A DNA stretch of 64,000 bases from Gammaproteobacteria bacterium (lineage in GTDB: Bacteria; Pseudomonadota; Gammaproteobacteria; Acidiferrobacterales; SPGG2), in contig JAOTYM010000003.1 of NCBI GenBank assembly GCA_029861845.1, positions 1 through 64,000 of the forward strand, read 5' to 3'. Positions 1 through 64,000 of this stretch are shown here, in pieces (position 1 is the first letter of the stretch; every line of letters starts with the position of its first letter). The position numbers were made by a program, and so were the translations under genes. The notes beneath the pieces were generated by a model, which was given only the letters and a program-made list of their open reading frames with translations, did not search any database and was not told the origin of the DNA.

Positions 1-2
1 TC

Positions 3-170
3 GTAGTGGCCACCACGATTCTCATCGTGCTACCGGAAAAACTGCAGGCCATCCAGGAGTACCGGTTCCTGCTGTTCGCGACAATGGTCATCCTGATCCT
101 GCTTTTCCGCCCCGAGGGTTTGTTGCCGCGGCCGCTTCGGACATACCTTCCCGGATGGCGGCCGAAGTAA
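3..170 (+). CDS. livM: Branched-chain amino acid ABC transporter permease (LivM-like), C-terminal fragment
   Basis: Frame 3 reads VVATTILIVLPEKLQAIQEYRFLLFATMVILILLFRPEGLLPRPLRTYLPGWRPK*, the typical LivM C-terminus (LLFRPEGL), directly upstream of livG/livF; truncated at the window edge. Confidence 0.75.
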   Translation, partial: VVATTILIVLPEKLQAIQEYRFLLFATMVILILLFRPEGLLPRPLRTYLPGWRPK

Positions 171-952
171 ACAACTCGACGCAAGACCTTCTCGATTCCC
201 GCAACCTGACGAAACGGTTCGGCGGTCTCACTGCCGTAGACAAACTGAATCTCGTGGTCCGTTCTAACGAGATCCTCGGCTTAATCGGTCCCAATGGCTC
301 GGGAAAAACAACCTTCTTCAACGTGGTGACAGGAATCTACCCGACAAGCGAAGGCCAGATCATATTTGATGGCAAGGATGTTACCAACCTGCCATCGCAA
401 GCGATCTACCATGCAGGGATCGCGCGCACCTTTCAGCGATCGCGATTATCGTTATCGCTATCGATCTTCGACAACATTATGATCGGGAATCGTAGGTGGC
501 TGAACCAAGGCTTGTGGTTCAATCTCGTCCGGCGTGCGGCGTTCAAACGGCAGTTTGAAGAAAGTTTTACACAGGCACGGGAGCTCGTGGAGGTATTCGA
601 CCCGCCATTGGCCGATCACATGTTCGACGCTGTCGGAGGATTACCGATGATTGATCGCCGGCGTATAGAGATCTGCCGGGCATTGATCAGTCGCCCGAAG
701 CTGCTCCTGCTCGACGAACCGTCAGCCGGTATGACGCACGAGGAGACAACGCAGTTGATGGACGATCTCCTTGAGGTCAAAAACCGCTTCGAGGATTTGA
801 CGATCATCATTATCGAGCACGAAATGGGCGTCATCGAGCGTGTTACCAATACCTGCGTGGTTCTGAACTTCGGACAAAAGATCTGCGAGGGAACCTATCA
901 GGAAGTGTCCGACGATAAGCTCGTGCAGCAAGCCTATTTGGGAATCCAATGA
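155..952 (+). CDS. livG: Branched-chain amino acid ABC transporter ATP-binding protein LivG-like
   Basis: Walker A GPNGSGKTT, Walker B LLLLDEPSAGM, LivG-like FFNVVTGIYPTSEGQI; overlaps livF by ATGA. Confidence 0.9.
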   Translation: MAAEVNNSTQDLLDSRNLTKRFGGLTAVDKLNLVVRSNEILGLIGPNGSGKTTFFNVVTGIYPTSEGQIIFDGKDVTNLPSQAIYHAGIARTFQRSRLSLSLSIFDNIMIGNRRWLNQGLWFNLVRRAAFKRQFEESFTQARELVEVFDPPLADHMFDAVGGLPMIDRRRIEICRALISRPKLLLLDEPSAGMTHEETTQLMDDLLEVKNRFEDLTIIIIEHEMGVIERVTNTCVVLNFGQKICEGTYQEVSDDKLVQQAYLGIQ

Positions 953-1671
953 GCGCGAAAGACCAAAGCGGGTTGATTGTGGAAAGCGTCTACACTGCCT
1001 ATGACAAGGCCGATGTCTTGGAAGGCGTTTCCCTGAAGGCCGAGAGTGGCAAGATCACGTGCCTGTTGGGCTCCAACGGCTCCGGGAAATCGACGTTGAT
1101 CCGCTCCATTTTGGCATTGACCAAACCGAATCGTGGCCGCATCGTTTTCGACGGTACTAAACTAACCGGCCTGCCTACACATAGGATCATCGGCGCTGGT
1201 ATCGCCTGTATCCCCGAAGGCCGCAAAGTTTTTCCCAAGTTAACGGTCGAGGAAAACCTCCGCCTCGGGGGCTATCAAGAAAACTCGCAGGAGATTATCA
1301 GCCAGCGCCTCGAGCACGTCTACGAGACCTTTCCGGTCCTCCGGGAACGACGGGAACAGATCGCAGGCACTATGTCTGGCGGCGAACAGGCGATGATCTC
1401 GATAGGTCGCGGGTTGATGGGCGCTCCGAAGCTGCTGATGCTCGACGAACCTTCGCTTGGGCTCTCACCGGCGCTGGTCAAAGAAAATTTTAAAATCATC
1501 GAGCGCATCAACGAGCAAGGAATCACAGTTTTCCTGGTTGAGCAGAACGTACACCAGACTCTTGCGATTGCTGATTACGGTTATGTTTTGTCAAAGGGGC
1601 GCGTCGTTGCTGCTGGCACACCGGACGAGTTGGGCCAGACCAGAGAGGTTCATCAGGCCTACTTCGGCTGA
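949..1671 (+). CDS. livF: Branched-chain amino acid ABC transporter ATP-binding protein LivF-like
   Basis: Walker A GSNGSGKST, MSGGEQ signature, LLMLDEPSLGLSP, VFLVEQN; follows livG. Confidence 0.9.
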   Translation: MSAKDQSGLIVESVYTAYDKADVLEGVSLKAESGKITCLLGSNGSGKSTLIRSILALTKPNRGRIVFDGTKLTGLPTHRIIGAGIACIPEGRKVFPKLTVEENLRLGGYQENSQEIISQRLEHVYETFPVLRERREQIAGTMSGGEQAMISIGRGLMGAPKLLMLDEPSLGLSPALVKENFKIIERINEQGITVFLVEQNVHQTLAIADYGYVLSKGRVVAAGTPDELGQTREVHQAYFG

Positions 1672-1902
1672 AGTAATCGTTCATTGTGTGACCTGGTCTC
1701 GTTTGAGATCACACCCGTTCTCACAGGTGAGAAGGCTGCCGAAGTCATCGGGTAACCCTATTCATGTCACCTAGTCGGTGTGTCAGGTTTGTGTCAAACT
1801 GATATTTGCTGAGGCCGAAAATCAACGACTTACGTTGTGTTTGTAAATGGGGGCGGGCGTCGCAAATGGCTGTTTCAATTAAAGTTTGAATTTCCCGGGC
1901 GC

Positions 1903-1948
1903 GACTACGAACCAGGTGGTCGGGAGTTCGATCTCTCCGGGCGCGCCA
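1903..1948 (+). repeat. 3'-half tRNA-Arg(ACG)-like fragment (anticodon loop to CCA), possible attachment-site remnant, copy 1
   Basis: gactacgaaccaggtggtcgggagttcgatctctccgggcgcgcca: anticodon loop CTACGAA, 3' anticodon stem, 5-nt variable loop, T-arm, CGGGCGC-G-CCA; no 5' half found upstream; repeated at 6802-6848. Confidence 0.7.
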
Positions 1949-2249
1949 TCTGATCAATATCTTACGTACTCGTCCCCGATTCTAAATAAGACGAGCGTGG
2001 GACTTTGCGCTACCGCTTTCAGCCTGTGTTCGGGCGTGATTAGGGTGAGCATCGCAGGTATGATCACGGTTCCGCTGGCCACGAGACGCAATAGACCAAA
2101 CAGCGCTCGTGCCACCTACGCGTGGAGCTTGCTTTGACAGATAGCGGGCAGTCAAGATGTATTAGGCGTCTGCTCTCGACCGCGGATCGACTAGGCGCGC
2201 GGGTCGCGGCTTTCCTAGAAAACAGTTCTTCTGATGCGGGCCCACAAAT

Positions 2250-2474
2250 ATGGCACATCGGGTTCAACCAACACCATCATTGTTCACGCTTGCTGTGAAG
2301 CGGTTTTGGCCGCGTTCACGTTTAGCACGGGATATCGCCCTGATTCTAGCGATCAAGCTAACGGCGTTAGTGGTTATTAAACTGTTGTGGTTCTCTGATC
2401 CACCTGCAACCCCTACACTCGAAGTAGATCAGGCCTTGTTCGGCTTGGCGGATGAAAGCAAGCATCGGCGATAA
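2250..2474 (+). CDS. cydP: Cytochrome bd oxidase putative small subunit CydP-like
   Basis: Short single-TM protein with SRLARDIALILAIKLTALVVIKLLWF directly upstream of cydA. Confidence 0.6.
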   Translation: MAHRVQPTPSLFTLAVKRFWPRSRLARDIALILAIKLTALVVIKLLWFSDPPATPTLEVDQALFGLADESKHRR

Positions 2475-2490
2475 TTCGAGGCTACTGTTT

Positions 2491-4077
2491 ATGTTTCCGA
2501 CCGAAGAAGTCGTCAATCTCTCCCGCCTGCAGTTTGGTCTGACGGCGATGTATCATTTCTTGTTTGTACCCCTCACCCTCGGGTTGGGTTTGCTCTTGGC
2601 CATCATGGAGTCCGTCTATGTCATGACTGGCAAAGAAATCTACAAGGACATGACGCGCTTCTGGGGCATGTTGTTTGGGATCAACTTCGCCATGGGTGTC
2701 GCCACCGGGCTCCCACTTGAGTTTCAATTTGGCACGAACTGGGCCTACTACTCGCACTACGTCGGCGATGTATTCGGTGTGCCGCTCGCACTGGAAGGAC
2801 TGATTGCCTTTTTCTTGGAGGCGACGCTGGTCGGCCTGTTCTTTTTTGGTTGGAATCGTTTGACCAAAGTGCAGCATCTCACGGTGACTTGGTTGGTCGC
2901 CCTGGGAGCCAACTTCTCAGCGTTATTTATCTTGGTCGCTAATGGTTGGATGCAACATCCAGTCGGCGCCGAGTTCAACTACGAGACCATGCGGATGGAA
3001 CTCAAGAGCTTCACCGAAGTTTTTTTCAATCCGGTGGCGCAGGTCAAATTCGTGCACACAGTGTCTGCCGGCTACGTGACAGGTGCCATGTTCGTGTTAG
3101 GGATCAGTGCCTATTACCTATTGAAAGGGCGCGACCGCGCCTTCGCCATACGCTCGTTTGCGGTGGCGGCCGGATTTGGCTTAGCGTCGGCGTTGTCGGT
3201 GATGGTCCTGGGTGACGAGAGTGGGTACGAATTAGGAGATGTGCAAAAGACCAAGCTCGCCGCCATTGAGGCCGAATGGGAGACCCACAAAGCCCCGGCC
3301 GCTTTTACCGTCTTCGGTCTCCCGAATCAGGAAAAGCAAACCACCGAATACGCCATCAAAGTGCCCTATGTGCTCGGCTTGATCGCCACCCGGTCCGTCG
3401 ACAAGGAGGTCGTTGGTCTTAAGGACTTGATGGCAAGACACGAGCAGCGCATTCGCCGTGGAATGATCGCTTACGAAGCGCTGCAGAAACTGCGTGGCGG
3501 CGATGAGAGCCAGCCGGTGCAGGATACGTTTGAACTCCATAAAGTAGATCTTGGTTATGCACTGTTGCTTAAGCGCTATACCCCCAACGTGGTCGATGCG
3601 ACTGAAGCACAAATCCAACAGGCGGTAAAAGACACGATTCCTCATGTTGCCACCTTATACTGGAGCTTCCGGGTTATGGTGGGCATAGGATTTCTCATGC
3701 TATTTATCTTTGTCGCGGCGTTCTATTTCACGGCTGTGCGTTCCGCCTGGAACCAACGCTGGTTGCTGCGGCTAGCCTTATATAGCATCCCCCTGCCGTG
3801 GATCGCAGCCGAAATGGGATGGATTGTAGCGGAATATGGTCGACAACCTTGGACCATAGCAGAAGTGTTGCCGACCTTCTTAAGTAGTTCGAGCTTAGAA
3901 GCGAGCAATGTCTACGTCAGTCTCGCCGCCTTTGTGGTTTTCTATACGGCGTTGCTGATCGCGGAGCTGTATCTCGTGTTTAAATACGCGCGCTTGGGGC
4001 CGAGTAGCTTGCATACTGGACGCTACCATTTTGAGCAGCGTGGCCGTGGCACGAGAAGTAAGGAGGGCGCACCATGA
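2491..4077 (+). CDS. cydA: Cytochrome bd ubiquinol oxidase subunit I
   Basis: LSRLQFGLTAMYHFLFVPLTLGL; LEFQFGTNWAYYSHYVGDVFGVPLA; WIVAEYGRQPW; start trimmed to ATG 2491. Confidence 0.95.
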   Translation: MFPTEEVVNLSRLQFGLTAMYHFLFVPLTLGLGLLLAIMESVYVMTGKEIYKDMTRFWGMLFGINFAMGVATGLPLEFQFGTNWAYYSHYVGDVFGVPLALEGLIAFFLEATLVGLFFFGWNRLTKVQHLTVTWLVALGANFSALFILVANGWMQHPVGAEFNYETMRMELKSFTEVFFNPVAQVKFVHTVSAGYVTGAMFVLGISAYYLLKGRDRAFAIRSFAVAAGFGLASALSVMVLGDESGYELGDVQKTKLAAIEAEWETHKAPAAFTVFGLPNQEKQTTEYAIKVPYVLGLIATRSVDKEVVGLKDLMARHEQRIRRGMIAYEALQKLRGGDESQPVQDTFELHKVDLGYALLLKRYTPNVVDATEAQIQQAVKDTIPHVATLYWSFRVMVGIGFLMLFIFVAAFYFTAVRSAWNQRWLLRLALYSIPLPWIAAEMGWIVAEYGRQPWTIAEVLPTFLSSSSLEASNVYVSLAAFVVFYTALLIAELYLVFKYARLGPSSLHTGRYHFEQRGRGTRSKEGAP

Positions 4078-5216
4078 TCTTGGATTATGAGACACTCAAG
4101 ATTATCTGGTGGCTGTTTGTGGGCCTATTGTTGATCGGCTTTGTCCTGACCGCGGGTTTCGACCTAGGAATAGGGACATTGCTTCCATTCCTCGGCAAGA
4201 AAGACGAAGAGCGTCGGGTCATCATCAATACTATCGGCGCTACCTGGGAAGGCAACCAGGTGTGGCTGGTCCTCGGCGCCGGTGCCGTGTTTGCCGCCTG
4301 GCCACTAATTTATGCGGCGGCGTTTTCGGGGTTCTACGCTGCCATGCTGCTGGCGTTGTTTGCCTTGGTCATTCGGCCCGGTGGATTCGCCTACCGTAGC
4401 AAACTGTCAGATCCCCGGTGGCGTAGCTTGTGGGATTGGGCGTTGTTTGTCGGCGGGGTAGTGCCGGCTCTGATCTTTGGTGTGGCGTTCGGCAATCTGC
4501 TTCAGGGGGTGCCGTTTCATTACGATGACACGCTGCGATCGTTCTACACCGGGTCGTTCTTTGCGCTGTTTAACCCATTTGCCCTGCTTGCTGGCATCGT
4601 AAGCGTGGCCATGCTAGTGATGCATGGCGGTATTTTTTTACAGATTCGCACGGAAGGCGAGATTAACGCGCGCGCAAAGCGTGCAGTTATGATCTTTAGC
4701 GGGCTTTTCGTCGTGGCGCTCGCGCTCGCGGGGCTTTGGGTGGCGTTCGGCATCGATGGCTACCGCGTGATATCGATGCCCGATCCCAATAGCAGCTTCA
4801 CACCCTTGGAAAAAACAGTCGATAAGGTTACCGGCGCGTGGCTTGTTAATTACAGACTTTACCCGTGGACGGTGCTTGCCCCGGTAGCGGGCTTCGCCGG
4901 GGCGATAATTGCCTGGTTTCTATCGCAGAGAAACCAGGCTGGGTCAGCCTTCATAGCGAGCTCCCTATCCCTGACAGGTGTGGTCCTGACCACTGGTTTC
5001 GCCATGTTTCCGTTTATGATGCCGTCCAGCAGTCATCCGGGGCACAGCCTGACGGTCTGGGATGGTGTCTCAAGCCATTTAACACTCAGCTGGATGTTCT
5101 GGGCGACGGTTGTCTTTTTACCGGTCATCATCGCCTACACTAGCTGGGTTTTCCGGGTCTTGCGCGGTAAGGTCACGGTAGAAGACATTCGCAAGGACGA
5201 ACATTCGGCCTATTAA
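4074..5216 (+). CDS. cydB: Cytochrome bd ubiquinol oxidase subunit II
   Basis: LLIGFVLTAGFDLGIGTLLPFLGK, GATWEGNQVWLVLGAGAVFAAWP; ATGA overlap with cydA. Confidence 0.95.
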   Translation: MILDYETLKIIWWLFVGLLLIGFVLTAGFDLGIGTLLPFLGKKDEERRVIINTIGATWEGNQVWLVLGAGAVFAAWPLIYAAAFSGFYAAMLLALFALVIRPGGFAYRSKLSDPRWRSLWDWALFVGGVVPALIFGVAFGNLLQGVPFHYDDTLRSFYTGSFFALFNPFALLAGIVSVAMLVMHGGIFLQIRTEGEINARAKRAVMIFSGLFVVALALAGLWVAFGIDGYRVISMPDPNSSFTPLEKTVDKVTGAWLVNYRLYPWTVLAPVAGFAGAIIAWFLSQRNQAGSAFIASSLSLTGVVLTTGFAMFPFMMPSSSHPGHSLTVWDGVSSHLTLSWMFWATVVFLPVIIAYTSWVFRVLRGKVTVEDIRKDEHSAY

Positions 5217-5233
5217 CTAAAGGGGTATTGTGT

Positions 5234-5392
5234 ATGTGGTATTTTGCGTGGATTCTCGGTGTTCTTCTCGCTTGCGCTTTCGGAATTATCAACGTCGTGT
5301 GGCTGGAATTCGAGCATCTGCTGGAGGTGGACGAAGAAACAAAAGCCGATGATCAAGCTCAAGCAGCTGCAAAAGACGCGACGCAGAACTAG
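5234..5392 (+). CDS. cydX: Cytochrome bd oxidase small subunit CydX/YbgT (52 aa), absent from the ORF track
   Basis: MWYFAWILGVLLACAFGIINVVWLEFEHLLEVDEETKADDQAQAAAKDATQN*, typical MWYFAWILG start, 17 bp after cydB stop. Confidence 0.88.
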   Translation: MWYFAWILGVLLACAFGIINVVWLEFEHLLEVDEETKADDQAQAAAKDATQN

Positions 5393-5437
5393 TTCTAGGC
5401 GCCGCTTTATGAACTGCTCTCTGGAATTCCGACGGGT

Positions 5438-5866
5438 GTGATGCGAATGAAGGACTATGCTGAAATGTTCAACGAGAGTTATCAGCGGGCGCTTGCCTTT
5501 CGCGATGAGGGACCGCAATTTCTTGATCGTTTTTACGAGATATTTTTCTCAAAATCGCCTGAGATCGCAGAGCTTTTTGAGACCACGCATATGGGTGCCC
5601 AAAAAACGATGCTACAGGACTCACTTTTCTACATGCGAGATTTCTTCATACACCGGACAGCGAACGACTACATGGAACGGGTTGCGAAGGTACACGGTAA
5701 AGCAGGGAGAAATGCTCGACCCGAATTGTACGACGTCTGGCTTGAAAGCTTGATTGAGGCGGCCCGCGAGTGTGATCCGGTGTTCACTGACGATATCGAG
5801 TTGGCCTGGAAAATTGCCCTCTCTCCTGGCATCACTTATATGAAACATATGTATGACAGATATTGA
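5438..5866 (+). CDS. Single-domain globin-like protein
   Basis: 142 aa helical protein with globin-like pattern (FLDRFYEIFFSKSPEIAELFETTHMGAQKTML...RVAKVHGKAG...IELAWKIALSPGITYM). Confidence 0.75.
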   Translation: MMRMKDYAEMFNESYQRALAFRDEGPQFLDRFYEIFFSKSPEIAELFETTHMGAQKTMLQDSLFYMRDFFIHRTANDYMERVAKVHGKAGRNARPELYDVWLESLIEAARECDPVFTDDIELAWKIALSPGITYMKHMYDRY

Positions 5867-6029
5867 TCCGTAACGTCGATCGATATAGCGAGAACGTCGA
5901 AGAGCGGAGTGCAGTGTAGTGCCACCCGAGAGGGTATAGCTGCCTAAAACTCGCCTGGCAGATGACGAAAAGATCAACCCGTAACAATCAGGGCAGTGGA
6001 AGCTCTAGTGATGGCACCGTACGTACTGC

Positions 6030-6374
6030 CTACCGGCCTTTACACTCCTTGATCGTTCCATTTGGGCCAAACTCCACGCGGCTTAACCGGTCGCAGCGTA
6101 ATGAACCCAAGCTAACGGGCGCCACTATGGTACAACTTTTCAACTTCCCATCGGGGTATTGCACTAGTGTATAGCCATCGGCGCAGGTCAGTCTTTCTCC
6201 TTGGGCCGTATAGATCTGATGATTACCGTTAAGATTGCAACTCTTTATGCCACCATCAGGATAGAATTTAATACCGACATTGCAGTTCAATTCAGCAGTC
6301 GCAGCGTAACTAATCAGGGTCAACGCTAACCCCAGTAAGAGCAAGCTAAAGGACAACTGTCTTCGCGTGTGCAT
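6030..6374 (-). CDS. Secreted Cys-containing small protein with internal repeats
   Basis: Signal peptide MHTRRQLSFSLLLLGLALTLISYAATA; repeats KFYPDGGIKSCNL / VQYPDGKLKSCTI / VEFGPNGTIKECK. Confidence 0.6.
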   Translation of the reverse strand: MHTRRQLSFSLLLLGLALTLISYAATAELNCNVGIKFYPDGGIKSCNLNGNHQIYTAQGERLTCADGYTLVQYPDGKLKSCTIVAPVSLGSLRCDRLSRVEFGPNGTIKECKGR

Positions 6375-6801
6375 CGCTGTTCCCTCCAGAGCCGATTGTC
6401 GATTTCAAGCTGTGTAGCCAAACTAAGCCTAGAAAGTTAGCGAAACCACGTTTGGCTGTGGCCGAAGTTGGAGGGCAAGACCCCTCAGAAAGCGGCAACT
6501 TAACTCCTGGCAGACGGATTGGTGGGTGTTCACTACAGACAGGGTGGTCAGGATGGCTGGCCGCGTGTCTGCCGCCTACCAGTGTTTTGTTTACTCTATT
6601 TTCATTTCGTTCGCATTGAGGCAAATCAAGAAAGTATATAAAGAGGAGCTTGAAGAGGGCGTCTCTCCAAGGAATCAAAATCTTTACCGCGGCATTTCAT
6701 TCCCAAGACAACACGCAACAATTTGAACTTTCTCGGGGTGAAACGGTACTCGTTTTAGGAATTTTCGTCGTAACTGCTTGATAACAATCATTTGTATCAC
6801 T

Positions 6802-6848
6802 GACTACGAACCAGGTGGTCGGGTGGTCGAATCTCTCCGGGCGTGCCA
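6802..6848 (+). repeat. 3'-half tRNA-Arg(ACG)-like fragment, copy 2
   Basis: gactacgaaccaggtggtcgggtggtcgaatctctccgggcgtgcca, nearly identical to 1903-1948 and in the same orientation; no 5' half upstream. Confidence 0.7.
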
Positions 6849-6853
6849 AAGAT

Positions 6854-6879
6854 AAAGTCCACCTTGCGTGGGCTTTTTC
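6854..6879 (+). terminator. Rho-independent terminator following the tRNA-like fragment
   Basis: AAAGTCCAC-CTTGC-GTGGGCTTT then TTT: 9-bp stem with T-tract. Confidence 0.7.
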
Positions 6880-6894
6880 TTTATCATTGGTGCA

Positions 6895-8160
6895 ATGAAC
6901 AATCTTTGGGAAGCTACCGCAGCACCGCCCCCTGAGTCCGAGCCGCTGGCAGGGAGCCTCAGCGCAGACGTAGCCGTGATCGGTGCCGGATTCACGGGTT
7001 GTGCGGCGGCGCTGCGGCTGGCACAAGCCAGCACTGACGTCTGTGTTATTGAGGCCGAGGATATAGGCTATGGTGCATCAGGCCGTAACGTCGGGTTAGT
7101 GAACGCCGGCTTGTGGGTGGAGCCGCAGATGATAGAGGCTGAGTTAGGTCAGGAAAACGGGAAGCGTCTTAACGATATGCTGATACAGGCGCCGGACATT
7201 GTTTTCGATTTGATCGAAAAGCATAGTATTCCTTGCGAGCCGATACGGACGGGCACGCTCTACTGTGCGCATGCGCGACGTGGGTTTAGAAGGCTCGAGC
7301 GGCGAGCAGCGCAACTCATAGCAGGCGGGGCACCAGTTAAACTGCTCTCGCCGGATGAGGCGCGTGAGAAAACAGGGTCCGACGCGCTTCATGGTGCACT
7401 ATTGGATCCCCGTGCCGGCACCATTCAGCCGCTTAGCTACGTCCGCGGATTGGCGAAAGCTGCGAGTAAGGCAGGGGCCAAGCTTTACACGCGTTCGCGC
7501 GTCAACGCACTCACGCATGACGGCCAGCAATGGCGCGTCGCGACCAGTCAAGGTTCAATAAGTGCTAAGTCGGTGATTGTCGCCACCAATGCATACACGG
7601 CGTCGCTAGATTCGGCGACGATGCCGTCGTTCGTAACCATTCACTACTGTCAGTTTGCCACTGCGCCTTTAGGAAGGGATCTGGCTCACACAATATTGCC
7701 GGAACGTCAGGGGGCATGGGATACGGCGATGGTGATGTCGTCATTTCGAATGGATAACCATGACCGACTGATTGTTGGCGGTATCGGGCGGCTCGACGGA
7801 CCCAGCGCTCGTGCACACGCAGCATGGGCGGGTCGAAAACTGAAGAGCCTCTTTCCCGCGGTGCAGGCTAAGCACTTCGAATTCGGATGGTCAGGCCGTA
7901 TAGCGATAACTGCTGACCGCTTGCCCAAGATCGCAAGAATCGGGCCTGGCGCGTTAATGGTGCATGGCTACAACGGTCGTGGTATCGGCCCAGGAACGAT
8001 CTTTGGTGCTTCGCTGGCGGATTATATATTAAGCGGCGATGAATCCGTGTTACCGCTTCCCGTTCTGAATCGACATAGCGAATCGTTCCGGTTGCTTAAG
8101 TCGTGCTTCTACGAGGTTGGGGCGACCGCTGTTCACTTGATAAGCGACTGGGGTAGGTAG
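6895..8160 (+). CDS. FAD-dependent oxidoreductase (DAO family, gamma-glutamylputrescine oxidase-like)
   Basis: DVAVIGAGFTGCAAALRLAQ, GYGASGRNVGLVN, MVHGYNGRGIGPGTIFGASLADYI; start moved from 6868 to ATG 6895 because the upstream part lies in a terminator. Confidence 0.8.
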   Translation: MNNLWEATAAPPPESEPLAGSLSADVAVIGAGFTGCAAALRLAQASTDVCVIEAEDIGYGASGRNVGLVNAGLWVEPQMIEAELGQENGKRLNDMLIQAPDIVFDLIEKHSIPCEPIRTGTLYCAHARRGFRRLERRAAQLIAGGAPVKLLSPDEAREKTGSDALHGALLDPRAGTIQPLSYVRGLAKAASKAGAKLYTRSRVNALTHDGQQWRVATSQGSISAKSVIVATNAYTASLDSATMPSFVTIHYCQFATAPLGRDLAHTILPERQGAWDTAMVMSSFRMDNHDRLIVGGIGRLDGPSARAHAAWAGRKLKSLFPAVQAKHFEFGWSGRIAITADRLPKIARIGPGALMVHGYNGRGIGPGTIFGASLADYILSGDESVLPLPVLNRHSESFRLLKSCFYEVGATAVHLISDWGR

Positions 8161-8188
8161 TGCCGTGCCGAATTGTTGCGCGCGTCAT

Positions 8189-9049
8189 CTAGTTCACATC
8201 ACAGATGACCTTGACTACTGTCTTTCTTGTACGTAGTTCTGAGCCGAAGCGCATGTAGCGTTTTTCAGTAAGGTCGCTGACATCGAGCGGTGGCTTGGCT
8301 GCACCCGTTCTTGCAAGACCAATTTGTCCCAACATATTCGTTAACGTGATCGGCGCTACGGTCATCAACCGTCCACGTCGATGTGAGCTGGAGCTGTGAA
8401 CGCCGATGACCGCGCCGCTCGTGTCTAGCATTGGGCCACCACTGATGCCGCCCAGTGATTTAATGCCGGGTGGATAAGTGTTGCGCACGCTCCACACCAG
8501 CACCGGCTCGACAAATCTGTAGCGACCTACGGTGCGCTGGCGAGCCCGTCCGAGTAGCAGCGTATGTACTTGTGCCCATTCACCACCGGGGTAGCCGAAG
8601 CCGAATCCCTTTTGCCCGCGGTGCAGCATACGCATCTTAACGGGCCACGGTCGATTCGTCTGACTCGGGATCGAAAAGAGGGCGATATCGGCGCTTGCAT
8701 GAATCGTCACCGCCGATGCCAGACGCGCGCGTTGGCGGCCCGTGACAATGCCTACCTGGTCGCAGCCGTCTACGACATGACGCGCTGTCATCCAATAGCC
8801 AGTTTTATGGACGGGGAAGGCTGAGCCTATGACATCGCGGCGCTCATCGATCTCAACCTCGAGGATGGGGTCACTTGGCGATTGTGGGTCAAGGCCTTCA
8901 CCGATGGTGATCGGTGGTGGGGGCGGAGCCGGCTCAATAGTTCGTTGTGGAATAGGGCGGCGTACTGGCGGTTGAGGTTTATCGATGTTGTCCAGAATAG
9001 CCAGGACCACTGCCAGCAAGAAAACCACCAACAGCCGTAGATATCTCAA
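8189..9049 (-). CDS. Trypsin-like serine protease, membrane-anchored or secreted
   Basis: N-terminal hydrophobic segment; catalytic-triad-like TARHVVDGC, SADIALF, GGISGGPML. Confidence 0.75.
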   Translation of the reverse strand: MRYLRLLVVFLLAVVLAILDNIDKPQPPVRRPIPQRTIEPAPPPPPITIGEGLDPQSPSDPILEVEIDERRDVIGSAFPVHKTGYWMTARHVVDGCDQVGIVTGRQRARLASAVTIHASADIALFSIPSQTNRPWPVKMRMLHRGQKGFGFGYPGGEWAQVHTLLLGRARQRTVGRYRFVEPVLVWSVRNTYPPGIKSLGGISGGPMLDTSGAVIGVHSSSSHRRGRLMTVAPITLTNMLGQIGLARTGAAKPPLDVSDLTEKRYMRFGSELRTRKTVVKVICDVN

Positions 9050-9058
9050 GGTACCACG

Positions 9059-9472
9059 CTAACCAGCGATAACAGCCGCATTTAGGGCCGCGACCGAAAG
9101 CTTGACCGACATTAGCCAGAGGGCTGCCCCGATCTCGCCGTCGACAATACGTTTTGGTAGATCCTTGAGTACAAGGTCGGCGATACGATAACAAGCAAGC
9201 TGTATCACTAGGGTTACGAATCCCCAAATCAAGATATCTAAGGCATTCACGCTCGCGGCCAGGCAGAAGGCGAGAGGAATGCCTAGCCCGAGCACCGCGC
9301 CAGAGAGCGAAATGGCCGCTGCTATGTTGCCCTGCCGAATCAACTGGATTTCGTGGTACGGGGTGATCAGGTGATAGATGCTGATGCCAGCGGCCAACAT
9401 CGCGACCGCCACGAGGAAATGGAGGATTAATACGGGAAACCCCGAGAGCAGACTTTGGATAACGGCTTCCAC
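9059..9472 (-). CDS. DUF350-family membrane protein
   Basis: About four TM helices; IRQGNIAAAISLSGAVLGLGIPLA pattern typical of DUF350. Confidence 0.7.
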   Translation of the reverse strand: MEAVIQSLLSGFPVLILHFLVAVAMLAAGISIYHLITPYHEIQLIRQGNIAAAISLSGAVLGLGIPLAFCLAASVNALDILIWGFVTLVIQLACYRIADLVLKDLPKRIVDGEIGAALWLMSVKLSVAALNAAVIAG

Positions 9473-9588
9473 GCTATGCCTCTAACCTTTGCTTGCCCAG
9501 TAGTGTCGCACAGCTTTGAAGCTAGGACGAGCGCTGCCGCGGCAGTTGGTCATGCGATCGCCTGGCGTTAGTATTACCTTACGATCAG

Positions 9589-9900
9589 GTGGAGCCGGTG
9601 TGTGCTAAAAAGATTAGCGTCGATCGCTTGCAAAAACAGGCGGAAGAAATTCGCGCCGACATAAAGCATCTTGAGCAGGTCGAGGACGTCTTAGACGAGG
9701 CGCGGGGTGAGTTGGAGCATGAATTGCGACGAGCGGGGGACGCGCTGGTGAGAGCGGGCGGACGTTCCTGGGATGTCGAAAACCGGATTAAGGAGTTGAA
9801 AGGCAATATCGCGCTCAATCGCAAAGACCTGGAAGAAAATAAAAAGCAGCGGCAAGAATTCGAAACGCATCTTAAGAATATCGAGCAAGAACTCTCCTAG
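9589..9900 (+). CDS. Coiled-coil hypothetical protein
   Basis: Charged heptad-rich 103 aa ORF; convergent 4-bp overlap with the next gene. Confidence 0.5.
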   Translation: MEPVCAKKISVDRLQKQAEEIRADIKHLEQVEDVLDEARGELEHELRRAGDALVRAGGRSWDVENRIKELKGNIALNRKDLEENKKQRQEFETHLKNIEQELS

Positions 9901-11456
9901 AAATCCGTAGGCGCGCCACCTTCTTCTTTGCGCTTGATGACAAAAGCCTCAAGTTCCTCCCGCACGCTCTCGTCCATTGGCGGCGGTGTATACTCTTTGA
10001 TGAGTTGTTTCCAAAGTTTGTTGGCGCGTTCCAGTACTGTTTCCGAACCCGCTTCTTCCCAACTCTCAAAATTACGCCAATCGGAAAGAAACGGGCTATA
10101 AAAAGCAGTGCGGTAACGGCTTTGTGTATGATCGCAACCGAAAAAGTGCCCAGTGGAATCTACTTCTCGGATTGCATCGAATGCAAGATCGTCATCGGCG
10201 GTGGAAATCTGTTGATGGTAATAAATAAATTGTTGTAGGACTTCACAATCCATGACGAATTTCTCAAAGCTTGCTGCAAGGCCGCCCTCAAGCCAGCCGG
10301 CAGAATGGAACATGATATTGGCATGGCCGCTCGTGCTACCCCAAAGCGAAAACACACTCTCCCACATGGCTTGCGCGTCGGCACAGTTCGCGGCGTTGGC
10401 GTTGGACGCGCGCAAGGGTAGTTTGTAGCGTCGCGCTAACTGACCCGAGATCTGCATGGCACGCATGTATTCTGGTGTACCAAACGCAGGTGCACCCGAC
10501 TTCATGTCGACATTTGATGTAAAAGCGCCGTAAACCACAGGCGCCCCTGATCTCACCGCTTGCAGCAATGCGATCGCAGCCAGGCACTCGGCCGTTTGTT
10601 GGGCCAGGGCGCCGGCAAGCGTTACCGGGGCCATGGCACCAGCAAGCGTAAATGGTGTGACGACAACGCATTGGTTACGTCGGGCCAGACGCATGGCGCC
10701 ATCGAGCATTGGCCAATCGTGCTTTAACGGAGAGGAGGAATTGATGTTGGTAAAGATTCGCGGCGTGGTATCAAATTCTTCATGTGTTAATCCAGCGGCG
10801 ATTCGAAACATTTCTATGGCGTCTTCAACCCGTGCCGCGCCCAATGAGTAAGCATGCGATGCCTTGTCGGTAAGCGTTAGCTTGTCGTATAGCGCATCGA
10901 GGTGGCGGATCGACGCATGGATATCGACCGGTTCGACTGGATAGCCACCGATCATATGAAGGCAATTGAAGGTCTGTGATAGCTTTAGAAAATTCTGGTA
11001 GTCGGCGCGATTACCCATGCGGCGCCCGCGGTCAATATCGGTTGAATTCGGTGGGCTGGATACCGGGCTAAAGGCGAGCTTGTCCCCGCCAATGAAGATC
11101 TTACGCGAGGGATTGCGAGGTGTAATCGTAAACATCGACGGGGCTTTAGCGACCTGTTGCATAACGAAGTCCCGATCCATTCGCACACGATCGGAATCCG
11201 ATGCGACATCACAACCGGCGTCTTTCAAGATTGTCTTTGCTTCTTCGTTGAGAAAGTCGATGCCGATTTCCTCGAGTACGCGCATGGCGGTGTCATGGAT
11301 GCGCTCGATGCCGTCGGCGTCTAGTGGCTCAATGGGCTTATCGGCGTATTGCAGCTGCTTCCACTCGAGTTGTTCTAGGGTGGGTCGTCGCTGCTGGACG
11401 CCTTGCTTGCGGCGCCGACGTCCGCGTTTTTCGCCGGCCACTGATTCCTCAACCAT
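9897..11456 (-). CDS. Trimethylamine methyltransferase (MttB) family protein, non-pyrrolysine
   Basis: 519 aa MttB-like (IHDTAMRVLEEIGIDFLNEEAKTILKDAGCDV; CADAQAMWESVFSLWGSTSGHANIMFHSAGWLEGGLAASFEKFVMDCEVL); no in-frame TAG. Confidence 0.85.
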   Translation of the reverse strand: MVEESVAGEKRGRRRRKQGVQQRRPTLEQLEWKQLQYADKPIEPLDADGIERIHDTAMRVLEEIGIDFLNEEAKTILKDAGCDVASDSDRVRMDRDFVMQQVAKAPSMFTITPRNPSRKIFIGGDKLAFSPVSSPPNSTDIDRGRRMGNRADYQNFLKLSQTFNCLHMIGGYPVEPVDIHASIRHLDALYDKLTLTDKASHAYSLGAARVEDAIEMFRIAAGLTHEEFDTTPRIFTNINSSSPLKHDWPMLDGAMRLARRNQCVVVTPFTLAGAMAPVTLAGALAQQTAECLAAIALLQAVRSGAPVVYGAFTSNVDMKSGAPAFGTPEYMRAMQISGQLARRYKLPLRASNANAANCADAQAMWESVFSLWGSTSGHANIMFHSAGWLEGGLAASFEKFVMDCEVLQQFIYYHQQISTADDDLAFDAIREVDSTGHFFGCDHTQSRYRTAFYSPFLSDWRNFESWEEAGSETVLERANKLWKQLIKEYTPPPMDESVREELEAFVIKRKEEGGAPTDF

Positions 11457-11481
11457 TCATCTCCTCCACACGAGCGAGCCT

Positions 11482-12318
11482 TCATTTCATAATAGGAGGC
11501 GCATTATATTGAACTTCGGTTTGCGAGGTAATTAGCGCCGCTTCGAGATCTATCGAGTCGGTCGTCGGTGTATCGCCAGGGGACCGAAATGCTTGGCACA
11601 CCGGCATGAGTTGCATGCTATTGATGTTGACATGCGAGGGGCGGGTGACCGCCCAGTGGATGGCGTCCGCGATGTCATCAGCCGTGAGGGTCTCGGTACC
11701 CGCATAGAACGCATCGACCTTGAATTGATCGCCCCTGTATCGTGTAGACGAGAATTCGGTGTTGCCCACCATCCCGGGCACGATCTCGGTAACGCGAATA
11801 GGCGTACCAAGAAGATCTGAACGCAAATTGGTGCTGAATCGATGGACAAACACTTTGGTGGCGCCGTACACGGCATTTCCCGGGGACGGAAACTGACCCG
11901 TTACCGAGCCGATGTTAATGATGTGGCCACGATTGCGTTCGATCATGCCTGGCAGAAGCATATGGGTACCGAATAGCAGACCCTTCACGTTCGTATCGAT
12001 CATGGTTTCCCAATCCTTGTAGTCGGTGCGATAGGCCGGGTCGCGGCTGAGGGCTAGCCCGGCATTGTTCACGAGCACGTCGACGACGGCGAAGGCCTCT
12101 GGCAACTCTCGAATGGCAGTTGCATAAGCAGTCGTATCACGGATGTCGAAGGCCGCGGTGTGTACTCGGCTCGAATCGAGTTCGTTCTTCACGGCCTCAA
12201 GCTTGTCACTACGGCGACCCGTGAGGATCAACTTGGCACCATCAGCCGTGAAGCGTCGGGCCGCGGCAGCACCGAAACCAGAGGTTGCACCAGTGATGAA
12301 GATAGTCAGGTCCACCAA
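11482..12318 (-). CDS. Short-chain dehydrogenase/reductase (YdfG-like)
   Basis: TGATSGFGAAAARRF, VLVNNAGLAL, GSVTGQFPSPGNAVYGATK. Confidence 0.88.
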   Translation of the reverse strand: MVDLTIFITGATSGFGAAAARRFTADGAKLILTGRRSDKLEAVKNELDSSRVHTAAFDIRDTTAYATAIRELPEAFAVVDVLVNNAGLALSRDPAYRTDYKDWETMIDTNVKGLLFGTHMLLPGMIERNRGHIINIGSVTGQFPSPGNAVYGATKVFVHRFSTNLRSDLLGTPIRVTEIVPGMVGNTEFSSTRYRGDQFKVDAFYAGTETLTADDIADAIHWAVTRPSHVNINSMQLMPVCQAFRSPGDTPTTDSIDLEAALITSQTEVQYNAPPIMK

Positions 12319-12791
12319 CTTTTCATTCTACGCACCACCGAGCGTGTGGTCACCCATGAACGCTTTGAAGCGTACGAGCGAAAGAGGCCCACAACAAAGA
12401 CTGGAACGGCTGCCTACAGAACTTTGAGTCCGGGCTCGAAGTTGGGGCCTGAACCCCACGGCCGAAGATGTTTTCGTAAATCCCCTCGCCGCCGCCTATC
12501 AATGCTTGGCGGTGGGTGCCAGCCGGCACCGAGTTGCGGTTTGAGAGCACCCCAGGTCATGTTCTGGGCTATACTTTTAGAAACACTCAAAGGTTTTGTT
12601 CCATGGAGTGGGGGTATGGGTCGATTCCATAGCGTGTACGTTCAACGGACGATACTGAGCGTGGATCTATGTTACAGAAGGGCATACGTATGGCGTAGAG
12701 CCCAGGCCCGGCCCTGTCCTCAACCCTCTTTCTGGACCAATAGCACGCGCTAGGCGCTCGTAATCCGCTTGCTCACGGATGAGGCACGCTC

Positions 12792-14111
12792 ATGAAAAAG
12801 AAGATTGATGTGCGCGACCTAAGGGTGGGGATGTATGTCTACGAGCTGGACCGACCGTGGCGTGAGACGCCATTCCCGTTCCAGGGATTTCAGATCGAGA
12901 GTGACGAAGATATCGGCCAGCTTAAGCAGCACTGCGAACATGTCTTCATAGACGCCGATCGTAGCCTCGGAACAGTCTCACCGATTCAAGCATGGCGCGC
13001 GCCGCGGCCAGTGTCGGCAGAAAGGAAAACAGGGCCTGAAGCGGAGCTCCAAGAGGTTGTCGAAAAGACCACTGCCCATCGTCCGAGGCGAGTGTATCAA
13101 GATCAGACCACCGTCGAAGAGGAGGCTCGAGTTATCAAAGAAACCCACGAGCAGGCTATCAGCTTGGTTTACTCAGTCATGGAGGACGTACAGCGCGGTA
13201 AAGTCTTCGATGTTGAGACCGCTAAGAAGATAGTGCATGACATGGCACAGAGTGTGGTGCGGAATCCGGATGCGTTGATTTGTTTTACCCATTTAAAGAA
13301 GAGGCATGAGTACACGGCCCTACATTCGCTAAGAGTGTGTATTCTAGCGCTCGTGTTCGGGCGTCACCTGGGATTCGATGAAGACGTATTGAATGTCCTT
13401 GGTGTCGGCGCACTACTGCACGACATTGGAAAGATGAAAGTCCCGCTGGAAATCTTAAACAAGCCAGGCAAGCTTACTGAACATGAGTCGCGCATCATGA
13501 GAAACCATGTGCCATACGGAATTAGCGCGCTGGAGCAAGCTAAAGGTATCCCTAAAAGAGCCATTGAAGTTGCACGCCTACACCATGAGCGCTATGGCGG
13601 GACCGGATATATGGACAAACTCAAGGGGGACCAGATCAGCGAGTTTGGATTGATAGGTGCGATCGTCGATGTCTACGACGCAATCACTAGCGATCGACCC
13701 TATGGTCATGGCATTTCGACCCTCGATGCGTTGAACAAGATGTACGGCTGGCGACGAACGCACTTTCATCCTCATCTGGTAGAGCAATTTATTCAATGTA
13801 TGGGTATTTTCCCGATCGGCAGCCTCGTTAGACTAAACAGCCATGACATCGGTGTGGTTAAAACGATGAATCGTGCCCAAAGGCTTAAGCCGCAGGTGAT
13901 GCTCGTCCTCAAACCTGATAAAACACGCCACCCCTTCAGAAGAACGGTTGATCTCGCCCGTGAAACAGACGGTCGAGGCCGACCCTACGAAATAACAAGT
14001 GCTCTCCCCGCTGGCTTATATGGAATCCAGCCGGTCGATTACTTGCCGGTCGCGGCTATGGTGCAACCTTCCCCGGCGTCTGTCGCGCATCATAAGAAAC
14101 GGCAGCGATAA
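12792..14111 (+). CDS. HD-GYP domain phosphodiesterase with N-terminal DUF3391-like region
   Basis: MKKKIDVRDLRVGMYVYELDRPW; LHDIGKMKVP; HHERYGGTGYMDKL; AIVDVYDAITSDRPYG. Confidence 0.88.
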   Translation: MKKKIDVRDLRVGMYVYELDRPWRETPFPFQGFQIESDEDIGQLKQHCEHVFIDADRSLGTVSPIQAWRAPRPVSAERKTGPEAELQEVVEKTTAHRPRRVYQDQTTVEEEARVIKETHEQAISLVYSVMEDVQRGKVFDVETAKKIVHDMAQSVVRNPDALICFTHLKKRHEYTALHSLRVCILALVFGRHLGFDEDVLNVLGVGALLHDIGKMKVPLEILNKPGKLTEHESRIMRNHVPYGISALEQAKGIPKRAIEVARLHHERYGGTGYMDKLKGDQISEFGLIGAIVDVYDAITSDRPYGHGISTLDALNKMYGWRRTHFHPHLVEQFIQCMGIFPIGSLVRLNSHDIGVVKTMNRAQRLKPQVMLVLKPDKTRHPFRRTVDLARETDGRGRPYEITSALPAGLYGIQPVDYLPVAAMVQPSPASVAHHKKRQR

Positions 14112-14429
14112 GCATTTAGCACCGAAGCCGCTTTAACGCATTGTCGTGAGGCAAGCGCGTGTACGGCGTCTGTCCAGGGGGCATAATTGCAATTTGGGTA
14201 GACGCGGCGCGGGGGCATGACGCCAGTGCGAGGAAAGCAATGAATGACGAGTCGTCCAGTTGGATGCAAATATCTATGGATGGTGGCCGCTGAGCTCCTC
14301 GTCTACTATTTCGCTTAACTTAATCAACGAGTTACATCGCCTTTAGCGGCGAATCTTCCCAAACGCGCTTGCCGATGGTTTACTGTCCATTAGCAAGGCC
14401 GCGAAGAATGCTGAATGCAAGGAGGGGTC

Positions 14430-14720
14430 ATGTACGCGCGTTTGGTGACACTCAAACTTAAACCGGGGAGCATGTCGACGGCAGAGAAACTGGCTGATCA
14501 AGCGGTTTCGGTAATAAGAGGTCTGAAGGGGTTCAAAGACGTGACGTTCTTTGGCAACAACGAAACCGGCGAATACGGCAGCTTGAGTCTTTGGGAAACG
14601 GAGAAAGACGCCGAGGCCGTAAGCAACGCGACTAAGCTTCAGATTCGTGACGTTATTGGCGACCTTCTCATAGAGCGACCAATGGTTCGTATCTGCGAAG
14701 TCTACGGACCTAAAGGGTGA
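14430..14720 (+). CDS. Antibiotic biosynthesis monooxygenase (ABM)-like domain protein
   Basis: MYARLVTLKLKPGSM...FKDVTFFGNNETGEYGSLSLWETEKDAEAV; RBS ggagggg before ATG 14430. Confidence 0.65.
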   Translation: MYARLVTLKLKPGSMSTAEKLADQAVSVIRGLKGFKDVTFFGNNETGEYGSLSLWETEKDAEAVSNATKLQIRDVIGDLLIERPMVRICEVYGPKG

Positions 14721-14746
14721 GGTGAAGTAGGTGCGAGCGGCAGCGG

Positions 14747-17008
14747 CTACTTGATATTCCGGCGCCCAATCCCTTGCTGTTTCCGCCGCTTGAGTCGCTG
14801 CGACGCCTTCAAGCGTTCATAAGCAAGCTGAACTAACGTTTCCTGACCACCCTTACTGCCCTCCTCGCTCGGTTGCCGTTGGACATAGGTGCCATCCGAA
14901 CGCATATCCCAGGCATTGCGATGGTCAGCGAGGTGAGTGTCGAGAATCTGTCGCAATTCCGCTCGCAAGTCCGCATCTTCTACCGGCGCTAACACTTCCA
15001 CGCGGTGCTCTAAATTACGCATCATGATGTCGGCCGAGCCAATGTAAAATTCTTCGTTACCGTCATTTCGGAAATAGTAGACGCGACTATGTTCAAGAAA
15101 CCGGCCAACGACGCTGATAACATGCACGTTATCAGATAGGCCGGGGATACCCGGTCGCAACCGACAGGTATCGCGTACAATGAGATCCACTCGCACACCA
15201 GCCTGTGAAGCCCGATAGAGCGCTTTGGTAATGTCAACGTCTTCCAAGGCATTCATCTTGAATTGGATTAAGCCGGGCGATTTCTCTGAGTGCGAATCGA
15301 TCTCACGTTGAATTTTCTTGAGTAACGATCGCTTCAACACCTTCGGCGCGGGCAAAATCTTGCGGTAGTCACGTTTGGGTGTATAGCCTGTGGTGAGATA
15401 ATTGAAGAGTTCAGTCAGGTCTCGACCAATCGTCTCATCGCAGGTCAGCAATCCAAGGTCGGTATACAGCCTAGCGGTGCCGGCATGATAGTTGCCCGTA
15501 CCAGCATGGGCGTACAAGCGAAGCTTATTGTAATCGTTGCGTACGACGAGAATGACCTTGCAGTGAGTCTTTAGGCCGAGCACGCCGTAAGTGACGTGGA
15601 TACCCGCTTCCTCCATGCGGCTTGCCCAGCGAATGTTGGCCGCCTCATCGAATCTCGCCTGTAGCTCTACTGCGACCGCAACTTGCTTACCATTTCTCGC
15701 GGCGTCGATAAGGTAGTCGATTACCTTGGTATCGGCGGACGTGCGGTAGAGGGTCATCTTGATTGCCCTTACCTTAGGATCTCGACTCGCCTCCTTTAAG
15801 AAACGTTCAACTGACGTAGAAAATGACTGGTAAGGATGTTGCAACAAAATCGAACCGACCTCGCGGATGATGTAAAAGATACTTCGCGAATCAACTAACT
15901 TCGGGTGATCGAGCGGCCGGTGTGGCGGGTCGTGAAGCAATGGCGCTTCAAGCGCGCACAACTCAAACAGGTCTCGCATCGCCATCATCCCGTCGGTTTC
16001 GAACACGTCGGCCGCTTCGTCCAAGCCCAGCTCTGCCGCCAGCATGCCACGACGGTCCGGGTGCATATCCTCTTGCACAACTACGCGAACAATCCTTGCA
16101 AACTTTCGGCCACGCAATTCGGATTCGATCATTGCCAATAGATCTTCCGCCTGATCTTCGTCGCGCAATGTGTTGGCATTGCGGGTTACATGGAATAGTT
16201 CACAGACCTCGATCTGCATCTTGGGGAACAATAAATCGAGATTGTGAGACATGACCTGTTCTAACGGGACCAACCGCTTGGAATCACCAACTCGCAAGAA
16301 ACGCGGAATACCTGAACCTACCGGTACTTTAACGCGAGCGAGGTGCCGCTGTTCGTCATTGGCGTAGCGCAAGGTGACCAACAGATTGAGCGATAGATTG
16401 GAGATAAACGGGAACGGATGGGCTTGATCCACCGCCTGTGGCGTTACCAGCGGAAAAATGTTCTTTAAGTAACTATCACGCAACTCCTTTTGCTCGTCTT
16501 TCTTGAGCGAGTCGTAGGTGACAACGTAGATCCCGTGTTCCCGAAGTGCTTTCAGTAGTTTCGGCAGCAGCCGATTCTTTTGTGCCTCTATTTCGCGCAC
16601 AACAGCACAACATTCGTCGATCTGTTGTTGCGGGGTGCGGCCATCCACGGTCAGGTCGCGTAACCCGGCCCCGACTTGCTGTTTAAGACCACCGATGCGT
16701 TTCATGAAGAACTCATCAAGATTAGAACTTACGATGGCCATGAACTTGATGCGTTCGAGTAATGGCGTGCGGTTATCTTGCGCCTCATGTAATACGCGGC
16801 GGTTGAATTCCAACCATGTCAGCTCGCGATTCAGATAGAGGGCGGGAGAGGTGAAGTCGATTTCCTCCTTGGCCTTCTTGTCGGGCCCCACCTTATCTGT
16901 TATCGGCTTGTTGGTGTCAGCCTTACTATCTTTACCAGATTTCTGAACCGTAATAGGTGGTGTTGCACCTGCTACCGGCGTCGGCGTAGCCGGTGCTTTA
17001 GTCGTCAT
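14747..17008 (-). CDS. ppk1: Polyphosphate kinase 1
   Basis: YLNRELTWLEFNRRVLHEA, IVSSNLDEFFMKRIGGLKQQV, HAGTGNYH, YIGSADIMMRNLEHRVEVL. Confidence 0.96.
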   Translation of the reverse strand: MTTKAPATPTPVAGATPPITVQKSGKDSKADTNKPITDKVGPDKKAKEEIDFTSPALYLNRELTWLEFNRRVLHEAQDNRTPLLERIKFMAIVSSNLDEFFMKRIGGLKQQVGAGLRDLTVDGRTPQQQIDECCAVVREIEAQKNRLLPKLLKALREHGIYVVTYDSLKKDEQKELRDSYLKNIFPLVTPQAVDQAHPFPFISNLSLNLLVTLRYANDEQRHLARVKVPVGSGIPRFLRVGDSKRLVPLEQVMSHNLDLLFPKMQIEVCELFHVTRNANTLRDEDQAEDLLAMIESELRGRKFARIVRVVVQEDMHPDRRGMLAAELGLDEAADVFETDGMMAMRDLFELCALEAPLLHDPPHRPLDHPKLVDSRSIFYIIREVGSILLQHPYQSFSTSVERFLKEASRDPKVRAIKMTLYRTSADTKVIDYLIDAARNGKQVAVAVELQARFDEAANIRWASRMEEAGIHVTYGVLGLKTHCKVILVVRNDYNKLRLYAHAGTGNYHAGTARLYTDLGLLTCDETIGRDLTELFNYLTTGYTPKRDYRKILPAPKVLKRSLLKKIQREIDSHSEKSPGLIQFKMNALEDVDITKALYRASQAGVRVDLIVRDTCRLRPGIPGLSDNVHVISVVGRFLEHSRVYYFRNDGNEEFYIGSADIMMRNLEHRVEVLAPVEDADLRAELRQILDTHLADHRNAWDMRSDGTYVQRQPSEEGSKGGQETLVQLAYERLKASQRLKRRKQQGIGRRNIK

Positions 17009-17074
17009 GAGTTTGTGTCCTCAACATTCGCGAGTTGGCCCGATATGGGTATTGAACATGGTGGCGCGCCCCGA

Positions 17075-17989
17075 TCAGTGGACTTCGGGCACGAAGTTTT
17101 GATCCGTGAGCGGCGGCCGGACGTAGCCCTGTGCTTCTTGCCGTGGCGGCAACTCGATCGGCGAGGGTGTCAGGTCTTGATAGGGGATCATGCTCAGCAA
17201 GTGCTTGATACAATTTAGACGGGCGTGCTTCTTCACATCCGCGTTTACGACATACCAAGGCGCTTGCTTGATGTCGGTGTGGGCGAACATGGCATCTTTG
17301 GCTTTGGAGTATTCCACCCACCGCTTACGCGACTGCAGATCCATGGGGCTTAACTTCCAGCGGCGGGTCGGATCCTTAATGCGATTCTGGAAACGCCGTT
17401 CCTGCTCTTCGTCGCCGACCGAAAACCAATACTTGATCAGTTGAATACCGGAACGCACCAGCATACGCTCGAATTCTGGGCAACTACGCATGAATTCCTG
17501 ATATTCGTCGTCGGTGCAGAATCCCATCACCCGTTCGACGTTGGCGCGGTTGTACCAACTGCGGTCAAACAACACCATCTCGCCGGCGGCGGGGAGATGC
17601 GCAACATAACGTTGGAAGTACCACTGGGTCTTCTCGCGCTCGGTGGGCGCGGGTAGTGCTACGACCCGGCCGATGCGAGGGCTCAGGCTTTGGGTAATGC
17701 GCTTGATGACACCACCCTTACCGGCGGCATCCCGTCCTTCGAAGATGACAACAACGCGTAGACCCTCATGTTTGATCCATTCCTGCAATTTGACGAGCTC
17801 GATCTGTAGCTTCGCGAGCTCTTTCTCGTAGTGTTTGTTCTTTATTTTCCCGGGTTTTTCGTTCTTGCCGGTGGCTTTGGCCGCTTCTTCCATGAACCAT
17901 TTCTTGGCTTTACTGGCCTTGGGCTGCTTGTTGTCCTTGCGCTTCTTATCTGCTTGGGCGTTTTTCCCGTCTACGTGCTTCTTTCCCAT
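17075..17989 (-). CDS. ppk2: Polyphosphate kinase 2
   Basis: VVIFEGRDAAGKGGVIKRITQSLSPR, FDRSWYNRANVERVMGFC. Confidence 0.95.
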   Translation of the reverse strand: MGKKHVDGKNAQADKKRKDNKQPKASKAKKWFMEEAAKATGKNEKPGKIKNKHYEKELAKLQIELVKLQEWIKHEGLRVVVIFEGRDAAGKGGVIKRITQSLSPRIGRVVALPAPTEREKTQWYFQRYVAHLPAAGEMVLFDRSWYNRANVERVMGFCTDDEYQEFMRSCPEFERMLVRSGIQLIKYWFSVGDEEQERRFQNRIKDPTRRWKLSPMDLQSRKRWVEYSKAKDAMFAHTDIKQAPWYVVNADVKKHARLNCIKHLLSMIPYQDLTPSPIELPPRQEAQGYVRPPLTDQNFVPEVH

Positions 17990-18197
17990 TCTTAACCCTC
18001 GTTATCTGGTATGGTTTCAAGCCCATGGTAACGAGGGCTCGGGGCTCTGGCAAATGCGGCGGTTACCATGCCACGATCCAAGAATGTTCTAACAGGTTGA
18101 TTTTATGTGTAAATGCTTGAGGGAAACTCGAATTCGAACTGCTGACAGCTATTATTTCTAAGGGCCCCATGATTTATCGATGGCCTGTGGGGGCGCG

Positions 18198-18716
18198 ATG
18201 TCACGAGAATTGATGCTTTTGCGACACGGTAAGTCGGACTGGGACGCGGGGGCGGCCACTGATTTTGAACGCCCGCTCGCACCACGGGGTCGTAAGGCGG
18301 TAAAGCGCATGGGACAGTGGCTCCGAGCGCAGGATTTAATCCCCGATTACATCATTAGTTCGCCGGCCGAGCGCGCCCGCCATACAACCCGGCGCCTGTG
18401 CCGGTTTGCAAAAATTTCCGATTCTAGAATTGCCTGGGAACCCAATATCTATGAGACGGACCTTGATGCGCTGCTAGCAGTCATCGCTCATTGCTCGCGC
18501 GATTGGAGCCGGGTATTGCTAGTTGGCCATAACCCGGGACTGGAATATCTTGTGCGATATCTGGCCGACGAGTCGATCAAGAATTGGGATGCCCACAACC
18601 TGATGCCCACCACCGCACTCGCGCAGCTTGAAATGCCCGATGACTGGACGCAACTTGCCCCGGGTTCGGCTAGAATAATTGCCATTACCCGTGCCCGGGA
18701 GTTACCTGACACTTAA
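18198..18716 (+). CDS. SixA-like histidine phosphatase
   Basis: LMLLRHGKSDWD, DFERPLAPRGRKAVKRMGQWL, SSPAERARHTT, LLVGHNPGLEYL. Confidence 0.85.
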   Translation: MSRELMLLRHGKSDWDAGAATDFERPLAPRGRKAVKRMGQWLRAQDLIPDYIISSPAERARHTTRRLCRFAKISDSRIAWEPNIYETDLDALLAVIAHCSRDWSRVLLVGHNPGLEYLVRYLADESIKNWDAHNLMPTTALAQLEMPDDWTQLAPGSARIIAITRARELPDT

Positions 18717-18893
18717 AACATCGGCGCTTGCGCGCCTCCACTTGGTATGGCGGCAAACTCTATGATGCCTCGTGACGATGCGTCATCACCAAACTGTCAG
18801 GAAACAATGGGTTACGGGTAAGCTTTGCCTTACAAGCAATTCAGCGTAACCTGCTGCAAGCACCTCAGTAGTTCTGGGCCAAGCCCGTCCCCA

Positions 18894-19844
18894 TTACTTG
18901 GGGAGGGGTGGGGCTGCTGAATGCTTCTTCAACCAATCTGCGTAACGCTTGATGCCTGCTTCGAGCCCGACTTTTGGTTCGTAACCTAATTCTGCTACAG
19001 CCCTACTTATATCTAGTGCCTCGCTACGACGCATGAGTTCGCCGGGACCCACATGTACTGGGACTGGTGAATGTGTGTGCTTCCTAACTATTTCTACGAC
19101 TTCGCCGATGCTGTGTGCCTTGCCGGTCGCGATATTGAACACCTTGTGCCTCAAGTTCTCGGCATTGAAGAGTAGTGCGATGCCACGGGCCGCATCCTCC
19201 ACGTAGGTAAAGTCTAGTTTTTGGTCGGCGCCTTTATCCATGTTGAGTCCTTCCAATCCTTCTAGGGCGCCAAAAGCGATTTTGTAAAGCTCGATGAATC
19301 GAGAGGGTAGCTTTCCCGGGCCGTAGACAAAATAAAGTCGGGCCACTCTGAAATCCATGCCAAACGTTTGCGCGTATTGAATGCCAATATGCTCGGCCGA
19401 TGTTTTGGTGGAGGCATAGAGATCGGTTGGGCATAACGGCAAAGATTCTGTGGGCAGGTCATCAACCACGCCGTATACCGCACCGGTACTCGTGTAAAGG
19501 ACCTTTTCGATTTCAAATACCCTCGCGAGTTCGAGCACATTCACGAGCCCCATGACGTTGAGGTTTATGTTGTGATGGGGGTCCATTTGTACGAGCTCAC
19601 CCATGGTGGCCACAGTATGGATAACGCCATCGATATTAGTATGGTGGTGCTCGAACGCTTCTCTGAGCGCAGTGAGCTTCAGAACATCGCCCTTAATGAA
19701 GGTAATACTATCCGCGACCTCGGTAAGATAGTCGGGGGCGTCGTCGTTAGTATCGTAGACGATGATATGTTGGCCCTGCCGGGCGAGTAGCAAGGCCGTC
19801 CAGGACCCGATATGTCCGTAACCCCCGGTTACAAAAATGGCCAT
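18894..19844 (-). CDS. NAD-dependent epimerase/dehydratase
   Basis: IFVTGGYGHIGSWTALLLARQG; YASTKTSAEHIGIQYAQTFGMDFRVARLYFVYGPG. Confidence 0.88.
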   Translation of the reverse strand: MAIFVTGGYGHIGSWTALLLARQGQHIIVYDTNDDAPDYLTEVADSITFIKGDVLKLTALREAFEHHHTNIDGVIHTVATMGELVQMDPHHNINLNVMGLVNVLELARVFEIEKVLYTSTGAVYGVVDDLPTESLPLCPTDLYASTKTSAEHIGIQYAQTFGMDFRVARLYFVYGPGKLPSRFIELYKIAFGALEGLEGLNMDKGADQKLDFTYVEDAARGIALLFNAENLRHKVFNIATGKAHSIGEVVEIVRKHTHSPVPVHVGPGELMRRSEALDISRAVAELGYEPKVGLEAGIKRYADWLKKHSAAPPLPK

Positions 19845-20785
19845 CGTCGCATCAATATAAACGTAGATAAACGTCCTTTGGTATCAGCTCGCACCTCTTC
19901 AATGACGTGCCCATCGAGATTTGTCGGTGCGCTAAGACCCAACAACGCTAGCACGGTGGGTGCGGTATCGTAGATATGGATATTCTTCTCGATGGCAATG
20001 CCCGCAGGTGTGCCGGGTCCGACCACGACCCATGGAATCGTCATAATCTCTGGTCTTATTTCTCGGTGCGAACGTCCGTGACCACCGTGATCGGCGGTAA
20101 CCAGAACCGCGATTTTTTCCTCGACGCCGCTGTCAGCCACGGTGGCCAGGATTCGACCGACTGCCCGATCTGCTTTTGTCGCCGCGCTTAGGTAGGCCTT
20201 ACTCATCCACCCCCACCAATGCCCAGCCCCGTCCAGTTCTCGCAGGTGTATAAAGGTCAACGCGTACTTATTGCTCGACCATGCCGTATCAAAGGCATCA
20301 GCAATCGCGTTGGCACTGGTGTCCACTGAGATCTTGCGGTGACGCTGCGGACCATAGATAAAATCCAGATTATCCGGGTTGGCTAGGAAATCCAATTTTT
20401 CTTTTGAAAAAAACATCGCTGTCGTCAGTCCCGCTGCCTTGGCGATGGAGTGCACGGTTGGTTGGCCATAGTACCCACGACCGACGGTTTCCCTGGTGAC
20501 CTTGTGTCGGTTGGAATCGAGGCCGGTAAGCATCGACACATGGGCAGGGATGGTTAGCGATGGGCGCACTGTCTGGGCATTACTGGCGTGGACGCCTCGC
20601 TGTATCAGTCGTTGTAGATTGGGCATTCGCGTAGCGCTGATCGCATCTGGCCGTAGACCATCGATGCTGATTATGATCACGTGTTCGACCGGCGCTCCTC
20701 TTGCTATGCCTGATAGCAACGTGGCGCCTGTGGCCACCAGAATCGCAACTAGAATCGATCCTCTTTTCAGACGTGAAAACAGCAT
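19829..20785 (-). CDS. Type I phosphodiesterase/nucleotide pyrophosphatase (alkaline phosphatase superfamily)
   Basis: VIIISIDGLRPDAISATRMPNLQRLIQRGVHA, PSLTIPAHVSMLTGLDSNRH, TADHGGHG. Confidence 0.88.
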   Translation of the reverse strand: MLFSRLKRGSILVAILVATGATLLSGIARGAPVEHVIIISIDGLRPDAISATRMPNLQRLIQRGVHASNAQTVRPSLTIPAHVSMLTGLDSNRHKVTRETVGRGYYGQPTVHSIAKAAGLTTAMFFSKEKLDFLANPDNLDFIYGPQRHRKISVDTSANAIADAFDTAWSSNKYALTFIHLRELDGAGHWWGWMSKAYLSAATKADRAVGRILATVADSGVEEKIAVLVTADHGGHGRSHREIRPEIMTIPWVVVGPGTPAGIAIEKNIHIYDTAPTVLALLGLSAPTNLDGHVIEEVRADTKGRLSTFILMRRWPFL

Positions 20786-21136
20786 GGTCCTATTGTGCCG
20801 CTTTTACCTAATTGGGGTTAGACGAAATGGCTCTGTGGTCATAGCTGTGGCAGTGCGCGGTTCTACGCCCGGCCACCAACGCAAACGTTGGGGAGTCTCG
20901 GAGCATGGGTTGCCTCAGTTTTGGGTCCTTTCCGCACCGCCTAGTTACGGTTTACGAATCACGAGCGTGGCTTAAGTGACGAGGGGCGAACAATTTGGAC
21001 CCTTTCGGCTCCTATCTCTTGGCCCAGTTGAAGGGTTCGGAAGGTTAGCCGATTGGATCGGTACAAGTACGCCACCGCATTGTAGTGTATACTTATTTTG
21101 AAACTTAATTGATCCAGTTGTCGGCCGGCGGTCGAG

Positions 21137-22933
21137 GTGAAACCTACCGACGTTTCTAATCCGAACTACTTCCACAAGGTTGTGGACTGTCAATGGGCCT
21201 GTCCTGCCCATACCGATGTACCCGAGTACATTCGGCTGATTGCGCTGGGGCGTTACACCGATGCCTACATGCTCAACCGGGAATCCAATGTATTCCCCGG
21301 CATCCTCGGGCGTGTCTGTGATCGGCCCTGTGAGCCGGCTTGTCGGCGAGGCCGGCTGGATCAGAAACCGGTGGCGATCTGCCGGCTGAAGCGAGTGGCC
21401 GCCGACCTGCGGGGTGAGATTGCCCACCGCCTGCCGCAAATCCCCAAGGCCAAGAACGGCAAGCGCATCGCCTTAATCGGCGCCGGCTGTGCCTCGCTCA
21501 CCGTCGCCAACGACCTCCTGCCACTCGGTTATGAGATCGTTATGTTCGAGCAACTGGACAAGACCGGCGGACTGATGCGCACTAACATCCCGGCCTTTCG
21601 GCTGCCGGCCGAGGTGCTGGACGAAGAAATCAATACGATTGTCGACATGGGGGTGGATTTGCGCCTGGGTGCCCCCATCAATAGCCTGAAGGCGCTGTTG
21701 CAGGAGGACTACGATGCGGTCTTTGTTGGTGCCGGGGCACCCAAGGGACGCAACCTCGAGATCCCTGGTCGTTACGATACCGACCAGATCTTTGTCGGCA
21801 TCCAGTGGCTCGAATCGGTGGCGTTTGGTCACGTGGATTCTATTGGCGAACGGGTGATCATTATCGGCGGTGGCAATACCGCCATGGACTGCTGTCGTAC
21901 TTCACTACGTATCGGTGGCGACGATGTGAAGGTTGTCGCGCGCAAGCCCGAGAACATGCTCAAAGCCTCAGACTGGGAATTGGAAGGTGCAATTGAAGAA
22001 AGGATCGAGATCATTTGCAGCCATTCGCCCGAGGAGTTTGTTATCGAAGATGGCAAGCTCACCGGCGTCAGGTTTGACCAGGTGGATTGGTACGAAGACG
22101 AGCATGGTAAGTTCAGATCGAAAAAAATAGACGACGTTGTCATGCCTTGCGATTCGGTTATTCTTGCCGTCGGTCAGGAAAATGCCTTCACTTTCATCGA
22201 GCGAGACATCGGCATTGAGTTTGATAAACGTGACATGCCGGTGGTCGACAAGATCACCATGCAGTCCACACGCGAAGATGTATTCTTTGGCGGCGATGCT
22301 GCGTTCGGACCACTGAACATCATCTGGGCGGTAGAACATGGTCACCAGGCAGCTACCTCCATCCACAACTATTGTATGGGTGAGCCTGTGACCGAGCGAT
22401 TACCCCACACCATGAACCTGCGTAGCACTAGAATGGGCATCCATGAGTGGAGTTACAGCAACGACTTCGATCCCACTACACGCCGGCTGGTGCCACATTT
22501 GCCACTGAAGGAACGTTTCGAGAAGCTAAGTCTAGAGGTGGAGCTAGGATTCGATGCCCAGCAAGCTGCCAAGGAGGCAGAGCGTTGTCTAAACTGCGAT
22601 ATACAGACGGTGTTCAAGGCAAATCTCTGTATCGAATGCGATGCTTGCATCGATATCTGTCCGGTTAATTGCCTGACCATTGCCGAAAACGGTCCCGAAG
22701 TAGAGTTGAGATTGCGTCTCAACACCCCAGCCCCGAAAAAGGTACAGGACATTTTTGTGTCGGAAACGTTGCCACAAACCGGAAAGATAATGGTCAAAGA
22801 CGAAAATTCCTGTGTGCACTGCGGGCTGTGTGCTGAGCGCTGCCCAACCGGCGCCTGGGACATGCAAGAATTCACGCTTAATATTCCCTACGCGGGACAC
22901 GGTTCATGTCGAAAACGGCGAAAAACAGCATAA
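21137..22933 (+). CDS. GltD-like FAD/NAD(P)-dependent oxidoreductase with C-terminal 2x[4Fe-4S] ferredoxin domain
   Basis: GTG start; CDRPCEPACRRGRLD, IALIGAGCASLTVANDLLPLGY, VIIIGGGNTAMDC; CIECDACIDICPVNCL and CVHCGLCAERCPTGA. Confidence 0.88.
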   Translation: MKPTDVSNPNYFHKVVDCQWACPAHTDVPEYIRLIALGRYTDAYMLNRESNVFPGILGRVCDRPCEPACRRGRLDQKPVAICRLKRVAADLRGEIAHRLPQIPKAKNGKRIALIGAGCASLTVANDLLPLGYEIVMFEQLDKTGGLMRTNIPAFRLPAEVLDEEINTIVDMGVDLRLGAPINSLKALLQEDYDAVFVGAGAPKGRNLEIPGRYDTDQIFVGIQWLESVAFGHVDSIGERVIIIGGGNTAMDCCRTSLRIGGDDVKVVARKPENMLKASDWELEGAIEERIEIICSHSPEEFVIEDGKLTGVRFDQVDWYEDEHGKFRSKKIDDVVMPCDSVILAVGQENAFTFIERDIGIEFDKRDMPVVDKITMQSTREDVFFGGDAAFGPLNIIWAVEHGHQAATSIHNYCMGEPVTERLPHTMNLRSTRMGIHEWSYSNDFDPTTRRLVPHLPLKERFEKLSLEVELGFDAQQAAKEAERCLNCDIQTVFKANLCIECDACIDICPVNCLTIAENGPEVELRLRLNTPAPKKVQDIFVSETLPQTGKIMVKDENSCVHCGLCAERCPTGAWDMQEFTLNIPYAGHGSCRKRRKTA

Positions 22934-24723
22934 ACGACTGCGTCATCAAGCTCGCCACTGTCAATGGCACCGGCTCGGCGAGCGCAAACGCGCTTTTGAC
23001 GAAAACTATCCTTCGTTTGGGCATTCCCGTGACGGGAAAGAATTTCTTTCCCTCCAACATACAGGGTCTACCCACGTGGTATGAGATTCGCATCAGTAAA
23101 GATGGCTATGATGCCCGTTCAGGTCAGGTCGACATCATGGTTGCAATGAATGCCCAGACCTATGCGCAAGATCGGGATGAAGTTAGCCCAGGTGGTTACC
23201 TGCTGTACGACTCAACTTGGCCACGAGATAACGTGCTTTCGAGAAATGACATCACGTTGCTGGGAATCCCGCTCGCCAGGATGTGTAACGAAGTCTTCGC
23301 CGGTGCTCGCGAATGCGTGCTGATGAAGAACATGGCGTACGTAGGTGCGTTGGCAGCGCTGCTCGACATCGACATGAAGGCTATCGAAGAGGTAGTGCAG
23401 GAAAGGTTCGGTAAAAAGGAAGAGTTGATTGCGTCGAACTTACGCGCGATTCGCCTTGGCCACGACTTTGCCGTGGAAAATTTTCAGTGTCCGTTGCCGG
23501 TCCGAACCAGGCCGATGGACAAGGCTGCTGATCTTATGATGATCGACGGCAACACCGCTGCTGCCTTGGGATGTGTTTACGCTGGTGCCGCCTTCGCCGC
23601 TTGGTATCCGATTACGCCCTCAACCTCGTTGATGGATGCGTTTGCCAAATTCTGTGGAAAGTATCGAACAGATCCGGATACTGGCAAGAACCGCTTTTGT
23701 ATTGTCCAGGCGGAAGATGAACTTGCCGCCATCGGCATGGCCCTCGGTGCAAGTTGGAACGGCGTCCGTGCCTTCAGCGCCACGAGTGGCCCCGGTATTT
23801 CACTCATGAGCGAGCTCCTCGGGTTTGCCTATTACGCCGAGGTCCCAGTGGTATTGTTTGATGTACAGCGGGTCGGTCCATCGACGGGCTTGCCCACCCG
23901 CACCCAGCAGGGCGATCTGCTTGCGTGCGCCTATGCCTCTCATGGCGATACCCGGCATGTATTGTTGTTCCCGGCAAATCCGACAGAATGTTTTTACTTA
24001 GCCGTCAAAGCGTTTGATTTGGCAGAACGACTACAGACCCCGGTTATCGTGGTGTCGGATCTAGATATCGGTATGAACGACTGGACCTGCCCGAAACTTG
24101 CATGGCACGAGGACTATCGACCGGACCGCGGGAAGATCTTGTCGGTGGAGGAACTGGAGGATCTTGAGACCTTTTATCGCTACCATGACAAAGACGGTGA
24201 CGGTATCTGCTATCGGACGTATCCGGGCGTGCATCCCAAGGGCGCCTATTTCGCGCGCGGGTCGGGCCACAACGAATATGGTGCCTATACGGAAGATCCG
24301 GCCGAGTACCAGAAGCTCTTGGATAGGCTTCGCCAGAAATGGGAAACCGCAGCCGGTCTCGTGCCCGAACCGATCATTAAAAGAAAACGCGGCGCCACAT
24401 CCGGGGTCATTGCGCTCGGCAGTAGTGACTGTGCAGTGACCGAGATGCTGGACAAGCTCGATGAACCTATGGACTACATGCGCATACGAGGGTTCCCGTT
24501 CGATGCCAGGGTGGAGAAGTTTATTGATTCGCATGAGCGTGTTTTTGTGGTGGAACAGAATCGTGATGCGCAGTTGAAATCGCTGCTCACCCTTGAGCTG
24601 AATGTGAACAAGCGAAAACTGATTTCTATTCTACATTACGATGGTTTTCCCATTACTCCGGATCATGTGTTGGACGGGATCAATGAAGTGGGCGATATGC
24701 CGGAAGAAGGATCAGCGGCATGA
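22906..24723 (+). CDS. 2-oxoacid:acceptor oxidoreductase, fused gamma+alpha subunits
   Basis: N-terminal gamma-like NGTGSASANALLTKTILRLG; alpha-like GAAFAAWYPITPSTSLMDAF, SATSGPGISLMSELLGFAYYAEVPVVLFDVQRVGPSTGLPTRTQQGDL. Confidence 0.9.
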   Translation: MSKTAKNSINDCVIKLATVNGTGSASANALLTKTILRLGIPVTGKNFFPSNIQGLPTWYEIRISKDGYDARSGQVDIMVAMNAQTYAQDRDEVSPGGYLLYDSTWPRDNVLSRNDITLLGIPLARMCNEVFAGARECVLMKNMAYVGALAALLDIDMKAIEEVVQERFGKKEELIASNLRAIRLGHDFAVENFQCPLPVRTRPMDKAADLMMIDGNTAAALGCVYAGAAFAAWYPITPSTSLMDAFAKFCGKYRTDPDTGKNRFCIVQAEDELAAIGMALGASWNGVRAFSATSGPGISLMSELLGFAYYAEVPVVLFDVQRVGPSTGLPTRTQQGDLLACAYASHGDTRHVLLFPANPTECFYLAVKAFDLAERLQTPVIVVSDLDIGMNDWTCPKLAWHEDYRPDRGKILSVEELEDLETFYRYHDKDGDGICYRTYPGVHPKGAYFARGSGHNEYGAYTEDPAEYQKLLDRLRQKWETAAGLVPEPIIKRKRGATSGVIALGSSDCAVTEMLDKLDEPMDYMRIRGFPFDARVEKFIDSHERVFVVEQNRDAQLKSLLTLELNVNKRKLISILHYDGFPITPDHVLDGINEVGDMPEEGSAA

Positions 24724-25775
24724 GTTATATAACAAAACCTAGGCTCAGTTACTCGGGCCGAAAAAGGAATAAGCTTGGCCTTGCCATGCGCGATTACGAA
24801 GGCGGTATGTCCACGCTTTGTGCTGGCTGCGGTCATGACTCCATCACGGCGGCCCTAATACAGGCCTTCTTTGAGCTGAATATTCCGCCTGAGAGGGTGG
24901 TGAAACTAAGTGGCATAGGTTGTTCGTCAAAGACCCCCGCTTACTTTTTGAATGCATCACACGGCATCAATGCCGTACATGGCCGTATGCCGGCGCTTGC
25001 TACTGGTGCCAACGCTGCCAACCGCGATTTGTACTACATCGGCGTGTCGGGTGACGGTGATTCCTTATCGATAGGATTGGGGCAATTCGGTCATGCCATC
25101 CGACGTAATCTGAATATGCTGTACATCATCGAAAACAATGGTGTATACGGACTTACCAAGGGGCAGTTCTCAGCCTCGGCCGATAAAGGAAGTAAGGCCA
25201 AGACGGGCGAGATCAACGCCCAGCCACCTATAGATCCGGTGCTGATGGCACTCAGTCTGGGTGGTGCGTTTGTCGCGCGCAGCTTTTCGGGCGACAAGCA
25301 GCAACTGGTACCGCTGATCAAGGCGGGACTGATGCACCAAGGCTTTGCCTTACTCGACGTGATATCACCGTGTGTCACATTCAATGACCATGACGGTTCT
25401 ACCAAGAGCTATGTCTACACGCGTGAACACTTTCACGAAACCATCCATACCGATTTCGTCCTCGCAGCGGACGAGATAACCGTGGAGTATGATGAAGGCG
25501 AAGTCGTACCGGTCGATCTCCATGATGGTAGCCACATATTGCTACGTAAGGTGGCGCCCGATTACGAGCCTAAGGATCGCGGCAATGCCATTTCTTACAT
25601 CCAACATCATCAAGAAAAAGGTGAGATCGTGACGGGTCTTCTGTACCTGGATGAGCAAGCCGGTGATCTCCACACGACCTCCAACACTATCGACCAACCC
25701 CTAAACGAACTTAGCTACGACAAGCTTTGTCCTGGTGCTGATGCGCTCGAGGAGATATTTGAGGCGTATCGTTGA
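24720..25775 (+). CDS. 2-oxoacid:acceptor oxidoreductase, beta (TPP-binding) subunit
   Basis: LCAGCGHDSITAALIQAF, GIGCSSKTPAYFL, HGRMPALATGA, GDGDSLSIGLGQFGHAIRRNLNMLYIIENNGVYGLTKGQ; ATGA overlap. Confidence 0.92.
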   Translation: MSYITKPRLSYSGRKRNKLGLAMRDYEGGMSTLCAGCGHDSITAALIQAFFELNIPPERVVKLSGIGCSSKTPAYFLNASHGINAVHGRMPALATGANAANRDLYYIGVSGDGDSLSIGLGQFGHAIRRNLNMLYIIENNGVYGLTKGQFSASADKGSKAKTGEINAQPPIDPVLMALSLGGAFVARSFSGDKQQLVPLIKAGLMHQGFALLDVISPCVTFNDHDGSTKSYVYTREHFHETIHTDFVLAADEITVEYDEGEVVPVDLHDGSHILLRKVAPDYEPKDRGNAISYIQHHQEKGEIVTGLLYLDEQAGDLHTTSNTIDQPLNELSYDKLCPGADALEEIFEAYR

Positions 25776-25838
25776 GCCCGGATTGACGTTAGACCAGCTG
25801 GGCTTAATCATAACAAGTGAAGTTGAGGGAGGTGACGA

Positions 25839-26312
25839 GTGAGTAATCAGTCGATCGAGGACTATCTGTCTACCCATGCGTTCTTCTCCGAACTGGACGA
25901 CAGCTTTATGAAGTTCCTGTCCGACTCGGCAAAGGAGCTGCGGATAAAGAAGGGCGATGTCTTGTTTCAGCAGGGGGAGCGTGCCGACAAATTCTATCTG
26001 CTGCGCAATGGGCAAGTATCTGTCCAAGTGCCGGCGCTGATGGGGCCAACGCTTGAAATACAAACCTTGGGTGAAGATCAAATACTCGGTTGGTCTTGGC
26101 TAATACCGCCTTACCGGTGGAACTTCCAGGCCCGGGCGGTGGAAGATTCGGATTTGCTCGAGTTTGACGGCAGCGCCGCATTGGCGCGTTGCGAGGCAGA
26201 CCCGAAATTCGGCTACGAATTGTTCAAGCGTTTCGCGGCGCTGATGTCCGAGCGGCTCGATGCCGCTCGTCAGAAGATGATGGATGGGTGGAATCCGCCG
26301 GGATTCGCCTAA
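25839..26312 (+). CDS. Cyclic nucleotide-binding domain protein without HTH
   Basis: CNBD pattern: FFSELDDSFMKFLSDSAKELRIKKGDVLFQQGERADKFYLLRNGQVSV...LGWSWLIPPYRW. Confidence 0.85.
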   Translation: MSNQSIEDYLSTHAFFSELDDSFMKFLSDSAKELRIKKGDVLFQQGERADKFYLLRNGQVSVQVPALMGPTLEIQTLGEDQILGWSWLIPPYRWNFQARAVEDSDLLEFDGSAALARCEADPKFGYELFKRFAALMSERLDAARQKMMDGWNPPGFA

Positions 26313-26695
26313 GATCTCCGGTATTTCTAACTCCTAAATGAGTTGCCGTTGGCGACGGTGTATAAACCGGTCTTGCCCCGGCAATTGCTCCGGCATTGCT
26401 CTAACCTGTCGGCCGCTCGTGCGCAAATGAGAGGGAAAAATCGAGAGTAAGGCACCTTCGCCGCTTGCTGATGGGCTGGCGAAAGGGGCGTCTAGGAGGG
26501 AAGAATTGCGTTCAGAACGGTAGCAACGGTAGAATGTTTCCTAGGTAGTCATGATCTACCGCGGGCTATTCCCAGGCCCAAATACTGCCAGGGAAGATGC
26601 TCACGGTCCCGCAGGCGATTTGCCCCGCATTCGTGGCCGTGGCCAGGCGCTTACCAAGAACTATTAGAAGTGGTGGCCACTTAAAGGTTGTAAAG

Positions 26696-27511
26696 ATGCG
26701 GCAGATACTCACTTTTAACGTAAGATTCGTTTACGCTTCGATCGACCAGAACCGTTGGCTACGGTGGTTTCTGGAGGCCGCATTTGTCGTGGTGGCCGTG
26801 GGCCTGATATCAGTTCTAGGTAAGGGTGCCGACCCGCTTATGCCATTTGGCATCACCGCTCTCGATCTCACTTACTTGGCAAGCCTGGGTGCGCTGCTTT
26901 TTGTTTTAGCCCTTGTTTTCGTATCCGTTATCGGTATTCCCTTGTTCCGTTACAATGGCGTCTTGCTGATGCTCGCGGGTATAGGGGTATTCGAGTACCA
27001 AGTCTATGAGTATATGAAGCTTGGTTGGTGGCAACCGTTTCCACTGCGCGATTTCACCGACGCGTTATTCCTCACCTGGACCCTCGACCAGTCGATCAGT
27101 TGGCCAGCCGTACTCCTGAGGAATTTCTTGGAAGAAACAGCGGTGTCCATATTTCTCATCGCGATCGGTGCGCTGTGGCACGTGCTAGCAAACAAGTTCC
27201 TCAATACCGCACTGGACGATATTAGGGTACTCGAGCGCGAAACACTGGCGCCCGCTGAAGAGCTACCGGCTGAACAGGCAATCGTGTGGCCTGAGCCCGC
27301 GAACGCCGAGACGTTCGATGAGGGCGTCCCAACCGTAGTAGAGCCGATCGTTTTGGCAGAGGCGAAACTACTGCGGGCCAAACGGCCTACACACGATGCA
27401 CCGATTGCGCCTTCGTGGCTAGCCGACGAGCGGAGAGATGCGGGAACCCCGGCAGGGGTCTACGAGTTAGATTCACGCCGAAAACCGACCCGAAGACCGA
27501 CAGGTAAGTAA
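26696..27511 (+). CDS. Integral membrane protein, unknown function
   Basis: Several hydrophobic segments and a charged Pro/Glu/Arg-rich C-terminus; start placed at ATG 26696. Confidence 0.6.
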   Translation: MRQILTFNVRFVYASIDQNRWLRWFLEAAFVVVAVGLISVLGKGADPLMPFGITALDLTYLASLGALLFVLALVFVSVIGIPLFRYNGVLLMLAGIGVFEYQVYEYMKLGWWQPFPLRDFTDALFLTWTLDQSISWPAVLLRNFLEETAVSIFLIAIGALWHVLANKFLNTALDDIRVLERETLAPAEELPAEQAIVWPEPANAETFDEGVPTVVEPIVLAEAKLLRAKRPTHDAPIAPSWLADERRDAGTPAGVYELDSRRKPTRRPTGK

Positions 27512-27635
27512 AGTCTTACGATCCTTATTTGACCGGGCGCTAGTCCCGTTAATACGCTGTCGCTTGCCGATATCATCAAGCCTCCTGATCCAAATCAACG
27601 AAACGCGCGCGGTTTCGTGATAGTTAACAACAATC

Positions 27636-28202
27636 ATGACGGCGCGATCCTACGTATCTATTGCAGCCTTGTGTACCTTGTTGTTTGCCGGTGTTGCCGC
27701 GGGAGTTGGAAATACCTGGGATGAGGATGCACAAGCCGGCGTGCAGGCATACCTGCACGGTGATTATGCGGCGGCCGAGCGTCACCTGTTGGCGGCACTG
27801 AGAACAGCGGAGGAAATGGGGCCCGAAGATCCGCGATTGGCTTTGTCTCTTAACAATCTGGCATTGGTTTACCATGCCCAGGGCAGATACGACGAAGCCG
27901 AGCCTGTGTACAAACGTGCCATAAGCATCACGGAAAGGGCACTGGGCCCGGATCATCCAAACCTGGCGGCTAGTCTTGGCAACTTGGCAGAACTTTACCG
28001 TACTCAGAAAAAATATGTTGAGGCCGAGCCCCTCTATCGAGAAGCGTTGATGATCTGGCAGCAGGCCGTGGGATCATATGACCTGCAGGTTGCCCTCTGG
28101 TTAGAGGACTGCGCTGATGTATTACGAAAGTTAAACCGTAACCAGGAGGCCGCCAAAATGGAGGCCCGGGCAAACGTTATTCGGGCCGCGCACACAATCT
28201 AG
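27636..28202 (+). CDS. Secreted tetratricopeptide (kinesin-light-chain-like) repeat protein
   Basis: Signal peptide; LALSLNNLALVYHAQGRYDEAEPVYKRAISITERALGPDHPNLAASLGNLAELYRTQKKYVEAEPLYREAL. Confidence 0.85.
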   Translation: MTARSYVSIAALCTLLFAGVAAGVGNTWDEDAQAGVQAYLHGDYAAAERHLLAALRTAEEMGPEDPRLALSLNNLALVYHAQGRYDEAEPVYKRAISITERALGPDHPNLAASLGNLAELYRTQKKYVEAEPLYREALMIWQQAVGSYDLQVALWLEDCADVLRKLNRNQEAAKMEARANVIRAAHTI

Positions 28203-28251
28203 ACGAAACTAGAGTATTACATCGCTTCTAGTCGTCACGGGGGTTGCCATT

Positions 28252-28509
28252 ATGAAGCTTGATATAAAGGGGATGGCCATTACGCTGGGGTTAGTTTGGG
28301 GTGCGGCGGTTCTTCTCGTGGGGATCGCGAACCTGATCTGGCCCAACTACGGTCAAGCGTTTCTCGAGCTGGTTGCTTCCATCTATCCGGGCTACACGGC
28401 GGGCGCGAGTGTCGGCCAGCTAATCTTTGGTACGCTCTACGGGTTGGTGGATGGTGCCGTCGGTGGTGCGGTGATCGCTTGGCTGTACAATCTGTTTGCG
28501 GGCGCGTGA
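28252..28509 (+). CDS. Small two-TM membrane protein (DUF5676/holin-like)
   Basis: ALTLGLVWG-like start, ELVASIYPGYTAGASVGQLIFGTLYGLVDGAVGGAVIAWLYNLF. Confidence 0.65.
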   Translation: MKLDIKGMAITLGLVWGAAVLLVGIANLIWPNYGQAFLELVASIYPGYTAGASVGQLIFGTLYGLVDGAVGGAVIAWLYNLFAGA

Positions 28510-28527
28510 CCATTTGAACTTTTTCGC

Positions 28528-28799
28528 CGCTTCGGTCACGCCGAGGGACAAGGGCAGCCGAAGCGCGGCCCCGTAGGGGGCATGGGAGGGAACCCATGCG
28601 TCCGCCGTCGCTACCAAGGACGTGCCGTCGACGGATCCACTGGGGCAACCGTCAGTCCGAGGTGGCGCACCGCGAATTGAAGGGCTGGACCGAAGACTAC
28701 GGGTCAGTATGGTTTTGGTGACTTTCTGCCGAAACCAAAGCTACCTGCGTCCGGGGCCGACGCCCCGGTTAGAATGATTGTCGCCGAAGGCGACTCATT
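28528..28799. other. Hairpin-rich non-coding intergenic element (several perfect inverted repeats)
   Basis: CGCTTCGG/CCGAAGCG (28528-28535/28558-28565); GCCCC/GGGGC (28568-28572/28577-28581); GCATGGG/CCCATGC (28580-28586/28593-28599); CCGTCGACGG (28625-28634); CCGGGGC/GCCCCGG (28751-28768); AATGA-TT-GTCGCC-GAA-GGCGAC-TCATT (28773-28799). Confidence 0.65.
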
Positions 28800-28898
28800 A
28801 TTTGTTTTCCCTGCAGAACATATTGTTGACAGAGCAACCGTTTGTGCGTTCCACTGGTGGATGCACGGGTCTATACCCCTGCAATCCGAGGTGGTTTT

Positions 28899-29927
28899 AT
28901 GCGCAAACCCTTCCTGAGTGTTGCCTTATTCTTTGCGCTATTTGCCATAGCGGCGAGTCCCGCCTATTCGACCATCTACGTCTGGAAGGATGCCAACGGC
29001 GTTAGCAATGCCACCGACGATCCCCGGAGGATTCCCAGCGGGGCACGAGTTCAAACGCTGTCATACGACGTGGTAGCGCCGGCAACAAAAGAAACATTGG
29101 CATCGGTTAACGAATCCGAAACGTGGATCCCAACAACCGATGCGAAGACCAGTGACCACGTAGCACAGGGCGAATTTGCGGTGCTGCTGGCGGCCGAGCT
29201 TGGTTTGGGTGATGGCTTACGCCCACAAGAAGCGGCGGAGGTACTGTCTGACGTCCTAATTGCCCCGCGCCTCGGCAATTGGGACCTCAGCGCACCTATG
29301 ACTCAAGGGTTGCTTGATCGGCTTGGCAATCTCACGTTAGCGGCCGCGAGGGCAGGGCGTATTCCTATCGGGCTCGACGAGGCACGTTTTGCGTTTGATA
29401 GCGCTACCGCCTTGGCCGGTATTTCCGGACATTTCGCGGAAGTACCGTTACCCGCGTACACAGAACCGACGGTCGTGCGCGAGCGCATTATTGTTGTTGA
29501 AGAGCATCCGTTCGCGCATATCGATCCATATCTAATTGTCCATGTTGGCCATGGACACCGCCATTTCAGCCACAAACATGGCCACGGTTTGGGTTTCAAG
29601 CATGCGGTCCATCCGAAGCGACACCGACATCATGCTAAAACGCATGTCGGCTCAAAACACAAACGCAAGACTGTGCATCGAAAGCAACACCGCACGCACA
29701 TGCCTGGCGCTGATCGGCGCAGAGTCAAAGCCACCTATCGGCGTACACACGTTCGCGCTGCAAACGGGGCAGTAGGTCTCCGACGCGCCAGTGCCCGGCG
29801 AACGGTTGCAAATCGTGCAGTCTCGGTTGGACAACGTCGTGTCGGTATACGACGCGGCGGGGCTGTTCGCATGCGGGCCTCCCACGGTCACCGTAGCATG
29901 GGTGGCGGAGTGAGAGTTAGGCAATAA
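28899..29927 (+). CDS. Secreted DUF4124-like protein with long His/Arg-rich basic C-terminus
   Basis: Signal peptide from ATG 28899; TIYVWKDANGVSNATDDPRRIP; C-terminal H/K/R-rich tract. Confidence 0.65.
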   Translation: MRKPFLSVALFFALFAIAASPAYSTIYVWKDANGVSNATDDPRRIPSGARVQTLSYDVVAPATKETLASVNESETWIPTTDAKTSDHVAQGEFAVLLAAELGLGDGLRPQEAAEVLSDVLIAPRLGNWDLSAPMTQGLLDRLGNLTLAAARAGRIPIGLDEARFAFDSATALAGISGHFAEVPLPAYTEPTVVRERIIVVEEHPFAHIDPYLIVHVGHGHRHFSHKHGHGLGFKHAVHPKRHRHHAKTHVGSKHKRKTVHRKQHRTHMPGADRRRVKATYRRTHVRAANGAVGLRRASARRTVANRAVSVGQRRVGIRRGGAVRMRASHGHRSMGGGVRVRQ

Positions 29928-30001
29928 CCCCTTCAGCGCTTCTGTTGGCAGTAATACCAATCGTCATTGTCTTTCGGCCGCGTGCGTGACACGACCTCCT
30001 T

Positions 30002-31012
30002 TTAGGAAGTCGGGCGGATCGTGGTGTTTCCCCCACCGCTTTGTATATAGGCCTTAACGATACCACCAGCGACGGAGTTAGCGCCGCCCTTCGTTTGTGC
30101 CTTCTTGAGGTAATCGGCCGCGAGCTTGATAAGCTTGGCCGGTTTTTTCACTTTATCTGATAGTGACGCAATGCCGAGGCTGACCGAAATTGGAATCTGC
30201 GTGCCGTCGACGAGGAACTTGTGTTCTTTGATTGTTCTGCGAATCCGTTGCGCAAGCACTACGGCGCCCTCGTCACCGATGTCGCGTGCTAACAGCGCAA
30301 ACTGTGCATCGTCGTATCGTGCGAGGATGTCGTTGGCGCGCAGGATCGAATCGACGACACACGCGAGCTCCTTGAGGATGGAATCAGTAAACGGCCGTCC
30401 GTGTGTACTGTTGATCTTCTTGAAGTGATCGATTTCAAAGAGCAAGAGGACCAACGTACCACCGTGGCGCTTAACGTGGGCGTAATCACCCTCGAGCCTA
30501 TCAAGCAGGTATTTCTTGGTGTAGGCGCCAGTGAGCACATCTTCGATACGGCTCTTGGCGATTTCTTGCTGGCAGTTCTGCTCAAATTCGTCCTGCCGCG
30601 AAAACTTGAGAATGCAGTGGTAACCAATCTGAATCTTGTCGCCATCTTTTAGTTCTTGCCGTTGAATGCGGGCGCCGTTGACCGACGTACCATTACTGCT
30701 GCCCAAGTCTTCAATGATGGTGTTGCCCTTTTCATCGACCGTCACTAGTGCATGTCGCCGACTGACACGCTTATTTTCAATGGAGATATTGGCAGCGCGC
30801 CCACGACCGATCACCGTCTCCTTTTCAGTCAAGGGGTACTCGGTACCGATGGGCCCACCGTAGAGGAGGGTAAGGCACGCCCTTTCCCGCTGTGACACGC
30901 GGGATGCTAACGGGGCCCGAGTATCCTCTCGGATTGTCCTGTCTTCTGCTACGTCGTTCACTAGAACTTCTATATGGCAAGAACCGTGCCGTCTTGCCGT
31001 ATGAACGCGCAC
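30002..31012 (-). CDS. FHA domain-GGDEF domain protein with degenerate GGDEF motif
   Basis: FHA: VIGRGRAANISIENKRVSRRHALVTVDEKGNTIIEDLGSSNGTSVNG; GGDEF-like: LLFEIDHFKKINSTHG...ILARYDDAQFALLARD. Confidence 0.85.
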   Translation of the reverse strand: MRVHTARRHGSCHIEVLVNDVAEDRTIREDTRAPLASRVSQRERACLTLLYGGPIGTEYPLTEKETVIGRGRAANISIENKRVSRRHALVTVDEKGNTIIEDLGSSNGTSVNGARIQRQELKDGDKIQIGYHCILKFSRQDEFEQNCQQEIAKSRIEDVLTGAYTKKYLLDRLEGDYAHVKRHGGTLVLLLFEIDHFKKINSTHGRPFTDSILKELACVVDSILRANDILARYDDAQFALLARDIGDEGAVVLAQRIRRTIKEHKFLVDGTQIPISVSLGIASLSDKVKKPAKLIKLAADYLKKAQTKGGANSVAGGIVKAYIQSGGGNTTIRPTS

Positions 31013-31188
31013 CGGCCAAATACCATAGGAAATAGCCGGTGTCTTAAGTCACGAGGGCGCTATGGTCACGGGCTTGGGACGGGTAGACGGCAACATACAG
31101 AGTCGTTTGGTGACGTCTGGCGCCCATTACGGCAGCTCGCACTCGGCTTTTTCGGCCTTATCGCCGGTTATCTGGCCGGCGCCTCGTT

Positions 31189-32475
31189 TTAGTACTCGAA
31201 GTGCCGGCAGTCGGTCTCGTGGCTGAATAGAATTAGAGCAAAGCCGACCAACAGCCACGCTAGCATTAGTGAAAAGCCGGCCTGGTAGGCGGCCAAGCTA
31301 TAGAGCAGACTGCCGCCTTCACCAATCGTTGCACCATAGCGATCCAACACGAAACCGACGGCCGGTTGCAACAGCATCGGCCCCAACATGACCCCCATGT
31401 TGACTACCCCCGAAACCGTACCCGAGAACTCACGCGGTACGGATTCTTTGGCGAAGGCGAACCCGATAATCATGCAACCGGACATAAGGCCGATAGTCAG
31501 CAGCAAGCTTGTTAACATCGGAATGGGTAGGTTCGGTACAAATAACAAAACGCCCCAGAGCGGTACCAAAGCACCGAGGCCAATGGCGTACAAAGGTTTG
31601 CGCTTTCCAAGCCGGTCCGACCAGGCGCCTAGAATGGGCCCGGCAATGGCCCATGCGACTAGCATCGAACTGGCCATTGCCGCCGCAGACGTTTTTGACA
31701 AGCCATAGTGTGTCGTCAGGAATGGCACACCCCACAACCCGCTAAAGGTGAGCACGCTCCCCACGATGCTACCGGGCAACAGACTCAAGATCCATGTATT
31801 GCGGTGTTGAAATATTCGCTTAAGGCCAGCCATGACCTTGAGAGGTGTAGCCTCCGCATGCCCGACATGTCCGTAACTCCGATAACCGCGCTCCGTGGGG
31901 TCGTTTCTAACCAGCCACCATATTAACGCGGCGACGCCGAATGGAAGGGTGGCCGCGAAAAACATGACTTCACGCCAGCCATAGGCATCGATCGCTAGTC
32001 GCAACGGTACACCGGCAAACACGGCGCCGATTATCCCGAAACACAGCGCAATGCCACTCGCCAATGCATAATGCTTTGGGGCTAACCAGTGATCGGCCAG
32101 CTTTAACATACACACAAAGGCAACCGCGACACCGCCACCGATCAACAGGCGCCCAAGCTCCGCCCATAATACGATCGTGGCGGTTGCAAAAACGTAGGTG
32201 CCGAGTCCAGTCACCAGCGCGCCTAACGTCAGCAGATTTTTCGGCCCGAGGCGATCGGCTAGGATGCCGGTGGGGATCTGCATAAACACATAGCTGTAAA
32301 AATAAAATGCTGAGAGGCTACCCAAGGTCGTAGCATCCAAAGCGAAGTCGGCCGTGAGCTCGTCCGTCATGACGGCCGGCGCCACGCGTTGGTAGAAGCC
32401 GATGAGATACAACATGGCGGCCAATCCCCACATAGACCAAGCTAGGCTGATTGGCGGGTAGGTTCTAGTTGTCAT
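31189..32475 (-). CDS. MFS transporter
   Basis: FALDATTLGSLSAFYFYSYVFMQIPTGILADRLGPKNLLTLGALVTGLG, about 12 TM segments. Confidence 0.9.
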   Translation of the reverse strand: MTTRTYPPISLAWSMWGLAAMLYLIGFYQRVAPAVMTDELTADFALDATTLGSLSAFYFYSYVFMQIPTGILADRLGPKNLLTLGALVTGLGTYVFATATIVLWAELGRLLIGGGVAVAFVCMLKLADHWLAPKHYALASGIALCFGIIGAVFAGVPLRLAIDAYGWREVMFFAATLPFGVAALIWWLVRNDPTERGYRSYGHVGHAEATPLKVMAGLKRIFQHRNTWILSLLPGSIVGSVLTFSGLWGVPFLTTHYGLSKTSAAAMASSMLVAWAIAGPILGAWSDRLGKRKPLYAIGLGALVPLWGVLLFVPNLPIPMLTSLLLTIGLMSGCMIIGFAFAKESVPREFSGTVSGVVNMGVMLGPMLLQPAVGFVLDRYGATIGEGGSLLYSLAAYQAGFSLMLAWLLVGFALILFSHETDCRHFEY

Positions 32476-32716
32476 TGGGTATTTCTGTCAGGCTTTATTG
32501 AAAACGAGAATTCTAGTGATGGATGGCGGTCAGGTCGCGGCCAGTGGTGTTCACGTATCACCGCTGGACAGATGTCTACCATACACCCCAAAACATCTCA
32601 GCTCGATGTCGCCGCTTTCTCGAACGCGCGCGGCTCGAACCCTGACGACTACACATTGGAGCGTGACCGTATAAAGTGGTATCAAGTGTTGATAATTATA
32701 TCGAAGGCGGCGTGTA

Positions 32717-33151
32717 TTAGGCGGCGCTATTACCGGATCCGGTGGAGAAGAGGGCGCGTAAATGTTCGCCAAAGACTCGGCAAGCGTCCACCGTTGTGAA
32801 GATGCCGACCAAACGACTGTCTCGCACCACGATTGCACAGCCAATATGTTTTTCAGCCATGTTCAGAAGTACGTTATCTAGTCGTTCGTTGAGATCGACA
32901 ACGTAGGTTTCGCGTACCGACACGTCTTTGACGCGAAGATCGACTTCCGAAGGTAGGCCAAGTGCGGAATCTGACGCTTGCTTGATATCCCGATCGGTGA
33001 CAACGCCGACAAGTTCCTCACCGCTCTTTACTGGAAGATGGCGAATATCATGATCTGCCATTATGGTGATCGCGACCTGGATGCTTGCATCGATGTCGAC
33101 GTAGTAGGGAAACGCGGTCATGACAGACTTTATTAAGGGGATCCGTTTCAT
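32717..33151 (-). CDS. CBS domain-pair protein
   Basis: IMADHDIRHLPVKSGEELVGVVTDRDIKQA; MAEKHIGCAIVVRDSRLVGIFTTVDACRVFG. Confidence 0.9.
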   Translation of the reverse strand: MKRIPLIKSVMTAFPYYVDIDASIQVAITIMADHDIRHLPVKSGEELVGVVTDRDIKQASDSALGLPSEVDLRVKDVSVRETYVVDLNERLDNVLLNMAEKHIGCAIVVRDSRLVGIFTTVDACRVFGEHLRALFSTGSGNSAA

Positions 33152-33524
33152 GGTTGCCCCACCTCCTTAATTGTATCCTTAAACACAGGATCTCCTGTCC
33201 CGGCCGGACGATCAATCGGCAAGGCAACGCGATGATGCGAAGCCTCGCCGACTCGGCACGCTTCCCGGCGGAAACAATTGATGCGACGTGCCAACTATCG
33301 CCACTTCTCCACCCACTGACCTTAACGTGCTTATTATAAGGTCGCCAGTGTGATTCAACGTATCGTAGAGAAGATGTATCGGGTGTTCATGTCGCAACAC
33401 TGAGAAGACATCTTGCAATCGACTTATTGGATAATGAATCAACGGTATCTGGTTGGTGTACGCATGCCGATCAAGTATTTATGTTCTAGGGGAACCGCGA
33501 AAGAGGTTATTCCGACGGATTGCC

Positions 33525-33821
33525 TTACTTGTCCTTGAACAGCGCGTCGCCTTTTTCGTCTATGATTCTCTTGGCTTTGAGGATCGAGTAGTCCGCGGCC
33601 TCGTCCCTGGCGATGTGGGTATCTACCCTAATAAAGTGCTCAGACTTGGATACCCCATCGATGTCCTTGGAAATATAGCCCTCAGTCGTCCATTGACCGA
33701 CGCCTTTTTTCGGCGTAGGGACAATCGTATACCCCTTGTAGGTTACGGCCTCCAGGTTATTGGCCGTATCGTTGCCCCGCCGTTTCCCCGCTGCGAGTTT
33801 GCCTAGAAATTTTAGAATCAT
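33525..33821 (-). CDS. HlyU-family protein
   Basis: VTYKGYTIVPTPKKGVGQWTTEGYISKDIDG...SEHFIRVDTHIARDEAADYSILKAKRIIDEKGDALF; internal ATG chosen as start. Confidence 0.7.
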   Translation of the reverse strand: MILKFLGKLAAGKRRGNDTANNLEAVTYKGYTIVPTPKKGVGQWTTEGYISKDIDGVSKSEHFIRVDTHIARDEAADYSILKAKRIIDEKGDALFKDK

Positions 33822-33878
33822 TTTGCGATCGACTGACCGTACATCAGCAATTGGCCTCAATAGAACACTATGACTCTC

Positions 33879-34898
33879 TTAGGTGTGCAGTTCGATGATA
33901 TCACCATCGGCGACCGGATGGTCATGCCCCACCTGGCGTCCCTCGACCTCGTGGCCTCGCCAAAGCCGCGCGTACTTTAAGGTCTCCCCGAGGTCCCGGT
34001 GTACCATGACCGCCACATCATGCACCGTCTGTCCACGGCGGACGGTGAAAGGCCTGTCCTTATCGGGTGGTCGCCCTGGCGGCTTAGTGTACACGCGTAC
34101 AATTTCAAGGTTACGGAAAAGCCACGGCGCTATTTGGTCGAGCCCCTCACCGGTAGTGGCTGAGACGGCGATCGCGGGATACCGCAGACCAGCGAGCTCC
34201 TCAAACACCTGGAGCTCTTCCTGCAATGCTGGGATTTGGTCTGCCTTGGTCGCAATCAATAATGCAGGCAGATGGATGGCGAACGGATTGAGGTCCTCCT
34301 CATTGCGGTCACCCGACGGTGTTCGGTCCCACTTTTCAGTCATGGTCACACCTTTCGCCGCCAGAATTTCGTGGACAGCCATCACCTGATCCACGCAGGC
34401 GGGATCACCGAGTTCTACCACTAGCAGACATACGTCGGTCGGTTGCAATGTATTCGCGATCCACGACACTGGGTGTTCGGCGGCAATCGGTGGTAAATCG
34501 ATAAGCTGGAAGTAGATGTCTTCGTAGGGCAGCATCCCCGGCTGCGGGAACTGTGTGGTGAAAGGGTAGGGACCTGCAGCCGCGTGCGATCCGGTAAGCC
34601 TCGCCTGCAGGGTAGACTTGCCGGTATTAGGCGGACCGATTAGTGCGATTTGGGCGGCACCTTCCGGCCGGATGACGGTTGGCGGTCCGCCGCGGGTGCC
34701 GCCTTTCTTGGGTCCCGCCAATTCTTCCGTAAGTTGCTTGATGCGAGTCTTGATATCGGCCTGCAGGTGATCAGTACCCTTGTGCTTGGGGATCGTGCGC
34801 AACATCTCACGCAGGCATTCTAGGCGCTCCTTGGAATCGCGCGCCCGCCTGAAGGCCGACTCGGCCGCTTTGTATTCTGGTGTCGTGTTGGTTGGCAT
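33879..34898 (-). CDS. TGS-domain GTPase (DRG/Obg-like)
   Basis: IALIGPPNTGKSTLQARLTGSHAAAGPYPFTTQFPQPGMLPYEDIYFQLIDLPP; C-terminal TGS-like VHDVAVMVHRDLGETLKYARLW...VADGDIIELHT. Confidence 0.85.
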   Translation of the reverse strand: MPTNTTPEYKAAESAFRRARDSKERLECLREMLRTIPKHKGTDHLQADIKTRIKQLTEELAGPKKGGTRGGPPTVIRPEGAAQIALIGPPNTGKSTLQARLTGSHAAAGPYPFTTQFPQPGMLPYEDIYFQLIDLPPIAAEHPVSWIANTLQPTDVCLLVVELGDPACVDQVMAVHEILAAKGVTMTEKWDRTPSGDRNEEDLNPFAIHLPALLIATKADQIPALQEELQVFEELAGLRYPAIAVSATTGEGLDQIAPWLFRNLEIVRVYTKPPGRPPDKDRPFTVRRGQTVHDVAVMVHRDLGETLKYARLWRGHEVEGRQVGHDHPVADGDIIELHT

Positions 34899-34940
34899 GG
34901 TCTCTGGTCGAGTGTCGTGATCGTCGTAACCACGACCCCA

Positions 34941-36167
34941 TCAAGGCTGAGTCAACTTGATCTCGATCCGGCGGTTGCGCTTGTAGGCCTCCTGGGAGAT
35001 CCGGTCATCGAGGGGATGGAACTCCCCAAATCCGGTGGCGGCTAGTCGCACTGGTGCGATACCCTGCGCGATTAAGTAATTGACGACCGATACGGCGCGT
35101 GCGGTCGACAACTCCCAGTTGGAGGGAAACCTCGCGGTCTGGATCGGGCGGCGGTCGGTGTGCCCGTCGACGCGCAGGATCCAATCAATATCCGAGGGGA
35201 TCTTGCTGGTGACGATCTTGAGTGTTTCCGCCAATCGCGCGAGCTGGCGCCGGCCCGCTGGCATGAGGATGGCGGACGCGGTAGGGAACAACAGTTCCGA
35301 CGGGAAAATGAAGCGATCGCCAACGATACGAATGTCTGGATGATCGCCTAGGGCTTCGCGCAATCGGCCAAAGAACTCCGAGCGATATCGGTTAAGCTCC
35401 TGGACTTTGCGTGCTAGCGCCACATTAAGGCGCTGTCCGAGTTCAGCGATCTTTAGCTTCTGTTCTTCGACTTTGCTTTCTTCAAGGGCGAGGGCGGCCG
35501 AGAGCTTGGCGAGCTGTTCGCGCAGGGCGGCAATCTGTTGATTCAACAAGGCCACGTGGGCACGCGACTCTTCCTTCACTTCGGCGAGGTCTGCCTCCAA
35601 GGCCTTGCTACGATCGCGCGCGGCGACGGTTTCCTCGTCGCGTTGTTTTACGGTTTCTGCGAGTTCGGTAACCCGAGTCTCCAATTCAGTCCGCCGCTGG
35701 CGTAGGTTAGCAATGCGCTCCTGCAGGCTGGCAATCTCCCGAAGTTGTAGCTCGATCTTTTCCTTGTCGGCGGCGATGATCGTCGAGGCGTCCTCGAGCT
35801 TTGCTTCGAGTTGAGAAGCCTCGGTCTCGGCCACTTCCGCCCTTTGTGTGGTCACAGCTAGCCGGCTTGTTAACGAATCACGTTCTGCAAGCGTGGCTTT
35901 GAGCTGACTCGAAAGCTCCGTGATCCTTTCACCAAGCTCGGCACTTTTCTCGCGTTCCAGCGACAATGTATCTGCCAGCTTGCTGACCTGCAGTGATAAT
36001 TCATCGAGCGCCCGTTCGCGTCCTATCAGTCTCTCGTTGAGAAAGAACTGGGCCAGCACGAAGATAAGTACCACAAAGATAAATACCAACAGTACCGATG
36101 CGAGCGCATCGACAAAAGCGGGCCAGACATTTACGGCGTAGCGGCTGCGGCGTGTGAGCGCGAACAT
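34941..36167 (-). CDS. OmpA/MotB-like peptidoglycan-binding protein with long coiled coil
   Basis: N-terminal TM, about 200 aa coiled coil, C-terminal OmpA-like VDGHTDRRPI...NWELSTARAVSVVNYLIAQG...RRIEIKLTQP. Confidence 0.85.
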   Translation of the reverse strand: MFALTRRSRYAVNVWPAFVDALASVLLVFIFVVLIFVLAQFFLNERLIGRERALDELSLQVSKLADTLSLEREKSAELGERITELSSQLKATLAERDSLTSRLAVTTQRAEVAETEASQLEAKLEDASTIIAADKEKIELQLREIASLQERIANLRQRRTELETRVTELAETVKQRDEETVAARDRSKALEADLAEVKEESRAHVALLNQQIAALREQLAKLSAALALEESKVEEQKLKIAELGQRLNVALARKVQELNRYRSEFFGRLREALGDHPDIRIVGDRFIFPSELLFPTASAILMPAGRRQLARLAETLKIVTSKIPSDIDWILRVDGHTDRRPIQTARFPSNWELSTARAVSVVNYLIAQGIAPVRLAATGFGEFHPLDDRISQEAYKRNRRIEIKLTQP

Positions 36168-36333
36168 GGCGAGTATCTAACGTTATCCCTAATGACTAGT
36201 TAGGCAGATTCTCCATGGGCGGTAGAAGGATCTACCGCACATTTATCAACCACGCAGGTGTGGAGCAAAGCAAAAACCACGCTTCTTGCTTTGCGAGCTG
36301 AAAAAGGCCAGGGAAGGGGTTTTCAGCATCTTC

Positions 36334-37491
36334 CTAGTCCCCGGATTTCTTGCCACGTGCAGGACGCGGCCTTTCGGCAATACTGCGCGCCAACAGCCTA
36401 AATTCATCACGTAACTCATCCCCGAATTGACTGCGAGCGGCAGATACTTCTTCCAGCAGACGCTCTAGACCAACGTCCACATTACGCAGGTGATCGCGCA
36501 TTTCTTCGTTCCCAGACAAACTGTTGGCAACATGGCTGGCCAGCTCTGCCATCACCGGTTGCAAATCGGTCTGGTTTTTTGTGAGATTCAAAATCAACTT
36601 TTGCTCCGAGCGCAGCTGATCGGTGAGTTCGGCTAGTTGTTCGCTTAACCTCGCGAGATTATTCTGCACCGCGCGCCGGTCTTCCTCACCACGAGCGACG
36701 CTGCGCTGTAACTGATTAAGATTTTCCGCGGTCTGCTCGAGCAGGGCTTCGATATAGACCGGCAGGGGTTGATCACCCTCGGCCGTTAGCGTGCTACTCG
36801 GCAAGTGCGTGAGTTCCGATAGCCACTCTTCCAAATAGTTATAAAAGCGGTTCTGTGCGTGTCCTGCTTGCAGGTCAAGAACGCCTAACACTAGCGCGCC
36901 GCCCAGGCCAAACAACGAGGAGCTGAAGGCGGTACCCATGCCAGTTAGCGGACCTTGCAGGTCGCGCTTGAGTTCATCGAAAATCGCGCTGGGGTCACCG
37001 GTCCCGGCGGAAAGACCGCCGATTACGTTACCTACGCCAACGACGGTATCCAGCAGTCCCCAGAAGGTACCCAGTAGACCGAGAAAGATCATCAGGCCGA
37101 TCATATAACGGGAGATGTCACGGGACTCATCCAGGCGCAGACGAATGCCGTCCAGTAATGAACGCATGGCCATGGCCGATATTCGGAATTGTCCCTGATC
37201 GCGGCCGCTGAACATCTTTGCCATCGGTGCCAGCAGCCGGGGTGCCTCGTCTGACGGCGGCAGGGCGCCTACGTCCCGCACGTCGTCGATCCAAACGGTC
37301 GCCGGCCCAAGGTTGAAGACCTGCAGAAAGTTGATGACGACACCGACCACTAGCACCCCGAGGATCATGCCGTTGAAGATCTGGTTGGCTTCAAACGCCG
37401 TGCGCAGCGGAGGGAAAAGCAGGGCGCACACTACACTCACTGCACCGAGAAACACTACCATCCATACCAACATGCGTTGAGAATCACTCAC
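36334..37491 (-). CDS. MotA/TolQ/ExbB-like proton-channel membrane protein with coiled-coil C-terminus
   Basis: ISRYMIGLMIFLGLLGTFWGLLDTVVGVGNVIGGLS...LQGPLTGMGTAFSSSLFGLGGALVLGVLDLQAGHAQNRFYNYLEEWLSELT. Confidence 0.8.
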   Translation of the reverse strand: MSDSQRMLVWMVVFLGAVSVVCALLFPPLRTAFEANQIFNGMILGVLVVGVVINFLQVFNLGPATVWIDDVRDVGALPPSDEAPRLLAPMAKMFSGRDQGQFRISAMAMRSLLDGIRLRLDESRDISRYMIGLMIFLGLLGTFWGLLDTVVGVGNVIGGLSAGTGDPSAIFDELKRDLQGPLTGMGTAFSSSLFGLGGALVLGVLDLQAGHAQNRFYNYLEEWLSELTHLPSSTLTAEGDQPLPVYIEALLEQTAENLNQLQRSVARGEEDRRAVQNNLARLSEQLAELTDQLRSEQKLILNLTKNQTDLQPVMAELASHVANSLSGNEEMRDHLRNVDVGLERLLEEVSAARSQFGDELRDEFRLLARSIAERPRPARGKKSGD

Positions 37492-37673
37492 GGCTGTTAT
37501 GCTATGCGTATAGTGGCGATCCTAGTAACGTAACGTTACCATACGACTATCCTGCCCGTTGACTCGGACGACCCTGCCCCGGAAATCACCATGATATCGT
37601 CGCAAACTAGGGATTGACACAGGAGGCTTGTAATTGACTTTACTCAGATCTCGTCTCACGCCAATATTCGCTC

Positions 37674-38372
37674 ATGAGCACCGCCACTGACAACCCGACG
37701 GGCGCCGAACCCAAGCGCCGGTTCGGGTGGTTGCACATTGCACTGTTCTTGCTCGCGACCGTCGTATTGACCACCATTGCAACGGTTTGGATCGTAAAGA
37801 CCTATATTTTCCCCTCCGAGTTCAAGCCGGTGACATTGAGTGCAAAGGAGGAACAAGTGCTTAATGTCAAACTCGAAAGGCTAGAGGCGCTTGAAACCGG
37901 TAGGCGCTATGGGCGCAAGAGCCCGGCGGAAACTACCGGCGACGCGCTCACGCCGGAACGTTATACGGAAGAAGGTGCTAGTCGAGACATTGCCTTGAAG
38001 GAGCGAGAAATCAACGCATTGTTGGCCAAGAACACCGATCTTGCCAGCAAACTCGCGATCGATTTAGCTGACAATCTGATTAGCGCCAAGCTCCTCGTGC
38101 CGATCGACGAGGACTTCCCGTTTATGGGTGGCCAGACCCTGAAAGTTAGGGCCGGGGTCGAGATGGCCTATTCCAACGGTAGGCCGATTGTGGTGCTAAA
38201 GGGCGTGAGTGTCATGGGTGTCCCGCTCCCCAATGCTTGGATAGGCGGGATCAAAAACATCGATCTCGTGAAGGAGTTCGGTGGGCATAAAGGGTTTTGG
38301 AAGGCATTTGCCGATGGGGTGGAAGATATCCGCGTGGAACAAGGAAAACTGAGAATCAAGTTGAAGGAATAA
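37674..38372 (+). CDS. Membrane-anchored hypothetical protein
   Basis: N-terminal TM (IALFLLATVVLTTIATVWIV) followed by soluble domain. Confidence 0.6.
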   Translation: MSTATDNPTGAEPKRRFGWLHIALFLLATVVLTTIATVWIVKTYIFPSEFKPVTLSAKEEQVLNVKLERLEALETGRRYGRKSPAETTGDALTPERYTEEGASRDIALKEREINALLAKNTDLASKLAIDLADNLISAKLLVPIDEDFPFMGGQTLKVRAGVEMAYSNGRPIVVLKGVSVMGVPLPNAWIGGIKNIDLVKEFGGHKGFWKAFADGVEDIRVEQGKLRIKLKE

Positions 38373-38427
38373 ATGAGCCAGGTAGATTTCAGCCAAGAAA
38401 GGCGCTCGCGCCTGAGCAAGTGACACC

Positions 38428-38865
38428 ATGACATCGGCGAGAGAACGAGCCAAGGCGTTGGCCGAAGAGATGACGAAGGTCATGAAGGTGGCTAAGACGG
38501 CCGAGGCGCGAGCCAAGGAGCTCGGCCAAGAGATCCTGCAAGCCTTGGCTGAGGCCAAGGCAGAGGCCGAAGCGGCGCGCACCATTGTTGAATACCCGTC
38601 CGGTCGCTATGAATGCAAAGGCTGTGGTCAGATCGTGTTGTTTACAGAGCCATGTCAGAAATTATCGCCCTGCGGTAACTGCGGCAGTGTCGACTACGAT
38701 GGCGCTAAACCCAAGGTAACGAAGATCAAACCCCCGCCCCCCAAGAAATTTGCGGCCGGCATTTACCAGTGTACAGATTGTGGCGCACGTATGGCCGTGG
38801 CTGAGGAAACGGACGTGTTGTCTGCATGCGATATATGCGGCGCCGACAAGCTCGAGGCTGTCTAA
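38428..38865 (+). CDS. Protein with two tandem zinc-ribbon motifs
   Basis: YECKGCGQI...[11 protein letters not shown] and [10 protein letters not shown]...[12 protein letters not shown] after an Ala/Glu/Lys-rich helix. Confidence 0.7.
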
Positions 38866-38891
38866 GAAATTCCATTGTTGTCCCTCTGTAG

Positions 38892-40793
38892 ATGACGATA
38901 TTGACTCTCAATAACGTATCGTTGGCGTATGGCCATGTGCCGTTGTTGGCGTATGTAGATTTCCAGATCTCGCCGGGCGAACGGGTTTGTCTGGTGGGTC
39001 GCAATGGGACAGGAAAGTCCACATTGTTTCGTGTCATTAGTGAAGCTGCACAGCCCGACGATGGACAAGTCTGGCGAAAGGATACCCTACGCGTTTCGCA
39101 TCTAGAGCAGGAAGTCCCGGAAGATACGCCCAATACTATCTATGAAGTGGTGGCGGCGGGATTGGGTGAATTGGGTCGGCTACTTATTGATTATCACAAT
39201 ACCGTACACCACGCGGCAGAACTGAATTCGACCTCCCTCCATCGTTTGTCTACATTGCAACATCGTATCGATGCGCTTGATGCTTGGAACATTAGACAAA
39301 AAGTCGAGACGGTATTGAGTCGTTTATCGTTGCCAGCAGACAAACGCATGGCCGATTGTTCTGGCGGTGTACGGCGACAAGTGATGCTCGCACAAGCGTT
39401 GGTTAGTAACCCTGATCTGTTGTTGTTGGATGAACCGACCAACCATATGGACATTGCTGCCATCACCTGGTTAGAGCAATTTCTATTGTCTTTCCCTGGG
39501 GCGCTGATGTTTGTCACCCATGACCGTACGTTATTGGAGCATCTGGCGACTCGTATTGTCGAGCTCGATCGAGGGAAGCTGACATCCTTCCCTGGAGACT
39601 ATCAGTACTACCTGCGAAAAAAGGACGAGCTATCGGAGGCTGAAGCAAAGGCCAACGCCAAGCGCGACAAAAAGCTGGCAGCACAAGAGGCCTGGATACG
39701 CCAAGGCATCAAAGCGAGGCGCACCCGCAATGAAGGTAGGGTCAGAGCCCTGCAAGCGATGCGAAAAGCACGTCGCCTACGGATGGAGACACAGGGCAAG
39801 GCCAAACTCGCTGTAGATTCCGGTGACCTATCGGGTAGGCTGGTGGTGGATATGCGCCACGTTGGTTTTAGTTATGGCGATCAGTGCATCATTCGAGACT
39901 TAACGACGCGCATTATGCGTGGCGATAGGGTTGGAATCATCGGTCCGAACGGGTCTGGCAAGACGACGTTACTCAAGTTAATTCTAGGGGAAACAAAACC
40001 GGATGACGGCGAGATCATCATGGGTACGCGCTTGCGTTTAGGATATTTCGATCAGCAACGGACACAGCTGATGCCAGCAAAAACGGTGCGGGAAAATATC
40101 AGTGAAGGCGGCGATTACGTTACGGTGGGAGGTCGTTCACGCCATATCATCGGTTACCTGAGAGATTTCTTATTTCCCCGTGAGCGCATTGAGTCACCGG
40201 TGAAAAGTTTATCAGGCGGTGAACGCAACCGCTTGCTGTTGGCAAAGATGTTTACCCTGCCTACCAATATGATGGTGTTAGATGAGCCGACCAATGAGCT
40301 TGACGTGGATACCCTGGAGTTACTCGAAGATATGGTGGTCCACTATGATGGTACGCTACTGCTGGTCAGCCACGATCGGACGTTTCTCGATAATGTGGTA
40401 ACCAGTACATTGGTGTTTCGTGGGGATGGTTCGGTGGAAGAGTATGTGGGCGGTTATGCGGACTGGATCAGGCAAAGAAAACCTCACGTCGCTAGGCGCA
40501 CGGTAGTCAAGGAGAAGGCAGACAGCGCAAGCAAGCAAGACCGCGACAAGAACAAGCGTTCCACCCAAAGGCAAAAACTAAGCTACAAGGAAGAACGGGA
40601 GTTGGCGGCGATTCCGGGGCGCATCGAAGAACTGGAACAGGAACAACAAGGCCTCGAACGACAAGTCAGTCAGCGGGAATTTTATCAGCAGGATAAGGCG
40701 ACAATTACCACAACCCTGGCCCGCCTCGACCAGGTCCGTGAAGAGCTAGAGCACGCTTATGGACGCTGGGGATATCTGGAAGGAATGGATTAG
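38892..40793 (+). CDS. uup: ABC-F family ATPase (Uup-like)
   Basis: Two ABC domains: GRNGTGKST/LLLLDEPTNHMDI and GPNGSGKTT/MMVLDEPTNELDV; LSGGERNRLLLAKMF; C-terminal coiled coil. Confidence 0.92.
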   Translation: MTILTLNNVSLAYGHVPLLAYVDFQISPGERVCLVGRNGTGKSTLFRVISEAAQPDDGQVWRKDTLRVSHLEQEVPEDTPNTIYEVVAAGLGELGRLLIDYHNTVHHAAELNSTSLHRLSTLQHRIDALDAWNIRQKVETVLSRLSLPADKRMADCSGGVRRQVMLAQALVSNPDLLLLDEPTNHMDIAAITWLEQFLLSFPGALMFVTHDRTLLEHLATRIVELDRGKLTSFPGDYQYYLRKKDELSEAEAKANAKRDKKLAAQEAWIRQGIKARRTRNEGRVRALQAMRKARRLRMETQGKAKLAVDSGDLSGRLVVDMRHVGFSYGDQCIIRDLTTRIMRGDRVGIIGPNGSGKTTLLKLILGETKPDDGEIIMGTRLRLGYFDQQRTQLMPAKTVRENISEGGDYVTVGGRSRHIIGYLRDFLFPRERIESPVKSLSGGERNRLLLAKMFTLPTNMMVLDEPTNELDVDTLELLEDMVVHYDGTLLLVSHDRTFLDNVVTSTLVFRGDGSVEEYVGGYADWIRQRKPHVARRTVVKEKADSASKQDRDKNKRSTQRQKLSYKEERELAAIPGRIEELEQEQQGLERQVSQREFYQQDKATITTTLARLDQVREELEHAYGRWGYLEGMD

Positions 40794-41686
40794 GATTCGG
40801 TCGATTCATTCACGCTAGCGGTGGGTTTGCCGTAAATAAATGCCGCTATATCCTCTAACACCGGCGCGCGAGAACGCAATGGTATAGACAATGCTCCGAT
40901 AATACCAATGTGGCCCAGGCGCGGATAGAAGATCGTCTTAACCTTTCCTTGTTTACTACGTATAGCCGCGGCTAGATTGTTTATATTACGAATCTTTACC
41001 GTCTTATCGTTATTGCCATACATCAATAGCAGCCGGGGCTCATCGCCGTCCACGAAGTTGATGGGTTGTGACGCCAGATATTGTGATGGCGGGCCAAAAA
41101 TCTGCTTGTCGCGTTCACTAAAATAGGGCAACCAATCATAAGGGCCAGCGAGGCCAATCATTCCTTTCAACCAACGCTTGTTGCCGCCCACCGATTGCAG
41201 ATAACGCTCATCGAGGGCGAGTAGGGCGGCGATATGTGCCCCGGCCGAATGTCCCATGATATATAAATCGTTCGGGTCTCCACCGAATCGCTGGATATTG
41301 TTGTAAACCCACTTGAGTACAAGCGCACTGTCTTCAACAAAAGTAGGAAACTTCACGTCGGGAAACAGTTGATAGTTTGGGATGACGCCAACCAGACCCT
41401 TTGATATCAAGGCTTCGCCCACGAACAGATATTGGTCCTTGGAGCCCTGCATCCAGGCCCCGCCGTGAAGAAAGACGACTACCGGACGAGCTGCAGTGGA
41501 GTCGTCGGCGTGATAGAGGTCTAATTGCTGGCGCTCTTCGCTCCCATAGTCAATATTATGAACGACGACTGGTTTTTGCATTCGCGCAAGCGTGTTGACA
41601 ACCGTTAGTCCGAGCGATTGGCAACCCACGAGAAGCACGAGCGAAGCCAACAAGGTGATAACGTTGCGTTTAGTTGAGTTGTTCAT
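40790..41686 (-). CDS. Alpha/beta hydrolase (carboxylesterase/BD-FAE-like), lipoprotein-like N-terminus
   Basis: ARPVVVFLHGGAWMQGSKDQY, LYIMGHSAGAHIAALLALD; VGCQ lipobox-like. Confidence 0.85.
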   Translation of the reverse strand: MNNSTKRNVITLLASLVLLVGCQSLGLTVVNTLARMQKPVVVHNIDYGSEERQQLDLYHADDSTAARPVVVFLHGGAWMQGSKDQYLFVGEALISKGLVGVIPNYQLFPDVKFPTFVEDSALVLKWVYNNIQRFGGDPNDLYIMGHSAGAHIAALLALDERYLQSVGGNKRWLKGMIGLAGPYDWLPYFSERDKQIFGPPSQYLASQPINFVDGDEPRLLLMYGNNDKTVKIRNINNLAAAIRSKQGKVKTIFYPRLGHIGIIGALSIPLRSRAPVLEDIAAFIYGKPTASVNESTES

Positions 41687-42326
41687 CTACCAGCTGCACC
41701 CATTGTGCCGGCGTCAGCCGGCCCACGAAGATAAACCTACCGTTCCCTTGGGGGCGGAAGACGATTCCTTCACCCTCATCGGGGTATACCTGCGTCGCAT
41801 GTCGCGCAACATTACCGTGGGCCACTAGCACGGTATTGGTGTTATTTGCCGGTGGCGTGGCGAGCTGAGCCCGAGCGCGTTTAGCAATCGCGTCGCGCCC
41901 ACCAAAGTACGCGGCTACGCGTAGGTTCACAATGTCGGTGGTGGTTTCGACTGGCCCAAGGTCCATCAGTTTCGCGGTGTCAACGGTACGGCAATAGGGG
42001 CTCGCGAGAATTCGTCCAACTGGGATCTTGAGTGCCCGCACCGCATCGCCCACCGCACGCGCGCTACGCCGACCCTCATTCGAGAGCTGTCGCACTCGCG
42101 ACGGATCACAGCTTGCCCAGTCCCCGGCCTTGCGGATGTGGTCGTTCTGAGACCAGTCAGTGGCAGCGTGGCGGAAGTACACGTTATACCCACCCGCACG
42201 CAGTTCCTGCACAAGCGCTTTGCCGGTGAGTACGGCCGTGTCCTGTGCAGGTGTTGGACTGCCGACTGATGACAACGTGGCAATCAATGCCAGAAAGAAC
42301 CTACGGTTCACAGCCAAAAAATCCAT
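41670..42326 (-). CDS. Secreted histidine phosphatase superfamily protein
   Basis: YNVYFRHAATDWSQ, LSNEGRRSARAVGDAVRAL, ILASPYCRTVDTAKL, VLVAHGNVARH. Confidence 0.8.
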   Translation of the reverse strand: MDFLAVNRRFFLALIATLSSVGSPTPAQDTAVLTGKALVQELRAGGYNVYFRHAATDWSQNDHIRKAGDWASCDPSRVRQLSNEGRRSARAVGDAVRALKIPVGRILASPYCRTVDTAKLMDLGPVETTTDIVNLRVAAYFGGRDAIAKRARAQLATPPANNTNTVLVAHGNVARHATQVYPDEGEGIVFRPQGNGRFIFVGRLTPAQWVQLVDEQLN

Positions 42327-42545
42327 CCGAAATTCATGCGAGGAGCGAACCCGATTTTACACTGAAGCCCGTCTGGTTTTCTTCCATACCTGGACCTCCC
42401 AGATGAAACGCGCATACTGGTCTCGGCGAATTTGTTGAATGGTTCATTAACACGTGGCGATCTTTTACAGACGGTAGTTATTCCATTATTGCTGCGACGG
42501 AGCGACATTTAGCAACTATTTAGGCCAACCATAGGGGTAGATAAG

Positions 42546-42737
42546 ATTAATGTTACCTTGCCTTGGTCGCTTTGCCGATTGCTAACGCGCCCCATCTCGA
42601 GAAAGGCGAAAATACCCCTCACCGAAGATATTGATGTTAATGAGATTATTGAACAAGTAGAAGAACTGGGCCAGAGGGGTAAAATTGTCGATATTGAAAG
42701 CGAAGATGGTGATACAGTAAAGGAGTTGGTTGAATAG
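42546..42737 (+). pseudogene. Small protein-like ORF without a canonical start codon (rare-start gene or start-lost pseudogene)
   Basis: Frame from 42546: I-N-V-T-L-P-W-S-L-C-R-L-L-T-R-P-I-S-R-K-A-K-I-P-L-TEDIDVNEIIEQVEELGQRGKIVDIESEDGDTVKELVE*; no ATG or GTG in the open frame, though a TTG occurs at 42558; purine-rich aggggtag upstream. Confidence 0.45.
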
Positions 42738-42764
42738 TGAGCCTGAAGCAGGAGGTCATCCGAT

Positions 42765-43235
42765 ATGATACTTGATCACTCGCCGCCCATCTCGACGCTC
42801 AGAGATGAGGCCGCCGTGCGTTGGGGATTTCTTGAGGATGAAACCGATGCGTGTGCGGTAGTGTCGGAACGCATGGAGCTCGTTTACCTAAATGCGTTGG
42901 CACGCGTTCTCACGCCTCCACAGTGGTTCGCCAAACGCTGCTTCGAAGTGTTGCCGGCGACCGACGAGCAGTGTGCTTGGCAGTGCCCCACAATAGTAGC
43001 GGTCCATCAGGCGGAAGACATCACCTATTGCGAGGAATCTTTGCACGGTGACGATGCATCCGTTGTCATTTTGGGGACGGCAGTGATCCCCCTTGCTCGA
43101 GTTCGTGAGGACGAATCTAGGGCGCTCTTGCTATTCCGTCACAAAGACGAAAGTTGTGACGAGGTCGGGTTCCAGAAGAAGCTGCTCGAAGACGCGTCAC
43201 GATTGCAAGCACGCGTCACTTCGCACTTTGTTTAG
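42765..43235 (+). CDS. Hypothetical protein, PAS-like
   Basis: 156 aa; ERMELVYLNALARVLTPPQWFAKRCFEVLPATDEQCAWQCP resembles a PAS core. Confidence 0.5.
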   Translation: MILDHSPPISTLRDEAAVRWGFLEDETDACAVVSERMELVYLNALARVLTPPQWFAKRCFEVLPATDEQCAWQCPTIVAVHQAEDITYCEESLHGDDASVVILGTAVIPLARVREDESRALLLFRHKDESCDEVGFQKKLLEDASRLQARVTSHFV

Positions 43236-43493
43236 GCAGATCGAACGACGACTGTTCGGCGCATGTATCGATTGGAACGGAGAGGCCAGGCTTAGATAAT
43301 CAAACTGATCCACTCGCCGTTTGGTAATCGTTTCCACTTTCTGAGGGGTCCTTGCCCTCTGTCTCCGTACCGATCAGTTACTAGCCGGTGATTAGCGCTG
43401 TCTCGACGGCATGGAAAAGGTGCAATTTTCCGTACCGGTACAGGGGAGTGACATTCTCGAACCTACGTTAACCGACCATAGGAGGGAGATATC

Positions 43494-43787
43494 ATGGCGA
43501 CATATATCAGCCTTATCAGCTTTACCGATCAAGGTATTCGCAATGTAAAGCAGTCACCCGAACGAGCGCAGGCATTCCGGGATATGGCCGAAAAGGCGGG
43601 CGCATCGGTGAAGGCAATTTACTGGACGCTCGGCAATTATGACATTGTCGTGATTACCGAGGTACCGGACGATGAGACAGCAATGGCCTTGCTGTTGACC
43701 ACAGGCAGTATTGGCAATATTCGTACCCAAACGCTTAAGGGATTTTCCGCAGAAGAAATGGCGCCGATCCTGGCAAAGCTGCCGTAA
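43494..43787 (+). CDS. GYD domain protein
   Basis: MATYISLISFTDQGIRNVKQSPERAQAFRDMAEKAGASVKAIYWTLGNYDIVVITEVPDDE; RBS ggaggga. Confidence 0.88.
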   Translation: MATYISLISFTDQGIRNVKQSPERAQAFRDMAEKAGASVKAIYWTLGNYDIVVITEVPDDETAMALLLTTGSIGNIRTQTLKGFSAEEMAPILAKLP

Positions 43788-43930
43788 CGCAAGAAACCGC
43801 CTGAACCAAGGCCAATGGCGGTCCGCCTGTGTTCGTTTTGTAAGGATGCGAGGGTACTTGATCTAAAGCACGACGTCTTCGTGGGGCTGCGCTCGTATTT
43901 GGGCGTTGGGGTAGTGATAAAATTGCAGCT

Positions 43931-44899
43931 ATGCGCCTATTCGTCACAGTCCTAGTCGTAGTCGTGTCGATTTCGGCCATGGGGGCGCCGCCGGCGCCAA
44001 CCCATGAATCCAACCGCGCGTTGTTGGTGGGCGCCGCCCTGGGACGCTTGGACCTCGTCGCACATGCACTTGCGCGAGGTGCGGATCCCAACGCACGCGA
44101 TGACCACAATGGTAATAGCGCGCTGCACATGGCGGCACAGCTCGGGGATACGGAAGTTCTCGGTTACCTCTTGATCCATGGCGCTGATCCAAATATCGCC
44201 TCCAGCCAGGACGGGCGCACCCCACTTATCCTGGCCGCACGACAGAGCGGCGGACTGAAAGTGGTGGTCGAGTTGATTGCTAGTGGTGCCGACGTCAATC
44301 GGTCTGCGCGTGATGGCGCTACTGCCCTCATGGGTGCATCGGTGCGAGGACATGCGCATATCACTGCTACGTTGCTCGCCAACCAGGCCGATGCCAATGC
44401 AGTATCGCAAGATGGTCGTAGTGCTTTGCATCGGGCGGCGATGACGGGCCACCATGAGATCGTCGAACAGCTCTTCGACGCCGGTGCGTTCGTGGAGACA
44501 CGTGCGCGTGACGGTAACACGCCACTCGGTACCGCGGTGTATTTTGGTCAAGCCAACGTGGTCGAACGTCTTATCGAGGCCGGCGCGAGTCTCGATGGGT
44601 GGGCGCGCGGTGGCGAGACGCCACTTATGTTGGCCGTGCGCGGAAATCATCCCGAGATTCTAGCGACATTGCTTGAACGGGGTGCGGACGCTAATCTCCA
44701 AGTCAAAGACAACGGCAAGACAGCATTGTTGTTGGCGGCGGAACGCGACTTGGTAGATGCTACACGGTTGTTATTGGGCGCCGGTGCCGAAGTCAATCAT
44801 CAGGCGCACGATGGCGGTACACCGCTGGCGGCTGCGCAGGCGATTGGCGGGACGGGCACCGCTGCGCTCCTGCGCAAGGCGGGGGCCACAAACCGATAG
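43931..44899 (+). CDS. Secreted ankyrin-repeat protein
   Basis: Multiple ankyrin repeats (GNSALHMAAQLGDTEVLGYLLIHGADPNIA..., GRSALHRAAMTGHHEIVEQLFDAGA). Confidence 0.92.
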   Translation: MRLFVTVLVVVVSISAMGAPPAPTHESNRALLVGAALGRLDLVAHALARGADPNARDDHNGNSALHMAAQLGDTEVLGYLLIHGADPNIASSQDGRTPLILAARQSGGLKVVVELIASGADVNRSARDGATALMGASVRGHAHITATLLANQADANAVSQDGRSALHRAAMTGHHEIVEQLFDAGAFVETRARDGNTPLGTAVYFGQANVVERLIEAGASLDGWARGGETPLMLAVRGNHPEILATLLERGADANLQVKDNGKTALLLAAERDLVDATRLLLGAGAEVNHQAHDGGTPLAAAQAIGGTGTAALLRKAGATNR

Positions 44900-44932
44900 G
44901 TCAGGAAAGCATTAAGCCGAGCCTGCTTGCAG

Positions 44933-45676
44933 TCATTCTTCGGCGCCGTGACGCCTCAGGAACTCGACAATGTCGTGACGTTTCTGCTTGATCGCTGCAC
45001 CCAGCGGGGTGCGACCATCGTTGGCGCTGGCATTGGCATTGGCGCCGTTAGCGATCAATAACTCAACGACCGCAAGGTGGCCGAAAGCGGCGGCGCCGTG
45101 TAAGGGCGTCGCGCCCCGCTGGTCCTTGGGGTCGACACTAGCGCCTTTAGCGATAAGCAGCGCCGCAACGTCCGCGCGGCCCATGCCACCGGCTAGATGA
45201 AGCGGTGTAACATCATTCATGCCCTTTGCATTGACCTTGGCACCCTTGTCGATTAGTAATCTGATGATGTCCACATGACCGCCAAAGACCGCCATGTGCA
45301 ATGGTGTCAAGTTATCCTTGTCTTCTTCATCGATACGGGCACCGTTGGCGACAAGTAAGCTGGCCGATGCCGTTTGGCCTTCTTGGGCGGCGGTGTGTAG
45401 CGGTGTCCAACCGCCTTTGCTCTTGGCGTTGATCTCGGCACCGGCGACAATCAGCCGCGTGACAATCTGCGTGTGGCCCTCACCGGCCGCCCAGTGGAGC
45501 GGGGTGCGGCCGGTCTTATCGGGCGCATCGACATCGGCGCCCTGGGCGATAAGCTGCTGCACCTGATCGATGTCCCCCTTATCGACCGCTTCGTGCAGTA
45601 CGCCTGCCTGACCCGATACGGCAACGACCACGGTGGCGCAGGCTAGTATGCGAAGCGCATGGCATCGTAGTTTCAT
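44933..45676 (-). CDS. Secreted ankyrin-repeat protein
   Basis: Signal peptide MKLRCHALRILACATVVVAVSGQA; repeats such as GRTPLHWAAGEGHTQIVTRLIVAGAEINAKSKGG. Confidence 0.92.
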   Translation of the reverse strand: MKLRCHALRILACATVVVAVSGQAGVLHEAVDKGDIDQVQQLIAQGADVDAPDKTGRTPLHWAAGEGHTQIVTRLIVAGAEINAKSKGGWTPLHTAAQEGQTASASLLVANGARIDEEDKDNLTPLHMAVFGGHVDIIRLLIDKGAKVNAKGMNDVTPLHLAGGMGRADVAALLIAKGASVDPKDQRGATPLHGAAAFGHLAVVELLIANGANANASANDGRTPLGAAIKQKRHDIVEFLRRHGAEE

Positions 45677-45771
45677 GACTTTGTTCTGCTCACAGTAGGC
45701 CCAGGGGTGGCATCTTTGATAGTATACATATTTTCGGAATTTGACCTTTAACAGCAGCGCCAGGCTAGACA

Positions 45772-46590
45772 GTGACAATCGCAACCTCGGCGACAGCCGA
45801 CACACTCAAATTGTTGTGTGAAGACGAACCCAGTGCGGTTGTGGTCGAGCGCCCGGACAGCCAATCAGCATACCTTTTCGTGTGCGATCACGCGGGTAAT
45901 CGAATACCGCGCAAGCTCGGTAAGCTGGGCATGCAGGACGACGATCTTGTGCGTCATATCGCTTGGGACGTCGGCGCACGTGGCCTGGCGGAAGAATTTG
46001 CCCGGCGTTTTGATGCCACCCTGGTGAAACAGGTGTACTCAAGGTTAGTAATCGACTGCAATCGGCCGCTCAATGCCGAAACTTCTATCGTCAAAATAAG
46101 CGAGGGCACCGTCGTTCCGGCTAACCAAGATCCTTCTCGTGAAGAGGTTGAAGCGCGGCGGAGCGAGATCTTTCAACCGTACCACGACACGATCGCGTCT
46201 ATCATTGACAAGCGGTTGACGAAAAAGCAACCTACCATCTTGCTGGCGATTCACAGTTTCACGCCGGTATACCATGGCGAATCCCGCCCTTGGCATATCG
46301 GCCTTTTGTATAATCGCGACGCGCGCCTAGCGAGCTTGTTCCTCGAATTGTTGGCAGAGGATGAAACACTTTGTGTGGGAGATAACCAGCCTTACTCCGT
46401 AGATGATTTTACTGACTATACACTACCTGTGCACGGCGAACGACGTCGGATTCCGTACTTACTGTTTGAAATGCGCCACGATATGATTGAGACGGAAGAG
46501 AATCAGTATCGCTGGGCGCATCGGTTGGCACATTCGCTCGAGCGCGCCCTTGAGCGTGCGCCGGGTCTTGTTGCAAATTCGCCAAGCTGA
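45772..46590 (+). CDS. N-formylglutamate amidohydrolase family protein
   Basis: FVCDHAGNRIPRKLGKLGM, HIAWDVGARGLAEEFARRFDATLVKQVYSRLVIDCNRPL, IHSFTPVY. Confidence 0.85.
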   Translation: MTIATSATADTLKLLCEDEPSAVVVERPDSQSAYLFVCDHAGNRIPRKLGKLGMQDDDLVRHIAWDVGARGLAEEFARRFDATLVKQVYSRLVIDCNRPLNAETSIVKISEGTVVPANQDPSREEVEARRSEIFQPYHDTIASIIDKRLTKKQPTILLAIHSFTPVYHGESRPWHIGLLYNRDARLASLFLELLAEDETLCVGDNQPYSVDDFTDYTLPVHGERRRIPYLLFEMRHDMIETEENQYRWAHRLAHSLERALERAPGLVANSPS

Positions 46591-46765
46591 CTTATGTTAG
46601 TAGCCGGTTGCTGACTTACTGGCCTAGGCCACATCCTGAACCGTCATAGCCCGCTTCTTTCTTTTGATTGGCGTCTCCCGGACTCATTCATGTGGGAACG
46701 CATGTCTCCTGCAAGCGCGGTGCCTGTGGAATCCCGGATCGGGATACTGTATATTGCGCCCCGCA

Positions 46766-46881
46766 GCTTATGGATGTTGGTCTTTTCGGAAGTCCTTCCC
46801 AAGGTTCGCCGGCAATCCCCTTTCTGTAAACTGCACGAACGTTCTAACATTTAATACTTTTTGTTGAGGATCTTTCATATC
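46766..46881 (+). promoter_or_regulatory. Conserved cspA-type 5' leader RNA (copy 1)
   Basis: gcttatggatgttggtcttttcggaa...aaggttcgcc...aatc..ccttt.tgtaa.ctgcacg matches the leader of the second csp gene at 61135-61248. Confidence 0.6.
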
Positions 46882-47085
46882 ATGCGTACGGGAACTATAA
46901 AGTGGTTCAGTGAATCCAAAGGATATGGTTTTATCACGCCGCAGGATGGCGGAAAGGACGTTTTTGTCCACCACTCCGCAATTACGGGCACGGGTTTTAA
47001 GTCCCTGGCTGAGGGGCAACGCGTGACATTCGAGGTTCAGCAGGGCCCCAAGGGCCTACAGGCGGTTGAGGTTACTGCCTCCTAG
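46882..47085 (+). CDS. Cold-shock protein (CspA family)
   Basis: [67 protein letters not shown]. Confidence 0.96.
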
Positions 47086-47113
47086 AGCCTGACGACAGTA
47101 GATTTGAATTCAG

Positions 47114-47143
47114 GACCCCGCTACACGGCGGGGTCTATTTTTT
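47114..47143 (+). terminator. Rho-independent terminator of csp gene 1
   Basis: GACCCCGC-TACACG-GCGGGGTC followed by TATTTTTT. Confidence 0.85.
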
Positions 47144-47193
47144 GGGCAAAAAAATTCCACCTGGTACACGCATAGCGGCACACCGTCGGGTAA

Positions 47194-47460
47194 TTAGCGC
47201 CGTTTGCGGCCCTGCGTTCGACGCGGGTCTTCGAAGCGCACGCGGAGCGCATTGCCGTTATAGGTCTTGCCATCTAGGGCAGCGAGCGCCGCACGCGCCT
47301 CATGCCCTTCCATTTCGACAAAACCAAAGCCGCGGCACTTGCGTGTGAAGATATCTGCAGCTACTTCTACCGACCGCACGGTACCGAACTCTGCAAACAA
47401 TTCCCGCACGGACCGTTCCGAGGCTTCGGCCGGCAAGTTACCAACAAACATTTTTTTCAA
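47194..47460 (-). CDS. RRM-domain RNA-binding protein
   Basis: KMFVGNLPAEASERSVRELFAEFGTVRSVEVAADIFTRKCRGFGFVEM (RNP2 and RNP1 motifs). Confidence 0.93.
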   Translation of the reverse strand: MKKMFVGNLPAEASERSVRELFAEFGTVRSVEVAADIFTRKCRGFGFVEMEGHEARAALAALDGKTYNGNALRVRFEDPRRTQGRKRR

Positions 47461-47534
47461 ATGCGTCTCCTCGCTGAATTAGACAACCAGTGTAATCGAC
47501 TGAACCCTTTGGGTCCACCAGTGCCGCTACCATA

Positions 47535-47869
47535 CTAACACATTGACGTACCGATCTGCGCCTGACAGTAGCGGTAACTCGACCAGCGATAGTCCGCCGG
47601 ATCCTGGACGAGTTTGGCGCGTACAGGATTGAGCCCGAAGTACTGGCAGCAGCTCAGGAAGTAGCTGACGGAATCAGCGAGGCTGGCCTTGTATCGGCCC
47701 TCCCACAGCGTTCCGGTTCGCTCATGGGGTGGTTGAACTGATGTACATAACTCCTACCGCCCGCCTTCACAAATCTAGGAGCACCATTACGGCGATGTGG
47801 TATCACTAGCAGATGTACGTGGGTTGCGAGAAAATGGCGCTTAAATCCCATGTTCTCTCGTTTTGCCAT
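47535..47869 (-). pseudogene. Frameshifted, 5'-truncated REP-associated (Y1/HUH) transposase
   Basis: ATHVHLLVIPHRRNGAPRFVKAGGRSYVHQFN in one frame, continuing after a frameshift as HERTGTLWEGRYKASLADSVSYFLSCCQYFGLNPVRAKLVQDPADYRWSSYRYCQAQIGTSMC*. Confidence 0.8.
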
Positions 47870-47910
47870 TATGGTTTTCTGCTCACGGCGAGACCGATTA
47901 GGGAGGTGTA

Positions 47911-48107
47911 ATGCAGCTAAGCGACGTATACAGGCCGAGGTGGAGACGGTGAGACTGGAATCTTCGGCTAGAGAGGCAGTGGCGATGATGCGGCTGCGAG
48001 GATTCCGGCACCTGCCCGTGTTGAGCTAAGGCGACAAGATCGTAGGAATCGTGTCAGATCGTGATCTGCGAAATGCGGTGGTCATTTACACCGACCCGAA
48101 CAGTTGA
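47911..48107 (+). pseudogene. CBS-domain gene remnant
   Basis: AEVETVRLESSAREAVAMMRLRGFRHLPVLS*GDKIVGIVSDRDLRNAVV with in-frame TAA and an apparent frameshift after MQLSDVY. Confidence 0.7.
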
Positions 48108-48113
48108 ACCGTT

Positions 48114-48734
48114 ATGAATACAACCGAATCAGGACTGTTCTCTGGCAAGCTAGCCATGTGCCAACATAAGAGGCTTGCTACGAAATGTGCGCATAACATC
48201 CTGCTCGGGATGATTCTGTTGCTCGGTGTCGTTCCGTTTGCTGCGGCTGAGAATGCTGGCTGGTATATAGGTGGTGGTTTTGGCAGTGCTGATGATGACA
48301 AGCTCGATGACAGAGGGACCGCTTTCAAAATATTTGGTGGCTACTGGTTTAACCCGCGCCTCGCGTTAGAAGCGGCGGCGATCGGGCTTGGCGATAACAT
48401 TGGCCCCCAAGATTTAATCAAGGATGGAATTGCCGTAGAGGTGCTCGGGGCGGTGCCGGTCGGCGAGCGCTTCGAGCTGTTTGCTAAGGCGGGGTTTTTC
48501 CTCTGGGAAGTGCGGGTTGAGACTGACGATCTCGAGTGCTCCGACTTTGGGTCGGGGTTCATCTGCTTTTTCGAGGAGGATGAAATAGATGACGGCGTTG
48601 ATCCCGCCTACGGCATTGGTGTCCAATACCGTTTCCACGATCGGTGGAATGTACGTGGCGAATGGGAGCGATTTAAAAACGTTGGTGAAAGCGATGTGGA
48701 TTTGGTCTCAGTCAATATAGTATTTCGATTTTGA
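48114..48734 (+). CDS. Outer-membrane beta-barrel protein
   Basis: Signal peptide; GWYIGGGFGSADDDKLDDRGTAFKIFGGYWFNPRLALEAA...VSVNIVFRF (C-terminal Phe). Confidence 0.75.
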   Translation: MNTTESGLFSGKLAMCQHKRLATKCAHNILLGMILLLGVVPFAAAENAGWYIGGGFGSADDDKLDDRGTAFKIFGGYWFNPRLALEAAAIGLGDNIGPQDLIKDGIAVEVLGAVPVGERFELFAKAGFFLWEVRVETDDLECSDFGSGFICFFEEDEIDDGVDPAYGIGVQYRFHDRWNVRGEWERFKNVGESDVDLVSVNIVFRF

Positions 48735-48812
48735 AGGCCGACTTATGCCTGAAACCCACACCACTTCGCATGGCATGGCCCCAACTATGGGGATGCGATC
48801 AAGGCCAGGAGC

Positions 48813-49211
48813 ATGATCGAGATATCAAGAGTCAGTCACATCGGAATCCGGGTGGCGGACTTGGCGCGCTCGCAAGAATTTTATCGTCGATTCGGTTTCG
48901 AGTTAGTGGCGCAGGGCGAGGCCGACTACGTAGCTATCCTTAAGAGCTCGCGTGGTATTGAAATAAATCTCATCGTTAATGCTAATGGTGACAACGATGG
49001 GAATAATATTCTAATGGATATATCCCCGAAGTACCCCGGCTACACACATGTAGCCCTAGAGATTTCGTCTATTGATCAGACCGTAAAGGCGCTTGAGGAT
49101 AGCGGTATTCCTATTAGCGGTGGCCCTATGCGGCTTGGCGAAGGCATGTCGTTATTTATCCGTGACCCCGACCGCAACGTCATCGAACTGCGGGAAACGA
49201 TATCCAGCTAG
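48813..49211 (+). CDS. VOC/glyoxalase family protein
   Basis: RVSHIGIRVADLARSQEFYRRFGFELV; YTHVALEISSIDQTVKALEDSGIPISGGPMRLGEGMSLFIRDPDRNVIELRE. Confidence 0.88.
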   Translation: MIEISRVSHIGIRVADLARSQEFYRRFGFELVAQGEADYVAILKSSRGIEINLIVNANGDNDGNNILMDISPKYPGYTHVALEISSIDQTVKALEDSGIPISGGPMRLGEGMSLFIRDPDRNVIELRETISS

Positions 49212-49307
49212 GTGGTCTACTCATTCTTCTGATCTCTCGGCGATACGATTTCAGTGCGTGGGCAATCCCCCCTATAATGCTGTGATCGAGCCACGGGGAG
49301 GGTAGGC

Positions 49308-50846
49308 ATGAGAAGAGCGCTGCCGGTTATATTACTCGCGGCATTTGTTGTGAGTGGTTGTGCCGTCAATCCGGTTACGGGCAAGAAGGAACTGAGCCTG
49401 ATTTCCGAGGAGCAAGAGCTCAGCATCGGAAAGCAGCAGTATTCACCGATACGCCAATCGCAGGGTGGTGATTATTCTGTTGATCCACGGATACAGACCT
49501 ATGTGAACAGTGTGGGCCAACGTTTGGCGGCAGTAAGCGATCGTAGATTGCCGTATGAATTTAGGGTACTCAACAATTCTGTACCGAACGCGTGGGCATT
49601 GCCCGGTGGCAAGATTGCTATCAACCGTGGGTTGCTGACTGAGCTCGAGAGTGAAGCTGAGTTGGCGGCGGTGCTCGGTCATGAGATTGTACACGCTGCG
49701 GCAAAGCACGGCGCCAAAGGCATGCAACGCGGCATGTTGCTCCAGGGTGCGGTACTGGCCGCTGCCGTCGCCACCCGAGAAAAACGTTATGCAAACCTTG
49801 CACAGATGGGCGCGTCTATCGGTGCGCAGCTAATTAATCAGAAACATGGCCGCGATGCGGAACGTCAATCGGATCATTACGGCATGATTTATATGTCCCG
49901 CGCCGGCTACGACCCGCAGGGGGCGGTCGATCTGCAAAGGACTTTTGTCAGACTTTCCGAGAGTCGCCAGCAAGATTGGTTGAGTGGGCTTTTCGCTGGT
50001 CACCCACCTTCGCAGGAGCGGGTGGAGAATAACGCACGCGATGCGGCTGCGCTGCCCAAGGGTGGTGAAGTAGGGCGGGAGCGCTACCGGTTAAACATAA
50101 CGCGTTTAGTAAAGAGCAAGCCCGCCTACGAAACCTATGAAAAGGCGCAAAAGGCATTGTCAGATGGTGATATTTCGCAGGCAAAGTCGTTGGTGCGAAA
50201 AGCCATCGCCGTGGAGCCACGCGAGGGGCACTTTCATTCGTTGCTTGGCGACATAGAACTACGTAACAAACGTTTCAGCACCGCCCGACGGCGTTATGAC
50301 AAGGCCATTAGCTTAAACGGCAATTTCTTTTACTATTACCTCCAAAGAGGCCTAGTTAACGAACGACTCAAGGCTAACAGCGCCGCCCAGCGCGACTTAA
50401 CGCGTAGCGTCGAGTTGTTACCAACCGCCGATGCGTTTAATGCATTGGGCAATATCGCGAGAGCGGGGCATCAATACGGCACGGCCAAACAGTATTATGC
50501 GAAAGCAGCTCGCCATCAGAGTGCAGCCGGTAAGGAGGCGTTTGGGGCGTTGGTTGAATTGGATATCTCCGACAACCCAGGCAAATACATTAAGATCCGT
50601 ACTGGCGTGAACGATGCTGGCAGTCTCATCGCTGAAATTAGCAACACTACCCCGCGCGATGTAACCGGACTAGTGCTCACGTTACAGTATCCTGACCCAG
50701 CTGGACAAATGCGACAGGTTAACCGCGCCCTACAGGGCCAGCTAGGAGCGGGGCAAAAAGAACGCATCAATCTAGGGATCGCCGTAAGCCGTGCCCAAGC
50801 CGGGCAAGTTCGAAGCGGTATCGTCGCGGCCCGTATTGCACCATAG
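49308..50846 (+). CDS. M48-family metallopeptidase with TPR C-terminus, lipoprotein
   Basis: Lipobox VVSGCAVNPVTGKKELSLISEEQE; HEIVHAAAKHG; SDHYGMIYMSRAGYDP; TPR-like repeats. Confidence 0.9.
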   Translation: MRRALPVILLAAFVVSGCAVNPVTGKKELSLISEEQELSIGKQQYSPIRQSQGGDYSVDPRIQTYVNSVGQRLAAVSDRRLPYEFRVLNNSVPNAWALPGGKIAINRGLLTELESEAELAAVLGHEIVHAAAKHGAKGMQRGMLLQGAVLAAAVATREKRYANLAQMGASIGAQLINQKHGRDAERQSDHYGMIYMSRAGYDPQGAVDLQRTFVRLSESRQQDWLSGLFAGHPPSQERVENNARDAAALPKGGEVGRERYRLNITRLVKSKPAYETYEKAQKALSDGDISQAKSLVRKAIAVEPREGHFHSLLGDIELRNKRFSTARRRYDKAISLNGNFFYYYLQRGLVNERLKANSAAQRDLTRSVELLPTADAFNALGNIARAGHQYGTAKQYYAKAARHQSAAGKEAFGALVELDISDNPGKYIKIRTGVNDAGSLIAEISNTTPRDVTGLVLTLQYPDPAGQMRQVNRALQGQLGAGQKERINLGIAVSRAQAGQVRSGIVAARIAP

Positions 50847-50858
50847 GCTGTTGACTTA

Positions 50859-51506
50859 ATGTGGGTAAGGGCGATTGCCGCGTCGGCAGTTCTACTAACC
50901 GCGATAGTTTGGTCGAATGTAGGTTGGACGCGCGATTTCTTATCCAAGCTAGAAGAAGGCGTTGCTCGTGAAATTAATTTAGCAAGAACCGATCCTGGTC
51001 AGTACGCCTCTTTTCTTGAGGAATGGAGTCAATACTACAACGATAAGGAAATCGAACGTGCCGGCCAACCAACAATCATTACTCAAGAAGGGGTTTCGGC
51101 GGTAAAGGAAGCGATTCGATACCTACGTGTGGCCAGTTCCTTGCCTTTACTTAAGATCTCAATCGGCATGTCGTTGGCTGCCAAAGACCATGTCAAAGAA
51201 CTCGGTCCAGCCGGGAAATTGGGACACAAGGGGTTGACTAGCAGTTGGCCCACAGATCGCGTAAGTCGTTACGGGAAGTGGAAGGAGGCCTTAGGAGAGG
51301 CCATTTACTATGGTCGAGACGATGCGCGGGAAGTAGTGATGGCGCTAATCATTGACGACGGTGTGCCTAGCCGTGGTCATCGACATCACATCTTCGATCC
51401 CGCTTTTCGCATTGTGGGCGTCGCTTGTGGTCCCCACGCGACCTATGAATCAATGTGTGTAATTACCTTCGCGGGCAGCTATATAGAGCGCACCCAGGGA
51501 CAGTAA
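50859..51506 (+). CDS. CAP/SCP-domain secreted protein
   Basis: GVAREINLARTDPGQYASFL...LKISIGMSLAAKDHVKELGPAGKLGHKG...GHRHHIFDPAFRIVGVACG. Confidence 0.82.
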   Translation: MWVRAIAASAVLLTAIVWSNVGWTRDFLSKLEEGVAREINLARTDPGQYASFLEEWSQYYNDKEIERAGQPTIITQEGVSAVKEAIRYLRVASSLPLLKISIGMSLAAKDHVKELGPAGKLGHKGLTSSWPTDRVSRYGKWKEALGEAIYYGRDDAREVVMALIIDDGVPSRGHRHHIFDPAFRIVGVACGPHATYESMCVITFAGSYIERTQGQ

Positions 51507-51709
51507 GGGTTAATAGTGCTCGTCTGGGTATCGGGCTGAGCGCTAGATTTAGTTGCTCAAAGAGTGGCGTAAGCGACGTTTTTCGGGTTCGATCTAACCT
51601 GGCTCACCCTTTAAGTATTTGTTTGTTAAAGATTTTTCCTATACCCCGACACTCTGTGGCATGCGAATTGCAGCCATACCAAGACACTGACCGAAAGGGT
51701 GCCTTAGTG

Positions 51710-52525
51710 ATGAAAAACGTTCTCAAGCGGGATGGAACCAGTCTGGAACGACCCGGCGCCGTCGATGATCTCTACAGCGACGCTTCGTCGCCGACGTTGA
51801 TTAAGCCGCTGCCCGACAAGGCGGAAACGATAGAAACAGTCGTGCCCATGAGCCGGCGGCTACGGGCGCTGTTCGAAAGGATGCGTAATCCGGGGCACGA
51901 TCCTTACCGCTACCTTCTGATGCTGCGATTCGTGCTTCTCAATTTAGTGGCTTTTGCGCTCTTAGGCGTCGCTTATGTTCATGGCCTTGTCGATATGGTC
52001 GTCGCCGCCGATCGCACGTACTTGTCTGTGATTATTGGTTTCGTGTTCTTGTTGGGGCTTGGCCTTTGCGGGCGCAAGGTCTGGCAAACGAGCCAAGAGC
52101 TTAATCGGGTGCGGCGACCCGGTATGGTGGCTCGATCCAGCGTCGTGCGAGATCTGGAGCGATTGCGCACACGCGACCCGGAAGGTCGCGGAAATCTCAT
52201 CGGTGCTTTGCGCTTGACGCTTTCGCATCGCATCTCGATTGTGCGCCACATTGCTAACAGTCTGGTACTGCTCGGGCTTATCGGTACCGTGCTCGGTTTT
52301 ATCATCGCGCTGTCTGGTGTCGATGCAGAGCGTGCCTCAGACATCAACGCGATCACACCGATGATCTCTACCTTGATAAGTGGCATGTCGACGGCGCTTT
52401 ATACAACGTTGGTGGGCGCCATCCTGAACGTATGGCTCATGGCCAACCATCAGCTGTTGGCAAGCGGTACGGTTAAACTAATCGCCTCGCTAATGGAATC
52501 GGCGGACACGCATGCGCGAAATTGA
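51710..52525 (+). CDS. MotA/TolQ/ExbB proton-channel family protein
   Basis: SLVLLGLIGTVLGFIIALSGVD...ITPMISTLISGMSTALYTTLVGAILNVWLMAN; start placed at ATG 51710. Confidence 0.82.
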   Translation: MKNVLKRDGTSLERPGAVDDLYSDASSPTLIKPLPDKAETIETVVPMSRRLRALFERMRNPGHDPYRYLLMLRFVLLNLVAFALLGVAYVHGLVDMVVAADRTYLSVIIGFVFLLGLGLCGRKVWQTSQELNRVRRPGMVARSSVVRDLERLRTRDPEGRGNLIGALRLTLSHRISIVRHIANSLVLLGLIGTVLGFIIALSGVDAERASDINAITPMISTLISGMSTALYTTLVGAILNVWLMANHQLLASGTVKLIASLMESADTHARN

Positions 52526-53117
52526 TTTCTTTGATGATGAGAGTGGCGCTACCGTATTTCGCGACGTCATCATGTTAGCGTTGGCCGGATTCGTCATGCT
52601 GGTGTTGCTGTTGCTACCTCATATAAATCCTCGGGCAACCCAACAAGATCCGGCCCCTACTCCAGGCAATGTAATGGTCGAGCTTCGTTGGCCGGATGAG
52701 TTGAACGCCGACGTTGACCTCTGGGTGCAGGCGCCAGGCGATGCACCAGTTGGCTATTCAAATCAGGGCAGCGCCATCTTTAATCTGTTGCGCGATGACC
52801 TCGGCCACATTAACGACGTCACCGAGCTCAATTACGAGATGTCGTACAGTCGCGGTGTGCCGGCGGGAGAATATACGGTCAATCTTCATCTCTACAGAAA
52901 TCTGGCCAACGTCTATCCAATTCCGGCTATCGTGGCGGTAAGCGTGAAGAATTCACCAAGTATGCCCGCTGAGCAAATCCTGTCGACCAAACTTGATATG
53001 TCCCATGAAGATGAAGAGCTCACGGCCTTTAGATTCAAGCTTGATAAAGAAGGGCGTCTAGTAAGTGGTAGTGTCCACAATCTGCCGCAGCCGTTACGGG
53101 CAGCAGCGAGGCGATGA
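52512..53117 (+). CDS. Single-TM protein with C-terminal periplasmic beta domain (YfaP/DUF2135-like by eye)
   Basis: N-terminal TM VIMLALAGFVMLVLLLLPHINP in the ExbD position; VMVELRWPDELNADVDLWVQAPGDAPVGYSNQGS. Confidence 0.55.
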   Translation: MREIDFFDDESGATVFRDVIMLALAGFVMLVLLLLPHINPRATQQDPAPTPGNVMVELRWPDELNADVDLWVQAPGDAPVGYSNQGSAIFNLLRDDLGHINDVTELNYEMSYSRGVPAGEYTVNLHLYRNLANVYPIPAIVAVSVKNSPSMPAEQILSTKLDMSHEDEELTAFRFKLDKEGRLVSGSVHNLPQPLRAAARR

Positions 53118-53617
53118 ACTACGTTTTCTATCTATTTGTCGTGTCGGTGGGACTGATAACGGCGCTTGCTGCGATCAGCATCTGGTCCCCACGCCCACTC
53201 TGGGTGAAAGTCGGCGCATTGACGATAGCCGCTCTGCTTTTGCCTGCTGCTTATGTCAGTTTGGTAGAGTTGTTGAGCCGCCCAAAGCCGATCGCGCTCG
53301 AATGGGGGCACGGTGATCTATCCGAGGCGGTGGTATTACATGCTGACTGGCGAGAGGGTGAGAGCATTTACCTGTGGCTCAGGGTTCCCGGGATTGATGA
53401 TCCGCGTGCATACGTGCTTCCTTGGGATCAAAAACAGGCCGAACAGCTGTTTGCCGCTCAGCGGGAGGCGGAGTCACGGCGGACCGAAGTGCATGTTGAA
53501 CGTCCCTTTGGTCGTGGCGAGGAGGAGAGTCAGCAACCAGTGTTTTATGCTGTACCGCAGCCAGCCCCACCACCCAAGGTGAGGCCGGTCAACAATACCT
53601 TCATCTACCAACCGTGA
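53114..53617 (+). CDS. Two-TM protein of unknown function
   Basis: ATGA overlap with preceding gene; two N-terminal TM segments, soluble domain, Pro-rich C-terminus. Confidence 0.6.
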   Translation: MNYVFYLFVVSVGLITALAAISIWSPRPLWVKVGALTIAALLLPAAYVSLVELLSRPKPIALEWGHGDLSEAVVLHADWREGESIYLWLRVPGIDDPRAYVLPWDQKQAEQLFAAQREAESRRTEVHVERPFGRGEEESQQPVFYAVPQPAPPPKVRPVNNTFIYQP

Positions 53618-53650
53618 TGTCGCCGGGCCGACCAGCCCGAATAAAATAGA

Positions 53651-55717
53651 TTAGGACTGGATGTGCGTCAGAGACTTGACCGGGTTTTCTGGAACCAGAG
53701 GTTTACCGCAGGCGTCTCGATAGTGCGTACTAAAGAAGTTGTACATAGTCCGCAGGCAACGCATGGCCCGGTTAGCATAGGCTTTGCCATGTTCCTGGCA
53801 GAGATCCTGGTGGCGTTCAGTGACCATGTCTTCCGAAATCTCTAACAGCGTCTTTTTCTGCCAGTCCGCAAAACACGCTTCCATCATCTGTTTGTAGTTG
53901 TCAATCGTGCGGGCCTTGAGGCCCCTACGAGCCTGCAGAAATTCGTTGAACGCACCCCTTAGCGTATTCACCGCAGTATGGTCCTGCGGTTGTGGTTCAA
54001 ACTCGATCGTATAGGAGTTCAGTTCTGCCTCGGCGTTTTCGGTGTTCGTGTCCATATCAGGTGCGGCATCGCCGTTGGCGCGCTCTTGCTCTGCAAACTC
54101 CAACATAATTTCCTCTTGTGCGGCACCCGCATCGTCGGTCAGCCCATTGAGTTGACAATCATTTGCTTCAAGGGCTTGCCACAGCTCACTACTAGGCCCA
54201 TCCAGCACTTCGCGCAGCTCTTCGGCTAGCGCGTTGAATGCTAGCAGGTCGCCCTTTTGGTGGTAAGTTTGCAGCAGTTTGAGCTTCAATTCTTGGCGCG
54301 CCGGATCCGCGACAAGCGCTTCTTTCAATGTTGTCTCGGCGTGATCGTAGCTACCGGCGGACAGATAAACATCCGCTTCGGCGATCGGATCTAACGCCTC
54401 TGACGAGACGGTTGCGATGCCGCCATCGAGGATCTCGCTGCGACGACGGGATAACCCGCTGCGTCTGTCGGCGGCAACCGGAATGGATCTTTTCCGACGG
54501 TCGCTGTTGGCGCGCCTACCTTGCCGGCGACGATGCGCGTCAGCACGTCTACTACCGTTACCGTCGGTGTGAGTTTCATCTTCTGACGCATTTGTTGACA
54601 CGGCGACCTTAGGAGCGGGCGCTCTTTTTTGGGATTGAAGCGTGATGTTGTGCCGGCGGAGATCGACGACGAGAACGACAAGCCCACCTGCGATAAGCAC
54701 GAATCCACCTATCAAGATAGCAACCAACCCTAATACCCACCGTGGGTGTTCACGTATGAACGCGGTTGCCACGTTTAGCATCCCTTGTACCTTTGGGGCA
54801 GCCGCCAGAGGGGCTTGCTGCGCCCGTCTTGTCTGTTGCATAGTGCCCGCCTTAGCCTCAGGAGCTACTGCTCGTGCCTCATCCCTCGATATCTGGGGCT
54901 GAGCCTGTACTAACGGTGGCTGTGTTTTGGCAGTCATTTGTTCTGCGACTCGGTGCATGGTCTCGGTTTCGACCGGCGGGTTTACAACTTCGGTACTGTC
55001 CCCGAGTTCGTCGAGTTTATTCGATGATGTGGCTGTGCTTTGCTCGGTCGTGGTCACTGGGCTGTCTTGTCCACGTGGCGCTATCTCAACGAGAACGCGC
55101 GGCGGGGACAAAACTGCCGGCGCCGAAGTTGGTTCGGGTGCCGCGGCGCCTGGTTGTTGTGCAGCAGCGAAGGGTTGTTCAGGTTGGGGTATAAATTCGG
55201 GTTTGAGCTCGTCAACTCCGGTCGACACTTTTTGCTGCCCCTTAGCTGCATTCGTCACCGTGTTGGCGGGATCGACAAGCGCCGAGAAATCGTGGACCAG
55301 GTATCCTCCCGACCACACCGCATGTAACGTGAACTGCAAGATGGGCTCGCTAAGCGATTCTTCCGAACCGAGTCGTAGAGCATAGTGGCCGTCCGCTCGT
55401 TTCGCGACGGTAACTTTGATCTCGGGTTGGTTTTCGAGTTCGGCGGCACCAAAGTGGGCCAGGGGCGCGACGCTGGGGAGCAGGCTCTCGATCTCGTCTT
55501 CAGTGATGGAGAGCAATTCGATCTCGGCCTCGAGCGGTGCGTGCAAGCGGGAATAGACAAAAAGTTTCCCCACCTCGAGGGCGTGGGCAACAGTGGGCAT
55601 GAGCACCATCATGGTGCCGATCACCAGAGCCTTCAGCGCTCGCTGGATCCCGCTCTTCTGTCGGTGCATGTTCTGGTCCTGCCTTTGCCCGTGTTTCCGA
55701 CCCACATGGGCATCCAT
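53651..55717 (-). CDS. FimV/HubP-like protein with C-terminal tyrosine-recombinase core-binding (SAM-like) domain
   Basis: FimV N-terminal LEVGKLFVYSRLHAPLEAEIELLSI; TM WVLGLVAILIGGFVLIAGGLVVLVV; FimV TPR ADVYLSAGSYDHAETTLKEALVADPARQELKLKLLQTYHQKGD; C-terminal LRGAFNEFLQARRGLKARTIDNYKQMMEACFADW...ANRAMRCLRTMYNFF...ENPVKSL; start may be ATG 55669. Confidence 0.82.
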   Translation of the reverse strand: MDAHVGRKHGQRQDQNMHRQKSGIQRALKALVIGTMMVLMPTVAHALEVGKLFVYSRLHAPLEAEIELLSITEDEIESLLPSVAPLAHFGAAELENQPEIKVTVAKRADGHYALRLGSEESLSEPILQFTLHAVWSGGYLVHDFSALVDPANTVTNAAKGQQKVSTGVDELKPEFIPQPEQPFAAAQQPGAAAPEPTSAPAVLSPPRVLVEIAPRGQDSPVTTTEQSTATSSNKLDELGDSTEVVNPPVETETMHRVAEQMTAKTQPPLVQAQPQISRDEARAVAPEAKAGTMQQTRRAQQAPLAAAPKVQGMLNVATAFIREHPRWVLGLVAILIGGFVLIAGGLVVLVVDLRRHNITLQSQKRAPAPKVAVSTNASEDETHTDGNGSRRADAHRRRQGRRANSDRRKRSIPVAADRRSGLSRRRSEILDGGIATVSSEALDPIAEADVYLSAGSYDHAETTLKEALVADPARQELKLKLLQTYHQKGDLLAFNALAEELREVLDGPSSELWQALEANDCQLNGLTDDAGAAQEEIMLEFAEQERANGDAAPDMDTNTENAEAELNSYTIEFEPQPQDHTAVNTLRGAFNEFLQARRGLKARTIDNYKQMMEACFADWQKKTLLEISEDMVTERHQDLCQEHGKAYANRAMRCLRTMYNFFSTHYRDACGKPLVPENPVKSLTHIQS

Positions 55718-55869
55718 TGCCGCGGGAGGCCGTATCAGCCCTTTTTTGCGGGTGCGACCACTGCCGTCCGTATGACCGCTGACATATAAAAAGCGTTACT
55801 TTTTAGGTACTTGCCTAACAGTCCGCGATTAGGCGGCCGCAACCGGCGAATATGGGTTGCAAGTACTGT

Positions 55870-56215
55870 GCCGCCCCCGCGAGTCCTGGGGGGCATAAAC
55901 CCCGGCGATTCGTGGGGTGGCCAAACGGGTCGATGGGTCTTCTAATGCCGCATCCACCAGCGCCAGAATGCTAGCCGGTAGGACGACCCCCCCATGCCCA
56001 CGCTGGTGATGTCGGCACCGAAGATTTTTCCGCCATCGGTGATCGGTGTCATGTCGCCATAGCCGACGGTGGTCAAGGATGCCGCGCCCCGCCACATCGT
56101 GGCCGGTATACGGCCGAACGCCTCGGGCTGTGCATGGTGTTCGAAGAGATAAATGACGCTTGCAGCCAAAATGAGAAATGACAAACAAAATAAAAAGGGC
56201 AGCGCAGAAAGAATG
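55870..56215 (-). pseudogene. Voltage-gated K+ channel remnant
   Basis: LSFLILAASVIYLFEHHAQPEAFGRIPATMWRGAASLTTVGYGDMTPITDGGKIFGADITSVGMGG, then frameshift to VVLPASILALVDAALEDPSTR; upstream frame closed by TAA. Confidence 0.7.
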
Positions 56216-56432
56216 CGCTTCTTCCTTTAGTACTGAAAATTAAACCCCGATCCTGCTAGTGTTGTCCTTGGGTGACGCTACTTCGGCGAGTAGGTTCTTT
56301 TGCCTAATGTCTTTTGCATCCGTTATGTTCCGGCTGGGGCGGTTCCGTCGTAGGGCTATCGACCATTGTTGGGTAAACTTTATGTGCTCAACTGCGATTC
56401 GCAGGTTGCTTCAAGGCTGGTAGCGTAACGAT

Positions 56433-56636
56433 ATGCAATGGTGGATGATCCTTGCGACCGGATTCCTGCTGTTGGGTATAGGTGGGATTCTTACCGGTAT
56501 TCGACTCTCCAAAAGAAGCGAGAGGATGTTCAAAACAGAGCTGCGACATACTGACGACGAACTGCATGCGGACAAGGCCGAGTATCCCCATGATACCGAA
56601 GCACAGGCTACGAAAACCCTAAGCCGCAAACACTGA
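56433..56636 (+). CDS. Small single-TM hypothetical protein
   Basis: MQWWMILATGFLLLGIGGILTGIRL plus charged tail; directly upstream of 56639. Confidence 0.5.
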   Translation: MQWWMILATGFLLLGIGGILTGIRLSKRSERMFKTELRHTDDELHADKAEYPHDTEAQATKTLSRKH

Positions 56637-56638
56637 AG

Positions 56639-57256
56639 ATGCGCAAACCTGGATCCATGCGTGGGCTAGAAGAACTCGGGCGCGTGCGACTTAGCCCGAA
56701 TTTCTACATGCGTGATTTCCTCTATTCTGAAATCGCTAACTTCTATGCCATCCCCAACATTCCGGAATATCCCGATATCGCTATTGCCACGGGAACACCA
56801 CTATGTGAGGAATTACTCGAGCCATTACAGGCAACCTTTGGCCGTATTACGGTTCGTTCCGGCTATCGTGCGGTAGCGGTGACTGCGTTCGGCAACAAGC
56901 GGGGAGAAGGCGCTAGCATCGAGGCCAATGCCGCTTACCATGTCTGGGATCTACGAGATTCCGAAGGGTGCCTAGGCGCAGCCGCCTGTATCGTGATTCC
57001 TTGGTTTGCCGATCGCTACGAGGAGGGGGCTGACTGGCGTGAACTCGCCTGGTGGATTCATGATCATCTGCCTTATTCGCACCTTCAATTCTTCCCCAAG
57101 CTCTGCGCCTTCAACATTCAGTGGCATGAGCGGCCGGTGCGAAGGATCGACAGTTTCGTCGCTCCCAAAGGCTGTCTCACTAGGCCCGGTATGCCGAATC
57201 ATGAAGGTAGCCATTCGACGTGGTATCGAGGGTTCCCGACCCTATCGGGTACCTAG
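56639..57256 (+). CDS. Hypothetical protein, peptidase M15-like
   Basis: LSPNFYMRDFLYSEIANFY...ITVRSGYRAVAV...AYHVWDLRD...; resemblance by eye only. Confidence 0.5.
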   Translation: MRKPGSMRGLEELGRVRLSPNFYMRDFLYSEIANFYAIPNIPEYPDIAIATGTPLCEELLEPLQATFGRITVRSGYRAVAVTAFGNKRGEGASIEANAAYHVWDLRDSEGCLGAAACIVIPWFADRYEEGADWRELAWWIHDHLPYSHLQFFPKLCAFNIQWHERPVRRIDSFVAPKGCLTRPGMPNHEGSHSTWYRGFPTLSGT

Positions 57257-57280
57257 GTTCTACCTTCCGAAGTCACCAGA

Positions 57281-57745
57281 TCAATCCAGCGCGGTTGAAG
57301 AGCCATGGATTTTTTCGGCATCTGCACGGTTCCAGTAGCGGTTGGGATTGTCTTTATCATCTATATATTTGGAACGGCTACCCCAGATTTCCTGGATATG
57401 GATAGTCGGTTCTTCGTTACAATGTACTGCAAATACGGTGTCGAAAACCTTATCTAGAATCTCAGAGTTTGGCGGGATGGAGAATGTGATCTCAACCGCT
57501 GACGTGTTTTGCATCGTGTCCTCGAGGCCCGCATGCGATCCTTCGAGCGCGTGAAAGCGCTGATAACCGGGCGCCGTTATGTAGAGACATTTATCGTAAG
57601 CCCCCTGTTTCAACGAGATCTTCTCGTTAAGTGCATCGATCACGGGGTCAACACCATCGATTGGTGTCTGGATCTTGACCAGCCACTCCCGGGCAAGTTG
57701 GGTGGACTCGGTTTCGAAACTGTCAAGACTATGTCGGTTTTGCAT
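57281..57745 (-). CDS. Hypothetical protein
   Basis: 154 aa ORF with no recognised motif. Confidence 0.5.
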   Translation of the reverse strand: MQNRHSLDSFETESTQLAREWLVKIQTPIDGVDPVIDALNEKISLKQGAYDKCLYITAPGYQRFHALEGSHAGLEDTMQNTSAVEITFSIPPNSEILDKVFDTVFAVHCNEEPTIHIQEIWGSRSKYIDDKDNPNRYWNRADAEKIHGSSTALD

Positions 57746-57770
57746 ATCTATCTCCGTCTGTTTCGTTCCC

Positions 57771-58481
57771 CTAAGTAAGGAACGCCCGTTGTAGCGCCTT
57801 CACATCGACACCGAGGAGTTTCTTGATACCTCGATGGCCCGTATCGGTTACGTGAACCTCGCGGCTGTTAGGTCGTTTGCGTAGCCAGCCCTTATTTACG
57901 AGCGTGTCTGTCATGGCCTGACCAAGACTGCCACCGAGATGGGGTTTGCGTTCGCTCCAGTCGAGACACTGGCGGGCGAACAAGCGTCGACCCTTACGAA
58001 TCTCGACAAGATCGATATCGAGATCCCTAAAAAAGTGTCTGCCTGTGGGAGAAACGAGGAAGTCATCATCACCAACGGGCTTAATCACATCATGCTCCCG
58101 CAGTGCTTCTGTCAATGCCATGCCCACGTAACCCGCGAGGTGGCCATAGCAAGTTCTAGCGAAACAGATATCGTCTTTCCGTTTGGCGGCGGGTTTGGCC
58201 TTTGTACTGGGTGCAATACCGGCGAGCGCTTCGATTGCATCGGCGATATCGGGCGATGCGAGACGATAGAAATGGTGTCGGCCTTGCGGCAGGATATCGA
58301 GTAAGCCGGCACCGTCGAGTTTGCTCAGGTGAAAACTAGCCGTTTGCGGTGTTACTCCTGCCCCGTGCGCAAGCTCTCGTGCGGTTAGGGCGCGGCCATC
58401 AAGGAGAGCGGCCACGATCGTGGCCCGGGTCTGATCCCCGAGCAAGGTGCCAATAACGGCGATATCGGTAGCTGCTAGCAT
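57771..58481 (-). CDS. ArsR-family winged-helix transcriptional regulator
   Basis: LLGDQTRATIVAALLDGRALTARELAHGAGVTPQTASFHLSKLDGAGLLDILPQGRHHFYRLASPDIADAIEAL. Confidence 0.9.
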   Translation of the reverse strand: MLAATDIAVIGTLLGDQTRATIVAALLDGRALTARELAHGAGVTPQTASFHLSKLDGAGLLDILPQGRHHFYRLASPDIADAIEALAGIAPSTKAKPAAKRKDDICFARTCYGHLAGYVGMALTEALREHDVIKPVGDDDFLVSPTGRHFFRDLDIDLVEIRKGRRLFARQCLDWSERKPHLGGSLGQAMTDTLVNKGWLRKRPNSREVHVTDTGHRGIKKLLGVDVKALQRAFLT

Positions 58482-58486
58482 AATAT

Positions 58487-58524
58487 GATGATTATCGATC
58501 TGTTATCATAGATCGATAATCATC
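58487..58524. promoter_or_regulatory. Perfect 15-bp inverted repeat, putative operator of the ArsR-type regulator
   Basis: GATGATTATCGATCT-gttatcat-AGATCGATAATCATC immediately upstream of the regulator start (58481). Confidence 0.75.
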
Positions 58525-58527
58525 GAT

Positions 58528-59757
58528 CTATGCTTGTATGTCAACTGGCGTGCGTGCCAGCGACGCGCGTAGGCTTCGGGCGAGGTTGCCGCGCCGAGTA
58601 AGCGCGATATTTTTCAAACCCAGCCAGGCGGTGAGTCTATATAATTCTTGCGCGAGCGCCTGCGATACGTGTTCCCTGTCAATGGCAACTTCGCCGTGGA
58701 CGGCGAGAACGCATAGGGTCTGGCTCGATCGATCGACCTTAAGGTCTGTACGCGCTACCAGCCGTTCATTAAGCAGAAACGGCAAGACATAATAGCCATG
58801 TTTGCGTTTTTCGGCCGGCGTATAGATTTCAAGCCGATAGCGAAAGTCGAATAGCTTTTCCGTGCGTGAACGTTCCCATATCAGTGGGTCAAACGGGGAC
58901 AGGAGCGCCGACCCAGGCACACGGCGCGGTATCCGGGCATGCGGATCAAGATAGGCGCACCCGCGCCAACTATCCACCTGTACCGATAGGAGGTCTCCAT
59001 TCTCCACAAGCTCAGCAACGCACTGTTTGCTGTTGGTCGTAGGTAGGCGAAAGTAGTCGCGTAGATCTGCCTCGGTTGCAACACCAAGGGCGCGGGCGGC
59101 GAGTCGCACCAATTCGCGTTGAGCTTCCGGTTCAGTCGGTGTGGGTAGTGCAATGATGTCCGGCGGTAATACCCGCTCAGTCAGGTCGTACACTCGCTCG
59201 AAACGGCGGCGCGTATAAGCGGTGATCTCACCGGACCAAAACAAGTACTCGAGTGCAATCTTACCATCGCCCCAACTCCACGAACCACCTGATCGACCTC
59301 GGTTGCTGAGCTCCCGGGCACTCAATGGACCCCGATCTCGAATCTCATCCAGAACGGAATCGATGTAACGACGTTGGCACCGTACTGCCCTCACCACATG
59401 GCCATAGACACCTTCCAGTTCTCTAGCCCGCGCCATCCGCCAACGCAATAGTGGGTGCAGTGCGAGCGGCAGTAAGGAGGCCTCGTGGCCCCAGTACTCG
59501 AAAAGTTCACGCCGATGCGGGTCGAACGCCTTGGTGTTAAATGTCGCGATATTGTAAGCACCGACGCGTGAGAAAGCCGGTAAATAGTGCGACCGCACCA
59601 ACACGTTGATAGAGTCGATCTGGAGTAGGCTCATTCGTTCAATCGCTTTTCTAACTCGCGGCCAGGTGGCTCGAGTTTGTGAGCGCTGTTCGCCAAAGCC
59701 CTGTGCGGCGAGGGTGATGCGGCGCGCTTCAGCCAAACTGATGTGATTTGCTGCCAA
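58528..59757 (-). CDS. Winged-helix (YcaQ-like) DNA glycosylase family protein
   Basis: LLQIDSINVLVRSHYLPAFSRVGAY; LFEYWGHEASLLPL; FDPLIWERSRTEKLFDFRYRLEIYTPAEKRKHGYYVLPFL. Confidence 0.88.
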   Translation of the reverse strand: MAANHISLAEARRITLAAQGFGEQRSQTRATWPRVRKAIERMSLLQIDSINVLVRSHYLPAFSRVGAYNIATFNTKAFDPHRRELFEYWGHEASLLPLALHPLLRWRMARARELEGVYGHVVRAVRCQRRYIDSVLDEIRDRGPLSARELSNRGRSGGSWSWGDGKIALEYLFWSGEITAYTRRRFERVYDLTERVLPPDIIALPTPTEPEAQRELVRLAARALGVATEADLRDYFRLPTTNSKQCVAELVENGDLLSVQVDSWRGCAYLDPHARIPRRVPGSALLSPFDPLIWERSRTEKLFDFRYRLEIYTPAEKRKHGYYVLPFLLNERLVARTDLKVDRSSQTLCVLAVHGEVAIDREHVSQALAQELYRLTAWLGLKNIALTRRGNLARSLRASLARTPVDIQA

Positions 59758-59786
59758 CTCTCCTTCCCTCGAATTGACTCGTAAGT

Positions 59787-60989
59787 TTACGGTTTTTTTC
59801 CGGTTACTGCCGACCTCGTAATGCTCAAGACGACAAATACCAAGAGCAGCATCGCTGCATAACCCAACAACACGGTAGCCATGGTCTCCGGTGTCAAGCC
59901 TTCAAGACCAGCGATCACCCACGAAGCAATCGCAAGCGAGCCCGAAAATGCAAGACGGCCAGCCAAGCTCTGCATTGATAGATAGGTGGCGCGGATGTTA
60001 GTGGAAAGACGCGCGTGAATCACGCCGTGTATGATCGGTCTTGATAACGCGTCCGGTATGCTACGAAGCAGCATTAGGGAAATCACGATTGGGTGTAGTA
60101 ACAGCGCCATCCCAACGATGATGATGCCTTCCAGCAACAAGCTAGCCAGCAAGGTGCCGACAACGCCAAACTGGTCTCTCGCCCTGACGGCTTGGCGGCT
60201 CGCCCATGCCGAGAGCAACATCGCCAGTGCAACTACGACACCGGAGACTAGCGGTGTGACCGCAAACTCAGCTGCCGGCAACTCGAATAGAAATTTCAAG
60301 TAAGGCTGCAGAAACTCATAGGGCACGTGAATGAAGACCGTCATTGCGCTCGAAAAGGCAAAAAGCCAGAGTAGAGTGCGATCGCCAAGTCGGCCCACTG
60401 TCGCGATCAACTGCCGACCCGGTGTGTAGGCATGTTTCGTTGCAACTAATGGCTCCGTAAATTGCCAGGCAATTAGAAAGCCGACCGAGGTAGCAACTGC
60501 AGTGAGCACGTAGGCAATGCGTAGATCGAACCCAGCCAATGCGCCACCGATCAACGCCGACCCGCCCAGGGCAAGAAATCCATAACTGCGGGCGCGGCCT
60601 TCAAAGTGGACGAATTCCTCGGCACGGCCAAGGGCTGCTAACGAATCGTAGAGCAGGGCGCTGTCACTGCCGGAGCGGAACGCCATGCTCACTGCCAACA
60701 ACAGTTGTGCCGCTAAGAAAGGTAAAAACGAGTGGCTAACTGCAAACACCAGGCAACCGGCGGTGGCTGAGGCCATAGAGATCAACAGGGTCAGACGCCG
60801 CCCCAAACGGTCGGAAAAGTAACCGGATGGCACTTCAAACGCGACCACACCAAGGTAATAGACCGCCTCCAGCAACAAGGCCTGCTTGGCCGGCACCGCC
60901 GATAGGAGGTATAGGAAAAAGACCGGAAACCAGAAGAACAGGTTCTGAGTAACCTCATAGACAAGGTAGAGGCGGAGATTGCGCTCCAT
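59787..60989 (-). CDS. MFS transporter
   Basis: About 12 TM segments; EVPSGYFSDRLGRRLTLLISM. Confidence 0.88.
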   Translation of the reverse strand: MERNLRLYLVYEVTQNLFFWFPVFFLYLLSAVPAKQALLLEAVYYLGVVAFEVPSGYFSDRLGRRLTLLISMASATAGCLVFAVSHSFLPFLAAQLLLAVSMAFRSGSDSALLYDSLAALGRAEEFVHFEGRARSYGFLALGGSALIGGALAGFDLRIAYVLTAVATSVGFLIAWQFTEPLVATKHAYTPGRQLIATVGRLGDRTLLWLFAFSSAMTVFIHVPYEFLQPYLKFLFELPAAEFAVTPLVSGVVVALAMLLSAWASRQAVRARDQFGVVGTLLASLLLEGIIIVGMALLLHPIVISLMLLRSIPDALSRPIIHGVIHARLSTNIRATYLSMQSLAGRLAFSGSLAIASWVIAGLEGLTPETMATVLLGYAAMLLLVFVVLSITRSAVTGKKP

Positions 60990-61134
60990 AGGCTAGCCAG
61001 GCCGGTTAAATTGGTCTTTGTCGTCTGTGCATTAGGGCAGTATGCCAGGCGGGTAGGTAGCCTAGTCCGATGGTCGGGTCTTACCTAGCACCCATGCCTG
61101 AAATGTGGTATATTTTAATTGACTGCACGGCCGC

Positions 61135-61248
61135 GGTTTATGAATGTAGGTCTTTTCGGAAAATCCCTCTCAAGGTTCGCCCGTAATCTCCCTTTTGTAA
61201 TCTGCACGTAAGGTCATTTCGATTAATTTATTTGAGGATCATTAAGTT
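61135..61248 (+). promoter_or_regulatory. Conserved cspA-type 5' leader RNA (copy 2)
   Basis: ggtttatgaatgtaggtcttttcggaaaatccctctcaaggttcgcccgtaatctcccttttgtaatctgcacg, alignable with 46766-46881. Confidence 0.6.
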
Positions 61249-61455
61249 ATGCGTACGGGAACTGTAAAGTGGTTCAGTGAATCCAAAGGATTTGGTTTTA
61301 TCACGCCGCAGGATGGCGGCAAGGACGTTTTTGTCCACCACTCCGCAATTACGGGCACAGGTTTTAAGTCCCTGGTTGAGGGGCAACGTGTTAGCTTTGA
61401 TGTCAAAGAGGGGCCGAAGGGGTTGCAAGCGGTCGACGTGACTGCCAGCGGCTAA
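61249..61455 (+). CDS. Cold-shock protein (CspA family), paralog
   Basis: [68 protein letters not shown]. Confidence 0.96.
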
Positions 61456-61482
61456 CGTTCAGCGTCAGGAGATTTGACATGG

Positions 61483-61513
61483 AAACCCCGCCAATCGGCG
61501 GGGTTTCTTTTTT
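61483..61513 (+). terminator. Rho-independent terminator of csp gene 2
   Basis: AAACCCCGCC-AATC-GGCGGGGTTT then CTTTTTT. Confidence 0.88.
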
Positions 61514-61525
61514 CGCCACCGTAGA

Positions 61526-62464
61526 TCAAACACTACCGGAGCTTGCTTTAAGTGACTGAACCCGAAGTTCGGTGTTGATTAGCCACTTGCGTATACGATT
61601 GGAGTCACCAAACTTACTTAGTTTGCCCCACGAGTTGAGGAGGATGATAACGAGAGGGCGGTTAGCGATCGTGGTACGCATGAGCAAGCAGTTACCGGCA
61701 GCAGCGGTGTATCCAGTTTTACTCAGCTCAATATCCCATGAGTCTCGATGCACGAGCCGGTTCGTGTTTCGAAAGCCGATCAGCTTGCTATCCTCCCAAT
61801 CGGTAGCGATTACTTTTCGGCTGGTCGTTAAAACTCGAAGCAACCGGTAATCACGGGCAGCGGCAATAAGTTTCGCGAGATCACTTGCGGTGGATATGTT
61901 TCCACTGTGTAAGCCAGAGGAATCAGCGAACCGGCTGTTAGTCATCCCTAGTTCTCGAGCTTTCGCATTCATCGCCGCAATCATTGCATCGCGACCACCT
62001 GGGTAGGTGCGGGCGAGGGCTGCCGCAGCCCGATTGTCAGAAGCAGCCAGGGCCACATGCAGCATGTCGAGACGAGTCAAAACAGTTCCGTAGTGTAGGC
62101 GTGATTTGCTGCCCCTTAGGCGATCTCGGTCTGCCTGTATGATCTCTATCTTTTCCGCCAAGGATAGATTGGCGTCGAGTATCACAAGCGCGGTCATAAG
62201 CTTAGTGAGCGAGGCGATAGGTCGGGGTTCGTCCGCGTTGCGTTTATGAAGCGTTACGCCCTCACGCTCATCTATAATCAACGACACCGAAGAACGCAGA
62301 AAAAGCTTGTTTGGATTGCCGTGGCGTGCAATTAGCAGCGCCGGCACTATCTGCGTGGGTTGTTCGGCTGAGCTGGCGGTGGGTTTTTGTGCGAAGGCCG
62401 GTATTCGGGTAAGCGTGATGGCGATGACAACAATGCTTGTGATTTCTTTAATCGCTACTGACAT
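61526..62464 (-). CDS. D-alanyl-D-alanine endopeptidase/carboxypeptidase (S11, PbpG-like)
   Basis: ASLTKLMTAL (SxxK), AASDNRAAAALARTYPGG (SxN), LSKTGYTAAAGNCLLM (KTG); internal start gives a signal peptide. Confidence 0.9.
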   Translation of the reverse strand: MSVAIKEITSIVVIAITLTRIPAFAQKPTASSAEQPTQIVPALLIARHGNPNKLFLRSSVSLIIDEREGVTLHKRNADEPRPIASLTKLMTALVILDANLSLAEKIEIIQADRDRLRGSKSRLHYGTVLTRLDMLHVALAASDNRAAAALARTYPGGRDAMIAAMNAKARELGMTNSRFADSSGLHSGNISTASDLAKLIAAARDYRLLRVLTTSRKVIATDWEDSKLIGFRNTNRLVHRDSWDIELSKTGYTAAAGNCLLMRTTIANRPLVIILLNSWGKLSKFGDSNRIRKWLINTELRVQSLKASSGSV

Positions 62465-62835
62465 GCCTATGGATCGCTCCTTGTGGCGAATAGTAATAAC
62501 AATGGTCTGAATTATCAAAGTGGCTGCTGTATAGCCCAGTATCGCTCCAGCCAGACGTAGAAAGTCGACATAGGACAGGGTGATCCCTGACCTTGCTGCC
62601 GTGGGCTTCAGAGCGCCTACCCCATGGCAGCCAGGCTCTCCCACCGATCATTAATCCCGGTACTGGCTTGGGCATGTCCAAGGTGTCCCGAACGGGCGAA
62701 GCCATAATCCTATGATTTTCATAGTATTTCTCACGGTGCGCGAAAGCGACCGCAGTTGTCGATCAAGTTCTTCTCCCCGATTCGCGACCGGACGTCTATA
62801 TTTATACCTATCAGTAACGGTAGAGAAGTGGAGCG

Positions 62836-63024
62836 ATGATGACGGAGAAATCTGCTACGAAAGACAAAGAAAAAAAACGACGAGGGGGCGCCAGACGCGT
62901 AAAAACAGAACGCCGCGATAAAGCACGCTGGGACCCTAAGGAAGAGGACCGTCGGGAGGGGTTTGGTCGCCGCAAACAGGACAAGGCGTGGGATCGTATC
63001 AACTCAAAATTCGATAAACCGTAG
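62836..63024 (+). CDS. Small highly charged protein
   Basis: 62 aa K/R/E/D-rich ORF with gagcg upstream. Confidence 0.4.
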   Translation: MMTEKSATKDKEKKRRGGARRVKTERRDKARWDPKEEDRREGFGRRKQDKAWDRINSKFDKP

Positions 63025-63063
63025 CCTGCAAGAGCCTGGCGCGGTTGCCGATGTAGGCGTTGA

Positions 63064-63720
63064 CTAGTTGTCGTTGTCTTGGAACTTGATACGCCAGTGC
63101 GCGCCATCGCAAAAAGGCTTGTTTTTCGATGCACCGCATCGGCATAGCGTGTAATGCTCAGTGGAGGCGCCCTCGCCCCACGACACATCTTTCAAGTCGA
63201 TCCCGCCTGTTACACGGTAGGGGCCGTTGTTGCACACATAGATAGCGGGATCACGCTCTACATCTCGATGCTCGACAGATTCGATCGAATAGCTCAGTGC
63301 ACCCGACGGGCATCGCCTAACCGTCTCAATGATTGCATCGACATCGGCGCCGTCCGGATCAATCCAGGGTTCTACCCCCAGACGCCACACCGAACTTAGG
63401 CCATCGGTACACGCGCCAGCATGCGCACAGATGGCGCGATTGTCGTGAATCGCAATCTTCTCTCCACGATACGTAGTGCGCGTATCATTCCTGCTATCCG
63501 ATAGATTCGTGCCTGAGAAGCCGTTCTTAGCATGGGTGCCATCGCAAAACGGCTTGTTCTTTGAGCCACCGCAACGACACAGAGCAATCGTTTCTTTGGT
63601 GTCCAATTGCTCCCCTTTGGAATTATTCAGGGTAGCTAGATTCTTGACGAGATATGGGCCGTTTTCGGCCATTTCGATTGCAACTAGATTTTGCGCCTTA
63701 TCCATGCCATGTACCTCCAC
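63064..63720 (-). CDS. CDGSH iron-sulfur protein with two CDGSH motifs and a central ferredoxin-like (DUF1271-like) domain
   Basis: LCRCGGSKNKPFCDGTH, CAHAGACTDGL...VRRCPSGAL, LCRCGASKNKPFCDGAH. Confidence 0.88.
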   Translation of the reverse strand: MEVHGMDKAQNLVAIEMAENGPYLVKNLATLNNSKGEQLDTKETIALCRCGGSKNKPFCDGTHAKNGFSGTNLSDSRNDTRTTYRGEKIAIHDNRAICAHAGACTDGLSSVWRLGVEPWIDPDGADVDAIIETVRRCPSGALSYSIESVEHRDVERDPAIYVCNNGPYRVTGGIDLKDVSWGEGASTEHYTLCRCGASKNKPFCDGAHWRIKFQDNDN

Positions 63721-63893
63721 CGAAATAAAATGGCAATGTGTCTTCGATTTCCACCGTCGCTGCGAACGTTGAACCGGCTAAGGATACAAGAAACAGCACT
63801 ATATCACACGGTCACGGCCGGTAGGCATCTCCCTAGCACCTTTTAGCATCATTGCTATGCTTTCAATAATTCGGCTTGTACGGCTGATTTGTG

Positions 63894-64000
63894 ATGGTTG
63901 ACCCCAAGCTACTGAAAAATCTTATACCGCTGCACAATCTAACGGCGGGTAATCTCGAACGACTTGCCAAGCGATTACGAGTGGAAGAGCTGCCCACGGG
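63894..64000 (+). CDS. N-terminal fragment of a cyclic nucleotide-binding domain-like protein, cut by window end
   Basis: ATG 63894: MVDPKLLKNLIPLHNLTAGNLERLAKRLRVEELPTG..., CNBD N-terminal pattern; absent from ORF track. Confidence 0.5.
   Translation, partial: MVDPKLLKNLIPLHNLTAGNLERLAKRLRVEELPT

Follow-up and report, generated by a model that had tools for sequence, protein, structure and literature searches.

A FimV/HubP-family gene joined in frame to an integrase core-binding domain at the margin of a genus-specific block

Layout of the fused gene and its surroundings

We analyzed a stretch of 64,000 nucleotides from a gammaproteobacterial contig (the window), in which the minus strand holds one uninterrupted frame of 688 codons between positions 53651 and 55717. 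The probable start is residue 17, at position 55669, as M17-H18 lines up with the starts of two paralogues in an alignment. Residues 17-46 (55580-55669, minus strand) form a signal peptide (...VLMPTVAHA/LEVG), which is followed at residues 47-150 (55268-55579, minus strand) by the FimV_N Ig-like domain PF25800, with a Pfam E-value of 4.4e-20 and a score of 72 bits against a cut-off of 27. A low-complexity stretch then leads to a single transmembrane helix recognized by hydropathy (residues ~329-352; 54662-54733, minus strand) and an Arg/Lys-rich segment. The positive charges after the helix suggest that the tail of the protein lies on the cytoplasmic side, and the FimV_N domain would be periplasmic. 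An Arg-rich motif right after the helix, DRR..xRRxxFIPVxxxRRxxxRR (54430-54530, minus strand), is common to the short FimV paralogues of the family (L028, L027 and L030). Further along, residues ~446-505 (54203-54382, minus strand) make up a FimV-type TPR module. Its Pfam TPR matches are under the cut-off, it is 37-45% identical to the TPRs of FimV-family proteins, and its helices are modeled by AlphaFold2 (AF2) with pLDDT values above 90. The original prediction of one 688-aa frame with a FimV N-terminal domain, a single transmembrane helix and a FimV TPR is thus borne out.

The TPR is followed by a short acidic region, residues 511-583, that has 19 Asp or Glu residues vs one Lys or Arg and includes a disordered linker at residues ~551-577 (53987-54067, minus strand; AF2 pLDDT below 50). 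The remainder of the frame is an integrase-type tail. In the AF2 model of residues 425-688 the TPR and this tail appear as two confident units, and the linker between them is partly disordered. The codon-position GC pattern is unbroken across the fusion junction, and a crude scan found no promoter-like site for the gene.

The FimV C-terminal domain TIGR03504 has no match in the fused protein, whereas it matches a short FimV paralogue of the same genome (G000:C146; L028 6829-9006) with an E-value of 1.6e-11 and 44 bits. Thus, the integrase-type domain occupies the place where the FimV domain would be expected. There is also no periplasmic LysM among the Pfam matches of the fused protein up to an E-value of 1, and Pfam revealed none in the short paralogue either. 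This paralogue resembles the fused protein, at 26% identity, in its FimV_N domain, transmembrane helix, Arg-rich DRR...RRR segment and TPR; it differs in ending in the FimV C-terminal domain with no integrase part. It is matched in 4/4 family genomes, and its match in G003 (L029, G003:C180) has an in-frame TAG stop.

The upstream neighbor of the fused gene is a remnant of a K+ channel gene (kch; Ion_trans_2, Pfam E-value 2.5e-8) at 55829-56188 on the minus strand, which has lost its N-terminus and is frameshifted after the selectivity filter. A genus-specific block of ~8 kb extends from 53651 to ~61500, between a conserved operon (51455-53617, plus strand) and a conserved D,D-peptidase-like gene, and other genera carry different genes in its place. 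The operon contains three genes, the first coding for a MotA/TolQ-like membrane protein (assigned by eye) and the next two for proteins of 201 and 167 aa that match no Pfam family above cut-off. Several uncultured proteobacteria have it in their genomes (L073-L079), and G000:C150 holds a relative of the 167-aa gene. The integrase-type domain sits at the left edge of the genus-specific block, as an island integrase would, and no tRNA genes as attachment sites are found within the window. The original prediction had not seen the broken kch neighbor, the absent FimV C-terminal domain or the relic in a sister species that is described below.

An integrase core-binding domain without its partners

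The tail had been assigned to the core-binding domain (CBD) of tyrosine integrases, an assignment that our comparisons uphold and refine to a start at residue 585, position 53965, giving a domain of 104 aa (residues 585-688; 53654-53965, minus strand). When the tail alone was compared with the Phage_int_SAM family that had been put forward for it, Phage_int_SAM_1 was matched weakly, with an E-value of 0.0011 that is below the Pfam cut-off; the much stronger tblastn matches are to complete integrases, along the full length of the tail and with a best E-value of 1.9e-27 at 47% identity. These integrases occur in the same order (L017-L020 and L024) and at 27 further places in the class, and one of them, L017, has Arm-DNA-bind_3, CBD and Phage_integrase domains by Pfam. 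The homology spans from the first conserved CBD residue to the hinge before the catalytic domain. All 14 of 14 invariant or near-invariant CBD positions are kept, as scored on a 28-row alignment in which the window sequence is itself one row. The tail departs from the consensus in places, with the K of ITKD changed to E and a conserved G changed to C. Its net charge of +4 is inside the range of true CBDs.

Structure prediction gave the same assignment. Specifically, AF2 models the tail as a CBD fold with pLDDT above 90, and the first 27 PDB matches of this model by Foldseek are all tyrosine-recombinase domains, led by lambda integrase and integrase CBD fragments at a probability of 1.0; the best E-values are only 0.03-0.2, the domain being so small. 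A sequence search of the PDB with the single tail returned no match, and a search with a tail profile gave only a marginal one, to the CBD of lambda integrase (2oxo, E-value 0.06). Together these results support the tail being a complete CBD of an Arm-CBD-catalytic tyrosine integrase that is predicted to be folded.

The original prediction was also correct in that no catalytic domain accompanies the CBD. Neither Pfam nor a remnant search revealed a catalytic domain, with its catalytic pentad and tyrosine nucleophile, in the frame or in the whole window, and the same is true for an Arm remnant. The stop codon of the fused gene lies just 33 bases from the end of the convergent gene at 53114-53617. 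Elsewhere in the same genome no related domain was found at an E-value of 1e-3.

Occurrence, sister-species locus and constraint

The fusion is a singleton so far, with one intact copy known. Recurrence of the FimV and core-binding architecture, which the original prediction had raised, was not observed: tail searches of genomes from the order (57), the class (369) and the phylum (399) gave no second such fusion, and every other tail match sits in a frame no longer than 501 aa, the size of an integrase or less. The FimV part, compared with 274 class genomes at an E-value of 1e-25 or lower, has matches in its own genome only, and the whole fused protein has no relative among genome contigs. The tail has no match among viral contigs, and plasmids and phages returned ordinary integrases only, at 30-45%. 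The neighboring operon is present in two other genera of the family (G002 and G003) and in four further genomes, and neither fimV nor an integrase is found beside it in any of these. A literature search returned no paper in which FimV/HubP is combined with such a core-binding domain of an integrase.

A sister species, G001 (LXTK01000004.1, MAG SPGG2), has the same locus as the window. Specifically, window positions 52233-53625 align with positions 19-1411 of the G001 locus (L026) at 90%, part of the CBD (53724-53916, minus strand) survives there as a relic (L026 1422-1614, 90.7% DNA identity), and the segment upstream of the fused gene (55769-55873) directly abuts this relic (L026 1615-1721, 71% identity). 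G001 therefore lacks 53917-55768, which contains fimV and the start of the CBD, as well as 98 bases around the CBD end, and keeps only a 63-codon scrap of the CBD on the same strand and beside the same convergent gene. Because the join is internal to the CBD, whose missing residues are present in the window copy, a 1852-bp deletion in G001 is the best and simplest reading of its junction. Such a deletion would mean that the fusion, or at least the adjacency of fimV and the CBD, predates the split of the two species, and the fusion is thus probably older than the split and lost in G001. Homologues with the fusion absent and the tail decaying had been named beforehand as evidence against the original prediction; G001 carries a CBD relic and has lost fimV.

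The G001 locus also bears on a misassembly that joined two genes in a fragmented genome. The genome is in 275 contigs and has an estimated contamination of 4.2%, which would be in keeping with such an error, but G001 carries the CBD piece in the same position and orientation, flanked on one side by the same convergent gene and on the other by the stretch found upstream of fimV in the window, and the window junction has no long repeat and is crossed by a continuous codon-position GC pattern. A misassembly is thus highly improbable.

We next consider constraint on the gene, for which the dS of flanking genes between the window species and G001 served as a yardstick, that is to say one species pair with a molecular clock between them. 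Three flanking genes have a dS of 0.36-0.48 and a dN of 0.04-0.05 between the two species, and a fourth is faster; the neutral divergence is ~0.18-0.24 per lineage. The 63 homologous tail codons exhibit 18 nucleotide differences, vs an expected 54-67 under neutrality in both lineages (p≤1.1e-10) and 30-39 under neutrality in just one (p≤0.007), so that the tail has diverged at about 1/3 of the neutral rate. In the adjacent non-coding DNA, 29/105 aligned positions differ, vs 18/189 in the tail (Fisher p 1e-4). Most of the change is on the G001 side, with an amino-acid tree giving a G001 branch of 0.165 vs 0.016 for the window branch. In a codon model with time taken from the flanks, the tail omega is 0.14-0.20 in the window and 0.32-0.44 in G001, and omega=1 is rejected for the window tail under this calibration (p from 4e-4 to 5e-6). 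Without flank calibration neutrality of the tail is not rejected by its omega (p=0.2), since its synonymous sites have diverged little as well; a single value common to both lineages is 0.59. Regarding the FimV part, 11-14 stops would be expected had it been neutral since the split, and 0 are present. As judged from these sequence comparisons, there is moderate evidence of constraint, which favors the gene having been kept by selection, tail included.

This constraint is silent on which gene the tail served. The genus ancestor might have had an intact integrase at this site, with the fimV fusion being recent and confined to the window lineage; part of the tail constraint, and even most of it, would then be that of the integrase, and the relic does lie at the left edge of the genus-specific block where an integrase is expected. 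Such a history would nonetheless require the two lineages to have lost the catalytic domain separately and with almost the same end point, given that homology of the convergent-gene flank ends at ~53625 in both, and it would also require fimV to have inserted where G001 has its junction. We regard it as improbable.

A more serious contender is chance read-through, in which a deletion removed the 3' end of a fimV copy, whose frame now continues into an integrase relic, so that the tail is functionless ballast and the whole gene is perhaps on its way out. The decayed surroundings with the kch frameshift, the loss of the gene in G001, the failure of the tail searches in order, class and phylum samples to find a second case, and the shared tail omega with its uncalibrated failure to reject neutrality all are congruent with this explanation. 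It is countered by the tail and FimV frames both being open despite the neutral divergence of each lineage, by the slow divergence of the tail, and by retention of its predicted fold and of all invariant residues. Overall, we rank such a chance fusion as nearly as likely as the capture that we propose below.

Proposed origin and relation to known proteins

Our tentative preference, at a probability of about 0.45, is that a FimV/HubP-family gene captured the CBD of an integrase relic at the edge of the genus-specific block, creating a membrane-anchored and possibly DNA-binding cytoplasmic tail. Under this capture scenario, a FimV/HubP-family paralogue would have come in frame with a relic of an Arm-CBD-catalytic integrase and lost its own C-terminal FimV domain, and of the integrase only the CBD would have been kept as a new cytoplasmic tail. 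The product would be a single-pass inner-membrane protein with a periplasmic FimV_N domain, a cytoplasmic TPR and a CBD on an acidic flexible linker. It is presumed that the protein is made and that it localizes like FimV/HubP. The CBD might bind DNA, weakly or non-specifically given that there is no Arm or catalytic domain, and clustering of many CBD copies at a single membrane focus could add avidity. The fused protein may in this manner recruit to the membrane either DNA or a partner that is bound to DNA. Our analysis bears out the architecture of the original prediction and a CBD that is predicted to fold and is probably constrained; the tethering of DNA to the pole or membrane that it put forward would be one possible use of such a tail. 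A bolder version, in which the CBD of a mobile-element integrase is domesticated as a cytoplasmic FimV/HubP tail and holds DNA itself at the membrane or pole, with no ParA/ParB intermediary, seems unlikely to us.

The fused protein can be compared with the FimV/HubP polar landmark proteins, such as P. putida FimV and the HubP proteins of Shewanella and Vibrio (PMC12918733). Like these it has a signal peptide, a FimV_N Ig-like domain, a single transmembrane helix, an acidic cytoplasmic part and a FimV-type TPR; unlike these it has no detected LysM and carries the integrase CBD in place of the TIGR03504 domain. Deletion of the FimV domain from P. putida FimV or S. putrefaciens HubP has little effect on swimming (PMC12918733), and therefore a FimV protein that lacks this domain can partly work. 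Vibrio HubP is thought to hold ParA1, and via ParA1 oriC1, at the pole (PMC9140986); it thus reaches the chromosome via ParA1 rather than through a built-in DNA-binding domain such as the fused protein might use. Recombinases divide the work between a CB domain, which binds the recombination site, and a CAT domain, which carries out the chemistry (PMC8138268). The fused protein shares with P4-type integrases that have Arm-DNA-bind_3, CBD and catalytic domains (L017, L018 and L046-L054) the 104-aa CBD, at ~40-47% identity among the closest, and the same predicted fold. It differs from them in being joined to a membrane protein and in having neither the Arm nor the catalytic domain, and hence recombinase activity is impossible.

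A FimV/HubP-type protein naturally equipped with a DNA-binding tail would allow the tethering of DNA to the pole or membrane to be tested directly, and it would exemplify a recombinase domain put to new use in the absence of its catalytic half. Should the tail be ballast instead, the locus still illustrates how gene fusions form at island edges.
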